48,149 bases of DNA from an uncultured Synergistales bacterium (GTDB taxonomy: Bacteria; Synergistota; Synergistia; Synergistales; Aminobacteriaceae), in contig CAJOES010000011.1 in the NCBI GenBank assembly GCA_905233455.1, forward strand, positions 3,959 through 52,107, given 5' to 3'. The notes beneath the pieces are model-generated. The model made no database searches and was not told where the DNA came from. It was given only the letters and a program-made list of their open reading frames with translations. Within the stretch, counting starts at the first letter, position 1, and each line of letters opens with the position of its first letter. A program made the translations under genes and the position numbers. This document shows, one piece after another, positions 1 to 48,149 of this stretch.

Positions 1-2
1 TA

Positions 3-908
3 ACGATTACGGAAAAGGACAGGTACGGCATTCCATGCAGGTACGTGCTCTGTACGCATTGCGGGCTTGTGAGGCAGGAAAAAAGGCTTGATGATGTGTC
101 TACAGCTGCTTTTTACAGAGACGATGACAGAAATATTTATGTAGGGCAGGAGCTGGCCTCAGGAAATTTCTTTAATGGCTAGGTAAGGCACGGCGAGGAG
201 TTTTACAGCATTGCAGAACGATTCGCTGACATCAAAAAAATACACACAGTTTTTGAGGCAGGGTGCGGTGCAGGAGGAATCCTTTACGCTTTTCATAAAA
301 GAGGCAAGAAAGTATCAGGCTGCGACTTCGGGAAAAAGTACCTTGAATACGGCATAGAACATTCCCTGAATCTATACGAAGGTGAACCCTACCTCCTAAA
401 GACACCGGCAAATTCTCAGGATTTAGTTATACTCTCACACGTTCTTGAACATCTCAACAATCCGCTTGAATACGTCAATATGCTTGCAGAAATCATTTCG
501 CCTGAAGGATTTATGATTGTACAGCTTCCGGGATTATTTTATATACACCGGACATACGGGAAACCCATACGTTATTTTCAGAATGCGCATGTATACAATT
601 ACTATTCTTATCACTTGAAAGCATTTTTTGAGACATTAGGGCTTAAGGTAATATACAGTGATGAGACATGTACATTCCTTATCAAGAAGCCGGCATCATG
701 GCAAAAGAAAAATACTGATGGCTTAACAGTATGGGATAAGGAAATGCCGGAATGGAGCAGGAAAATCGGGGATGCACTGAAAAAATATTATGTTCTCAGC
801 ATATTTGATAGGGTAAACCCTTACAGGCGTATAAGGCGTTGTGCTGTGAAACTCCTTGAACTTGCAGGTATCAAGGACACGGTAAAAAAACTTATCGGCA
901 GAAAGTAG
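3..908 (+). pseudogene. SAM-dependent methyltransferase with N-terminal zinc-ribbon, interrupted by an in-frame TAG; 5' end outside the window
   Basis: The reading frame is open from the window edge (phase starting at base 3) to 908 except for TAG at 180-182. The upstream part carries CTHCGLV, the end of a Cys-pair zinc ribbon, and ends ...GNFFNG. The downstream part starts VRHGEEFYSIAERF and contains the SAM-binding motif VFEAGCGAGG and the post-motif HVLEHLNNP. Both halves are in the same frame and together look like one class I methyltransferase of the type found in polysaccharide biosynthesis clusters. The expected residue at the stop is probably Gln (CAG to TAG), judging from the surrounding FF-x-x-QVRxGEE pattern, so this looks like a point nonsense mutation rather than a frameshift. 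The ORF track lists only the ATG at 480, which lies after the SAM motif and cannot be the true start. The substrate cannot be told from sequence. Confidence 0.75.
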
Positions 909-920
909 TTTGCATTACAG

Positions 921-956
921 CAAAAACTGCCCCGTCCCATGAAAGAGACAGGGCAG
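921..956 (-). terminator. Rho-independent terminator of lplT
   Basis: The stem is CTGCCC...GGGCAG (927-932 with 951-956), extended by imperfect pairing inside. On the minus strand it is followed by TTTTTG, so it serves lplT. It also lies 18 bp after the methyltransferase stop and may work in both directions. Confidence 0.7.
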
Positions 957-963
957 AATTTCT

Positions 964-2226
964 CTACAGCATTCCAACCAGAAGCCCAACAACAAACGTT
1001 GTCGGCCCCATCGTCAGGAATATCTGCGGTATACTCACGCCCCACGATATGAGCACTCCCGCCCCCAGTGCGGCAACGGCCATGAATATAGAGTCCGTGA
1101 TATTGGAGCACGCAATAACGCCTGATACTTTCTCTTCCGGTGCTTTGCTCTGCATGACTGCATAAAGCGGAACGATATACAGCCCTCCGCAGAACGCAAT
1201 CACGAACAGGCAGAAAGTGATCATGAAGTTCTCCGGACGCGAGAAGAATTCCCACGCGCCTATAATCGGTGCATCAGGAGCAACTGGAGGACGGTCGCTG
1301 ACGTACCACAGCAGGACGCTCGCAATCGCAATTCCGTACGCCGCAGAAGGAACATATTTTGTCGTGATTTTCCCCTTGAGGATCGACTCACACGCCATTG
1401 AACCAAAGCCGATACCGCACGAGAATATCGCAAGAAACGCCGTAGCAACGCTCTCATCAGTGCCGAGAATCAGCCGCGAATATGTCGGAAACTGCGCAAG
1501 GAATGTAGCACCTACAAGCCAGAACCACGATATAGCCAGCATTGAGCCGAAAACTTTACGCATAGGGACTATATCCCGAAACATCTCTATAGTTCTTGAT
1601 ACTATGTTGAATGACACCTTGCACTCAGGGTTTATCGGTTTTGTTGGAGGAATGAACATACTGCTCAGCCACCCGGCAGCCGCAATGCTCACGGCCAAGC
1701 CTCCGACCCAGTATATGCCGTTCTCGCGCAAAATCATCAGGCCGCCCGCAATCGTCCCGGTGAGTATGGCAAGATATGTACCCATCTGAATCAGCCCGTT
1801 TCCCGCAATGAGCTCTTCCTCCTTCAGGTGCTGGGGAAGTATGCTGTATTTCGCCGGGCTGAAGAATGCAGACTGCGCACCCATCAGGAACAGTACAGCC
1901 ATAAGAAGCCAGACATTGCCGAGCCAGAAGCCCAATGCCGCACCTGCCATCACGACAATTTCAGCGAACTTAACCCAGCGCATGAGATCAGAACGGTCAT
2001 ACTTGTCGGCAATATCGCTGGCCGTCGGGGCAAATACGAAAAACGGAAGGATAAACACACCTGCGGCGGCGTTCACCATTATGCGCGAGTCTATTCCTGC
2101 GGCATCACCTAACCTGTACGTGATGAGCATCATTAACGCGCTCTTGAAGAAATTATCATTGAATGCACCCATAAACTGTGTCAGGAACAGCGGCAAAAAT
2201 CTTCTCTTCAGCAACAATCCGAACAT
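964..2226 (-). CDS. lplT: MFS transporter of the lysophospholipid transporter LplT family
   Basis: Predicted 420-aa polytopic membrane protein. The N-terminus, RRFLPLFLTQFMGAFNDNFFKSALMMLITYR, is characteristic of LplT and of the transporter half of Aas-type fusion proteins. The family moves lysophospholipids across the inner membrane for re-acylation. No acyltransferase domain is fused or adjacent here. I place the start at 2226 rather than the track's 2247: the ATG overlaps the cysS stop (TAATG) and has AAGGAG about 8 bases upstream inside the end of cysS. This implies translational coupling with cysS. The function is assigned by family resemblance, and a different lipid or drug substrate is possible. 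Confidence 0.75.
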   Translation of the reverse strand: MFGLLLKRRFLPLFLTQFMGAFNDNFFKSALMMLITYRLGDAAGIDSRIMVNAAAGVFILPFFVFAPTASDIADKYDRSDLMRWVKFAEIVVMAGAALGFWLGNVWLLMAVLFLMGAQSAFFSPAKYSILPQHLKEEELIAGNGLIQMGTYLAILTGTIAGGLMILRENGIYWVGGLAVSIAAAGWLSSMFIPPTKPINPECKVSFNIVSRTIEMFRDIVPMRKVFGSMLAISWFWLVGATFLAQFPTYSRLILGTDESVATAFLAIFSCGIGFGSMACESILKGKITTKYVPSAAYGIAIASVLLWYVSDRPPVAPDAPIIGAWEFFSRPENFMITFCLFVIAFCGGLYIVPLYAVMQSKAPEEKVSGVIACSNITDSIFMAVAALGAGVLISWGVSIPQIFLTMGPTTFVVGLLVGML

Positions 2227-3647
2227 TACGCAAGCTCCTTCTTCCATTTAGTGCCCTGCGGAGTATCCTCAAGGACTATTCCACGTGCTTTAAGCTCGTC
2301 CCGTATGGCATCAGACCTCGCAAAGTCCTTAGCCTTGCGTGCTTCCGTTCGTTCCTGTATGAGCTTCTCTATCTCTGCATTCTCGTTTTCTGCCTCGTCA
2401 TCACCGATTACGCCTAAAATATCATCATAATCTTTCAGCGCATTCTTTGAGAGCGTGAAAAATTCTTCAGGCAGGGATTCATTCTCTTTCAGTGTAGTGT
2501 TGATGAGATATACAACATCAAATAATATTCCCATTGCGGCGGCAGTGTTGAAGTCATCATTCATGGCCTCAGTAAATTTTTTGTCGAGTTCCTGAAGCTG
2601 TGCCTGATATTCTTTCACGTCAAATGTTGAGTTGTTATCCTTCCGTGTCTTTGCGGCAAAATCTAAATCGCTCCGGCAGTTCCGCAGCCTTGAGACTCCT
2701 GCAGCGGCCTGCTCCAAGCTTTCAGGCGTGAAGTTCAGCGGGCTTCTGTAGTGTGCACTGAGCATGAAGAACCGTAACGCAAGCGGGGGGTATTTCTCTA
2801 TTGCGGCTCTTGCTGTCAGGAAGTTTCCGAGTGATTTTGACATCTTCTCGTTGTCGATGAGCAGGAAGCCGTTATGCAGCCAGTAATTGACGAAGGGTTT
2901 TCCTGATCCTGAAGCAGCCTCGCTCTGTGCGGCCTCGTTTTCATGGTGCGGGAACATGAGATCCACTCCGCCGGAATGAATGTCGATATTGTCGCCGAGA
3001 TATTTTGACGACATAGCGGAACACTCTATATGCCATCCCGGACGGCCCTTGCCCCAAGGACTGTCCCATGAAGGTTCGCCGGGTTTCTCTGCCTTCCACA
3101 GCGCAAAGTCCAGAGGGTCGCGCTTCTTCTCCGTAGGGTCAACACGTGCTCCTGCCTCCATGTCTTCAAGATTCTGCTTGCATAACGAGCCGTATTTAGG
3201 CCAGCTCTTTATGTCGAAGTACACATCACCTTCCGACACGTAAGCATGACCGTTAGCTATTATCTTCTCTACTGTCCGTATGATTTCGGGCATATGCTCC
3301 GTAGCTCTCGGTGCAACATCAGGGCGGCGGATACCTAAAGCATCAGCATCTTTCTGGTATTCTGTGATGAATCTCTCTGCAAGCTCCTGTACGGTGATAT
3401 TCTCCTTATGGGCACGGTGTATCATCTTGTCGTCTATGTCGGTGAAGTTCTGCACAAACGTTACGTGATAGCCTTCATGCTCAAGCCACCTGCGAAGAAC
3501 GTCAAACACTATGAAGGGTCTTGCGTTCCCGACATGAAAATAATCATACACTGTAGGGCCGCAGGAATAGAAGCTGACATGTCCGGGCTTTATGGGATTA
3601 AACGGCTCTTTTTTTCTGGTTAAGTCGTTGAATAATACGAGGCTCAA
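2226..3647 (-). CDS. cysS: Cysteinyl-tRNA synthetase
   Basis: A 473-aa class Ia aminoacyl-tRNA synthetase that charges tRNA-Cys in the cytoplasm. Visible landmarks are the N-terminal zinc cysteine in SCGPTVYDYFHVGNARPF with the HIGH-like HVGN, the further zinc ligands in WHIECSAM and FPHHENE, and the KMSKS loop in NEKMSKSLGNF. The C-terminal helical region runs to the stop, and the length is normal for the family. The gene overlaps the downstream lplT start by one base. A tRNA gene and a hairpin terminator lie upstream on the same strand. Confidence 0.96.
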   Translation of the reverse strand: MSLVLFNDLTRKKEPFNPIKPGHVSFYSCGPTVYDYFHVGNARPFIVFDVLRRWLEHEGYHVTFVQNFTDIDDKMIHRAHKENITVQELAERFITEYQKDADALGIRRPDVAPRATEHMPEIIRTVEKIIANGHAYVSEGDVYFDIKSWPKYGSLCKQNLEDMEAGARVDPTEKKRDPLDFALWKAEKPGEPSWDSPWGKGRPGWHIECSAMSSKYLGDNIDIHSGGVDLMFPHHENEAAQSEAASGSGKPFVNYWLHNGFLLIDNEKMSKSLGNFLTARAAIEKYPPLALRFFMLSAHYRSPLNFTPESLEQAAAGVSRLRNCRSDLDFAAKTRKDNNSTFDVKEYQAQLQELDKKFTEAMNDDFNTAAAMGILFDVVYLINTTLKENESLPEEFFTLSKNALKDYDDILGVIGDDEAENENAEIEKLIQERTEARKAKDFARSDAIRDELKARGIVLEDTPQGTKWKKELA

Positions 3648-3706
3648 AATATTTCATATCCTTTCATGAATTAAACTGCTGAATATTTTACACTAGACGC
3701 AAAGCA

Positions 3707-3735
3707 ACAAAAAAACCGCCTGTTTAAAGCGGTCT
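3707..3735 (-). terminator. Rho-independent terminator after tRNA-Thr
   Basis: On the minus strand, ACCGC-TTTAAACAG-GCGGT is followed by TTTTTTTG. It sits between the tRNA 3' end and cysS and separates the two transcripts. Confidence 0.7.
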
Positions 3736-3769
3736 ATGTATATCTGTCGGGGTTTTACCGGTTATATTC

Positions 3770-3844
3770 TGGAGCCGGTGAACGGATTTGAACCGTTGAC
3801 CTGCGCATTACGAGTGCGCTGCTCTGCCACTGAGCCACACCGGC
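3770..3844 (-). tRNA. tRNA-Thr (anticodon CGT)
   Basis: The minus-strand sequence folds as a cloverleaf. The acceptor is GCCGGTG pairing with CACCGGC. The D arm is GCTC/GAGC. The anticodon stem GCGCA/TGCGC holds the loop CTCGTAA (anticodon CGT). The T arm is AACGG-TTCAAAT-CCGTT, and the 3' TCCA is encoded. It begins 28 bases after the stop of the subtilase gene on the same strand. Confidence 0.95.
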
Positions 3845-3872
3845 AATGTCTAAATCACAGTGAGAGATTTTA

Positions 3873-5411
3873 TCAGCTCAAAGATTTTTTGACAAGCGGG
3901 AACAGGAGCATTAACGCAAAAAAATCAAATCCGCTTCCCATGCAAGCCCCGTATCTGTCGTCGTCATCATCATATTCGTAGTAATCATCATTATTGTTTT
4001 CGTCTGCATCATAGCTGTTGTAGTCGTCATACGCCGCCCATTCACTGCTCTTGGCCGGAATGCTTGAAGCCTCAGTCTCTCCGTACTGCAGTGCTGATTT
4101 CAGGTTGAGTATTCCTGTAGAACTTGCACTGACCGAAACGTCAGAACCTCCTCCAAGAATTATCTGCTTGAGCTGGTATGCCGTAATGCTGTCGGGAAGT
4201 ATTGATGCCAGAAGTGCCGCTGCCCCTGAAATATGCGGTGCTGCCATTGATGTGCCGCTCTTGCTTCTCATAGTTGGAGTGTCTGAATCCGATTCCTGAA
4301 TCCATGTGCTTAGTATGTCCACTCCTGGAGCAGAAATGTCCGCGCCGTCGTTGCTGAAAGATGCGAGGTTTCCGTCCTTGTCCGTAGCAGATACCGAGAT
4401 CATTCCGTAAAGTCCCTGAAATGACGGAGGATACACATAATATCCTGCACCGGGAACCATATAGCCGTGAGCTTTCGTGCTGGGCTTGCCTATGGTCTGG
4501 CTCTGGTTTCCTGCGGCCACAACTATAACTGCCTTGTTCAGCACGTCGAGATTCTTGAATGCCCTCCATAAAGGAGACTTCACTAGAACATCATGCGTGG
4601 GCTTTTCCGGAAGGTAAGTTTCAAGGGACATATTCACTACTTTTATCTTTACTCCCTGATTGATGAGCTTCGTAACGTAATCTACTGCATCTATAACATT
4701 CTCTATATAGCCGCCGCCTGAACTGTCCAGAGCCTTAACGGAAATCATTTTTACATTCCAGTTAATGCCGGCAATTCCCATAGCGTTATTGCCCATTGCG
4801 CCTATTATCCCTGCAACGTGCGTTCCGTGCCCGTAATCGTCAGTTGCTGAATCATTATCTTTGTATCTGGTATTTTTCCCCAGCTCAAGAGCAATGTTGT
4901 CTTTCAGATCCGGGTTGTTCTCGTCGATGCCTGAATCAATAATCGCAACATAAATTTCATCACTGCCCTTCGCCCTGTCCCACGCGCTGTAGGCTTTAAC
5001 GAAACTCATTCCCCAGCATCCAGACAGCACTGGATCATTCGGGACTTCTGCGGCATATACCCTGTAATTAGGCGAGGCGGCTACTACTTCAGGATTCTTC
5101 ATGAGTTCTTCAACAAGCTCGTCGGTGGATTTCTTGTCGGAATGTATCAGCGCAAATACCTCATTGCCTGCCTCAGAGATTGATGCGTAAGTATTCTTGA
5201 CCCACGCTCCTGACTCTGCCGCGAATGATGCGACCCTGAATGCTTCAGTCCCGAAGTCCTCAAGGTCAGAAGCAGTAACGATGACTCCGGGATCAGAAGG
5301 CTTCAGCACGACGATTACATCACCGGGTATATAGTCAACTGCATATGAAGCAAAAGGAATCATTAATACAAATATCAATGTGCAAAGCAGTAATTTGTTG
5401 TATAGTTTCAT
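3873..5411 (-). CDS. Subtilisin-like (S8) surface serine protease with Synergist-CTERM-type tail
   Basis: A 512-aa exported peptidase. It begins with a signal peptide (MKLYNKLLLCTLIFVLMIPFASYA), followed by a short inhibitor-like propeptide region. The S8 catalytic residues are Asp in AIIDSGID, His in DDYGHGTHVAG, the oxyanion Asn in VAAGNQSQ, and Ser in SGTSMAAPHISG. The C-terminus is unusual: a strongly acidic Asp/Tyr/Asn stretch precedes YGACMGSGFDFFALMLLFPLVKKS. That end has the Cys / hydrophobic helix / basic layout of the Synergist-CTERM sorting signal, so the enzyme is probably surface-anchored. I prefer the ATG at 5411 to the track's GTG at 5423, because GGAAGG is only 2 bases from the GTG. 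The 14-base spacing to the ATG is long, so the start is uncertain. The likely role is extracellular proteolysis. Confidence 0.88.
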   Translation of the reverse strand: MKLYNKLLLCTLIFVLMIPFASYAVDYIPGDVIVVLKPSDPGVIVTASDLEDFGTEAFRVASFAAESGAWVKNTYASISEAGNEVFALIHSDKKSTDELVEELMKNPEVVAASPNYRVYAAEVPNDPVLSGCWGMSFVKAYSAWDRAKGSDEIYVAIIDSGIDENNPDLKDNIALELGKNTRYKDNDSATDDYGHGTHVAGIIGAMGNNAMGIAGINWNVKMISVKALDSSGGGYIENVIDAVDYVTKLINQGVKIKVVNMSLETYLPEKPTHDVLVKSPLWRAFKNLDVLNKAVIVVAAGNQSQTIGKPSTKAHGYMVPGAGYYVYPPSFQGLYGMISVSATDKDGNLASFSNDGADISAPGVDILSTWIQESDSDTPTMRSKSGTSMAAPHISGAAALLASILPDSITAYQLKQIILGGGSDVSVSASSTGILNLKSALQYGETEASSIPAKSSEWAAYDDYNSYDADENNNDDYYEYDDDDDRYGACMGSGFDFFALMLLFPLVKKSLS

Positions 5412-5532
5412 AGGTTGTTTCACGTCCTTCCAGAATATTTATCGGTATGAAAATTATATAACACGCAAAAATTTAAGGCATTATAATTTTGCAAAAAATA
5501 TTATCATAAACATAAGGAGGAATTTTAATTCA

Positions 5533-7071
5533 ATGCCTGTACATAATGAGAACATCATCATAATCAATTGCGGTTCACAGTTTACCCAGCTTATTGCGCG
5601 CCGCTTGAGGGAGATGAAGGTGCACAGCGTAATAGTGAACTGGGATATTTCGTGCGTAGAAGTCAAAAAATATTCTCCTGCGGGGATAATCATATCAGGA
5701 GGTCCTGACAGCGTGAATGACGAAGACGCAATCACAATAGATCCTGAAATTCTGAACACTGGCTGTCCCGTTCTGGGAATATGCTACGGTATGCAGCTTC
5801 TAGCGAAACTTTCCGGAGGCCGCGTGAACTCCGGGCATGTGCACGAGTACGGCATCACGAAGATACTGCGCACCGGAGACTCTGAACTCCTGAAGGATAT
5901 TCCGGAGAGCATCAATGTCCTGATGAGTCATGGAGACAGCGTGTCTGAACTTCCCGGAGGCTTTTGCGCAACGTCAAGGACTGCGGGAGGCTTGACGGCA
6001 TCAATCGAGGATGGCGGCAGGAAGTTTTACGGCCTGCAGTTCCACCCGGAAGTCATACACACGGAGCACGGGCAGGAGATACTGCGCAGGTTCGCTTTCG
6101 GGATTTGCGGCTGTTCAGGTGATTGGGACTTGGCCGGTTGGGTTGAGGGTATCATTGAGGACATTCGCAGGACTGTCGGGAATGGGCGTGTAGTGTGCGG
6201 GCTGTCGGGAGGAGTTGACTCAAGTGTTGCGGCGGCTCTGGTGAACAGGGCAATAGGGGACAGGCTTACGTGTGTTTTCGTGAATCACGGCCTTATGCGC
6301 CTGAATGAACCGGAACAAGTTATGCGATCGTATCAGGATATGGGGCTGAACGTGATTTATGCTGATGCGTCAGAAAAGTTTTTGCGTGAGCTTGAGGGAG
6401 TAACAGACCCCGAACAGAAGAGAAAGATTATCGGAAGGTTATTCATTGAAGTATTTGATGAGGAGGCCAAGAAGATAGACGGTGCGGAATGGCTGTTGCA
6501 GGGGACAATCTATCCTGACGTTATCGAGAGCGGGAACAAGAAAGGTGCTGCGGTGATCAAATCTCATCACAACGTGGGCGGGCTTCCGGAGCACATGAAG
6601 ATGAAGCTGCTTGAGCCTCTGCGGGATCTCTTCAAGGACGAGGTGAGGAGACTCGGCGGAATTATAGGTGTCCCTGAAGCAATCGTGTCGCGTCAGCCTT
6701 TTCCCGGCCCGGGACTTGCCGTTAGATGCCTCGGTGCAATCACTAAGGGAAGGCTTGACGTTCTGAGGCAGGCAGATGCAATCTTCACGGAGGAACTGAA
6801 GCGTGCCGGGCTTTATGCGGGGATATGGCAGTCATTCTGCGTGCTGCTTCCCGTGAGAACTGTCGGCGTTATGGGGGACAGCAGGACTTACAGCGAGGCG
6901 GTAGTGCTCCGGGCTGTGCACTCTCAGGACGCTATGACTGCGGAATGGGCGAGGATAGATTACGGCGTGCTTGATGCCGTGTCTAAACGGATATGCAATG
7001 AAGTCAGGGGAGTAAACAGGGTGGTGCTTGATGTTACGTCAAAACCGCCTGCAACAATCGAGTGGGAATAG
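5533..7071 (+). CDS. guaA: GMP synthase (glutamine-hydrolysing)
   Basis: A 512-aa protein that converts XMP to GMP using glutamine and ATP. The N-terminal class I amidotransferase shows the nucleophile in GICYGMQLL (about C84) and the catalytic His in LQFHPEV. The ATP-pyrophosphatase domain carries the P-loop in CGLSGGVDSSVAAAL. The C-terminal dimerisation domain ends PPATIEWE, as is usual. The track's start at 5380 overlaps the divergent protease gene. The ATG at 5533 has AAGGAGG at 5515-5521 and gives the family's normal N-terminus (ENIIIINCGSQ). A TATAAT box near 5491 could be its -10. Its stop codon is TAG, which shows that TAG is a normal stop in this genome. Confidence 0.96.
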   Translation: MPVHNENIIIINCGSQFTQLIARRLREMKVHSVIVNWDISCVEVKKYSPAGIIISGGPDSVNDEDAITIDPEILNTGCPVLGICYGMQLLAKLSGGRVNSGHVHEYGITKILRTGDSELLKDIPESINVLMSHGDSVSELPGGFCATSRTAGGLTASIEDGGRKFYGLQFHPEVIHTEHGQEILRRFAFGICGCSGDWDLAGWVEGIIEDIRRTVGNGRVVCGLSGGVDSSVAAALVNRAIGDRLTCVFVNHGLMRLNEPEQVMRSYQDMGLNVIYADASEKFLRELEGVTDPEQKRKIIGRLFIEVFDEEAKKIDGAEWLLQGTIYPDVIESGNKKGAAVIKSHHNVGGLPEHMKMKLLEPLRDLFKDEVRRLGGIIGVPEAIVSRQPFPGPGLAVRCLGAITKGRLDVLRQADAIFTEELKRAGLYAGIWQSFCVLLPVRTVGVMGDSRTYSEAVVLRAVHSQDAMTAEWARIDYGVLDAVSKRICNEVRGVNRVVLDVTSKPPATIEWE

Positions 7072-7134
7072 TGCAGTAATTATGTGCTGTATTTTTCCGA
7101 AAATAAATAAAAATTTCTTTAGGAGATGATTTTT

Positions 7135-9960
7135 ATGCGGAATAAAAAGTTGTTTGTTATTGCCGTTATGATTGTGTTTGCGGCTTCTGCTTCTGCTTGG
7201 GCAGATGTGGAAATTAATACGGTCAATTTTCCTGATGAGATATTCAGAAACTATATCAGTGAAAATGTGGACAGATACGATCCGAAAGGATTCATCAGTG
7301 ATGCTGAAATAAATGCTGCAACAACAATGGATTTATTTACGTACACTAATAACAAGACACAAATTAAAACACTAAAGGGAATTGAGCATTTCACTGCACT
7401 TACAACCCTAATATGTTCCCGCAACACACTTGAAGACGGGCTTGACGTGAGCAAAAATAGAAATCTAGTTACGCTGAAATGTGCAAATAATGGACTTACG
7501 GAACTTGACCTGCACGAAAATAAATCACTAAAGGAACTTGACTGTCCGAACAATAATCTTAAGCTTCTTGACCTTAGCGCGAATGAAGAACTTGAAACAC
7601 TTGACTGCAGCGGGAATAGTCTTGCTGTGCTTAACCTCAGCGCAAACACAAAACTTAGCAGCCTTACTATGTCTCAAACAATAACGCTTGCCAGTGTTAG
7701 CTATGATGCTGCTGAAGAATATCCTTATAGCATAAACCTGAATCAATATGAACGCTATATAGGTGGTTCTGTTCCTGCGTTTATGGCAAATGCAAAAATA
7801 TCTGAAACTGCCGGAAAAGGAATAAGGGATATTTATGACGCACCTTTGACAGATTATGTAATCAATGATTCAGGAATTATTCGTTTCTCCTCAAAGCCAA
7901 GAAAAATAATTTATAACTACAATACTTCAAACGCAAATAAACTGATGGAAGTAACACTTGAGTTTACTGACCTTGAAAAGGCTGCAGGTGATATAAACAT
8001 TACCGATTTTGCTGATAATGCATTCATATCATATGCAACTACCAATTTTGACAAGAACGGCGACGGCATACTGAGTGAAACAGAAATCCATAACGCAACT
8101 AATCTTGACGTAAGAAATACAGCAATAGATCCGCAGAAGGTTCAAGCGATTCTGGAGAAGTTCCCCTATCTGGAGACGCTGAACTGTTCCAGAAGGCAAA
8201 TTTCTACGCTTGACTTGAGCAAAAATACAAAGCTCAAGACTCTTGATTGCTCAGAAAATAATATCACTGTGCTTGACCTGAGCAGAAATACAGCATTAAC
8301 TTCATTGACATGCTCAAATAATTCTATCAGCGGCCTTGACGTTAGCAAGAATACAGCATTAGTTACCCTGAAATGCGAAAACAATAGCATTACCGCTCTT
8401 GATGTTAGTAAAAATACGGCACTTACTACCCTTTACTGCAGAAACAATGCAATAAAGAAACTTGACCTTAGTAATAACAAAGTACTTACTGATTTAGACT
8501 GTTCTGGGAATAATATTGCTGCAATAAACCTAAGTCAAAATACAGCACTCACTGCAAGAAAATTATCTGACCCTGACCAAGAAATAGCACTTAATATTGA
8601 ACACGTTGCAGGGACAAGATATAGCATAAGGCTGAAGGATTATGACGCAAATATAGATGTGAACAAAATCAACAGCGTATTTAAAGCATCTGACAACCTT
8701 TCCATAAGCGATTACACAAAAGACAGCGATTCTGGCACAATATCATTTGCTACAGGTTATGAGAGAATTAAATACATATACCAAGTTGCAACTGATATTT
8801 CTATGACAGTCTATGCGTCAATCACGTATGTTGAGCGGCCTGCCCCTAACCCACCTGCTAGCAGTCTTCCTACGAACTTGCTTAACAATATTGCTTCTCT
8901 GTTCGGTGTAGATCCGTCTTCAGTGCACAGCCTTTCAGATAGTGAAAAGACATATGATGCTGACAAATGGACGTTGGGTACTGCGGATCAAAACACACTT
9001 AACGCTTCAGGAGAGACTGTCATACAAAATCTGCCTGTATTCACACCCAGTGAGAGCGGAATTTACGTAATTGAATGCAATCTGGGGACGCAAAATGCAG
9101 GGAAGCAGCTGAACTTTCACGGAGTAACTTCCGATTGGCAGGTAAGCGGGACAGCTTTCGGGGAAACAGAATGCAGATTCTTCAACGCAGCAACATATGA
9201 AGAAGTAACCGATGCTCCTTCAGACGGGAAAATTTACGTAGCTTTAAGAGTTTCTGCAGGAGAACAGAAGGCAGGAGTCATAACGCATTCATCATCGACC
9301 GGACAAAGCACTATAGAGCCTGTACCTGTAGCAAGCCGTGATGTCATCCGCAGAAATATAGCTTCGGCACTGAATATCAGCCCGGACAAGATAGTGTTTC
9401 TCGACAGGGAAAACATAAGCCCTGCCCCCGGCTATGCAGGACAGATAAGACCTGCTTCGGTGAGAAGTGCGGCAGAAGGTGATAATGAGAAGCATTATGA
9501 AATAGTGAGCGGACTGGGGACAATTCATGACTTCAAATATGATGCTGACAACAGATATGTAATGGAGGTAAAACTGCTTGATGATGTGCCCTCCGAAGTC
9601 AACGCAAAGAGTCTCAGCGATGATATAATAAGTGATGATGTTAGCGGTGATATAAGAGTTTATACAGAAGCATCTAATGCCGCAGCTTCAATAAATGCTT
9701 CATTCTTTGGTTACGGCCTGATAAACACTTTTGAAGTTCTCACGCTTGAAGGCAAAAAACTTGAACCTAAAGATTTTGGTATACGTGAGTTCCTTATGAT
9801 AGCAATATTCCAGTCAAGCACTCCGTTCACCATATTTTTGGCTAAATTCATTCCTGGAATAGGCGGCATCGTATCTGCAATTCTCGGCGGAGGCGGCTGT
9901 GATGCTGTATCGGGCGGTATTGTCCTTGCAGTGTTCCTGCTGTTCCGCAGAAAGCATTAA
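7135..9960 (+). CDS. Large EF-hand / leucine-rich-repeat surface protein with Synergist-CTERM tail
   Basis: A 941-aa exported protein. After the signal peptide (KLFVIAVMIVFAASASAWA) come two modules. Each is an N-terminal helix region with an EF-hand-like acidic loop (clearest in DKNGDGILSETEI) followed by leucine-rich repeats with a 21-residue period, LxxLxCxxNxIxxLDLSxNxxL. The repeats number about four in the first array and seven in the second. A Pro-containing linker leads to a beta-rich middle region and a C-terminal domain shared with the LRR protein at 42 kb (GKKLxxxxFxxREFLMI). The tail GGGGCDAVSGGIVLAVFLLFRRKH fits Synergist-CTERM. I chose the ATG at 7135 because AGGAG directly abuts the ATG at 7126. 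The probable role is adhesion or binding at the cell surface. The ligand is unknown. Confidence 0.85.
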   Translation: MRNKKLFVIAVMIVFAASASAWADVEINTVNFPDEIFRNYISENVDRYDPKGFISDAEINAATTMDLFTYTNNKTQIKTLKGIEHFTALTTLICSRNTLEDGLDVSKNRNLVTLKCANNGLTELDLHENKSLKELDCPNNNLKLLDLSANEELETLDCSGNSLAVLNLSANTKLSSLTMSQTITLASVSYDAAEEYPYSINLNQYERYIGGSVPAFMANAKISETAGKGIRDIYDAPLTDYVINDSGIIRFSSKPRKIIYNYNTSNANKLMEVTLEFTDLEKAAGDINITDFADNAFISYATTNFDKNGDGILSETEIHNATNLDVRNTAIDPQKVQAILEKFPYLETLNCSRRQISTLDLSKNTKLKTLDCSENNITVLDLSRNTALTSLTCSNNSISGLDVSKNTALVTLKCENNSITALDVSKNTALTTLYCRNNAIKKLDLSNNKVLTDLDCSGNNIAAINLSQNTALTARKLSDPDQEIALNIEHVAGTRYSIRLKDYDANIDVNKINSVFKASDNLSISDYTKDSDSGTISFATGYERIKYIYQVATDISMTVYASITYVERPAPNPPASSLPTNLLNNIASLFGVDPSSVHSLSDSEKTYDADKWTLGTADQNTLNASGETVIQNLPVFTPSESGIYVIECNLGTQNAGKQLNFHGVTSDWQVSGTAFGETECRFFNAATYEEVTDAPSDGKIYVALRVSAGEQKAGVITHSSSTGQSTIEPVPVASRDVIRRNIASALNISPDKIVFLDRENISPAPGYAGQIRPASVRSAAEGDNEKHYEIVSGLGTIHDFKYDADNRYVMEVKLLDDVPSEVNAKSLSDDIISDDVSGDIRVYTEASNAAASINASFFGYGLINTFEVLTLEGKKLEPKDFGIREFLMIAIFQSSTPFTIFLAKFIPGIGGIVSAILGGGGCDAVSGGIVLAVFLLFRRKH
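8209..8550 (+). repeat. Tandem 63-bp LRR-coding repeats
   Basis: Degenerate 63-bp units beginning CTTGACsTnAGCAAAAATACA each encode one 21-aa leucine-rich repeat. Near-identical stretches make this stretch prone to recombination or slippage in whole-codon steps. Confidence 0.75.
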
Positions 9961-9974
9961 CGCAAAAAAAATAT

Positions 9975-10007
9975 TCCGGGAGACACGCAAAGCCTCCCGG
10001 ATTTTTT
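9975..10007. terminator. Bidirectional terminator between the LRR gene and the histidine-kinase gene
   Basis: TCCGGGAG...CTCCCGGA forms an 8-bp stem, with ATTTTTTA on the plus side and ATTTTTTTTGC on the minus side. The two flanking genes converge here. Confidence 0.85.
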
Positions 10008-11385
10008 ATGCCCTGAATGACGCAGTGATTCTTGTTCCGTTTCCCGGCTGTGATGATATATCCAGAGTCCCACCCATAAGGCTCATTCTTTCCTTCATGC
10101 TTGCAAGCCCCCGGTGTCCCTCAACGCGCAAAGTCTCATGATTGATATTCTTAGCCTCAAAGCCAGTGCCGTTGTCCTCAATCTCCAGCACAGTAATGCC
10201 TTCATCATTCTTTTCTGCATGTATGTGTATCTCGTCAGCCTGTCCGTGCCGCACAGCGTTAGACACAGCCTCCTGAACTATGCGCAGGAGCGATAATATC
10301 TTTTCGTTCTTTACGTCGGCAGTCCTGATGCTGTCGTCGAAATCTGCCGTAACCTGAATATCATAGACCTGCGATAACCTTTCAGTCAGTTCGGTCAAAG
10401 CCTCAGCCAGCCCCAGGTTCATCCATGGCGGTGCAAGCTCATCACACAGGGATCTCAATTCGCGCACAACACTCTTCGCGATAATCTCCGTCCTTCTGAT
10501 TCTCTCGTTATCGTTCTCTGAATCCTCAAGGGTGATATGTATCTGCTGAAGCAGTGCCGTAACGTCCTGAAGCGGCCCGTCATGAATCTCCCGCGCCATG
10601 TCAACGCGTTCCTGTTCTTGTGCCCTCACGACATCACGCACATAGCTGTTGCGCAATTTGTCCCGTTCAACTGCGGCCTGTGCATAGCGTTTCAGTGCAT
10701 TGTGCACGCTCTCTATCTCCTTCACCGTTCCCTGTGCAAGCTCGTCCGGAATATCTTTGCCCAGTGTCATGCTGTCTATATCAGAAGCAAGTGCCTGAAG
10801 GGGATTCACCAGCCTGCGCCACAGAACACGAATAGCCGCAAAGCTCGCAAGCGCAATAATCACGATCAGAACCGGCCATACCCTGACGACACCGACGAGA
10901 CCGCCCAAAAGGTGAGACCATGAGACAGCAGCAACAACATATCCTCCGCTCGGACGCTGTACGGGATATACTGCAAGGGTGTACTGCGCTCCCTGCCTGT
11001 CCTCGACACGTACAGCCTTGCCGACTGGAAGGTCATTGCGCCATATTGCTGCGAGGTTCACTGCACCGGGAGAAGCGATTATGATCCTTCCGTCCTGCCC
11101 GATTAACGCAACCCAGCCAGGTATAGACGGCCCCCACGAGAAGAACGGAAAGCGCGTAAAGTCATTCAGCATGGAGAATGTCCAGATGTCAGAATCCCCG
11201 GAAAGATGATAGCTCATGCTCTCGGCCAAGTCCTGAACATATGAACTGACTGCGGCCTCCATTGCACGTTCCTGACTCACCATTCCGGCAACTGCTACAA
11301 GGACAACTGCGGCGGACGGGAATATCAATGCGCATAACAAAAAGGCCAGGAAGTGTGATCTTGGCCTTGCGAAAATCTTAAACAT
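10006..11385 (-). CDS. NarX/DesK-type membrane sensor histidine kinase
   Basis: A 459-aa inner-membrane kinase. TM1 is at about residues 12-35 and an extracytoplasmic sensor region spans about 40-160. TM2 is at about 161-185, followed by a HAMP-like linker. The HisKA_3 dimerisation domain has the phospho-acceptor His in MAREIHDGPLQDV (about H268). The HATPase_c domain has an N box (IVQEAVSNAVRHG), G1 (EIEDNGTGF) and G2 (GHRGLASMKERM). It is the last gene of the operon, 10 bases after the repaired end of the response-regulator gene, its presumed partner. That partner is frameshifted in its DNA-binding domain, so the signalling path may be broken. The ligand is unknown. Confidence 0.9.
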   Translation of the reverse strand: MFKIFARPRSHFLAFLLCALIFPSAAVVLVAVAGMVSQERAMEAAVSSYVQDLAESMSYHLSGDSDIWTFSMLNDFTRFPFFSWGPSIPGWVALIGQDGRIIIASPGAVNLAAIWRNDLPVGKAVRVEDRQGAQYTLAVYPVQRPSGGYVVAAVSWSHLLGGLVGVVRVWPVLIVIIALASFAAIRVLWRRLVNPLQALASDIDSMTLGKDIPDELAQGTVKEIESVHNALKRYAQAAVERDKLRNSYVRDVVRAQEQERVDMAREIHDGPLQDVTALLQQIHITLEDSENDNERIRRTEIIAKSVVRELRSLCDELAPPWMNLGLAEALTELTERLSQVYDIQVTADFDDSIRTADVKNEKILSLLRIVQEAVSNAVRHGQADEIHIHAEKNDEGITVLEIEDNGTGFEAKNINHETLRVEGHRGLASMKERMSLMGGTLDISSQPGNGTRITASFRA

Positions 11386-11395
11386 TGAACGTTCT

Positions 11396-12018
11396 CTAGT
11401 CGTCCTCTAACAGTTCTTCAAGGGTAACGACTCCATACTTCAAGGCGAGCAGTAATGCTTCCGTCTTGTTGCGTGATCCCAGCTTGTCATATATCGACGC
11501 AAGATGAGTCTGCACAGTCCTTTCACTGATGAAAAGTTTCTTTGCGACTTCCTTGCTGCTGAGTCCTTTTCACGCTCACGAACCGAAAGCTGTTCTGGGA
11601 TAAAATCCTGCTCTCCCATGACTGAAGCAACTTCGGGATCAAGATACAGCCCGCCTTTTGCCACAGTATTTATGGCGGTGGTGAGTTCCTTCGGGCTGAC
11701 AGTCTTGAGCACAAAACCTCTTGCACCTGCCCTGAGAGACGCAATAACGTACTGCTGTGCATCATATGAGGTCAGCATAACTATAGCGGTATTCATTCCC
11801 TCGTTCTTGACCTTCTGCGCGACAGCAACGCCGTCAAGACCGGGCATACGAATATCCAGAAGCGCAACATCAGGCCGAAGCTCCTGAATCATTTCCCACG
11901 CGCTTATTCCGTCTTCAGCCTCAGCGACAAGCTCAAAAGTAGACTCACGCCTCACGAACTCCGCAATTCCTGAACGTGTTAAAGGGTGATCATCTGCAAG
12001 CAAAATTCTTACAGCCAT
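11396..12018 (-). pseudogene. NarL/LuxR-type response regulator, frameshifted inside the HTH domain
   Basis: The N-terminal receiver domain is intact: ILLADDHPLTRSG with the acidic pocket, the phospho-acceptor Asp in VALLDIRMPGLDGV, and Lys in GFVLKTVSPKE. The start of the GerE-type HTH, LSVRERE, then runs out of frame and ends at 11440. In the other frame the rest of the HTH is perfectly recognisable: GLSSKEVAKKLFISERTVQTHLASIYDKLGSRNKTEALLLALKYG, ending ELLEDD at 11396. Compared with normal family members about seven residues between RERE and GLSS are missing. The lesion, near 11565-11575, is therefore a small deletion of non-triplet length. The encoded protein keeps the receiver but loses DNA binding, unless this is an assembly error. 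Confidence 0.85.
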
Positions 12019-12042
12019 AAAAATATCATCTCCTGAAATAAT

Positions 12043-12609
12043 TTACATGCCTATCAATTTTTCGACAGGTCTTAATGCTTTTATGGTTTCGTTAATTACA
12101 TCATCAAGGGGCATATTCATCTTTTCTGCTCCCTGCTTGATTATCTCACGGTTCACGCCTCGTGCAAAAGCTTTATCCTTCCATTTCTTTTTTACGGATT
12201 TAAGCTCAAGGTCAGCAAGTGATTTCGACGGTCTCACAAGTCCGGCAGTGATAATTAATCCTGTCAGTTCGTCCACCGTAAACAGTGTGCGTTCCATGTC
12301 ATTCACCGGCTCAACGTCCGTGCATATTCCCCAGCCGTGAGACTGCACAGCGTGTATGATATCCTCATCAACACCAGCATTCCGGAGAATTTCCGGCGCA
12401 ACGTGGCAGTGTTTCTCTGGAGTCTCTGTAGTCTGTTCCCAGTCTATGTCGTGCAATATACCTACGACTCCCCATAAATCCGGGTCTGCGTGATATAACT
12501 CTGCGAAGTGGCGCATTGCGGCTTCCACTGCAAACGCGTGATGTATATGCGATTCTTCTTTGTTGTACTGTTTCACTAAGTCTAGTGCCTGTTCTCTTGT
12601 CGGTATCAT
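12043..12609 (-). CDS. HD-domain (HDIG-type) metal-dependent phosphohydrolase-like protein
   Basis: A 188-aa cytoplasmic protein. The HD metal-binding residues are visible as H in SHIHHAFAVEAAMRHFA, the HD pair in GILHDIDWEQ, and later His residues in KHCHVAPEIL and QSHGWG. The family often acts on nucleotides or phosphate esters, but no substrate can be assigned. It lies 16 bases downstream of the second glycosyltransferase and 24 bases upstream of the response regulator on the same strand, so it is probably co-transcribed with them. Confidence 0.8.
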   Translation of the reverse strand: MIPTREQALDLVKQYNKEESHIHHAFAVEAAMRHFAELYHADPDLWGVVGILHDIDWEQTTETPEKHCHVAPEILRNAGVDEDIIHAVQSHGWGICTDVEPVNDMERTLFTVDELTGLIITAGLVRPSKSLADLELKSVKKKWKDKAFARGVNREIIKQGAEKMNMPLDDVINETIKALRPVEKLIGM

Positions 12610-12625
12610 TAAGATTTATCCCCCT

Positions 12626-13576
12626 TTAATTATGTATATATTTTCTAACTGTTAATTTTAATGTATATGGCACGAATGCTTTTGCAAGCTGCCAGATATT
12701 GCCTAGAACGTCGCTAGGATTCAAAACGACAAGCTGAAACCATGTCCTGAAAACATCTTTATATTTTCTGTTAGCTCCATATTTACTCAACAAGTTTTTT
12801 AGTGCCAATATATGACAATTTTTATTTTCGTTCAGACGATGCCGGTTCTTTTGATATATCTGTTCATACGCCAGCATATTTGTTTTTATATCGTTGCTTA
12901 TTCTCATTCTTCCATGTTCAGAAATATGTACATTTAAGAGAGGCTCATTGACATATGCAAAATCATAACGTTCTGACATTCTAAGCCATAAGTCCCAATC
13001 CTCAAGAGCTTCCAGAAATTCATCAAAGCCTCCTGCTTCCATCACTGCTTCCGACCTCAAAAGTGTGGCAACAGAAATAAAATTTGTTCTAACCAATTCT
13101 GTAAACATGTCCCCGCTGCTATTATGCTTGTCTTTATATATTGATATTGTAATCTTTCCTGTATCATCATTTATAAGGTAGTTTCCGCAATAAACCAGTG
13201 CCAACTTTTTGCTCTTGCCTTGAAACATTGCTAGCTGCTTTTCGAGTTTTGTGGGCAGCCATTCATCATCGTCATCAAGATAAGCAATGAACTCATACCC
13301 CCCCCCATCTTGTGTATTTCGCGCAATCTCTAGGGCGGTATTTCTGGCATGTGATACACCATAATTCCTGTCATGCTGAACGTAACATATTCTGCTGTCC
13401 TTTTCTGCCCAGCCTTCTACCATCTTTCTGACATCATCACGGTATTCATAGTCTGCAGGGCTATCATCTACTACAACAAGATTCCAATCCTGATATGTCT
13501 GTGCAACTACGCTCTTGAGTGCACGTTCAACCATTTCCGGCCTGCGCTTGTGCGTGGTTATTGCCGCAAGTATCAT
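12626..13576 (-). CDS. GT2-family glycosyltransferase with an internal G9 tract
   Basis: A 316-aa GT-A fold glycosyltransferase. The N-terminal nucleotide-sugar site is AAITTHKRRPEMVERALKSVVAQTYQDW, the first Asp motif is VVVDDSP, and the metal motif is AYLDDDDEW. I move the start from the track's 13744 to the ATG at 13576. It has GGGGG/AAAAGAG ahead of it, overlaps the upstream stop as ATGA, and starts at the normal position for the family. The upstream gene is a close paralogue. A run of nine G residues encodes Gly-Gly-Gly just before the DDDD motif, where the paralogue has only KGEYIAYLDDDDE. The frame is currently open. The probable role is surface polysaccharide assembly, with unknown sugar. 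Confidence 0.87.
   Translation of the reverse strand: MILAAITTHKRRPEMVERALKSVVAQTYQDWNLVVVDDSPADYEYRDDVRKMVEGWAEKDSRICYVQHDRNYGVSHARNTALEIARNTQDGGGYEFIAYLDDDDEWLPTKLEKQLAMFQGKSKKLALVYCGNYLINDDTGKITISIYKDKHNSSGDMFTELVRTNFISVATLLRSEAVMEAGGFDEFLEALEDWDLWLRMSERYDFAYVNEPLLNVHISEHGRMRISNDIKTNMLAYEQIYQKNRHRLNENKNCHILALKNLLSKYGANRKYKDVFRTWFQLVVLNPSDVLGNIWQLAKAFVPYTLKLTVRKYIHN
13298..13306. repeat. Homopolymer C9 (G9 on the coding strand) inside a glycosyltransferase
   Basis: Nine consecutive C bases on the plus strand lie within the GT2 coding sequence. Gain or loss of one base would remove the catalytic motif by frameshift. Tracts of this kind are known phase-variation hotspots in surface-glycan genes of other bacteria. 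Confidence 0.9.
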
Positions 13577-14418
13577 CTCTTTTCCCCCTTTATATGTGCC
13601 CATAACCTGAACGGCTGAAGCGGTAATGCCCTCAGCCACAGCATAAAGCTCTTCATGTATTCTCCGTTCTCCCTGTACATCTCCGACAGTGCAGAAAGCC
13701 TCTTGCAGCGTATATACCTGCTCTTGGCCGGGTGTTTTCTGCATATCCCTTCAAGCCCCTGAATGCGCCTCGTGATGCTTCCTGTAATATGTTCTCCCGT
13801 ATGAACATGATACCTCACGAGCGGTTCAGGCACGAACGCGGCATCATGCTTCTGCGCGATGGTCAGCCACATATCCCAGTCCTGACACGACTTCATGCCC
13901 TCGTCAAAACCTCCCGCATCTTCAAGGGCTTTTCTGCGTACCAGCGGGAAACTGCAAGACCCCACAAAATTTTCGCGCATAAGGTCATCATAGATACTGC
14001 CTTCAATGAATACGGACTTTGCGGTCTCTTCCGTGCCTGTATCGTCATGAACCATCATTCGCCCGCAATAGACCATAGCAATATTTTCATTCGTGAATCT
14101 CGCTAGCTGTTTCTCCAGCTTCTCCGGCATAAATTCATCATCATCATCAAGGTACGCTATGTATTCTCCCTTTGCGAGCTTCAAGCCCGTATTGCGCGCA
14201 CGGTTAGCTCCGTAATTCCTTTCGTGCCGAACATAAGATATATTCCCCTTAAGGCCAAGCACCATATCACGGACATCATCACTAAAAGCATAATCTGCCG
14301 GGCTGTCATCTACAATGATTAGTTCCCAGTCCGTAAATGTCTGGGATATGACGCTGTCGATTGCACGTTTGAGCATTCCGGGTTCTCTCTTGTATGTAGT
14401 GATTATGACGGTTATCAA
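13573..14418 (-). CDS. GT2-family glycosyltransferase, first gene of the operon
   Basis: A 281-aa glycosyltransferase with VIITTYKREPGMLKRAIDSVISQTFTDW, IIVDDSPADY, HERNYGANRARNTGL and YLDDDDEF (residues about 91-94). It is closely similar to the next gene through the DDSPADY, ARNT and GGFDE...DWDMW regions, so the pair looks like a tandem duplication. The start is TTG at 14418 with AGGAG about 13 bases ahead; no ATG or GTG is better placed. A TATAAT box at 14459-14454 on the minus strand could be the operon's -10. The stop overlaps the next start (ATGA). The family uses nucleotide-diphospho sugars; donor and acceptor are unknown. Confidence 0.88.
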   Translation of the reverse strand: MITVIITTYKREPGMLKRAIDSVISQTFTDWELIIVDDSPADYAFSDDVRDMVLGLKGNISYVRHERNYGANRARNTGLKLAKGEYIAYLDDDDEFMPEKLEKQLARFTNENIAMVYCGRMMVHDDTGTEETAKSVFIEGSIYDDLMRENFVGSCSFPLVRRKALEDAGGFDEGMKSCQDWDMWLTIAQKHDAAFVPEPLVRYHVHTGEHITGSITRRIQGLEGICRKHPAKSRYIRCKRLSALSEMYRENGEYMKSFMLWLRALPLQPFRLWAHIKGEKR

Positions 14419-14460
14419 GGCAAAATAAATTCTCCTGCAAAAAATTTTTTGTATTATAGC

Positions 14461-14489
14461 TTGACGGCCTGATAAATTCGTATCATATT
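14461..14489 (+). promoter_or_regulatory. Possible promoter for cbiK
   Basis: TTGACG, 17 bases, CATATT. A second candidate -10, TATAAT at 14532-14537, lacks a clear -35 but gives a suitable short leader before the ATG at 14572. Confidence 0.4.
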
Positions 14490-14571
14490 AGGCTGAATTT
14501 TTCGGAAATGCCATAATCTTAATATTGTGTGTATAATTTTATCTCGCAAACTTTTTCAGGAGGCTGTATCA

Positions 14572-15450
14572 ATGCACAAAATAATTACAGCAATAATATT
14601 ATTGGTATCAGTATTCATTCCACATATGTCATATGCAGACGAAGACAGGTCAGCAATTCTTGTAGTGTCTTTCGGGACATCAGTACCTGAAGCCCGCAGA
14701 GCAATAGATGCTCTCGTCAATGCCGCACGTGAATCGTTCCCTGAATCTGCAGTCAGGCTAGCATTCACCTCAAACATAATACGCCGCAAAATTGCCCGTG
14801 AAACCGGGGAGATTATCCCGAACCCAGTACAGGCACTTGCACAGCTCAATGATGAAGGATTCGAGGAAGTGTACGTAATGCCTACGCACATGATACCAGG
14901 CGAGGAATATGACGAGATTGCTGAAGTTGTTGGAGCATTCAGCGTTCTTGACGGCAAATACGGCTTCGATGATATTTCTTTGGGTGCTCCGTTCCTGTAT
15001 GGCGTTCAGGACTGCGAGAGAATGGCTGATATTCTGACTGAACGTTTCAGTACCCACCTTGCCGACAAGGAGACTGCAATAATACTCATGGGGCATGGAA
15101 CGCCGGAGCATTTCGCAAACGCAATGTACTCACAGCTTCAGCTTGCATTAGACACTAAGGCTTACGGAAGATTCTTTCTCGGTACAGTTGAGGCCGCACC
15201 AAAGATTGAAGACGTTATTGCACGGCTGAAGAGACACCCTGAAGTGAAGAAGCTCGTATTATCGCCGTTCATGATCGTTGCAGGGGATCACGCGCATAAT
15301 GACCTTGCAGGAGAAGATGACGAAGATTCATGGCTGAACGTGTTAAAGGCTAACGGCTACGATAATATCAGCACTTATCTTGTAGGACTCGGCGAGGATA
15401 AGAACATAGCAAAAGATTTCGTGAAAAAGATTGAGGATCTCATGGAGTAA
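14572..15450 (+). CDS. cbiK: Exported CbiK-type sirohydrochlorin cobaltochelatase
   Basis: A 292-aa protein with a signal peptide (MHKIITAIILLVSVFIPHMSYA), then the class II chelatase fold. The start of the mature part is AILVVSFGTSVPEARRAID. The two metal-binding His sites are in ILMGHGTPEHFAN and AGDHAHNDLAGED. CbiK inserts Co2+ (or Fe2+) into sirohydrochlorin. Exported versions are known from Desulfovibrio, where a role in metal or haem handling has been suggested. AGGAGG precedes the ATG at 14572; the track's start at 14527 would spoil the signal peptide. It is followed directly by a FecCD-type permease, consistent with metal-tetrapyrrole or cobalamin/haem transport rather than cobalamin synthesis alone. 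Confidence 0.85.
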   Translation: MHKIITAIILLVSVFIPHMSYADEDRSAILVVSFGTSVPEARRAIDALVNAARESFPESAVRLAFTSNIIRRKIARETGEIIPNPVQALAQLNDEGFEEVYVMPTHMIPGEEYDEIAEVVGAFSVLDGKYGFDDISLGAPFLYGVQDCERMADILTERFSTHLADKETAIILMGHGTPEHFANAMYSQLQLALDTKAYGRFFLGTVEAAPKIEDVIARLKRHPEVKKLVLSPFMIVAGDHAHNDLAGEDDEDSWLNVLKANGYDNISTYLVGLGEDKNIAKDFVKKIEDLME

Positions 15451-15457
15451 ATATATA

Positions 15458-16372
15458 TTGCTGTCATCACTGGCAGTAATATCCGTATGGCGCATCACTT
15501 CAGGCGATTGGGATATTCCGTTGTCTGAAGTGATTTATTTTCTGCTCAACGGCGGAAGTTCTCCTGAAGCAATAGTTATACGTTCGGTGAGGCTTCCCCG
15601 TCTTCTGTGTTCTGTAGGCACAGGGGGATTACTGAGCGTTGCAGGTATGGTTCTTCAGGGCTTGCTCGCGAATCCTCTTGCAGAACCTTACACGCTGGGC
15701 ATAGCGTCAGGTGCGGCATTCGGTGCGGCATTGGGCATAATGACCGGAGCATTCATGACTATGCCGGGAGCTTTTGCCGGTGCTTTGGGTGCGCTGGCAT
15801 TGACGGGGCTGATAGCGCGGGACGGTACGAACAGCAAAATCATTCTTGCCGGTGTGATCTCTAATGCTGTGCTGTCTGCAGGCGTAACGTTCCTGAAGGC
15901 TGTTGCGGGAGACAGGCTCGGCGCAGTGGTATTGTGGCTGATGGGGAGCTTCTCCGGAGCAGGGATGCGTGATGCGTATGCTGTAGGGACGGGGATAATG
16001 CTCGTGATGATTCCCGCGTATGTTCTTGCACCGGTGCTTGACGCTATGAGTCTGGGCAGGGACAGGGCGGCGGTTCTGGGCGTGAATGAACGTGCTGTGA
16101 GAATCTTTCTGCTGGTATTCTGCTCTCTGGGCGTGGCTCTGTGCGTGAGTGCTTTCGGGGTTATAGGCTTTGCGGGGCTGGTTGTGCCTCATATTGCGAG
16201 GGGGATTGCAGGGGCAGGACACAGACGGGCGATAATGTATGCTTTCCTGATTGGTGCGTGTTTGCTGGGAATTGCGGACGGGATTGCGCAAAGGCTGGGT
16301 GAATTGCCGGTGGGCGTGCTTACGGCATTAACTGGCGGGCCGTTCTTCTGCTGGATACTCTGCGGAAAGTGA
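15458..16372 (+). CDS. FecCD/BtuC-family ABC transporter permease
   Basis: A predicted 304-aa permease with about eight to ten hydrophobic segments. Family landmarks are RLPRLLCSVGTGGLLSVAGMVLQGLLANPLAEPYTLGIASGA, the coupling-region motif GFAGLVVPHIAR, and ELPVGVLTALTGGPFF near the end. These permeases import haem, cobalamin or ferric siderophores. I prefer the TTG at 15458, with GGAG ten bases ahead, over the track's TTG at 15431 inside cbiK. No ATPase or binding protein is next to it: an opposite-strand dehydratase follows, so the partners must be elsewhere or the system is incomplete. Linkage to exported cbiK suggests a tetrapyrrole substrate (inference). Confidence 0.87.
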   Translation: MLSSLAVISVWRITSGDWDIPLSEVIYFLLNGGSSPEAIVIRSVRLPRLLCSVGTGGLLSVAGMVLQGLLANPLAEPYTLGIASGAAFGAALGIMTGAFMTMPGAFAGALGALALTGLIARDGTNSKIILAGVISNAVLSAGVTFLKAVAGDRLGAVVLWLMGSFSGAGMRDAYAVGTGIMLVMIPAYVLAPVLDAMSLGRDRAAVLGVNERAVRIFLLVFCSLGVALCVSAFGVIGFAGLVVPHIARGIAGAGHRRAIMYAFLIGACLLGIADGIAQRLGELPVGVLTALTGGPFFCWILCGK

Positions 16373-16391
16373 TTTTGTGCCGTATATATGA

Positions 16392-16425
16392 AAATCCCCT
16401 CCGCCATCAGATGACAGAGGGGGGA
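16392..16425. terminator. Bidirectional terminator between convergent permease and dehydratase genes
   Basis: CCCCTC...GAGGGG stem (16396-16401 with 16417-16422), with a T4 run on the minus side. The U-run is short, so efficiency may be moderate. Confidence 0.6.
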
Positions 16426-16430
16426 AATGT

Positions 16431-18179
16431 TTAGTCCTCGTATTCAAGATATGCACCCTTCATTGGGCTTGCCGCTAATTCACTGAACAGCCGCAATACT
16501 CCCTTCTTGTATTTCTTGGGTCTGGGCTTCCAGTTCTTTTTGCGTTCGGCTAGAATTTCATCTATCTCTTCAGGTGTCTTGCGTTCCCCCTTAACGCCGA
16601 TAATATTCAGCTTCCGTGCGAAAACGTCAAGCTCAATCACGTCTCCTTCCTCAACGAGTGCGATCGGTCCTCCGGCCATAGCTTCAGGACTGCAATGACC
16701 GATAACCGGCCCTGTAGATGCTCCGGAGAATCTTCCGTCAGTGATGAGTGCTATAGACCGGCCAAGCTCGGCATCAGAACTTATTGCTTCGGACGTGTAG
16801 AACATTTCCGGCATTCCTGACCCTTTAGGCCCCTCATAGCGGATGAACACAGCATCACCCTTCTGTACTTTGTGGTGCAGAACGGCATCAAGGCATTCTT
16901 CCTCGCTGTCGAAAGGCCTTGCATTCAGCACGGCTTTGTACATCTCTTTAGGACATGCTGTGTGCTTGATCACTGCTCCTTCAGGTGCAAGGTTGCCCTT
17001 CAAGACTGCTATGCTTCCTTCAGTTCCTATTGCCTTATCGTAAGGACGTATTATGTCTTCCTTCGTGATGTTGATTCCGTATTTCTTGTTCGCCTCATCA
17101 AGCCACTTCTGGCAGCGTTCATAGAATCCGTTAGCTTTCAGTTCCGCAAGATTCTCGCCGAGAGTCTTTCCCGTGATAGTCTTTGCGTCAAGGTGCAATA
17201 CTCCCTTGATTTCTTCCATGATTGCAGGAACGCCGCCGGCATAATAGAAGAACTCAGCAGGCCATTTCCCTGCAGGTCTCAGGTCTAACAGGTAATGCGC
17301 TCCCCTGTGCAGACGGTCAAAAGTATCGCCCGTTATCGTGAGGCCGTATTCATGCGCGATTGCAGGAAGGTGTAACAGACAGTTAGTGCTTCCGGAGATT
17401 GCCGCATGAACCATGATTGCATTTTCTAGGCTGTCCATAGTTACTATGTCTGAAGGCTTTACCCCCAGTTTTGCCAGCTCTACAATCCTCTTTCCGGCAT
17501 TATAGGCGTAATCGATAAGATCCGGACTCGTTGCCGGGAGCAGTGCACTTCCCGGAAGACTCAGTCCCAGGGCTTCAGCCATAATCTGAAGTGTTGAGGC
17601 CGTACCGATGAACGAACACGCACCACATGACGGACACGCATTATGTTTTGCCCAGAGTAATTTTGCCTCGTCTATCTCTCCGCGCTCAAATTTTGCCGAA
17701 TACATGCCTAACTGCTCAAGCGTAAGAAGTTCAGGCCCGGCACTCATTGTCCCGCCCGTTACCATGACTGACGGGATATTCACACGCGCCATGCCGATAA
17801 GATTTCCCGGCATTCCCTTATCGCATGATGATATGAAGACTCCGCCGTCAAAAGGTGTTGCATTGGCGTGAATCTCTATCATGTTCGCAATCATTTCACG
17901 GCTCGCAAGGCTGAAGTTGATCCCGTCATGTCCCTGACTTTCACCGTCGCATATGTCCGTACAGAAATATCTTGCTCCATAACCCCCTGCATCAGTTACT
18001 CCCCTGCGTACTGCTTCAACCAGCCTGAACAGATGACCGCTGCCCGGATGGCTGTCCCCTGCAGTGCTCTCTATGATGATCTGAGGCTTTCCGAGATCTT
18101 CAGGCTTCCATCCTGTGCCTATCCTCAACGGGTCAAGTTCCGGTGCAATCTTCCGGAGTTTCTGGCTCGTCAGTTCCAT
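16431..18179 (-). CDS. IlvD/Edd-family dehydratase, probably for a sugar acid
   Basis: A 582-aa Fe-S dehydratase. The cluster cysteines are in TDICDGESQGHDG, SSCDKGMPGN and CPSCGACSFIGTAST. The C-terminal swivel domain has DGRFSGASTGPVIGHCSPEA. The family includes dihydroxy-acid dehydratase (IlvD), 6-phosphogluconate dehydratase and several sugar-acid dehydratases. No other branched-chain amino acid gene is nearby. It closes a run galK-gntR-gntP-DUF1622, and KDPG aldolase and KDG kinase genes occur at 44-46 kb. I therefore infer that it dehydrates an aldonate such as gluconate or galactonate to a 2-keto-3-deoxy acid. A true IlvD role cannot be excluded, so I give no symbol. Confidence 0.85.
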   Translation of the reverse strand: MELTSQKLRKIAPELDPLRIGTGWKPEDLGKPQIIIESTAGDSHPGSGHLFRLVEAVRRGVTDAGGYGARYFCTDICDGESQGHDGINFSLASREMIANMIEIHANATPFDGGVFISSCDKGMPGNLIGMARVNIPSVMVTGGTMSAGPELLTLEQLGMYSAKFERGEIDEAKLLWAKHNACPSCGACSFIGTASTLQIMAEALGLSLPGSALLPATSPDLIDYAYNAGKRIVELAKLGVKPSDIVTMDSLENAIMVHAAISGSTNCLLHLPAIAHEYGLTITGDTFDRLHRGAHYLLDLRPAGKWPAEFFYYAGGVPAIMEEIKGVLHLDAKTITGKTLGENLAELKANGFYERCQKWLDEANKKYGINITKEDIIRPYDKAIGTEGSIAVLKGNLAPEGAVIKHTACPKEMYKAVLNARPFDSEEECLDAVLHHKVQKGDAVFIRYEGPKGSGMPEMFYTSEAISSDAELGRSIALITDGRFSGASTGPVIGHCSPEAMAGGPIALVEEGDVIELDVFARKLNIIGVKGERKTPEEIDEILAERKKNWKPRPKKYKKGVLRLFSELAASPMKGAYLEYED

Positions 18180-18195
18180 AAAACTTTTACCCCCT

Positions 18196-18525
18196 TTACT
18201 CTAAATGTGCTTCCTCGTTCTTTATCTCCCAATGAATAAGAAAAGTAAGAGCACCGCGTAAAAGGATTATTGCGCCTAATATGACAAGTTCGCTGCGTTC
18301 CCTGACTATAACCGTGCGGAGAACCTCACCGCCTAACTTGAACTCAAGAGCTAAAGCTATTCCCTGCGCAAGAGTCAGTCTCACGTGAGGGTCTCTCTTG
18401 ATACAGCCCCATATGCTTTTTGCCGTCGTAACGAGAAGTATCACTACTCCAACGCACTCCATCAATAACACGCCGTACTGCACTACCATCTTGAATATTT
18501 CTTCTATCTGGCTCAACAATTCCAT
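18196..18525 (-). CDS. DUF1622 small membrane protein
   Basis: A 109-aa protein with three hydrophobic segments and the DUF1622 pattern LALEFKLGGEVLRTVI...LGAIILLRGALTFLIHWEI. Function is unknown for the family. AAGGAGG precedes the ATG. It sits 16 bases before the dehydratase and 42 bases after gntP, on the same strand, so it is most likely part of that operon. Confidence 0.75.
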   Translation of the reverse strand: MELLSQIEEIFKMVVQYGVLLMECVGVVILLVTTAKSIWGCIKRDPHVRLTLAQGIALALEFKLGGEVLRTVIVRERSELVILGAIILLRGALTFLIHWEIKNEEAHLE

Positions 18526-18567
18526 TATGAATGCACCTCCTTTTCTTATTTTAAGCTATATTTATCC

Positions 18568-19920
18568 CTAGAAACAGAGAGAAATTATCAGTGCTACAAC
18601 GAAGCCCGAAACTCCTACCCATGTTTCCATTAATGTCCATGTCTTGAGGGTAGTCTTCTCGTCCATTCCTACAAGTGATTTCACCAGCCAGAAGCCGGAA
18701 TCATTGAAGTGCGAGCATACCGTTGAACCTCCTGCAACAGCCGCAACAACGCACGCCTTGTAGAGAGGAGTCAGAGACTGTACTGCAGGCATAGCAGCAA
18801 CGATTCCTGCCGCCATAGTCATAGCCACCGTAGCACTTCCCACACAGATACGCACCAGAGTAGCCACGATGAACGCTACAACTACTATGGGCATGTTGAT
18901 TGATGCTACAGCGTTTCCGATAAGATTTCCGATGCCCGAATACTGAAGAACATAGCGCAGGACTCCGCCGCAGGCCGTAACCAGAAGGATTAACCCTGTA
19001 GGCTCTAATGATTTCGTCATAACCTTTTCTAGTTCAGCCATAGAATAGCCGTGCTTTATGCCTAAACGGTACATGGCAAAAATCGTAGCTATAAGCAATG
19101 CCACGAAAGGCTCGCCCAAGAAGTTAAAGATTGGCATTACGTCCTTCATTGCGGGGATAACTCCGAATACTGACTTGAAGATGATCAATACTAACGGGAT
19201 AAGAATTATTCCTGCGATCGTCCAGAATGAAGGCAATTTTGATTCATCAAAGTCTGCCTGATTCTGTATTGAGGCAGGGACAGGAACAAAATGATGTTTA
19301 CCGCAGTAAGCTCCCCATATCGGGCCTGCAACGATCATAGCGAGAGTTCCGCAGAATACGCCGATAAGGATTACCCAGCCGAGATCTACGCCTATCTGCG
19401 TTGCAACAAGCACGGGGCCGGGTGTCGGGGGTATGAACGCATGGCCTACGGCAAGACCTGCAAGAAGCGGTATCGTGTAGAACAATGCGCTTCTGTTCGT
19501 CCTCTTGGCCAGAGTGAACGCTAACGGAATAAGTATGATGAGTCCGGCATCAAAGAATACGGGGATTGCAACAACAAGACCGGTTATGCCCAGTGCCCAT
19601 GCTGCTTTTTCGTCGCCGAACTTCTTCACCATTGAGATCGCAAGAGTCTGCGCGCCTCCTGAAGCTTCAAGTATTGCGCCGAACATTGAGCCTAACCCGA
19701 CGAGCAGTGCTATTCCCTGAAGCGTCAAGCCCATTCCGTCATTCACTGACTTTATGATGAGCGGCAAAGGCATTCCTGCAATCAGCCCTATAGATATTGC
19801 ACCGACAAGAATAGAAATTATTGCGTGAACCTTGAACTTGATGATGAGAAGCAAAAGAATGATTAAACCGATGAGCGCGCCTAACACAAGGCGGGTTGAA
19901 TCTAAAGCTACGCCTTCCAT
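18568..19920 (-). CDS. gntP: GntP-family gluconate/sugar-acid permease
   Basis: A 450-aa secondary transporter with about 12 or more hydrophobic segments. The family pattern is clear in ALLVGLGSMFGAILEASGGAQTLA, IPVFFDAGLIILIPLAF, AGLAVGHAFIPPTPGPVLVA and GSTVCSHFNDSGFWLVK. Members take up gluconate and related acids by proton symport. Neighbours on the same strand (a GntR regulator upstream, a DUF1622 protein and an IlvD/Edd dehydratase downstream) support a sugar-acid catabolic role. A promoter and a palindrome lie directly upstream. Confidence 0.9.
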   Translation of the reverse strand: MEGVALDSTRLVLGALIGLIILLLLIIKFKVHAIISILVGAISIGLIAGMPLPLIIKSVNDGMGLTLQGIALLVGLGSMFGAILEASGGAQTLAISMVKKFGDEKAAWALGITGLVVAIPVFFDAGLIILIPLAFTLAKRTNRSALFYTIPLLAGLAVGHAFIPPTPGPVLVATQIGVDLGWVILIGVFCGTLAMIVAGPIWGAYCGKHHFVPVPASIQNQADFDESKLPSFWTIAGIILIPLVLIIFKSVFGVIPAMKDVMPIFNFLGEPFVALLIATIFAMYRLGIKHGYSMAELEKVMTKSLEPTGLILLVTACGGVLRYVLQYSGIGNLIGNAVASINMPIVVVAFIVATLVRICVGSATVAMTMAAGIVAAMPAVQSLTPLYKACVVAAVAGGSTVCSHFNDSGFWLVKSLVGMDEKTTLKTWTLMETWVGVSGFVVALIISLCF

Positions 19921-19955
19921 ATGAAAACAAGCCTCCCTGAATATTTTATTGATAT

Positions 19956-19968
19956 AACATCAGACGTT
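19956..19968. promoter_or_regulatory. Candidate operator for the adjacent GntR regulator
   Basis: AACATCAGACGTT is a 13-bp near-palindrome (AACrTC-x-GAyGTT). It lies about 12-24 bases downstream of the expected transcription start of gntP, a position suited to blocking transcription. Confidence 0.45.
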
Positions 19969-19986
19969 TATAATGTGGATTGCTAA

Positions 19987-20014
19987 ATTATATCGGTAAA
20001 ATATTAAGGGTCAA
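19987..20014 (-). promoter_or_regulatory. Promoter of gntP
   Basis: On the minus strand: TTGACC, 16 bases, TATAAT. The -35 lies inside the last codons of gntR, so gntP can be transcribed independently of gntR and galK. Confidence 0.65.
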
Positions 20015-20699
20015 TACGTTTTTCCTGCTCAATGAGTTTGATAATCATCTGACGATTATATATAAGGTGCATCTCCATAGCACATTTAGCTCCCGTATGG
20101 TCATGTTTGGAGATTGCTTCAGTTATTGCCCGGTGAGTCTCTATGGTCTCATGAAGCAAGAGCCTGTGTGTTGCGCTGGCGAATGTGTACACTGACGACA
20201 CGATTAGCGGCACAAGCTCTTCAACTACCCTGTTTCTGCTGCAATGCGCTATCTTCTTGTGTAGTTCTATATCCTTGCGCACATGATTCTTTCCCGACAG
20301 ATACAGCCCTTCAACCTCATCACACAGAGCAACAATCTCTGCAATATCATCATCATCTGCATTCATGGCGGCAAGGGAGGCAATTTCCGGCTCAATCATC
20401 AGCCTGACATCAAACAGTTCTAACGCTAACTGCAGTCTGTCGGTGTAACGTGCAAGGCGCAAAGGATCTTCCTCAACTGTGCTTGAGCTTATGACGAAAG
20501 TACCCGAACCCTGCCGGACCTCTAAGACTCCTTTTGATGCAAGGCTCTTCACTGCTTCACGAATGGTGCTGCGTCCGGCGTTGAACTTTTCGGACAGCTC
20601 AAATTCATTAGGCAGCTTCTCTCCGACAGGGACGGGTGTTTCCTGAATGTAGCGCAATAAGTCTTCTTCAACCTGAATTTGTTTGTTCTGTTTATTCAT
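20004..20699 (-). CDS. GntR-family (FadR/FCD subfamily) transcriptional regulator
   Basis: A 231-aa regulator. The N-terminal winged helix-turn-helix is EKLPNEFELSEKFNAGRSTIREAVKSLASKGVLEVRQGSGTFV. The C-terminal helical FCD ligand domain has the usual metal-site spacing, D-x3-H near DIELHKKIAH and later His in ETHRAITEAI and MEMHL. Its location between galK (8-base overlap) and gntP suggests control of this locus by a sugar acid or its breakdown product. The palindrome in front of gntP is a candidate target. Confidence 0.88.
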   Translation of the reverse strand: MNKQNKQIQVEEDLLRYIQETPVPVGEKLPNEFELSEKFNAGRSTIREAVKSLASKGVLEVRQGSGTFVISSSTVEEDPLRLARYTDRLQLALELFDVRLMIEPEIASLAAMNADDDDIAEIVALCDEVEGLYLSGKNHVRKDIELHKKIAHCSRNRVVEELVPLIVSSVYTFASATHRLLLHETIETHRAITEAISKHDHTGAKCAMEMHLIYNRQMIIKLIEQEKRIDP

Positions 20700-21873
20700 T
20701 CAGCCTTCCAGTTCCGTCTGAAGTCTGCGCTGCGTAAAAGCTGGCTTTGCGTCCTGTGCGTTTCTCATATTCCGCACCAATTTTCCCGATGAACTCATCA
20801 GCTGCATCACTCTCTACTATGCTGACCGTACAGCCTCCGAAGCCCCCTCCTGTCATTCTTGAGCCGACAACGCCGGGAATATTCCATGCAAGTTCGGCTA
20901 ATGTGTCGAGTTCCGGCACTGTAACCTGATAGTCATCACGCAACGACACATGAGAGGCATTCATGAGTCTTCCGAATCTGTGCAGGTCTCCGGCACGCAA
21001 TGCTTCTGCGGCACGTATGGCTCTGGCATTCTCGCTGACTGCATGACGGGCGCGCTTGAGATTGACGGGAGATTTTACGGCGCAGGAATATTCGTCGAGC
21101 TCCTCAAGGGTAAGATCACACAGGCAGGAAATATCTTTTGCTCTCTTTATGTCGGTCAGGGCTTCCTCACACTGCTGCCGGCGTAAGTTGTATTCAGAAC
21201 CTACAAGTGAATGAGGGACGTTAGAGTTTGTGATGATGAGCTTGCATGTCCCCAGCTCAAGAGGGACATACGAATATTCGAGCGTTGAGCAGTTCAGCAG
21301 CACAGCATGATTCTTCCTGCCCATGCTTATAGCGAACTGATCCATTATTCCGCAGTGCATACCGACAAAATCATTTTCGGCCTCCTGTGAATACAAGGCA
21401 GCTTTAACCCCGTCAATGTTCATGCCGAGGAGGTCGCTGAATATCCGTACCGTTAGGACTTCAAGTGCTGCGGAAGATGACAGCCCAGCACCGTCCGGTA
21501 GGTTTCCTGAATACAGTATGTCGATGCCGGAGCTGAAGCTGTAGCCGTGCTTCTTGAGGACGCTCACGACTCCTAACGGGTAATTGACCCATGAGCGCGA
21601 ACCGTTCAGCTTCTCCGTGATGCCGTCAAAGCCTGCCTCGAATGGTGCGGAATATTCGCCGTCAAAATTCATCGAGTACAGCCGCAAAGTGTTTCCGGGC
21701 CTGGGTGCGGCAAGGGCATATATCCCGAAATCCAGTGCGCACGGAAAGACATAGCCGCCTTCGTGGTCTGTGTGTTCGCCGATGAGGTTGACCCGTCCGG
21801 GCGAGAAAAACGCAGCGGGCTTTGATGACGGGGAAAATATTTTTGCGTATGTTTCCTTCATGCCGTCAAGCAT
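20692..21873 (-). CDS. galK: Galactokinase
   Basis: A 393-aa GHMP kinase that phosphorylates galactose at C1. Motifs are SPGRVNLIGEHTDHEGGYVFPCAL (galactokinase signature), the ATP loop LPDGAGLSSSAALEV, and MTGGGFGGCTVSIV near the C-terminus. AGGAGG lies 7 bases before the ATG. The end overlaps gntR by 8 bases. The mgl-type galactose transporter 2 kb away matches the function. The other Leloir genes (galT, galE) are not in the window. Confidence 0.94.
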   Translation of the reverse strand: MLDGMKETYAKIFSPSSKPAAFFSPGRVNLIGEHTDHEGGYVFPCALDFGIYALAAPRPGNTLRLYSMNFDGEYSAPFEAGFDGITEKLNGSRSWVNYPLGVVSVLKKHGYSFSSGIDILYSGNLPDGAGLSSSAALEVLTVRIFSDLLGMNIDGVKAALYSQEAENDFVGMHCGIMDQFAISMGRKNHAVLLNCSTLEYSYVPLELGTCKLIITNSNVPHSLVGSEYNLRRQQCEEALTDIKRAKDISCLCDLTLEELDEYSCAVKSPVNLKRARHAVSENARAIRAAEALRAGDLHRFGRLMNASHVSLRDDYQVTVPELDTLAELAWNIPGVVGSRMTGGGFGGCTVSIVESDAADEFIGKIGAEYEKRTGRKASFYAAQTSDGTGRLNE

Positions 21874-21888
21874 AATAATTCCTCCTGT

Positions 21889-22155
21889 TTAATCATAAAT
21901 ACTGCTTCTGTGTCCGACTTCAGTTATAACGATAATGATTTTATTGTCCTGAATGTCTGCTATGAGCCTGTAATCTCCTATTGCATATCTCCAAAGGCCT
22001 TGAAATTTTCCTTTAAGTGCTTTACCGTAAGCCCTGGGATTTTCACAGTCTTTAAGATATTTGCGAATCCAGCCCTGTAATCTTTTGCGCACAGGCATAT
22101 CTAATTTATCAAGCTGCTTCGCTGCCTTGCTGGTGTAATCTACTGAATATTTCAT
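21889..22155 (-). CDS. RelE/ParE-family toxin
   Basis: An 88-aa basic protein: MKYSVDYTSKAAKQLDKLDMPVRKRLQGWI...NPRAYGKALKGKFQGLWRYAIGDYRLIADIQDNKIIIVITEVGHRSSIYD. This is the RelE pattern, with the conserved RYxxGDYR and VGHR elements. RelE members cleave mRNA at the ribosome, while ParE members target gyrase; the GHR ending favours RelE. It overlaps the antitoxin stop by one base (TGATG). Confidence 0.9.
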   Translation of the reverse strand: MKYSVDYTSKAAKQLDKLDMPVRKRLQGWIRKYLKDCENPRAYGKALKGKFQGLWRYAIGDYRLIADIQDNKIIIVITEVGHRSSIYD

Positions 22156-22367
22156 CAGGCCAATCCTAGATGTTGTTCAACTTCATCAAGCGTGTAAGTT
22201 ACGGGGTCTTTTTCAAATTCTGCCCATGCCCGTTCAGCTTCCTCCACCTCACGAACATAATCAACAAGTGCCTGTTTGGCTACTTCTTCTACAATCTGTC
22301 CTGTCCTTTCAGCATAATCCGTAACAAATTTTGTGTCCGCATCATTAAGTTCAAACGTACATATCAT
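22155..22367 (-). CDS. Antitoxin of a RelBE-type pair
   Basis: A 70-aa acidic protein: an N-terminal ribbon-helix-helix-like part (TFELNDADTKFVTDYAERTGQIVEEVAKQALVDYV) and an acidic tail for toxin binding (EEAERAWAEFEKDPVTYTLDEVEQHLG). It precedes the toxin and overlaps it by one base, the usual arrangement. GAGAGGAG is present upstream. Such antitoxins normally repress their own operon. Confidence 0.85.
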   Translation of the reverse strand: MICTFELNDADTKFVTDYAERTGQIVEEVAKQALVDYVREVEEAERAWAEFEKDPVTYTLDEVEQHLGLA

Positions 22368-22384
22368 GATATGAATATCTCCTC

Positions 22385-22412
22385 TCTATAACGTAAGGGA
22401 ATAAAACAGCAA
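22385..22412 (-). promoter_or_regulatory. Possible promoter of the toxin-antitoxin pair
   Basis: On the minus strand: TTGCTG, 16 bases, TATAGA, about 18 bases before the antitoxin ATG. It overlaps the T-run of the preceding terminator. Confidence 0.35.
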
Positions 22413-22444
22413 AAACCCTCCGCCTGAATTATACAGACAGAGGG
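22408..22444 (-). terminator. Terminator after the GLUG-type surface protein gene
   Basis: On the minus strand: CCCTC-tgt-CTG...CAG-gcg-GAGGG followed by TTTTTG. Confidence 0.7.
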
Positions 22445-22464
22445 CAAAAATATTTAGTGTCAGA

Positions 22465-23467
22465 TTACCTTGAATGCCTGAGGATTAATGTTATTCCCGC
22501 AATCATCAGCCACAGAACTCCGAAGCCGGAATTACAGCCTCCGCCGCCTCCGGAACTCCCTCCAGATGAGCTCCCAGAAGTGTTTTCTCCTGTTGATGGC
22601 TGCGTATCCGTAGTGCTCTCTGGTGTTGTTGATATTGCAGGGTCTGCGGTGGCCGGTGTATCTGTTGCTGGTGTACCGCTCTCGGGTGTGTTTGTTGTCG
22701 GTGTGTTTGTCGCAGGGGTATCTGCTGTGGGTGTGTCATTTGCAGGTGTATCGTTTGTGGGATTGTCCGTTGCAGGAGTATCCGTAGAGGGTGTGCCGGG
22801 GGCTGACGGGTCAGAAGTACCTGAAGCTATACATTCACAGCCGTAATCGCTGGATACGCTGCTGTATGAAGGATTATAGCCTAATCCGTATTCTGCATTG
22901 GCATATTTATTGCCTGATATATATTCAAGCTCGTTGTTAAGCCTTCCTGCAATACCAGCTTTGTATAAAGCTCCGCTGACATTTGCATACGATACGCAAT
23001 CCAATATTCTGCCCGCTTCACCTGCAATACCTCCTGCAGAAACGCGGTAGATTACTTCATCTGTTCTAGCTGTAACATTTCCTGCTACGTTGAGTCTTTT
23101 TTACCGTTGCTCTTTTGTCTATGATACCAAACAAACCGGCGGGATCCCTTCTGTCAATAGATACAGTTATTGTATGCCCGTTGCCGTCAAAATGACCTTG
23201 AAAACGGTCTCCTATAGGTGTCCAGTTAGTTTCTGAGGTAATATCTATATCAGAATCCAGACGGTAATAATATGGATTTCTCTTTTCTTCCCAAGCATCA
23301 TCAGAAATCATCCTGTCCCTGAACAGCTTTAGATCCTCGGCAGAATCAATAATATACGGATCATTTTCCGTGCCTGCATGTCCCTCATCATAATACGCCG
23401 CAAACCCTGCACCAACAGTGTAGAGAACGCACAGTACAGCCAGCAGTAACGCAAAATATTTCTTCAT
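22465..23467 (-). pseudogene. GLUG-type surface protein with Thr/Pro repeat and Synergist-CTERM tail, frameshifted at an A6 run
   Basis: The first part (23467 to about 23095) encodes a signal peptide and GTENDPYIIDSAEDLKLFRD...FQGHFDGNGHTITV...AGLFGIIDKRATVK, typical of GLUG-domain surface proteins. Translation then leaves frame and stops at 23066. In the other frame the domain continues without loss: LNVAGNVTARTDEVIYRVSAGGIAGEAGRILDCVSYANVSG. It then runs into a TPATDTPAND-type repeat and ends GGGGGCNSGFGVLWLMIAGITLILRHSR. One base too many in or beside the AAAAAA run near 23096-23101 explains it. The track shows two separate ORFs, but they are one gene of about 333 residues. It is a pseudogene, a slippage variant or a sequencing error. 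Confidence 0.85.
22640..22800 (-). repeat. Thr/Pro/Asp-rich coding repeat
   Basis: Imperfect 15-bp units encode DTPAT/NTPTT-like pentapeptides in the stalk of the surface protein, a typical wall- or surface-spanning linker. Not a CRISPR. Confidence 0.8.
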
Positions 23468-23716
23468 GGTATAACCTCCGTTGTGATTTTTATCGTGTTG
23501 ATTGTGTCGTGAAAATGAATCTTTTGCGCAGTTTCCTTTATGGTCTCATAGAGTCTTATGGCGGGTGCAAAGTCCGGAAGTTATTGAAGCACGAAAAGTT
23601 ACGGCCAAGTCTTGGTTGTGTTTAGTTGTGTTTCGTTAATTCCGGTGAATTTCTCATGTCCTCCCGCCTCCTTTCTTTCTTGAAAAATATTATCACATAA
23701 GCCTGAACGTTTTTCG
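23468..23716 (-). other. Leader region upstream of the GLUG-type gene
   Basis: No long gene. On the minus strand there is an extended -10-like TGTGATAAT near 23692-23684 and then a strong AGGAGGCGGGAGGAC. An ATG at 23657 opens an 11-codon ORF (MRNSPELTKHN) that stops at 23622. Beyond it about 150 bases lead to the surface-protein start. It could be a regulatory leader or a remnant of an older gene. Confidence 0.4.
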
Positions 23717-23752
23717 CAAAAAAAATCCCCCTGCCATTACGACAGAGGGAGC
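23717..23752 (-). terminator. Terminator of the mgl operon
   Basis: On the minus strand: CCCTCTG...CAGGGGG followed by ATTTTTTTT, 14 bases after the mglC stop. Confidence 0.85.
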
Positions 23753-23765
23753 AAAAATCTGTATT

Positions 23766-24989
23766 CTACTTTCTGCGGTACTTCGTCAAGTCTATCGCAA
23801 CTGCCACAGCGATAATCACGCCCTTGATGACCTGCTGCCACATAGGAGACACGTTGATGAACTGCAAGCCGTACTGAATGATCGTGAATATCAGAACGCC
23901 CATGATTATCCCGCCGACTTTGCCTATGCCGCCGTTCAGTGATACGCCTCCTACAACACAAGCCGCAATAGCGTCAAGCTCATAGCCGTTGCCGTAGTTG
24001 TTCGTAGCTCCTGCAGTCCTTGCAGCCTCAAGCACGCCCGCAATACCGTACAGGCATGAAGCCAGAATGAATATCCCCATGATGTTGCGGAAAACGTTGA
24101 TTCCTGCAACCACTGCCGCCTCACGGTTGCCGCCGATCGCGTAAACGTTCTTGCCGAATACCGTCTTGTTCAGTATGAACCAGATGATTACGCATATCAC
24201 TGCCGCTATTGGTATCAGTATAGATATTCCAGGAAAGCCCTTGTATATACCGCTCAAGAGCCTCATCTGCCCTAACTGCGAGAAGTCTGAACGGATTCCT
24301 CCGATAGGCTGTGAGTTGTTCGGGGGCATGTCGAAATACAGCGAGCATACGCCGTAGATTATGACCTGAACTGCCAGTGTCGCGATGAACGGGTGCATAT
24401 CGTACTTCGCCACCAAAAAGCCGTTCAGCGCACCGAAAATCATGCACGCAGCGACTGCCGCAATTATAGGCAGCCATACTGCAACCTGCGGGAGGTCAGG
24501 GAAGAACCTGTTCGCATATGTCGCCGTCTGCATCATTGAGGCCGATATTACCGCCGCAAGTCCTACCATACGACCCGCGCTGAGGTCTGTACCGGCAATG
24601 AGAAGCGTAAAGCATATGCCCAGTGCCATAATCAGTTTCGTTGATGACTGCGTGAGAATGTCCAGTGCAACACGTATCTGCATGAACCTGGGCTGAAGTA
24701 TGCAGATTACGACAACAAGAACTAACATTGCGAGAAGTATTGCGTTGTTGGTGAGAAATTCTGTAAATGAACGCCCGGCTAATGCTGCTTCCTCTTCTGT
24801 CTTGGCCTTAGCCGTGAATCCCTTTAACGCAAGGCACGCACCGATAATGATCAGGAATACGGGCAGGTCATATATTTTGCGGTTCAGGCCGAGAGGAGCT
24901 TTCGCAAAGTAAAGTATTATTCCGAGCGCGAAAATTACTATTCCGCATGTCGTAAAAAGTTTCTTGGAACGCGATGTGTTTTCTGCCAT
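23766..24989 (-). CDS. mglC: Galactose/methyl-galactoside ABC transporter permease
   Basis: A 407-aa membrane subunit of the Mgl/Rbs type. It is longer than the usual 330-340 aa because of an N-terminal extension with two extra hydrophobic segments (GIVIFALGIILYFAKAPL and LPVFLIIIGACLAL). Family motifs include LLIAGTDLSAGRMVGLAA, TLAVQVIIYGV, KTVFGKNVYAIGGNREAAVVAGINV and YELDAIAACVVGGVSLNGGIGKVGG. It forms the channel for MglA-driven sugar import. It is the last gene of the mgl operon, 28 bases after mglA. Confidence 0.92.
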   Translation of the reverse strand: MAENTSRSKKLFTTCGIVIFALGIILYFAKAPLGLNRKIYDLPVFLIIIGACLALKGFTAKAKTEEEAALAGRSFTEFLTNNAILLAMLVLVVVICILQPRFMQIRVALDILTQSSTKLIMALGICFTLLIAGTDLSAGRMVGLAAVISASMMQTATYANRFFPDLPQVAVWLPIIAAVAACMIFGALNGFLVAKYDMHPFIATLAVQVIIYGVCSLYFDMPPNNSQPIGGIRSDFSQLGQMRLLSGIYKGFPGISILIPIAAVICVIIWFILNKTVFGKNVYAIGGNREAAVVAGINVFRNIMGIFILASCLYGIAGVLEAARTAGATNNYGNGYELDAIAACVVGGVSLNGGIGKVGGIIMGVLIFTIIQYGLQFINVSPMWQQVIKGVIIAVAVAIDLTKYRRK

Positions 24990-25017
24990 GATAAATATTT
25001 TCTCCTTACTCTAAAAT

Positions 25018-26550
25018 TTATGCAGCAGTCTTCTTGTGTGAAGCGAACTGTGTTGCAAGTGCCATAATCTTTTCCTGGCTGTATTCTCCCTTGTTCAGGA
25101 AGCCCGTAACCCTTCCTTCGCACATGACCATGATACGGTCTGACATTCCCATTAGCTCCGGCATTTCCGACGAAATCATAATTATTGATCTCCCCAGCTT
25201 TATCTGGCCAAGCATAATGTTGTATATCTCGTACTTTGCACCGACATCAATTCCCCTTGTAGGCTCATCAAGAATCAGTATATCCGAGTTCGTCAGAAGC
25301 CACCGTGCAATCAGAACCTTTTGCTGGTTTCCTCCTGAAAGATTCTGAATCAGCGTGTTCAGTGATGGTGTCTTTACGTTCAGTTCCTTGCATGAAGCGT
25401 CCGCATCTACTGCGCGTTTGCGGTCATTCAGCACGCCCATAGTCGCATAATGCCTCTGGTTTGCTATTACCGTGTTCTCCAGTATGGGCAGTATTCCGAA
25501 TATTCCTGTTGCGCGCCTCTCTTCCGTGAGGAGTGCAAGCCCCTGCGATTTTGCGTATCCCGGAGATTTTGCCGTGTACCTTGCGCCGTTGAGGAGTATC
25601 TCGCCCGACGCAATGCCCCTGAGCCCGAACAGTGCCTCGACAAATTCCGTTCTCTGTGCACCGACAAGGCCGCCGATCCCGAGTATCTCTTGTTTGTGCA
25701 GCTCAAAGCTAACGTCCTGAAATGATTTCGGGAGCGGTGATGATACATGCTCAACCTTCAGGACAACTTCACTGCTTGGCTTTCCTTCACGTGCAGGGAA
25801 CTGATTCGTCATCTCGCGTCCTACCATCTGCTTTATGATGAAATCTATCGTGAGTTTCTCGCCCTTCTCGTCAGAAACCGGCCAAGTGCCGACATAAGTG
25901 CCGTCGCGCATAACCGTAATTTCATCTGAGATTTCAAGAATTTCTTTCATCTTGTGCGATATATATACGAATGCAACTCCCTGAGCACGAAGACGGTTGA
26001 TTATTTTGAACAGGTGCTCGACTTCACGGTCAGAAAGCGATGATGTAGGCTCATCAAGGATTATGATTTTTGCCTTCATGTCAACTGCGCGGGCAATCTC
26101 CATCATCTGAAGGATTGCGGCGGACTGCTCGCCGGCCAAAGCTAACGGGTCAACGTCAAGCTCAAGATCCGCAAAAAGTGCCTTCGTCTTGTCGTACATA
26201 GCCTTATGGTCAACAACGCCGAAATGTCCCGGGAATCTTCCTATGTATACATTCTCCATGACAGAACGGAATCTGATCGGGTGAAGCTCCTGATGCACCA
26301 TAGCTATCCCGTTATCCATTGCCTGACGCGCTGAATGTATGTATGCCTTCTTGCCTTCAAGGTAGATTTCTCCTCCGTCAGGCTCGTATATCCCGAAAAG
26401 GCATTTCATCAGCGTGGACTTCCCTGCGCCGTTCTCGCCCATAAGAGCATGAACTGTCCCTTTGCGGACGTTAAGCTGTACGTTGTCGAGTGCCTTTACG
26501 CCGGGAAATGTTTTCGTTATGTTCTTCATTTCAAGCAGGTATTCACTCAC
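25018..26550 (-). CDS. mglA: Sugar ABC transporter ATP-binding protein (two ATPase domains)
   Basis: A 510-aa protein with two fused ABC domains. Domain 1 has Walker A GENGAGKST, a degenerate signature (LAGEQSAAILQ) and Walker B IIILDEPTSSL. Domain 2 has a degenerate Walker A region (GGLVGAQRTE), the element LLTEERRATGIFG, the signature LSGGNQQKVLIARW and Walker B ILILDEPTRGID. This asymmetry is usual for MglA/RbsA. The start is GTG at 26550, overlapping the mglB2 stop as GTGA. Confidence 0.94.
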   Translation of the reverse strand: MSEYLLEMKNITKTFPGVKALDNVQLNVRKGTVHALMGENGAGKSTLMKCLFGIYEPDGGEIYLEGKKAYIHSARQAMDNGIAMVHQELHPIRFRSVMENVYIGRFPGHFGVVDHKAMYDKTKALFADLELDVDPLALAGEQSAAILQMMEIARAVDMKAKIIILDEPTSSLSDREVEHLFKIINRLRAQGVAFVYISHKMKEILEISDEITVMRDGTYVGTWPVSDEKGEKLTIDFIIKQMVGREMTNQFPAREGKPSSEVVLKVEHVSSPLPKSFQDVSFELHKQEILGIGGLVGAQRTEFVEALFGLRGIASGEILLNGARYTAKSPGYAKSQGLALLTEERRATGIFGILPILENTVIANQRHYATMGVLNDRKRAVDADASCKELNVKTPSLNTLIQNLSGGNQQKVLIARWLLTNSDILILDEPTRGIDVGAKYEIYNIMLGQIKLGRSIIMISSEMPELMGMSDRIMVMCEGRVTGFLNKGEYSQEKIMALATQFASHKKTAA

Positions 26551-27539
26551 TGTCTATCACCTCTTGTTATCTTCTGGTACGGTATCCATATATATTTGCC
26601 GTCCGTAATCTTATAGCCGATGGAGTTCGCATCACGCCCCGAAGCAAGAGCAACAGCCAGCCTTACCGACGAGATTCCCTGATTGTCCGCATCATTCAGG
26701 ACAGTTCCGAGAAGTTCGCCGTTCCTCATTGCCTCAAGTGCAGAAGCGTTTGCGTCAACACCTACAACAGGAATGTACATTGACGCATCACCCTTGTTGT
26801 AGTCGTTCGCCTTCAGTGCCTCGATCGCGCCTAAAGCCATTTCATCATTATTCGCTATAACTGCTTCAATGTTCTCCGGGCCTATAGCCATAAGAAACGC
26901 ATTCATTATCTGCATTGCCTGCAGCTTATCCCAGTTGGCTATGGCATTTGCCACTTCAGCAGGCTCAATCCCCGCATCACGCACAGCCTGAACAGCATAA
27001 CGCGAGCGCAGAATCATATCCTGATGCCCGTTCTGCCCGCGCAACAACACGAACTGTAATTTGCCGTCATTATTTTTGTCCGATTCCTTGTGCGCCTTGA
27101 AGTAATCTGCAACAAGCTCGCCGGAAAATGTACCGGATTCTTCAGCCTTTGCACCGACATAATATGCCTTGTCGTATGTCGCAAGCATTTCTGCTGTAGG
27201 TTCTCTGTTGATGAATACTACCGGGATATTTGCCGCTTTGGCCTTGTCGATTATTGCCTGTGATGACATTCTGTCTACGGGATTCACTATCAGAACATTC
27301 ACACCGGCAGAAATGAATCCGTCAATCTGTTCATTCTGTGTCGTCTGGTCGTCCTGCCCGTCAGCGAACTCTATCACTGCTCCCAGTTTGCCGGACTCAT
27401 CAGCCATTGCATTGCGGAAACGAAGCATGAAGGCATCATTGAACCTGTATATACATGCGCCTATCTTGATTTCTTCAGCACCCGCGCAACAGCATAATGC
27501 AAGCACGAACACTAAAGCTAACATAAAACTTTTACGCAA
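26547..27539 (-). CDS. mglB: Galactose-binding protein paralogue 2 (periplasmic)
   Basis: A 330-aa solute-binding protein. It has a signal peptide (MRKSFMLALVFVLALCCCAGA), IKIGACIYRFNDAFMLRFRNAM at the N-lobe, INREPTAE, and the family's Ca2+ loop as KNNDGKLQFVLLRGQNGH. NNDEMALGAIEALKA and PVVGVDANASALEAM follow. It is highly similar to the next gene upstream. The signal peptide has three adjacent cysteines followed by Ala (LCCCAGA), so a lipoprotein form is possible. It overlaps mglA by four bases. The probable ligand is galactose, glucose or a methyl-galactoside. Confidence 0.9.
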   Translation of the reverse strand: MRKSFMLALVFVLALCCCAGAEEIKIGACIYRFNDAFMLRFRNAMADESGKLGAVIEFADGQDDQTTQNEQIDGFISAGVNVLIVNPVDRMSSQAIIDKAKAANIPVVFINREPTAEMLATYDKAYYVGAKAEESGTFSGELVADYFKAHKESDKNNDGKLQFVLLRGQNGHQDMILRSRYAVQAVRDAGIEPAEVANAIANWDKLQAMQIMNAFLMAIGPENIEAVIANNDEMALGAIEALKANDYNKGDASMYIPVVGVDANASALEAMRNGELLGTVLNDADNQGISSVRLAVALASGRDANSIGYKITDGKYIWIPYQKITRGDRQ

Positions 27540-27566
27540 GAAATTTCACCTCTCAATATAAGAAGA

Positions 27567-27598
27567 AGCCCCCGGCCTGAAAGCCTCAAACCGGGGGA
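27567..27598 (-). terminator. Intercistronic hairpin between the two mglB paralogues
   Basis: CCCCCGG...CCGGGGG (27569-27575 with 27591-27597) is a strong GC stem followed on the minus strand by CTTCTTCTT instead of a clean U-run. It is probably a partial terminator or an mRNA-stabilising 3' end that lets the first binding protein be made in excess. Confidence 0.55.
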
Positions 27599-27612
27599 AT
27601 GATTACAGTATT

Positions 27613-28620
27613 CTATTTCATGAATTCCTTGTAGTTCTCTGCGGTAACGGGTCTGTAGGGAATCCAGACATATTTTCCGTCAGTGATCACATAGTGGATT
27701 GACTCTTCAGTAACGGGCTTGCCTTCAGAAGCTACTGCCGCAATACGTACAGCCGCATAGCCCTGGTTGTCCGCGTCATTGAGGACTGTTCCGAGCATCT
27801 CACCCTTGCTCATTGCCTCAAGTGCCGGTGCAGTAGCGTCAACTCCTACGACAGGAATATATTTTGCGGGATCGCCGAGATTGTAGCCTTCAGCCTTCAG
27901 TGCTTCGATTGCGCCGAGTGCCATATCGTCATTATTGGCGAGTACTGCCTCGATGTTGTCGATACCTACAGCGGAGATGAAGCCTTTCATTTTGTCGGTA
28001 GCCTGAACTTTGTCCCAGTTTGCCGTGTCGCTTCCGAGTTCAACGATCTCAAAGCCGCCGAGTCTCATAGCCTGTGTTGAGTATTCAGTCCTGAGAACTG
28101 CGTCCTGATGCCCCTGCTCGCCGCGAATCATGATGTACTGAATCTTGCCGTCTCCGTTCCTGTCAGCTTTAGGGTTCTTCTTGAAGTAGTCTACGATGAT
28201 CTGTCCTGACTGTGTGCCGGACTCCTCTGCCTTTGCACCGACGTACCAGATCTTATCGTATGCCTGCATGACTTCCGCATAAGGCTCACGGTTGATGAAT
28301 ACTATCGGGAGATCTTCAGCCTTTGCCTTGTTCATGATGGGTTCTGCTGCTGTACGGTCAACGGGGTTGATGATGAGTGCCTTAACGCCTTTGGAGATAT
28401 GCGTGTCAACCTGGTCATTCTGGAGAGGCTGACGGTTCTGGCTGTCAACTACGTCAAGATCCTGATCTGTCTTTTCGGCCTCAGCGATCATTGCACGACG
28501 TACATTCGTCATGAACGTATCATCATACTTGTAGATGCACGCTCCGATAGGGTCATCAGATGCCGCAAATGCCGGTACTGCAAGAACTGCAACTAAAAGA
28601 ACTGCTAAATACTTCTTCAT
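27613..28620 (-). CDS. mglB: Galactose-binding protein paralogue 1 (periplasmic)
   Basis: A 335-aa binding protein with a signal peptide (MKKYLAVLLVAVLAVPAFA), then DPIGACIYKYDDTFMTNVRRAM, the sugar-contact region INREPYAEV, the Ca2+ loop DRNGDGKIQYIMIRGEQGH (the D-x-N-x-D pattern of E. coli MglB), NNDDMALGAIEALKAEG and GVDATAPALEAM. It is the first mgl gene. Only 31 bases separate it from the CAP-domain gene upstream, with no terminator seen, so transcription may enter from there or from a promoter inside that gene. AGGAGG precedes the ATG. Confidence 0.93.
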   Translation of the reverse strand: MKKYLAVLLVAVLAVPAFAASDDPIGACIYKYDDTFMTNVRRAMIAEAEKTDQDLDVVDSQNRQPLQNDQVDTHISKGVKALIINPVDRTAAEPIMNKAKAEDLPIVFINREPYAEVMQAYDKIWYVGAKAEESGTQSGQIIVDYFKKNPKADRNGDGKIQYIMIRGEQGHQDAVLRTEYSTQAMRLGGFEIVELGSDTANWDKVQATDKMKGFISAVGIDNIEAVLANNDDMALGAIEALKAEGYNLGDPAKYIPVVGVDATAPALEAMSKGEMLGTVLNDADNQGYAAVRIAAVASEGKPVTEESIHYVITDGKYVWIPYRPVTAENYKEFMK

Positions 28621-28651
28621 GGTAAAACTAAACCTCCTGAAATTAAAGTAT

Positions 28652-29839
28652 CTATTTTCCTCCGCCCCAATATCTGCTGTTATTGGACGGTGGTTCCCCT
28701 GTATTCTGATCGCTCCAGCCGGTATTGCCCCAGCGGGTGCTGCTGTTATTGCCGGTATTCTTTTTCGTGCTTGTGTTTTGCTTTCTCGTGCTGTTATTCT
28801 TTTTCGTCTGCTTGGGCTGGGTTCTGTTCGCTGCTGCTGCCGGTGTAACGGAAGATGCGTTAGTCCTGCCAGCCGTGAACGTTACGCTGTAGGAAATGTT
28901 CCCGCTTCCGCCGTTCTTGCGCGTAAGTCCCGACACTTCAACGGTGAAAGAATCTCCGGCCTGATAGTCTATGTTGTCCGGACGGAATATTATGCACTGA
29001 TCATATGCTACAGAATTATCCGCAATGCTGAAGTATCCGTTATTGCCTGACCTGCCGAAGTTCCATGTTTTTCCGTCGCGCTTTCTGGTGAGCCTTACAC
29101 TGACGCTGTTGAACTGGCTGAACACGTCGCTGTTGGGAGTTACGGACCATGCAGTTGACTTGTTGAAGTACTCGACAGGCGTTGAGCTTGCTGGCCAAGT
29201 GATATATTCCCTGCTTATAGGCCATTTCTTCCAGTTGAGATATTGCTGGTACTCCTGCTGACTGAGCACACGTGATGAACTGCCGGGAAACTCCTCAATG
29301 ACGTACGTAACCGCATATCCCCTTCTGGTGCTGATACCGAAGCCGACTTTCTTCATGCGGGGATTCATGAGCCACCTGCGATGGCCTACACGCGAAATAT
29401 TCGAGCTGTCTGAATCATCCATGCACTGAATGACGCTCTGAACCGGAGACATGTTGCCGGACATTACGCCGTTGATGAACTTCTGACCCATCGACAGGTT
29501 TCCGTGTGATGCTGCATCATATGCCACCTTATAGAATGACTCGCTCATATCACGCGGCTTTGCGGGAGTATGTGATAGTCCGTTCAAGGCATCAAGCAGA
29601 ACTGCCCCGTGCTGTGCCCTGTTGTTGTAGTCGTCATTGAGCACAACCGAAGGAACACCAATCAGACTGCGTATGTAGTTCAGCTCGTTCAATGCCTCAT
29701 TGAGGACTTCACGCCTGACTGTCCCGGCACTGTACGGAGCGAATGTCGGTGCTGTGATATATACGCTGTCCGAAGCATAAGAAGATGACGATAGTAATAT
29801 AAATAGAAAGAGAACTGCTGCAAATTTCTTCAGCCTCAT
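28652..29839 (-). CDS. CAP/SCP-domain extracellular protein
   Basis: A 395-aa exported protein. After the signal peptide (FAAVLFLFILLSSSSYA) comes a CAP domain with ALNELNYIRSLIGVPSV, QHGAVLLDALNGLSHTP and VGHRRWLMNPRMKKVGFG. A beta-rich region with FTVEVSGLTRKNG follows, then a low-complexity Asn/Thr/Lys/Gly tail (TRKQNTSTKKNTGNNSSTR). There is no CTERM tail, so it is likely secreted or loosely wall-bound. Bacterial CAP proteins are poorly characterised. A GATAAAAT box at about 29870-29863 (minus strand) could be its -10. Confidence 0.82.
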   Translation of the reverse strand: MRLKKFAAVLFLFILLSSSSYASDSVYITAPTFAPYSAGTVRREVLNEALNELNYIRSLIGVPSVVLNDDYNNRAQHGAVLLDALNGLSHTPAKPRDMSESFYKVAYDAASHGNLSMGQKFINGVMSGNMSPVQSVIQCMDDSDSSNISRVGHRRWLMNPRMKKVGFGISTRRGYAVTYVIEEFPGSSSRVLSQQEYQQYLNWKKWPISREYITWPASSTPVEYFNKSTAWSVTPNSDVFSQFNSVSVRLTRKRDGKTWNFGRSGNNGYFSIADNSVAYDQCIIFRPDNIDYQAGDSFTVEVSGLTRKNGGSGNISYSVTFTAGRTNASSVTPAAAANRTQPKQTKKNNSTRKQNTSTKKNTGNNSSTRWGNTGWSDQNTGEPPSNNSRYWGGGK

Positions 29840-29870
29840 TAATGATCAAATCTCCTGAAATAAATTTTAT

Positions 29871-29970
29871 CTGTCTTGAAGTTGGGATAATTATAATGAA
29901 TTGAAGGGAAAAAAAATTGCGTAAGTTATTCGAATTTATGTTTGCATTGAGGATTTTGTCTGCATATATC
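29871..29970. repeat. Direct repeat, copy 1 (duplicated promoter region)
   Basis: About 100 bp matched by copy 2 at an offset of 149 bp. The first 30 bases (TCTTGAAGTTGGGATAATTA...) are identical and the rest is diverged. This copy has TTGCAT-17-TATATC, a weakened version of the promoter in copy 2. Confidence 0.85.
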
Positions 29971-30019
29971 CAAGCCGTAAGAACTGCAGGTGCATTCAAT
30001 CTCAATTAAGCAAATTAGT

Positions 30020-30119
30020 CTATCTTGAAGTTGGGATAATTATAATGAATTGGCGGGAAAAAATTTGCGTAACTCTTTCGATTTTATATTTTGCATTGAG
30101 AGATTTTACGGGCTATAAT
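30020..30119. repeat. Direct repeat, copy 2 (active-looking promoter region)
   Basis: Second copy of the repeat. It ends in TTGCAT-17-TATAAT. The two copies with their spacer account for the 323-bp gap between the divergent genes at 29839 and 30163. Confidence 0.85.
30091..30119 (+). promoter_or_regulatory. Promoter of the zinc-ribbon/tail-anchored protein pair
   Basis: TTGCAT, 17 bases, TATAAT. The predicted transcription start near 30126 lies after the ATG at 30118 listed in the ORF track, so that start cannot be used from this promoter. Confidence 0.7.
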
Positions 30120-30162
30120 GCCAAAAACTATTCTATACAAAATTCACGGAGGACAAAAAATT

Positions 30163-30324
30163 ATGGCTAAATTCAAATGTCTTGAATGCAAAAAAGAATT
30201 CGAGATAGATTCTTCATCGCCGTCGAGACGCTGTCCGGAATGTATGAGCCGTTACCTTGAGCTTGTGTCCGGAGAGATTCCTCGCGGTAAGTCATGGAGT
30301 GCCAAAAGCTATTCAGCAAGGTAA
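30163..30324 (+). CDS. Small zinc-ribbon protein
   Basis: A 53-aa protein: KFKCLECKKEFEIDSSSPSRRCPECMSRYLELVSGE. It has two CxxC pairs 17 residues apart, resembling FmdB-type or rubredoxin-like zinc ribbons. The start at 30163 is set by GGAGG at 30148-30152; the track's longer start lies on the promoter. It is followed after 9 bases by a larger gene on the same strand, so the two are probably co-expressed. Function unknown. Confidence 0.8.
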   Translation: MAKFKCLECKKEFEIDSSSPSRRCPECMSRYLELVSGEIPRGKSWSAKSYSAR

Positions 30325-30333
30325 GGATGAATC

Positions 30334-31362
30334 ATGCCGGAAGATAATTTGACGCAGGAACTTGAAGCCGCCGCCGAGAAGAGCAGGAGAGACGCTGAAA
30401 GCATACCTGACTACATAAAGAATGCACCGGACTTTCTGGCCTTGAAGTCTGTATTCACTCCCAGCCGGGGAGATATGGGCGGAGGTTTCTGCGTGGTATT
30501 CGAGAAAGGGACAGGCAAAACGGTATTCCAGATATTCTGGCTCGCAAAGCCCTACAACAAGGGCACGATGATTGAACCGACTCAGACATGGCGCAAGTTC
30601 GTGAAGTCTTTGCCGCAGATGGGGCCGCTAGACAAGGAATGGGGCGAGAAACTGCAGGAACAGCTCAAGAGCATTTTCACGGTTGATGAGAAGCTGAAGC
30701 TCTTAGAGAACTACACAAAGGCCAAGATACGGCAATTAGAGAGCATAATACGCAGGGCATTCGAGAATACCTCTCAATGCGTGTTCAGTGCCGTAACCGA
30801 TGCAGAACCGGTAATGCGCAGGGAGCTTGAACGCGCAAAGATAATCAAGCCTCTTCCGCCGACACCTGAAGAGTTAGCCCGACAAAAGCAGGAGATTGAA
30901 GACCGCAAAAAAGAAGAAGAGGAAGAGAGGGAGAAGCAGGAAGCCCAGAAAGATGCAAACTTTGAGGGAACGATTATAATCTGCCAGCCTTTAGTGGATC
31001 CTATCAGGGGGAAGGCATCATCAGAGATTGCTCCGGGAGATATTATCGGCGTAAAGCTTGACGGCGAGGGAACAAGCGCACTGGTCAAAAAATATCTTGA
31101 GGAGAACAACATAGATCCTTTGTTCCCTGTCGTAGAGATAAAAGAAACTGCTGGTAAAAAGTTCCTTTACGTGAAGATAAGCGATGACATAAGGGGGGCT
31201 GTAGGAATAACAAAAGATCTGAAGATACGCACTAAAGAAGATTTAAAGGCAGTACAGCCAGAAAATAACGGAGTATCGTTTATCGGGGATATGTTTTTCT
31301 TCAGCCTTTTAGCTGTGGCAGTAGTAGCACTGCTTTTCGTTATAAGGTATTTCTTCCTTTAG
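30334..31362 (+). CDS. Hypothetical tail-anchored protein with coiled coil
   Basis: 342 aa, not recognised. There is no signal peptide. Residues about 1-190 are mixed alpha/beta. A strongly charged coiled-coil stretch follows (EELARQKQEIEDRKKEEEEEREKQEAQ, about 182-210), then a compact domain (FEGTIIICQPLVDPIRGKASSEIAPGDIIGVKL...FLYVKISDDIRGAVGI). A single C-terminal membrane helix (MFFFSLLAVAVVALLFVIRYFFL) ends the chain. This is the layout of a cytoplasmic protein anchored by its tail. Its partner is probably the preceding zinc-ribbon protein. Confidence 0.75.
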   Translation: MPEDNLTQELEAAAEKSRRDAESIPDYIKNAPDFLALKSVFTPSRGDMGGGFCVVFEKGTGKTVFQIFWLAKPYNKGTMIEPTQTWRKFVKSLPQMGPLDKEWGEKLQEQLKSIFTVDEKLKLLENYTKAKIRQLESIIRRAFENTSQCVFSAVTDAEPVMRRELERAKIIKPLPPTPEELARQKQEIEDRKKEEEEEREKQEAQKDANFEGTIIICQPLVDPIRGKASSEIAPGDIIGVKLDGEGTSALVKKYLEENNIDPLFPVVEIKETAGKKFLYVKISDDIRGAVGITKDLKIRTKEDLKAVQPENNGVSFIGDMFFFSLLAVAVVALLFVIRYFFL

Positions 31363-31365
31363 CAA

Positions 31366-31402
31366 AAAACAAAAACCCTCCTGCAGCAAATACAGGAGGG
31401 AA
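31366..31402 (-). terminator. Terminator of the DUF2142 gene (probably also used by the plus-strand gene)
   Basis: CCCTCCTG...CAGGAGGG stem (31376-31383 with 31393-31400). The minus side is followed by TTTTTGTTTTTT. It lies between convergent genes. Confidence 0.85.
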
Positions 31403-31406
31403 ATTT

Positions 31407-32762
31407 TCAGCTCATATAAAAATAATTATATGTTCTTGCTAGAGTTACAGCTATACTCATTATACTGACAAGACAAGCCACTTCCTTTTCATGTTTTATG
31501 TTCCGTAAGAAAGAAAATGCTGACAATGCCATTAATGAAACGGGGATAAAGTATCTTCCCTGTACTCCTTCAATAATGAGAGAGCCGGGTTGATCCCATG
31601 CAAAGTATTCATACATGTCCAGTGCAAGAACTGTAGCCGCAAATCCTAAAATCATGATGATTCTATGTTTTATAGAAATGTTGAGCCGTCCAAGTGCCGC
31701 ACCGGCAGCTATAAGGAAAATATATATTGCTTTAAACCATATAGGCATTCCTAAATTAAGCCACCCCAACTGACCAATGAAAGAATTAACATAAAATTTC
31801 ATAAGAATTATGTTGCTCCTGATAATTATCTTCAAGAATCTAAATGGGTTTTCCTTGATAAATTCCATCTGGGCTGATATATCGGCTTTATTCAGTGCAA
31901 AGCTCACGCCATGCCTTGACACACTGAAGTACAGCCACACAAAAGATGAAACTAAACATACTGCAAGCATAATCACTCCGAAAGAATAATATTTTTTTCT
32001 GCTGCCAAGCCTCTTGTACGGCATCAGGAAATACAGCAGTAGCACAGTGCCGTAAACCTGTTTCAGAAGCCCCACGATCACAGCCATAACAATCAGCGCA
32101 ACACACTGCCGAACGGTGAGCCGATCTTCGCATCGTGTCAGGGACAATATATACGCTGATACCAGCATACACCCTCCAAACACTACAGCATCAGCAGCGA
32201 TTGAAGCACTTTCTGCCAGATACATAGGCATCATTGCCAGCAGGAATATCAAAAGGCCTTTTTCCGGAAGAAGCCTTATCGCCATAAATACGCATAAAGC
32301 CGAGAACAGTACAGCACCAATGCGCATGGCATAATATATTTCGCCCGCAGTTCCTCCGACTGAACGCACAACATACGCGCCCAATGCTTGAGGAAAATAT
32401 ACTATGGGAGCATATGAGCCGGTATTATTGATTGTTCGCATATCTCTGGAAGCATTTACAGGTTCAGACATAAAATCAGCTATATCCTTGAATGAATATC
32501 TGCCTTCACTTTGAACAATATTACCTACATACTTCTCTTGAAAAAATACTGACGGGACAAAAGATACGAGATTATTCTTATTGCTGAGGTTGTGTACCGG
32601 GCTTGCTAAAGTTCCTTCCGATATCTGCCAAGCTCTTGCAAAGTGGTTAGGTTCATCGGGAATCTGAAATACTGGAGTAAGAAATGCTAATGAAATTCCT
32701 GCAAAAAGCATAAACAACACATAAAACCATTCTATGCCTCCTGTACCCATTCCAGAAGACAA
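31407..32762 (-). CDS. DUF2142 multi-pass membrane protein, expression governed by an upstream pentanucleotide repeat
   Basis: 451 codons from the track's TTG. It has about ten to twelve hydrophobic segments. The N-terminal family motif is FLTPVFQIPDEPNHFARAWQISEG, whose acidic pair and His after the first helix resemble GT-C glycosyltransferases. The region VQGRYFIPVSLMALSAF is also typical. DUF2142 proteins are commonly found in surface-polysaccharide loci. No RBS precedes the TTG at 32762 or the ATG at 32750. The only good initiation region (promoter, AAAGGAG, ATG at 32821) is separated from this frame by eight GACAA units. With eight units the frames do not match; with seven or ten they would, giving an N-terminus MATII(DKTRQ)nDNLLSSGMGTGG. 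The gene is thus probably phase-variable and shown here in the OFF state. Confidence 0.85.
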   Translation of the reverse strand: MSSGMGTGGIEWFYVLFMLFAGISLAFLTPVFQIPDEPNHFARAWQISEGTLASPVHNLSNKNNLVSFVPSVFFQEKYVGNIVQSEGRYSFKDIADFMSEPVNASRDMRTINNTGSYAPIVYFPQALGAYVVRSVGGTAGEIYYAMRIGAVLFSALCVFMAIRLLPEKGLLIFLLAMMPMYLAESASIAADAVVFGGCMLVSAYILSLTRCEDRLTVRQCVALIVMAVIVGLLKQVYGTVLLLYFLMPYKRLGSRKKYYSFGVIMLAVCLVSSFVWLYFSVSRHGVSFALNKADISAQMEFIKENPFRFLKIIIRSNIILMKFYVNSFIGQLGWLNLGMPIWFKAIYIFLIAAGAALGRLNISIKHRIIMILGFAATVLALDMYEYFAWDQPGSLIIEGVQGRYFIPVSLMALSAFSFLRNIKHEKEVACLVSIMSIAVTLARTYNYFYMS

Positions 32763-32821
32763 CAGGTTGTCTTGTCTTGTCTTGTCTTGTCTTGTCTTGT
32801 CTTGTCAATTATGGTGGCCAT
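32732..32821 (-). other. Out-of-frame start ORF of the DUF2142 gene (OFF state)
   Basis: ATG at 32821, preceded by AAAGGAG (32843-32837, spacing 15), reads through the repeat as MATII-DKTRQ-DKTRQ-DKT and then TCCLLEWVQEA, stopping at TAG 32734-32732. The distance from this ATG to the in-frame TTG at 32762 is 59 bases. Removing one 5-base unit makes it 54 bases, 18 codons with no stop. Confidence 0.75.
32767..32806. repeat. Perfect pentanucleotide microsatellite (TTGTC)8 / (GACAA)8
   Basis: Eight uninterrupted units of TTGTC on the plus strand (GACAA on the coding minus strand) lie just inside the start codon of the DUF2142 gene. A unit length not divisible by three makes each slippage event change the frame. 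Confidence 0.95.
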
Positions 32822-32850
32822 TTTGATTTTGTCAAGCTCCTTTCTGCGTA

Positions 32851-32879
32851 ATTATACACAAAATCAATCATCCCTGCAA
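32851..32879 (-). promoter_or_regulatory. Promoter of the DUF2142 gene
   Basis: On the minus strand: TTGCAG, 17 bases, TATAAT. The expected start near 32844 gives a short leader that begins at the AAAGGAG. Confidence 0.7.
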
Positions 32880-32910
32880 AATCACCAAAAGCATAGATAA
32901 AACATTTTGC

Positions 32911-32940
32911 TTGCATAAAAAATATTCCGGCGGTTATAAT
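32911..32940 (+). promoter_or_regulatory. Promoter of the XRE regulator
   Basis: TTGCAT, 18 bases, TATAAT, about 40 bases before the ATG at 32982, with AAAGGAG in between. It diverges from the DUF2142 promoter. Confidence 0.65.
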
Positions 32941-32981
32941 CCTTTCATTCAATCTTTTATGTTAAAGGAGTATTCAGAAAG

Positions 32982-33356
32982 ATGGCAGTTGCAGCCAACA
33001 TACGTCTTCAGAGAAAAAAAGCAGGACTGACGCAAATAGATTTAGCCGAGAAACTTGGAGTATCAATCGCTACATTAAGACGCTGGGAAGCAGGAGAGAC
33101 TTCACCGACAGGCACAAGGATAATGGAACTTGCGAAACTTCTTCATATATCTCCTGATGAAATAGTGAGTGATGAGAAAGAAGCCGCAAAGGAAACATCA
33201 AAGCTGCTTTATCCCTCTCGTGAAGAAAATCCTGGAATGCTGGTATTTGAAGGGGAAGGTACTAGAATTGAACTTCCCCCTACAGAAAAAGGCTATGAGC
33301 TTTTCAACAAACTTGTAGAGAACCTCATAGACAGGAACAAAAATCAGCAGGCGTAG
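32982..33356 (+). CDS. XRE-family helix-turn-helix regulator
   Basis: A 124-aa protein. The N-terminal HTH is NIRLQRKKAGLTQIDLAEKLGVSIATLRRWEAGETSPTGTRIMELAKLLHISPDEI. A short tail follows with no recognised ligand domain (LVFEGEGTRIELPPTEKGYELFNKLVENLI). It is transcribed divergently from the phase-variable DUF2142 gene and could regulate it (inference from position only). Its 3' end overlaps the convergent yebE-like gene by 13 bases. Confidence 0.85.
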   Translation: MAVAANIRLQRKKAGLTQIDLAEKLGVSIATLRRWEAGETSPTGTRIMELAKLLHISPDEIVSDEKEAAKETSKLLYPSREENPGMLVFEGEGTRIELPPTEKGYELFNKLVENLIDRNKNQQA

Positions 33357-34084
33357 CTTTGTCCTCCGGTCATATTCTCTAAGCTCTGCATAACTTCAGC
33401 ACTAAGCCCCATAGCTTTGCCCAGCTTGGTGAGATATTTGCGTTCGGCTTCAGTGTCAACCTCAATCGCCATCAGTGAAGCCGAATATACCTGTGCCGCA
33501 AGTTCAGGCCTGCCCTTTACTGCCGCCACGATTTTAGCCGTCTCCATAGGCCCTTGCAATTTCTTGATCACGTAATTCATGCCTTCCTGGCCGAGCCCGT
33601 TCTTCTGGAGAGTCCCTGTTATCTTGCTGAACTCGTCAGCATCAACCTGACCGTCCGCTTTTGCCGCATCAATCATCGCCGTAATGATTATCTCTGCATC
33701 ACTGCTCTGCTGCTGCGGTGTGGGCTGTGTATATGCTTGGGGTACAGCCTGAGCCTGTGCCGCTGCGCCTGAAGTCCCGCCCATAGTGTTTTTGAGTGCC
33801 TTATAGGCCATCATTCCGAGAAGTCCCATCATGCCGCCGCCAAGACTGTTAGCCGTAGTGCTCTGTGATTTCCCCGTGAGTGCTCCGAGAAGCGCGCCTA
33901 TTCCTGCCGCCGCGAGGTTGTCGCCTCCTACAGTGTTCTTGACGCTCTGTCCTGCCCCCATAAGTGAGCCTAAAATGTCCTGAATGCCGCTTCCTGCCGT
34001 TGACATTCTTGAAGATGAGGTAGGTGAAGTGTTAATGCTTGTCTGCACCATTGAACCCAGCAGATCCATAAAGTTTAATGCCAT
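33344..34084 (-). CDS. YebE-like DUF533 protein with TerB-like fold
   Basis: A 246-aa protein. The first half is low-complexity and Gly/Ala-rich with short hydrophobic stretches (AAAGIGALLGALTGKS, GGGMMGLLGMMAYKAL) and a Pro/Gln linker (PQAYTQPTPQQQ). The second half is a helical domain with the acidic pattern IITAMIDAAKADGQVDADEFSKI...EVDTEAERKYLTKLGKAMGLS, as in DUF533/TerB proteins. The ATG at 34084 has GGAG about 12 bases ahead; the track's start at 34135 adds an unlikely extension. Function unknown; perhaps envelope-associated. Confidence 0.78.
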   Translation of the reverse strand: MALNFMDLLGSMVQTSINTSPTSSSRMSTAGSGIQDILGSLMGAGQSVKNTVGGDNLAAAGIGALLGALTGKSQSTTANSLGGGMMGLLGMMAYKALKNTMGGTSGAAAQAQAVPQAYTQPTPQQQSSDAEIIITAMIDAAKADGQVDADEFSKITGTLQKNGLGQEGMNYVIKKLQGPMETAKIVAAVKGRPELAAQVYSASLMAIEVDTEAERKYLTKLGKAMGLSAEVMQSLENMTGGQSYAC

Positions 34085-34166
34085 GAAAAAATTTGCTCCT
34101 TTCGCAAAATATAGTGTTTTGAAAGATTGTAGCATGTCCCGTCAGTATAATGCTGAAAAAATTTCA

Positions 34167-34196
34167 TTGACTTTTGTCTATGTATCTTGATATTAT
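34167..34196 (+). promoter_or_regulatory. Promoter of the ArsP-type permease gene
   Basis: TTGACT, 18 bases, TATTAT. The start is expected near 34203, which places the ATG at 34187 of the ORF track upstream of the transcript and supports 34250 as the true start. Confidence 0.65.
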
Positions 34197-34205
34197 TCCA
34201 CTCTC

Positions 34206-34221
34206 ATAGATGGCCGTCTAT
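34206..34221. promoter_or_regulatory. Candidate ArsR operator
   Basis: ATAGATGGCCGTCTAT is a 16-bp inverted repeat with a single mismatched pair, located at about +3 to +19 of the predicted transcript. An ArsR-type regulator is encoded in the same operon. Confidence 0.6.
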
Positions 34222-34249
34222 AACATTAATATTTAAGGCAGTGATAAAA

Positions 34250-35257
34250 ATGTTATGGAGATTTTTTCAGGAACAGTTGCTTGGGATGAACTGGCTGAAC
34301 GATTTAACCGGGAAAATTCTTGATTCTGTAGGAATTGATATATCTTCATCTGTGGGTGCAAGCATTCAGTTTTTTGTATATGACACGCTCAAAATTTCTG
34401 TTCTGCTGTGCATACTGATTTTTGCGGTATCTTACGTTCAAACATTCTTTCCGCCTGAACGCAGCAAAAGAATCATGGGACGTTTCAGAGGTATCAAGGC
34501 AAACATAACCGGTGCGCTTCTTGGTGCTGTAACTCCTTTCTGTTCATGTTCGTCAATACCGATTTTCATGGGCTTCACCAGTGCAGGGCTTCCTTTGGGC
34601 ATGACGTTTTCATTTCTTATCTCGTCGCCTATGATTAATCCGGGAAGCCTCGTTTTACTGATGAGCATATTCGGAACTAAAATTGCTTTTGCGTATATAT
34701 TTCCGGGTTTGTGTATCGCTGTACTGGGCGGTATATTCATTGAACACCTGCATATGGATAAATACATTGAAGATTTTGTGTACTCAAGGCCGGGAATAAT
34801 TGATGCTGATATTGAGTTCCTGAACTTCACACAGGCTGAACGTATAAAATATTCTCGCAGTGAAGTCAAAGCAACTTTAAGGGTAGTATTTCCGTATATT
34901 TTAGCTGGAGGCGGGATCGGTGCAGTGATACATAACTATATTCCTGAAAGCATAATCGGCGGCATACTCGGTGATAAAAGCCCGTTCGGGGTAATCATTG
35001 CCGCAATCACAGGAATTCCAGTTTACGCGGATATATTCGGAACAATCCCTATAGCTGAGGCACTGCTCGCTAAAGGTGCTCTGCTAGGTACGGTGATCAG
35101 CTTCATGATGGCAGTTACGGATTTGAGCCTTCCGTCAATAATAATGCTCCGTAAAGTCATAAAGCCCCGTCTTCTTGCTGTATTTATCCTGACATGTTCA
35201 GCGGGAATAATCATAACCGGTTATGTGTTCAATGCTTTTGCGTATATGCTGATGTAA
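34250..35257 (+). CDS. ArsP/DUF318-type permease (probable metalloid efflux)
   Basis: A 335-aa membrane protein of the predicted permease family PF03773. The hallmark is GAVTPFCSCSSIPIFMGFTSAGLPLGMTFSFLISSPMINPGSLVLL, with the CSC cysteines, repeated in a related form in the second half (GIPVYADIFGTIPIAEALLAKG). ArsP members export trivalent organoarsenicals; other members act on copper or zinc. A short-spaced ArsR-family regulator follows, which supports metal(loid) resistance, but the exact substrate is not certain. The start is chosen from promoter position and the weak AAGG upstream of ATG 34250. Confidence 0.83.
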   Translation: MLWRFFQEQLLGMNWLNDLTGKILDSVGIDISSSVGASIQFFVYDTLKISVLLCILIFAVSYVQTFFPPERSKRIMGRFRGIKANITGALLGAVTPFCSCSSIPIFMGFTSAGLPLGMTFSFLISSPMINPGSLVLLMSIFGTKIAFAYIFPGLCIAVLGGIFIEHLHMDKYIEDFVYSRPGIIDADIEFLNFTQAERIKYSRSEVKATLRVVFPYILAGGGIGAVIHNYIPESIIGGILGDKSPFGVIIAAITGIPVYADIFGTIPIAEALLAKGALLGTVISFMMAVTDLSLPSIIMLRKVIKPRLLAVFILTCSAGIIITGYVFNAFAYMLM

Positions 35258-35269
35258 GGAGGTGAGAAT

Positions 35270-35545
35270 ATGAATGCTGTTGATGCCTCATTGATCTGCA
35301 AGGCTTTGAGTGATGCCAACAGAATCCAGATAGTAGAGCTGCTGACTCACGGCGAAAAGTGCACATGCGAGCTTCTTGAACATTTCAGCATAAGGCAGCC
35401 TACACTCACGCACCACATGATGACTCTGAATGAATGCGGACTCCTCATCAGCAGGAAAGAAGGCAAACGTACATTTTACGCATTGGACTGCGGGACTCTG
35501 CGGGAGTTCAGGGAGTTCATTGCGGGGCTTGAATGCAGGTGCTGA
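35270..35545 (+). CDS. arsR: ArsR-family metal(loid)-responsive repressor
   Basis: A 91-aa winged-helix protein: CKALSDANRIQIVELLTHGEKCTCELLEHFSIRQPTLTHHMMTLNECGLLISRKEGKRTFYALD. The metal site in helix alpha-3, CTCELLEHF, fits the As(III)/Sb(III)-binding CxC type. The C-terminus has a further Cys pair (ECRC). AAGGAGG precedes the ATG. It is 12 bases after the permease, so the pair forms an autoregulated operon through the palindrome at 34206. Confidence 0.9.
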   Translation: MNAVDASLICKALSDANRIQIVELLTHGEKCTCELLEHFSIRQPTLTHHMMTLNECGLLISRKEGKRTFYALDCGTLREFREFIAGLECRC

Positions 35546-35583
35546 TTTTGCCGTAATCAGCGTATGTTGATTTGAAGTGGCTG

Positions 35584-35592
35584 TGATAAAAT
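35584..35592 (+). promoter_or_regulatory. Extended -10 promoter of tctC
   Basis: TGATAAAAT (TGn-TAAAAT) with no good -35. The same box occurs at 38837 before citD and 41805 before the short ORF/LRR locus. Confidence 0.45.
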
Positions 35593-35645
35593 TCAACGCA
35601 CTTTTCATTCAATAAAAATTTTTATTTTAATAGGAGGTTATTTCA

Positions 35646-36635
35646 GTGAAGAAGTTTTTATGTGCATCGCTGGCAGTACTCCTCGTTCTTTGCAGTGTCT
35701 CTTTTGCGTCGGCAGAGTTCAGGTTTGAGCGCAAAGTCAGCATTGTATGCCCTTGGGGCGTAGGCGGCGGAGCAGACTCAACGTTACGCCCGATCGCTAA
35801 CCTGCTGAAGGATATTCTCGGCCAGGAAGTCGAAGTCGTCAACGTAACCGGAGGCAACGGTGTTACTGCAGTCGAGTACGTCTACAAGCAGCCCGCAGAC
35901 GGCTATACGTTCATGCTTGGTACTCAGAGCCTGTTCATGCAGGACATACAGGGCACAACGTCAATGAACTTCAAGGAAGAATTTATCCCTGTAGCGCGTC
36001 TTGTTCATGCAATCAACGTAATAACCGCGTCGAAAAAGGCAATGGACAAAAAGGGCTATAAGACGTTCTCAGAGATGAGGGACTACGTAAAGCAGAATCC
36101 GTTTGAGGTCAGTGTAGGAATGCTCACCAGCACGGGACTTGACGGCGCATCGCTGAATCAGGCTATTGAAGGGCTTGATATTCTTGATGTCTCGTATCCT
36201 TCAGGATCAGAAATGAACTCGGCACTTGTCGGCGGACATATTGACATCATGGTTACGGGAACTGATGAAATAGAGGGACTCATTGCGGCAGGTGATATTG
36301 TCCCGCTCCTTGCGCTGTGCGAAAAGAGGATGAAGCGTTATCCCGACGTGGAATGCTCCGTAGAGCTCGGCATCAATTCAGTGTTAGGGCCTGCAAGGGG
36401 AATCTTCGCGAAGAGAGGCACGCCGCAGGAAGCCATTGATGCACTCGTTGCCGGTATCGCTAAAGCAGTTGAGGATCCTTCATGGCAGGCATTCCTGGTT
36501 CAGGGGTGCTACGATGAAAGACCGGGATTCGCCGGGCCGGAGGAGTACGCAAAAGCCTGTGAGGAGGACTATAAGCTGCTCAGTGATTACCTCAAGGCTG
36601 AAGGTGTCATGAAGAAAGATTATTACGCGAAATAA
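35646..36635 (+). CDS. tctC: Tripartite tricarboxylate transporter substrate-binding protein
   Basis: A 329-aa exported binding protein of the Bug/TctC family. It has a signal peptide (FLCASLAVLLVLCSVSFASA), then KVSIVCPWGVGGGADSTLRPIANLL, VVNVTGGNGVTAVEYVYKQPADGYTFMLGT, and GLDGASLNQAIEGLDILDVSYPSGSEMNSALVGGHIDIMVTG. It captures citrate or a related carboxylate in the periplasm for TctAB. The start is GTG at 35646 with TAGGAGG ahead. An intercistronic terminator after it should give more binding protein than membrane subunits. Confidence 0.92.
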   Translation: MKKFLCASLAVLLVLCSVSFASAEFRFERKVSIVCPWGVGGGADSTLRPIANLLKDILGQEVEVVNVTGGNGVTAVEYVYKQPADGYTFMLGTQSLFMQDIQGTTSMNFKEEFIPVARLVHAINVITASKKAMDKKGYKTFSEMRDYVKQNPFEVSVGMLTSTGLDGASLNQAIEGLDILDVSYPSGSEMNSALVGGHIDIMVTGTDEIEGLIAAGDIVPLLALCEKRMKRYPDVECSVELGINSVLGPARGIFAKRGTPQEAIDALVAGIAKAVEDPSWQAFLVQGCYDERPGFAGPEEYAKACEEDYKLLSDYLKAEGVMKKDYYAK

Positions 36636-36647
36636 TTAGAGTCTATC

Positions 36648-36676
36648 GGGAGGTGATTTTGTGCCTCCCTTTTTTT
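36648..36676 (+). terminator. Terminator/attenuator between tctC and tctB
   Basis: GGGAGG-TGATTTTGTG-CCTCCC followed by TTTTTTT. It probably ends most transcripts after tctC, with read-through to tctBA. Confidence 0.85.
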
Positions 36677-36705
36677 ATTGTATTTGAGGAGAGAAATTAC
36701 ACAAC

Positions 36706-37236
36706 ATGTTTGAATTAATCTGCAACGTTCTCTTATGGCTGGGACTTCTCTACGCATACTGTTTCAACGTCCTTGAAGCCCCTATCCCTGACAGGGTAGC
36801 CAGAAATCCCTACACGCTGAAGCCGGATATGTGGCCTAAGACGATAATAATATTACTTCTTATCTGCATAGCATTGAACATCATCAACATAATACGCAAG
36901 AACAAGAACAATCCCGAATTTTCACTTGATGCCCTGCTCAGTATCCGTGCCCGTATGTGCATGGGTATAGCTCTTGTTGTCGGTGCAAGTTTCGTCCTTG
37001 AGCCGCTTGGGTACATGGTTACGTGCGTGCTTGTGCTGTTCCTGTACGGCTTGCTGCTTGGCCAGCGTCATGTTATACGGCTTGCGTTGATGTCGGTAGT
37101 TCTGACTCTGGTGCTGTATGTTGTCTTCAGCGTCTTGCTGTCGGTGAATCTTCCGAGAGGGACGATACCTGAACTGCGGAATTTCTCGCTGTACGTTGAA
37201 GGCATAGTATCTTCCGTGAAGTCCGCAATATTTTAG
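36706..37236 (+). CDS. tctB: Tripartite tricarboxylate transporter small membrane subunit
   Basis: A 176-aa protein with four hydrophobic segments (ICNVLLWLGLLYAYCF, TIIILLLICIALNIINII, CMGIALVVGASFVLEPLGYMVTCVLVLFLYG, LALMSVVLTLVLYVVFSVLLSV) and a C-terminal LPRG-type motif, as in TctB. It lies between tctC and tctA, 16 bases before tctA. It partners TctA in the sodium- or proton-driven transporter. Confidence 0.87.
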   Translation: MFELICNVLLWLGLLYAYCFNVLEAPIPDRVARNPYTLKPDMWPKTIIILLLICIALNIINIIRKNKNNPEFSLDALLSIRARMCMGIALVVGASFVLEPLGYMVTCVLVLFLYGLLLGQRHVIRLALMSVVLTLVLYVVFSVLLSVNLPRGTIPELRNFSLYVEGIVSSVKSAIF

Positions 37237-37252
37237 GGAGGGTTAAGAGATT

Positions 37253-38749
37253 ATGACTACACTAGAATTATTCACTAACGGTTTCAGCGTCCTTCTTGAC
37301 CCTTATACGCTCATGATGGTCGTATTTGCTATTGTTGTCGGTACAATCTTCGGAGCACTGCCCGGAGTCAGCGCAACAATGGCCGTAGCTTTAGGTCTTC
37401 CGTTCACCTACTCAATGCAGCCCATACCCGCAATAGTGTTTCTCGTGGCTGTCTACTGCTCATCAATTACGGGAGGGAGCATAACAGCAATACTCTTCAA
37501 GATTCCCGGCGTTCCTTCAAGCGCGCCAACAACATTTGACGGCTACCCGATGGCGCAAAGAGGCGAGGCAGGGAAGGCACTCGGTATAGCTCTCGGAAGT
37601 TCGGCGATCGGCGGACTGGTATCGGCTCTGGCAATGCTGACACTTTCACCGCAGCTAACACAGGCGGCGTTGTCATTCAGCCCTTCAGACATTTTCGCCA
37701 TAACGTTTATGGGACTCTCAATCCTTACGTGTCTGGACAGCAAGAACATTCTTCGCACGCTAATATCCGGGCTTCTGGGCTTATTGCTGGCATGTGTGGG
37801 GCAGGATCCTATGTATGCCGTTCAGCGTCTAACTTTCGGGAACGGTGAGCTTATTGCAGGGCTTGAGATGATTCCGGTTCTGATAGGAATATTCGCCGTT
37901 ACTGAGGTGCTGAAGCAGACGAAGAAGCGCGAAACACTCAAGAGTGATGAAGGCACTGCAAGCGTGAATACGAAGATGCCGTCATTCCGTGAATGGTGGG
38001 GTATCAAATGGGTATTGGCGCGGTGTTCCGTGATAGGCACGATTATCGGAATACTTCCGGGAGCAGGAGCAACAATAGCATCATTCCTGTGCTACTCGAC
38101 TGAAACGAAACTATCGAAGCACCCGGAGAAGTTCGGGACGGGAATAATTGACGGTATAGCTGCCTCAGAGACAGCCAACAATGCCGCAACCGGAGGAGCT
38201 ATGGTGCCGTTATTGTCGCTGGGTATACCGGGAGGGAATGCCGCCGCCGTCATGATGAGTGCGCTTGTCCTGAAGGGCGTGCAGTTAGGGCCTCTGCTTC
38301 TCGTGAATCAGCCGCAGTATTTGAGCGCAACATTTGCTTCAATGGTCGTAACAAATATATTGATGGTTGTTGTAGCTATAGGAATCGCTAAGGTGTTTGC
38401 GCAGATTCTTGCAGTTCCGTATTCGTATCTAGGGCCGATAATCATAATGCTTGCGATAATCGGTTCATACGCAACGAACATGAGCATAGCTGACGTTAAG
38501 ATCATGGCTGTTGCTGGAGTTATCGGTCTGGTTATCTCTGCGTGCCACTTCAACAGCGCGGCATTGATATTGGGGCTTGTGCTTGGCGTGATATGCGAGG
38601 GGAACTTCAGCAGGGCATATACTATTTCACGTGCAAATCTGGTTACGATGTTCTCGCGTCCTGTAGCAGGGTCGTTAATGGTCATCAGCATAATTCTGCT
38701 TGTATGGCCGGTTATTGCGCAGTTCTTCAGACGCAGTAAAGAAGCATAG
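37253..38749 (+). CDS. tctA: Tripartite tricarboxylate transporter large membrane subunit
   Basis: A 498-aa permease with about 11-12 helices. Signature sequences are GTIFGALPGVSATMAVALGLPFTYSM, GGSITAILFKIPGVPSSAPTTFDGYPMAQRGEAGKALG, GAGATIASFLCYSTE and VPLLSLGIPGGNAAAVMMSALVLKG. Together with tctC, tctB and the following citDEF it indicates citrate uptake. AGGGAGG precedes the ATG. Confidence 0.94.
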   Translation: MTTLELFTNGFSVLLDPYTLMMVVFAIVVGTIFGALPGVSATMAVALGLPFTYSMQPIPAIVFLVAVYCSSITGGSITAILFKIPGVPSSAPTTFDGYPMAQRGEAGKALGIALGSSAIGGLVSALAMLTLSPQLTQAALSFSPSDIFAITFMGLSILTCLDSKNILRTLISGLLGLLLACVGQDPMYAVQRLTFGNGELIAGLEMIPVLIGIFAVTEVLKQTKKRETLKSDEGTASVNTKMPSFREWWGIKWVLARCSVIGTIIGILPGAGATIASFLCYSTETKLSKHPEKFGTGIIDGIAASETANNAATGGAMVPLLSLGIPGGNAAAVMMSALVLKGVQLGPLLLVNQPQYLSATFASMVVTNILMVVVAIGIAKVFAQILAVPYSYLGPIIIMLAIIGSYATNMSIADVKIMAVAGVIGLVISACHFNSAALILGLVLGVICEGNFSRAYTISRANLVTMFSRPVAGSLMVISIILLVWPVIAQFFRRSKEA

Positions 38750-38766
38750 GAATAAAAAATATTTCT

Positions 38767-38799
38767 GCCTCTTCTGGTTTCAGGGGAGGCTTTTATTTT
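38767..38799 (+). terminator. Terminator of the tct operon
   Basis: GCCTC...GAGGC stem with additional inner pairing, followed by TTTTATTTTT. The citDEF genes after it have their own -10 box. Confidence 0.7.
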
Positions 38800-38836
38800 T
38801 CACGTAATTCATAATAGCGGCGGCAAAAATTAATTG

Positions 38837-38845
38837 TGATAAAAT
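38837..38845 (+). promoter_or_regulatory. Extended -10 promoter of citDEF
   Basis: TGATAAAAT, preceded by TGTG, about 120 bases before the citD ATG. No clear -35. The long AT-rich leader between it and citD holds no ORF. Confidence 0.4.
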
Positions 38846-38963
38846 GTGCAAATCAGCATACACAAAAAAACAAACAAAAAGTTTTCAACACCTTTTCCCA
38901 TGCTTATATATACGCGGCTAGGGAAATGTGATATATAAAAATTTGCAGGAGGTGTTCATTCAG

Positions 38964-39275
38964 ATGGAGTTAAAAGCGGTGGGAACTGCCGGGACTCTTG
39001 AGTCAAGCGATGTCATGATAACGATTGAACCTGCTCAGGACGGCGGTATTGTTCTGACTGATTTTCAAAGCTCTGTAATCAACCAGTACGGCAGGCAGAT
39101 AAAAGCTGAAGTGCTGGCCTCGCTCGAAAGACTTGGAGTGAAGAATGCTAAGGTTGTAGTAAATGACCACGGCGCATTGGACTGCACGATTAAGGCTCGC
39201 GTAGAGTGCGCATACTATCGTGCATGTCAGGCAGATGTTGACGGTGTATATGATTGGGGAGGTGTAATAAGATGA
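38964..39275 (+). CDS. citD: Citrate lyase acyl-carrier protein (gamma subunit)
   Basis: A 103-aa protein beginning MELKAVGTAGTLESSDVMITIEP. Ser14 in the TLESSDVM motif is the attachment site for the phosphoribosyl-dephospho-CoA prosthetic group. The start is moved from 38928 to 38964, where CAGGAGG lies 11 bases ahead and the motif falls at the normal position. The stop overlaps the citE start (ATGA). Confidence 0.93.
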   Translation: MELKAVGTAGTLESSDVMITIEPAQDGGIVLTDFQSSVINQYGRQIKAEVLASLERLGVKNAKVVVNDHGALDCTIKARVECAYYRACQADVDGVYDWGGVIR

Positions 39276-40189
39276 GCATACCAAGACCGAAACCGGAGAA
39301 GTTCCGCCTTCGCCGCACAATGATGTTCATGAATGCGCAGAAGCCCGGACTCATCAAGGACGCATACATTTACGGTGCGGATTCAATCATGCTTGACCTT
39401 GAGGACGCAGTAGCAGAGAACCAGAAGGACAGCGCAAGGTTCTCGCTGTACCATGCCCTGAAGGAAATAGATTACGGCAACACTGAAGTTATAGTGCGTA
39501 TCAACGGCCTTGACACTCCTCACTGGAAAGAGGATATACGCGTGTGCGTTGCAGGAGGCTGTGATGGTATCCGTATCGCTAAGACAGAAAGCGCACAGGA
39601 TGTTCATACTGTGGACGAGGCAGTTACTGCGGCAGAAAAGGAATTCGGCGTAGAAGTCGGCAGGACGCTTCTCATGGCGGCACTTGAGAGTCCCAAAGGC
39701 GTGCTGAATGCGTATGAGATCTGCACGGCCTCCCCGAGGCTTTTCGGCGTGGCACTGTCCGGCGGAGATTACCGCAAGTGTATGCAGGTGAAGGTTATTC
39801 CCGGAGGAATTGAGATGCTTTTTGCCAGAGGCTTAATGCTCAACGCGGCAAGGGCTGCAGGCATTCAGTGCTTCGATACAGTGTTCACCAACATAAACGA
39901 CGATGAAGGCTTCAAGGCTGAAGTGAAGCAGAACGTTGAAATGGGCTTTGACGGAAAATCGCTCGTCAACCCGAGACAGATTAACATAGTCCATGAGATG
40001 CTTGCACCGTCGCAGAAAGAAATTGCAGAGGCTGAAAAGATAGTCCGTGCATACCGTGAGAATGCTGACAAGGGAGTCGGAGTGTTCACGATTGAGGGCG
40101 GAAAGATGATAGATATTGCCTTTGTTCCGGGTGCTGAAAGGGTTATCAGGCTCGCAAAGGCCAGCGGAATATATGAGGGGGATCTTTAA
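39272..40189 (+). CDS. citE: Citrate lyase beta subunit (citryl-ACP lyase)
   Basis: A 305-aa TIM-barrel lyase that splits citryl-ACP into oxaloacetate and acetyl-ACP. Motifs are RLRRTMMFMNAQKPGLIKDAYIYGADSIMLDLEDAVAENQKD, the Mg2+/substrate residues RINGLDTPHWKED, and DGKSLVNPRQINIVHEM. The ATG at 39272 has GGAGG ahead and overlaps citD by four bases. The track's start at 39254 lies inside citD with no RBS. Confidence 0.95.
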   Translation: MSIPRPKPEKFRLRRTMMFMNAQKPGLIKDAYIYGADSIMLDLEDAVAENQKDSARFSLYHALKEIDYGNTEVIVRINGLDTPHWKEDIRVCVAGGCDGIRIAKTESAQDVHTVDEAVTAAEKEFGVEVGRTLLMAALESPKGVLNAYEICTASPRLFGVALSGGDYRKCMQVKVIPGGIEMLFARGLMLNAARAAGIQCFDTVFTNINDDEGFKAEVKQNVEMGFDGKSLVNPRQINIVHEMLAPSQKEIAEAEKIVRAYRENADKGVGVFTIEGGKMIDIAFVPGAERVIRLAKASGIYEGDL

Positions 40190-40191
40190 TC

Positions 40192-41739
40192 ATGAAAAAT
40201 GCAGTAGGTAGAGAGATACCCGCAGAGGCATTAGCTGTTGAACTCAAGAACGGCAGGAAGTACGAACCGTATCAGGGCAAAGGCTACAGGGACGGAAAAT
40301 ACATAAAGAAGGCCGGCCCCACGACGAAAATCTACGAGAACCCGAAAGAGAGCAAGCTGCTTCCTTCAATCCGTGAGGCAGTAATAGCCTGCGGACTGAA
40401 AGACGGCATGACGGTATCATTCCATCATCATTTCAGGGACGGTGATTATATCGTCAACATGGTCATGAAAGAGATTGTAGACTTGGGCATAAAGGATATT
40501 ACTATTGCGGCTTCAAGTCTCGGCAGTGCACATGACCCTATAGCGGACTATATCGAGCAGGGAATCGTTACCGGCATTCAGACTTCCGGAATTCGCGGAA
40601 GAATGGGTGATGTAGTATCACACGGAAAGCTGAAGACTCCGGCTATACTTCGTTCACACGGCGGGCGCGTGCGTGCAGTGGAAGAAGGGGACGTGCATAT
40701 TGATGTAGCGTTCATCGGCGCACCGACTTCTGACGAGTACGGCAATGCGAGGGCACTCGGCGGAAAGGGAGACTGCGGAGTCCTGAGCTATGCTGTTCCT
40801 GACTCTGAATATGCAGATAAGGTTGTAGTTATCACAGACACTTTAGTCCCGTATCCTAATTTCCCGCCCAGCATTCACGGCGTTAATGTTGATTATGTCG
40901 TGAAAGTTGACGAGATAGGCAACCCTAAGAAGATTGCATCAGCGGCGGCAAGAATGACTCAGAACCCCAGAGACCTCATGATGGCGGAGAACACTGCGAA
41001 GGTCATAGCAGCATGTCCGTGGTTCAAGGAGGGCTTCAGCTTCCAGACAGGAGCAGGCGGGCCGTCATTGGCAGTGAATAGATTCCTTGAGCCGTTTATG
41101 GATGAGATCGGAGGCATTACCGGGCCGATATGCGAACTTCAGCGCAAGGGACTTGTCGGGAAGATTATTGATGTTCAGGATTTCGATGTAGCTGCGATTG
41201 AGGACATCCGCACAAATCCGAATCACTTTGAGATGACAGCCAGCGAATATGCCAACCCTGCCAACAAGGGAGCATTCGTGAACAAACTCGATTTTGTCGT
41301 GCTTGCGGCTCTTGAGGTTGATATAGACTTCAACGTGAATGTAATCACCGGTTCTGACGGAGTATTACGCGGTGCACCCGGCGGACACCCGGACACTGCG
41401 GAAGGGGCGAAGTGCTGCATTATCGTTACGCCTCTGACACGCGGACGCATGGCCACGATATGCGAGAAGGTAGTTACGGTTACGACACCGGGCGACTGCG
41501 TTGACGTTCTCGTTACGGACTACGGCACGGCGGTCAATCCTGCGCGCAAAGATATTATTGCGGCACTTGATGCGGCGGGGATAAAGCATGTGCCCATCAA
41601 AGAACTTCAGGAGAAGGCATATTCACTTGTCGGGAGGCCTGATGATCTTCAGTGGGAAGATAAGGTTGTAGCTATTCTTGAGGCTCGCGACGGTACGATT
41701 TTGGACGTTGTGAAGAAGATTAAGCCTTACCAGATATAG
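40192..41739 (+). CDS. citF: Citrate lyase alpha subunit (acetyl-ACP:citrate transferase)
   Basis: A 515-aa CoA-transferase-like subunit that swaps citrate for acetate on the acyl carrier. Landmarks are MTVSFHHHFRDGDYIVNMVM, DITIAASSLGSAHDPIADYIEQGIVTGIQTSGIRG, SFQTGAGGPSLAVNRFL, and the C-terminal half GAPGGHPDTAEGAKCCIIVTPLTRGR and VTDYGTAVNP. It starts 2 bases after citE. No citC ligase or citG follows. citX occurs 6 kb away on the other strand. Confidence 0.95.
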   Translation: MKNAVGREIPAEALAVELKNGRKYEPYQGKGYRDGKYIKKAGPTTKIYENPKESKLLPSIREAVIACGLKDGMTVSFHHHFRDGDYIVNMVMKEIVDLGIKDITIAASSLGSAHDPIADYIEQGIVTGIQTSGIRGRMGDVVSHGKLKTPAILRSHGGRVRAVEEGDVHIDVAFIGAPTSDEYGNARALGGKGDCGVLSYAVPDSEYADKVVVITDTLVPYPNFPPSIHGVNVDYVVKVDEIGNPKKIASAAARMTQNPRDLMMAENTAKVIAACPWFKEGFSFQTGAGGPSLAVNRFLEPFMDEIGGITGPICELQRKGLVGKIIDVQDFDVAAIEDIRTNPNHFEMTASEYANPANKGAFVNKLDFVVLAALEVDIDFNVNVITGSDGVLRGAPGGHPDTAEGAKCCIIVTPLTRGRMATICEKVVTVTTPGDCVDVLVTDYGTAVNPARKDIIAALDAAGIKHVPIKELQEKAYSLVGRPDDLQWEDKVVAILEARDGTILDVVKKIKPYQI

Positions 41740-41757
41740 AACATAGAACATAAATTA

Positions 41758-41793
41758 CTCCCTCGTTGAATCTCAGCGGGGGAGATTTTTTTT
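41758..41793 (+). terminator. Terminator of citDEF
   Basis: CTCCC...GGGAG stem (41758-41762 with 41780-41784), extended by inner G:C pairs and followed by TTTTTTTT. Confidence 0.8.
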
Positions 41794-41804
41794 GTATGCT
41801 GACG

Positions 41805-41813
41805 TGATAAAAT
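41805..41813 (+). promoter_or_regulatory. Extended -10 box upstream of the short repeat ORF
   Basis: TGATAAAAT, the same box seen upstream of tctC and citD, directly after the citDEF terminator. Confidence 0.4.
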
Positions 41814-41846
41814 AGCCGAAATTCACGGAAGGGAGCTTGACATAAA

Positions 41847-41936
41847 ATGACTGCGTCTGTATACTGCGCACAGCACAGCACAGCACAGCATTATTTTTGT
41901 GTCTTTTTCCCTGTCCAGAATAACCCATCACAATAG
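41847..41936 (+). CDS. Short ORF containing a CAGCA repeat
   Basis: 29 codons (MTASVYCAQHSTAQHYFCVFFPVQNNPSQ) preceded by GGAAGGGAG. The leader GGAGCTTGACA just before the ATG also occurs before the DUF2142 start (GGAGCTTGACAAAATC). No known protein is recognised. Other frames after the repeat are also short, so it could be a leader peptide or the remains of a repeat-switched gene. Between it and the LRR gene at 42036 nothing else is seen. Confidence 0.35.
   Translation: MTASVYCAQHSTAQHYFCVFFPVQNNPSQ
41871..41890. repeat. Pentanucleotide repeat (CAGCA)4
   Basis: Four perfect CAGCA units, preceded by the near-unit GCGCA, lie eight codons after the ATG of the short ORF. The unit is five bases, as in the DUF2142 tract. 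Confidence 0.85.
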
Positions 41937-42035
41937 AAAACGTCCCCCTTGATGAATGAATACATGACAGCGTGAGGTTTGCGCCTGAAGTTTTATGGTG
42001 CAGGGGTTAATGTGTTCATTTGAGGAGGATATACG

Positions 42036-43890
42036 ATGAAGAGAATATTTTGCGCGGTATTGGCGGTTTGTGCCGTTATGGCCGGGAGTGTGTGTGCGTG
42101 GGGTGATGTGGCGATTGATGTTCAGGGAGTTTGTGAGCAGTAATTTTGACGCTGATAATGACGGTATACTAAATGATGATGAAATTATAGAAATAACAAA
42201 CATTTCTGTTTTTGGCAGAGGAATAAAATCATTGCAGGGCATTGAACACTTTAAATCATTAACAGAATTAGATTGTTCCTATAATTATTTAACTTTTCTT
42301 GATTTGAGTTTAAATAATGCTTTGACTGAGCTTTATTGCGGCAGTAACCAGTTAGAAGAATTAGATATAAGCAAAAATACTCAATTAACCGGGTTATGGT
42401 GTTATGGAAATCAACTTAGCAAACTTGAAATAAATAATAACTCTGAGTTATCTCAATTATTTTGCAACAATAATCACTTAGCTGCTTTAGATGTTAGCAG
42501 GAATAATGCTTTGAAAGTTTTGAATTGCGACTCTCAGATTATTGCCGTTTCTAGCCTGAATGCAACAGAAAGCAATGATTATCCTTACAGCTTTAATCTT
42601 CTTTCACTAAATACATCTATAGCAATCAGTAGTATATTTAGTATGGATGTAAGAGATAGCAGAGATTTAAAAGTAGATTACCGTATGGAAGATTCAGCTA
42701 TATATTTTGCCTCATCCCCTTCTGCTATTTCATATAGATACGACATACAAAAACAAGGAGACCCTATTTATATGGATGTTGCAGTTATGGTACACGGACT
42801 TTCTCCAGCAAGTTCCTACAGATTTATTATGTCCGATACACTTCGCAACGAAATAATTTCAGTATTTCAGGATATATCTGAGGACGACATTCATCAGCTT
42901 GCAGATAACGAGATACTTTCCAGAACGTGGCAAATTGCCTCTTATGACGTTATGGAATTTTTTGATCTGCAGGAAAGTCCTGCATTAATAATTCCGCACA
43001 TAAGACCGCGTCATTCCGGGTTATATGTAATACGCCTTAACCTCGCAAACACTGAGAATGTAGATAAAGGAACAACGATTGCGCTTCGAGGGATTTTCAG
43101 CAATCTATCCGTAAATACAAGTGCACTTCAGGAGGTGCAGTATGTCTTCTTCGATGAAAAATCAACAATAATAAAAGAAGTTCCAGAAAACAAAATTATT
43201 TATGTTGCTTTTAAGACGGCTACAGGGACAGATATACGCGTAGTAGTTACCATTCCTTTAAGGCTTGCTCAAGGAACAGTGATGCCTGTCGAAGAAGAAA
43301 GACATGAAGAACTTAGAGAAACTATTGCTCAAGAGATGAGCAGTATAGATATAGATGCCGGAGAAATTAGATTCATTCATGAAGAACAAATTACGCAAGC
43401 TAAAGATCCCTCTTCTGAAATGCTGCATAACGCTAAAGAAAATGGTTATGCTCTTATTGGCAAATTAAATACCATAAGTGCAGACGAAGAAGGATATTAT
43501 GTCTTAAAAATCGTATTGTCAGATGACCTCTTTAACCTTATTGAAGGTGTTAATGTCAATGAGGTAGTTGTAGATAATTTTTCCAACTATGATGTTGCAA
43601 ATACAAATAAATCTTCAGTAAAAAAATCATTTTTAAGCGGACTGCTGGGTACGTGGGAAATTCTCACCGTAAATGGCAAAAAATTAGACAAATTCAGCTT
43701 TCGAGAGTTCCTGATGATAGGGTTCCTGAATGCAGGCGAGCCTTTTACGCTTTACTTGGCTCGACGACTTGTCCCTGATATGGCATCTTTCATAGCAGCA
43801 GTACTTGGAGCAGGAGGCTGTAATGCCGGATTGGGGCTTGCAGGTGTTTCGGCTGTCGTGTTTATCCTTATGCGGAAGAACAGACGCTAA
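42036..43890 (+). pseudogene. EF-hand / leucine-rich-repeat surface protein with Synergist-CTERM tail, frameshifted after the signal peptide
   Basis: ATG at 42036 with GAGGAGG ahead opens a good signal peptide (MKRIFCAVLAVCAVMAGSVCAWGDVAID). It leaves frame near 42117-42120 and stops at 42143. In the +1 frame the mature part runs on from MFREFVSSNFDADNDGILNDDEI (EF-hand-like loop). About four 21-residue LRRs of the LDCSYNYLTFLDLS type follow, then a beta-rich region and the C-terminal domain GKKLDKFSFREFLMIGF. The end is GAGGCNAGLGLAGVSAVVFILMRKNRR. The 941-aa homologue at 7 kb reads DVEINTVNFPDEIFRNYIS here, so a small non-triplet deletion has removed roughly the NFPDE part. The track's ORF start at 42070 has no signal peptide. 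It is a decayed gene or an assembly error. Confidence 0.83.
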
Positions 43891-43910
43891 AACATTATAT
43901 GTGCTTTAAG

Positions 43911-43942
43911 CGGGGTCGGGGATTCATCTCCGGCCCGTTTTT
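43911..43942 (+). terminator. Terminator of the LRR gene
   Basis: CGGG-gtCGGGGATTCATCTCCGG-CCCG hairpin followed by TTTTTC. Confidence 0.75.
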
Positions 43943-44002
43943 CACATTAATGATAACTGCATACCGGCTTAAAATACAGAAAAGGTTAGACGACAAAAAG
44001 CG

Positions 44003-44022
44003 CGTAATGTGGTTAAATTACG
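44003..44022. promoter_or_regulatory. Inverted repeat upstream of eda
   Basis: CGTAAT-N8-ATTACG, 47 bases before the eda ATG. It could be an operator for the eda-kdgK operon. No promoter is clearly visible next to it. Confidence 0.3.
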
Positions 44023-44068
44023 TTAAATCAATCCCCGCAATACATGAAAAAAGGAGCTGATTTAGGTA

Positions 44069-44701
44069 ATGATATTCGAAGACTTCTCGAAAATAGGAAT
44101 TATCCCCGTAGTAGTCCTTGATGATTCCCAGCAGGCCGCACCTTTGGCTGAAGTTCTGTGCAAAAACGGGCTTCCCTGTGCAGAGGTAACATTCAGGACA
44201 TCGGCGGCAGAGGAGAGCATAAGAATCATGTCGCGTGAATTTCCTGATATGCTTGTAGGTGCAGGTACAGTTCTCACGATAGAACAGGCAGACCGAGCCA
44301 TCAATGCCGGAGCAAAATTCATCGTAAGTCCCGGCCTGAATCCCAAAGTCGTACAGCACTGCCTCGATAACAGCGTTCCCGTAACTCCCGGCACTCAGAC
44401 CCCCAGCGAAATGGAACGTGCGTTAGAGCTTGGCCTTAAAGTCGTAAAGTTCTTCCCTGCAGAACCGGCAGGAGGACTGAACATGATCAAGGCTGTTGCT
44501 GCGGCATATGTTGACTTAAAGTTCATGCCTACAGGAGGGATCAGCGCAAAGAACGTGAAAGAGTATCTTGCGTACAATAAGATTATTGCCTGCGGAGGAA
44601 GCTGGATGGTCAAAAAGGATCTGGTTAATGCTGGCGAGTGGGATAAAATAGCTGCTCTTGTCCGTGAAGCTGCGGACATAGTGAAGGACGTAAGGGGGTA
44701 A
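44069..44701 (+). CDS. eda: 2-keto-3-deoxy-6-phosphogluconate aldolase
   Basis: A 210-aa class I aldolase that cleaves KDPG (or KDPGal) to pyruvate and glyceraldehyde-3-phosphate. The catalytic Glu is in AEVTFRT (about E39) and the Schiff-base Lys in KVVKFFPAEPAGG. PTGGISAKNVKEYL and CGGSWMV complete the phosphate site. AAAGGAG lies upstream. Six bases separate it from the sugar kinase, its pathway partner. Confidence 0.93.
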   Translation: MIFEDFSKIGIIPVVVLDDSQQAAPLAEVLCKNGLPCAEVTFRTSAAEESIRIMSREFPDMLVGAGTVLTIEQADRAINAGAKFIVSPGLNPKVVQHCLDNSVPVTPGTQTPSEMERALELGLKVVKFFPAEPAGGLNMIKAVAAAYVDLKFMPTGGISAKNVKEYLAYNKIIACGGSWMVKKDLVNAGEWDKIAALVREAADIVKDVRG

Positions 44702-44707
44702 AAATAT

Positions 44708-45805
44708 ATGCAGTTGAACGTAAAGCCTAAGAGTGAATGCAGGTTTGATGCCGTGAGTCTCGGCGAGGTCATGCTCCGTCTTGATCCGGGCGAGGGAAGG
44801 ATACGCACAGCAAGAAGTTTCCGTGCATGGGAAGGCGGCGGAGAGTACAACGTCATTCGCGGCCTGCATAAATGCTTCGGAATGGATACGGCAGTGATTA
44901 CGGCATTTGCCGATAATGAGGTCGGAAAGCTCATGAAGGATTTTATCGAGCAGGGCGGAGTCAATACCAGCCTCATATATTGGAAGAAGACTGACGGAAT
45001 AGGCCGTATCTGCCGTAACGGAATCAACTTCACTGAACGCGGCTTCGGTATTCGCGGTGCAGTGGGATGTTCTGACCGTGCCAACACTGCAATATCTCAG
45101 GCAACACCGGAAGATTTCAACTTTGAGTACATTTTCGGCGAGCTTGGAGTCAGATGGCTTCACACCGGCGGAATCTACGCGGCACTCTCTGAGCAGGCAT
45201 GTGATACGGTAATAGCGGCCTGCAGGACGGCAAAGAAGTACGGAACGCTAATATCATACGATCTGAATTACCGTCCTTCAATGTGGAGTGCTATCGGCGG
45301 TCAGGCACGTGCTCAGGAGGTCAACAAGGAAGTAGCGAAATATGTTGATGTCATGATAGGCAACGAGGAAGATTTTACGGCGTGCTTGGGCTTTCAGATT
45401 GAGGGCAACGACGAGAATCTGAAGGAATTGAACCTTGACGGCTACAAGAAGATGATCGGAGAGGCGGCAAAGACATATCCCAACTTCAAGGCAGTAGCGA
45501 CGACACTGCGGACTGTCAGGACTGCAACGGTCAATGACTGGAAGGCTATATGCTGGGCTGACGGTGAAATATACATGTCGAAGGCATATGACGGACTGGA
45601 GATCATGGACAGGGTAGGCGGAGGAGATTCTTTCGCGTCAGGTCTGGTGTACGGACTGATTACGACAGGAGACCCGGAAAAGGCTGTGAATTACGGTGCG
45701 GCACACGGTGCACTGGCTATGACGACACCTGGTGATACGTCAATGGCTAGCGTGAAGGAAGTTGAAGCCATTATGGGCGGGGCAGGAGCGCGGGTGAAAC
45801 GTTGA
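44708..45805 (+). CDS. kdgK: PfkB-family 2-keto-3-deoxygluconate kinase
   Basis: A 365-aa ribokinase-like kinase. The N-terminal SLGEVMLRLDPGEGRI and WEGGGEYNVIRGLHKCFG bind substrate. ISYDLNYRPSMW is typical of the family, and the catalytic Asp/anion hole is DRVGGGDSFASGLVYGL. It is slightly longer than many KdgK proteins but of the usual architecture. Its position directly after eda supports 2-keto-3-deoxygluconate (or -galactonate) as substrate; another sugar is possible. The stop overlaps the rsfS start. Confidence 0.87.
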   Translation: MQLNVKPKSECRFDAVSLGEVMLRLDPGEGRIRTARSFRAWEGGGEYNVIRGLHKCFGMDTAVITAFADNEVGKLMKDFIEQGGVNTSLIYWKKTDGIGRICRNGINFTERGFGIRGAVGCSDRANTAISQATPEDFNFEYIFGELGVRWLHTGGIYAALSEQACDTVIAACRTAKKYGTLISYDLNYRPSMWSAIGGQARAQEVNKEVAKYVDVMIGNEEDFTACLGFQIEGNDENLKELNLDGYKKMIGEAAKTYPNFKAVATTLRTVRTATVNDWKAICWADGEIYMSKAYDGLEIMDRVGGGDSFASGLVYGLITTGDPEKAVNYGAAHGALAMTTPGDTSMASVKEVEAIMGGAGARVKR

Positions 45806-46110
45806 GCATACTTCAAGACATCGTAACTGCATTAGAGGCCAAGAACGGCGAGAACATCATAACGCTTGACCTAAAGAACAAGGGAAGTTTAGCCGACGCT
45901 TTTATTCTGGCAACCGGAAATTCCGAAGTTCATATGAAGACTCTTACGGACGCGGCAGAAGAAGTGCTGATACGTGCCGGGCGCAAATGCAAGGTTGAAG
46001 GCGGGGAAAGTTCCAACTGGAGACTTCTTGATGCCGGAGATATTGTAGTGCATGTGTTCAGCCATAAAGGCAGGGAGTTCTACAGGCTAGAGCGTCTCTG
46101 GGAAGAATAA
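45802..46110 (+). CDS. rsfS: Ribosomal silencing factor RsfS
   Basis: A 102-aa protein: NIITLDLKNKGSLADAFILATGNSEVHMKTLTDAAEEVL...WRLLDAGDIVVHVFSHKGREFYRLERLW. This is the RsfS/Iojap pattern. It binds ribosomal protein uL14 and blocks subunit joining under starvation. The start is TTG at 45802, overlapping the kinase TGA (TTGA), so it seems translationally coupled. Its usual neighbours (nadD and others) are absent. Confidence 0.92.
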   Translation: MSILQDIVTALEAKNGENIITLDLKNKGSLADAFILATGNSEVHMKTLTDAAEEVLIRAGRKCKVEGGESSNWRLLDAGDIVVHVFSHKGREFYRLERLWEE

Positions 46111-46117
46111 AAATTAA

Positions 46118-46145
46118 CCCCCTCACATTTAGAGGGGGATTTTTT
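46118..46145. terminator. Bidirectional terminator between rsfS and the beta-helix lipoprotein gene
   Basis: CCCCCTC-ACATTTA-GAGGGGG followed by ATTTTTT. The other strand has TTAATTTTTATT. Confidence 0.9.
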
Positions 46146-46151
46146 GTGTGT

Positions 46152-47600
46152 TTAGAATGATATTGCCGTGCCTGTTGATGAGGTGCCGGAAGTGTAAGCA
46201 GTCCCGTTTACGTACAGGGTGTAGCTGTTAAGGTTAATGCTGTCAGTTCCGCAGGTGAGTGCAGTAACGTATGAATTTCCCGTCAATGTCCATTTAGATT
46301 CACCTGCAACAGAGACATAAACATTTCCGCCTGAATTATCACCGTTCACAGTTCCGGAGAAAGCTGAACCTTCAGCAAGATACATATTCACTGCCGAGCT
46401 TGAGTCCACGATAATATCGCCGTCAATAGTCTGGTCATTCGCATAAAGGTTAGCTTTTCCTCCGTTTGATCCTGAGCTGCCCCATCCTGCTGATTCTGCC
46501 CGTAGGAAAATATCAGTGCTGTTGTTGGTGATGTCAATATCATTGATGGTAATATCTGCTGTAGTGTTTGTTACGTAGAATATATCTCCCTGAGAGTTAG
46601 TGATGCTTCCGTTCTTCATGGTGAAAGTTCCTTTGCCTTCGCTTGCGTCTCCAGAGCCGGACTGATAGATCATTACTGCCTGTTTTCTTGTAGTCTGGCT
46701 TCCGTTCAGGGTAGTATGTGATGCAGATACTTCGCAGTTATTGAGAGTTACGGAATTAGAGCCTTCAATCACGACACCCTGAGAGGCTTTAGCGATAAGG
46801 TCAGCATTCGACACAGTAATATCTGCCGTAGAGTATATCGCCGGTGATCCTGTGCCTGAAGCTGTATACACGCCGCCGTTAACCGTAACAGTTCCGCCGC
46901 CTCTGTCCGAACGTATCGGAGCGGAAGAGCCGCCTGAAGTGGTTACGCGCAGGTTAGTGGCATTCATTGTCCCGCCTCCAGTGGTCATGATGCCGCCGGA
47001 ATTTCTGGAGCTTGTGATGATTACGCAGTTCTTTACATTGACCGTTGCACCATATGCGAAGACAGCGTTTGCGTATGCTCCGTCAGTGCTGACGATGGAG
47101 TCCGTTAAAGTGAGTGTACCGCTGTTTGAGGCTAGAACTGCAGCGTTTGTGCCATAAAAGTCGTAATTGTCGCTGTTATTGCTGCTGCCTCCGTTACTGC
47201 TGGGAGGTGTATTTGCCTTAATGCTGCTTGCTGTGGTTGGGCTTCCGGTCTTGACGATGCGGTAATTTGAGTACGCAGCTGTTGTACCGTCCGCTTCAAG
47301 TGCGTGTGTACCGCTGGCAGTGGCTGATGCTGTGTGCTCAACGGTAATATCCGAAACATTTGGTGCTGTGCCTGTGCTTGTGTTGTCGTCCGTATCGGTG
47401 TCAGTGCCAGTGTTGCCGTTCTCTGTGTTGGTATTGGTTTCTGTTTCTCCCTCTGTACTGTCATTGTTACCAGTATTTTCCTCCGAAATAGTTTCGTTGC
47501 CGGAAGTGCCAGAACCGGAAGAACTGCTGCTTGATCCGCACCCGGAACTAAGGAAAAGCATTGCAATAATGAATAGGACTAAAAAATACTTGAACTTCAT
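46152..47600 (-). CDS. Surface lipoprotein with predicted right-handed beta-helix
   Basis: A 482-aa lipoprotein. The signal peptide ends in the lipobox LSSGC. A Ser/Gly and then Thr/Asn/Asp-rich linker follows (TETNTNTENGNTGTDTDTDDNT), then repeated short strands of the kind GTLTLTDSIVSTDGAYANAV, VNVKNCVIITSS and ITVSNADLIAKA. These stack as a parallel beta-helix, as in autotransporter- or pectate-lyase-like surface proteins. No catalytic motif is recognised. It is not a Synergist-CTERM protein: it is anchored by lipid at the N-terminus instead. Confidence 0.8.
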   Translation of the reverse strand: MKFKYFLVLFIIAMLFLSSGCGSSSSSSGSGTSGNETISEENTGNNDSTEGETETNTNTENGNTGTDTDTDDNTSTGTAPNVSDITVEHTASATASGTHALEADGTTAAYSNYRIVKTGSPTTASSIKANTPPSSNGGSSNNSDNYDFYGTNAAVLASNSGTLTLTDSIVSTDGAYANAVFAYGATVNVKNCVIITSSRNSGGIMTTGGGTMNATNLRVTTSGGSSAPIRSDRGGGTVTVNGGVYTASGTGSPAIYSTADITVSNADLIAKASQGVVIEGSNSVTLNNCEVSASHTTLNGSQTTRKQAVMIYQSGSGDASEGKGTFTMKNGSITNSQGDIFYVTNTTADITINDIDITNNSTDIFLRAESAGWGSSGSNGGKANLYANDQTIDGDIIVDSSSAVNMYLAEGSAFSGTVNGDNSGGNVYVSVAGESKWTLTGNSYVTALTCGTDSINLNSYTLYVNGTAYTSGTSSTGTAISF

Positions 47601-47644
47601 GAAATGAATCTCCCTTCAAGAAATTTGTGCGTATGTAAATATTA

Positions 47645-48148
47645 TCACTTTTCCGAGAGCAAATTCATCACAGCTTCCTGCATTTCCTTCACAGTATGGG
47701 TTCTTGACCTCGCGCACTCCTGAGCCTGTCTGCCGCAGATGAGGCATTTCCGGAAGTCTTTGCGGGATAGTTTTTTTCCGTCAGTATCTATAACATCAAT
47801 ATCATAGAGTCTCCCGACCGGGGATGAAGTCTCAATATTGACGGCTAGATCTTTGAGTGTTTCGGGTGGAATATTTTTCACCGAGAGCAACAATTCATCT
47901 CCGGTATCTTCATGAACTTCTGATGAGTGATTGATTTCCGCGTTAATATCTTCCAATCGGCCAAGCAGTAAAGTTTTTCCATCGTCAAAGGCTTTGCGTA
48001 TGAGTTCATTTGTTTTTACCGGGCCGGGAATATTCATCGTGAAAGATATTAATGTGCCGCTGTATTTTGCCCGTAACAATTCCTGCTCATGTACGCGTGA
48101 TTCACGTCTTGCGAGCATCTGTTCAAGGCTGATTTCGTTTCCTGTCAT
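47645..48148 (-). CDS. citX: Apo-citrate lyase phosphoribosyl-dephospho-CoA transferase
   Basis: A 167-aa protein with the CitX motifs GRLYDIDVIDTDGKKLSRKDFRKCLICGRQAQECARSRTH. CitX attaches the prosthetic group to Ser14 of CitD. The ATG lies two bases from the window edge. The alignment starts normally (SLEQMLARRESRVHEQ), so the protein is probably complete, though a fusion or overlap with a gene beyond the edge cannot be excluded. It lies on the opposite strand from citDEF and 6 kb away. Confidence 0.9.
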   Translation of the reverse strand: MTGNEISLEQMLARRESRVHEQELLRAKYSGTLISFTMNIPGPVKTNELIRKAFDDGKTLLLGRLEDINAEINHSSEVHEDTGDELLLSVKNIPPETLKDLAVNIETSSPVGRLYDIDVIDTDGKKLSRKDFRKCLICGRQAQECARSRTHTVKEMQEAVMNLLSEK

Positions 48149-48149
48149 G

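Follow-up and report, generated by a model that had tools for sequence, protein, structure and literature searches.

A probable phase-variation switch before the catalytic aspartates of a Synergistales glycosyltransferase, one of about 41 G tracts that mostly share an upstream motif

Does a run of nine Gs placed just before the metal-binding site of a glycosyltransferase serve to turn that enzyme on and off, and does it act alone? The question is raised by a 48,149-nucleotide stretch of an uncultured Synergistales genome (the window, GC content about 47%), in which this run is the only G/C run of at least 7; shorter runs number 30 at length 5 and three at length 6. The plus strand around the tract reads CATACCCCCCCCCATCTTG, with exactly nine C at 13298-13306, which bears out the placement given in a preliminary description of the window. 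On the minus strand, which is the coding strand, the tract reads GGG GGG GGG in frame as codons 91-93, the Gly-Gly-Gly of ...RNTQD-GGG-YEFIAYLDDDDEW... (in a longer stretch, ...TQDGGGYEFIAYLDDDDEW). The DDDD metal-binding motif (residues 101-104, 13265-13276, minus strand) lies eight codons on. The description was right about the glycines but not about the linker, which it had as FIAYL and which is YEFIAYL. It had also called the present state ON, and indeed 316 aa can be read without a stop across the tract. In each of the other two frames a stop follows, 5 nt after the tract in one and 67 nt in the other, and a change of one base would therefore truncate the protein either ahead of the DDDD region or shortly after it, in agreement with the proposal that such a change removes the metal-binding site.

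The gene itself (12626-13576, minus strand) encodes, in its ON frame, a family 2 glycosyltransferase of the GT-A fold, as judged from PF00535, homologue alignment, AlphaFold and Foldseek. The Pfam match has an E-value of 2.1e-23 and scores 83.5 bits against a cut-off of 23.3. The 372-aa ORF as listed for this locus has its start placed too far upstream. The alignment of homologues begins at the ATG at 13576, which is taken as the start. In the AlphaFold model (pLDDT 85.9), the tract glycines fall in a loop (residues 87-95) between a helix (74-86) and a strand (96-101), right before DDDD. The latter sits at the end of the fourth strand of the fold, is invariant in the homologue alignment (A1), and would be lost on a frame shift. 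Foldseek matches of the model are GT-A enzymes (9jma, SpsA, K4CP). The fold, the PF00535 profile and the aspartate motif are common to SpsA, AvpGT (9jma), chondroitin synthase K4CP and the enzyme described here, but only in the last is the aspartate motif directly preceded by a poly-Gly loop that a G tract encodes; a divergent acceptor half and a TPR-like C-terminal stretch set it further apart. A tandem paralogue, also of family 2 (13573-14418, minus strand; identified from sequence, Pfam and alignment), has a stop that overlaps the ATG of the tract-bearing gene (ATGA) and contains no tract, as had been noted. The immediate neighbours, an HD protein, a two-component pair and CbiK, are not a glycan cluster.

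Close homologues are encoded in 16 of the 43 genomes of the genus, and tracts of G7, G9, G9, G12, G13, G14 and G16 are found in relatives at the same codon site; the site bears the tract, at lengths of 7-16, in copies from about ten species. In G029 (G9), G012 (G9) and G032 (G14), the gene is split into two frames exactly at the tract, with the catalytic halves intact. The N-half in these genomes, 75-86% identical to that of the window's gene, ends 94-115 aa from the start, and a different frame carries the catalytic and acceptor half; both halves are homologous. Six related copies have no tract, missing only the 3-4 residues of the tract columns and being otherwise collinear in the alignment. 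Compared across orthologues, as the preliminary description had suggested, the tract is not broken by synonymous changes; copies either keep it pure or lack the four-residue insert, and the copy in G035 is short, at G7. A separate feature of the alignment is a drop in identity between species at the tract site, from 66-86% in the N-terminal donor half to 32-42% in the acceptor half. The paralogue family that lacks the tract has the same break, which hints at acceptor-half swapping or fast divergence.

Tract lengths and off-frames of this kind might be artefacts of sequencing or assembly. Four tracts of the source genome touch runs of N, the copies in G039 and G028 stop at the tract because their contigs end there, and poly-G of 8 or more is described as error-prone and as breaking contigs (PMC4235727). 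Since poly-G is in any case a place where assemblies of short reads break, a contig end at a tract is ambiguous, and homopolymer lengths in such assemblies may be off by one. Errors could, however, shift only single lengths by one or so; they do not account for 40 long tracts in one genome, for the 12-nt insert that sits at a conserved site, or for the shared upstream motif considered below, and we find this explanation hardly credible. It is also improbable, if less extremely so, that the tract slips neutrally, in a gene that is redundant and drifting towards loss and whose product tolerates the glycine loop. The six homologous copies without a tract, the existence of the tandem paralogue and a later stop that the G004 copy also carries are in line with such drift. 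A neutral G run, on the other hand, should soon be interrupted, whereas one species after another has a long, uninterrupted tract at this site, and such tracts are concentrated in genes for surface glycans. To illustrate, two other tracts of the source genome, in GT1 and PEP mutase genes, occupy the same site in G033.

On the sequence evidence, we consider it very probable that the G9 tract acts as a phase-variation (contingency) switch at the level of translation, found here in the ON state. Slipped-strand mispairing, whose established role in phase variation accounts for the on/off logic, would add or remove single Gs. The complete glycosyltransferase would result from nine Gs and from all other lengths of that phase, its glycines forming the loop between the helix and the DDDD-bearing strand, while in the other phases translation would stop near residue 92-115 and leave no active enzyme. 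A sugar would accordingly be added, or not added, to a glycan that may well be at the surface; the gene encodes a family 2 glycosyltransferase, and the other tract genes are mostly glycan genes. Switching within a clone would presumably be reversible. MutS is encoded in all 43 genomes and MutL in 39 of them, including the source genome; in G028, what had the look of a split mutS is a gap of N. The presence of both proteins implies that loss of mismatch repair is not the reason for instability here, and that slippage rates may be lower than in Campylobacter jejuni, where such loss forms the background of instability (PMC4235727).

The tract is not alone. The source genome (2.49 Mb) contains 18 runs of exactly G7, three of exactly G8 and 36 of G9 or longer, a bimodal distribution, from which it follows that the long runs are no mere tail of chance runs but a population of their own. 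About 41 tracts of G8 or more are present, and 41 were examined in sequence context. Roughly 28 of these lie inside ORFs, about half in frame and half off-frame, and about six lie in promoter spacers. Where a gene is off-frame, its two halves match adjoining parts of one Pfam profile, for instance Peptidase_C39 (1-84 and 100-132), FGGY (2-100 and 117-207) and Fe-ADH (11-89 and 88-168). The tract genes are mostly those of surface glycans, namely GT1, GT2, GT92, GT87-like membrane enzymes, methyltransferases of the FkbM and TylF types, polysaccharide pyruvyl transferases, a sugar isomerase of the FdtA type and a PEP mutase/cytidylyltransferase; a C39-peptidase ABC exporter also occurs. Seven of the 41 tracts have -35/-10-like boxes around them, which as consensus matches mark putative promoters. 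Three of the seven have perfect TTGACA/TATAAT boxes with a 20-nt spacer, and two of these three are upstream of a ribosome-binding site and a signal-peptide-like start. The switch proposed for the window would thus be one of about 41, of coding and promoter-spacer types, most of them with a shared cis motif about 20 nt upstream.

Homopolymers can cause slippage of RNA polymerase, and a G run might therefore be a transcriptional-slippage or programmed-frameshift site that gives mixed products from one DNA sequence. Tracts in promoter spacers cannot act in this manner, though, and tract length changes freely between species, including to out-of-frame lengths; we give this explanation very little weight.

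Several of the tract loci have features of their own. L255, L256 and L257 (contigs C61, C10 and C118) have near-identical putative promoters, TTGACAGATA-C8/C10-...TATAAT, in which the 20-nt spacer is kept despite different tract lengths and the upstream motif overlaps TATAAT on the other strand. The PEP mutase/cytidylyltransferase, an Fe-dependent dehydrogenase and a TPP enzyme all have G tracts (L083 and L084 on contig C49, L110 on contig C54), and the PEP mutase gene of G033 (L249) has G13 at the same site. The PEP mutase/cytidylyltransferase and the neighbouring dehydrogenase would be consistent with phosphonate decoration, a pathway that may be switched at several steps. At L102 (2947-4338), a GT1 gene seems to continue beyond its tract into a further, partial copy of the gene's C-terminal region (a repeat of NQKELAEIYTASD), and looks like a tandem duplicate joined at the tract.

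The closest likeness is to the Campylobacter phasome, which also has many pure G tracts of about 9-12, mostly in surface-glycan ORFs and some in promoters, with on/off control by reading frame. In published accounts, C. jejuni NCTC11168 is given 29 tracts of 7 or more (PMC4965091), and Campylobacter draft genomes a median of 20, with 82% in ORFs, 52% G9 and 30% G10 (PMC6321876). The genus described here is unrelated, has a GC content of about 47% in the window, encodes MutS and MutL, and has about 40 tracts in the source genome and up to 59 in a relative. In addition, its tracts share an upstream motif, whereas none is mentioned in the accessible parts of the Campylobacter accounts.

This motif, which is new here, is AT-rich and palindrome-like (about TACGTAAWTTAC) and starts about 20 nt upstream of the G strand at most tracts. 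In the source genome, the flanks of the tracts display localized conservation at -12 to -8. A 14-nt matrix was trained on flanks from G033, G027, G017, G037, G024, G039 and G010, with the sequences of the source genome left out. It reads W N T A/C C G T A A W W T... and has a log-likelihood of 468, compared with 160 for shuffled input. When it is applied to the source genome, with 31-mers of the same loci as background, 29 of 39 tracts lie above the 95th percentile and 21 of 39 above the 99th, with matches that start at -22 to -18 (mode -20). Within this range of positions, 72% of tracts match as opposed to 1.2% of G4-G7 runs (Fisher p about 4e-34, a value somewhat flattered by choosing the range after the source-genome matches had been seen; the percentile counts are unaffected), and 10% of tracts pass in the same range on the opposite side. 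The lack of the motif at G4-G7 runs rules out a property of any G run. Its spacing is species-typical, at about -22 in G033, -18 in G017 and G037, and -19/-20 in G024. Since it is found in all three codon phases and at noncoding tracts, the motif is a feature of the DNA, and a cause at the protein level is ruled out. Sites that score at least 10 number 118 in 442 kb of strand, of which 17 precede a tract; this occurrence without tracts means that the motif is insufficient by itself. A fair copy, ATTGCGCGAAATAC (13314-13327, minus strand), accompanies the window's tract; it starts at -21, has a matrix score of 8.6 and reaches the 99.1st percentile of the source genome's background. Among relatives of the glycosyltransferase, the match is uneven, and its restriction to tract-bearing copies is not clear-cut.

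Inspected by eye, tract flanks in five genomes outside the genus, mostly high-GC G9 runs, have no such motif, and a general property of poly-G in the order is therefore not supported. Within the genus, G026 is an exception. Its tracts (L218, L221, L224 and others) are mostly without the motif, are nearly all exactly G9 to G11, and are followed by TA and then, about 7 nt on, by an AT-rich stretch. Many come after TTGACA, partly in promoters, a signature unlike that of the rest of the genus. A literature search, most subscription papers being outside its scope, returned neither a flanking motif nor phase variation in such genomes.

What the motif does can be read in more than one way. It may be a protein-bound site that stalls the fork and favours slippage, a site of tract birth, or a relic of tract spread; in our reading it would raise or steer tract instability, or tract birth. 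A dedicated system of the genus, in which a protein that binds TACGTAAWTTAC at a fixed distance upstream drives the birth, growth or slippage of tracts, is put forward tentatively, as a possibility on the doubtful side. That the motif is non-functional, either a relic of tract spread by gene conversion or small insertion with the G run, or an opposing -10 box, is a serious possibility, if short of an even chance. The (GACAA)n leader described below is clearly copied between three genes, and at the three promoter-type loci TATAAT lies inside the motif on the other strand, both of which suit this explanation. Against it, both the motif and its spacing hold whatever the codon phase, and do so in several species, and the tract-bearing glycosyltransferase copies differ by just 12 nt, with an uneven motif match. 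An opposing promoter at all tracts is rejected, only 7 of 41 having -35/-10-like boxes.

Together with the G tracts, simple repeats of a different type bear out the expectation of several switches in one genome, which the preliminary description had derived in part from a GACAA tract. Three loci have a nearly identical leader (AAAATCAAAATGGCCAYCATAATT) with (GACAA)8 or 9 after it: 32767-32806 on the minus strand of the window, L109 (contig C88) and L105 (contig C94). The leader is a 5' cassette that has been copied and that brings its own ATG. Its frame in the window closes with a TAG after 29 codons and is not that of the DUF2142 gene (31407-32750, minus strand), which has an internal ATG; on contig C94 the frame is open. 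The leader looks like a second class of switch. Elsewhere in the window, GCACA is repeated 4.6 times (41868-41890) in an intergenic region shortly after TTGACA, and is possibly a promoter-spacer repeat.

Neisseria and Haemophilus have G tracts in ORFs and promoter spacers, mismatch repair, and multi-base repeats near gene starts. The present genome resembles them and their simple-sequence-repeat phase variation (PMC5084427, PMC2651432) in having mismatch repair, G tracts of both the ORF and the promoter-spacer kind, and a GACAA leader like their gene-start repeats, but differs in a pentanucleotide leader cassette copied to three genes and in the tract-associated motif.

Candidate origins of homopolymer contingency tracts are listed in PMC6321876. 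How such tracts arise in new genes, and what sets their rates besides length and mismatch repair, are questions for which a motif shared at fixed spacing, in every codon phase, by many unrelated genes and in several species offers a concrete and testable handle. If the dedicated system were true, contingency loci would be programmed by a cis element and not by polymerase slippage alone. For the organism, the tracts amount to a phasome of Campylobacter scale in a little-studied genus that has mismatch-repair genes.
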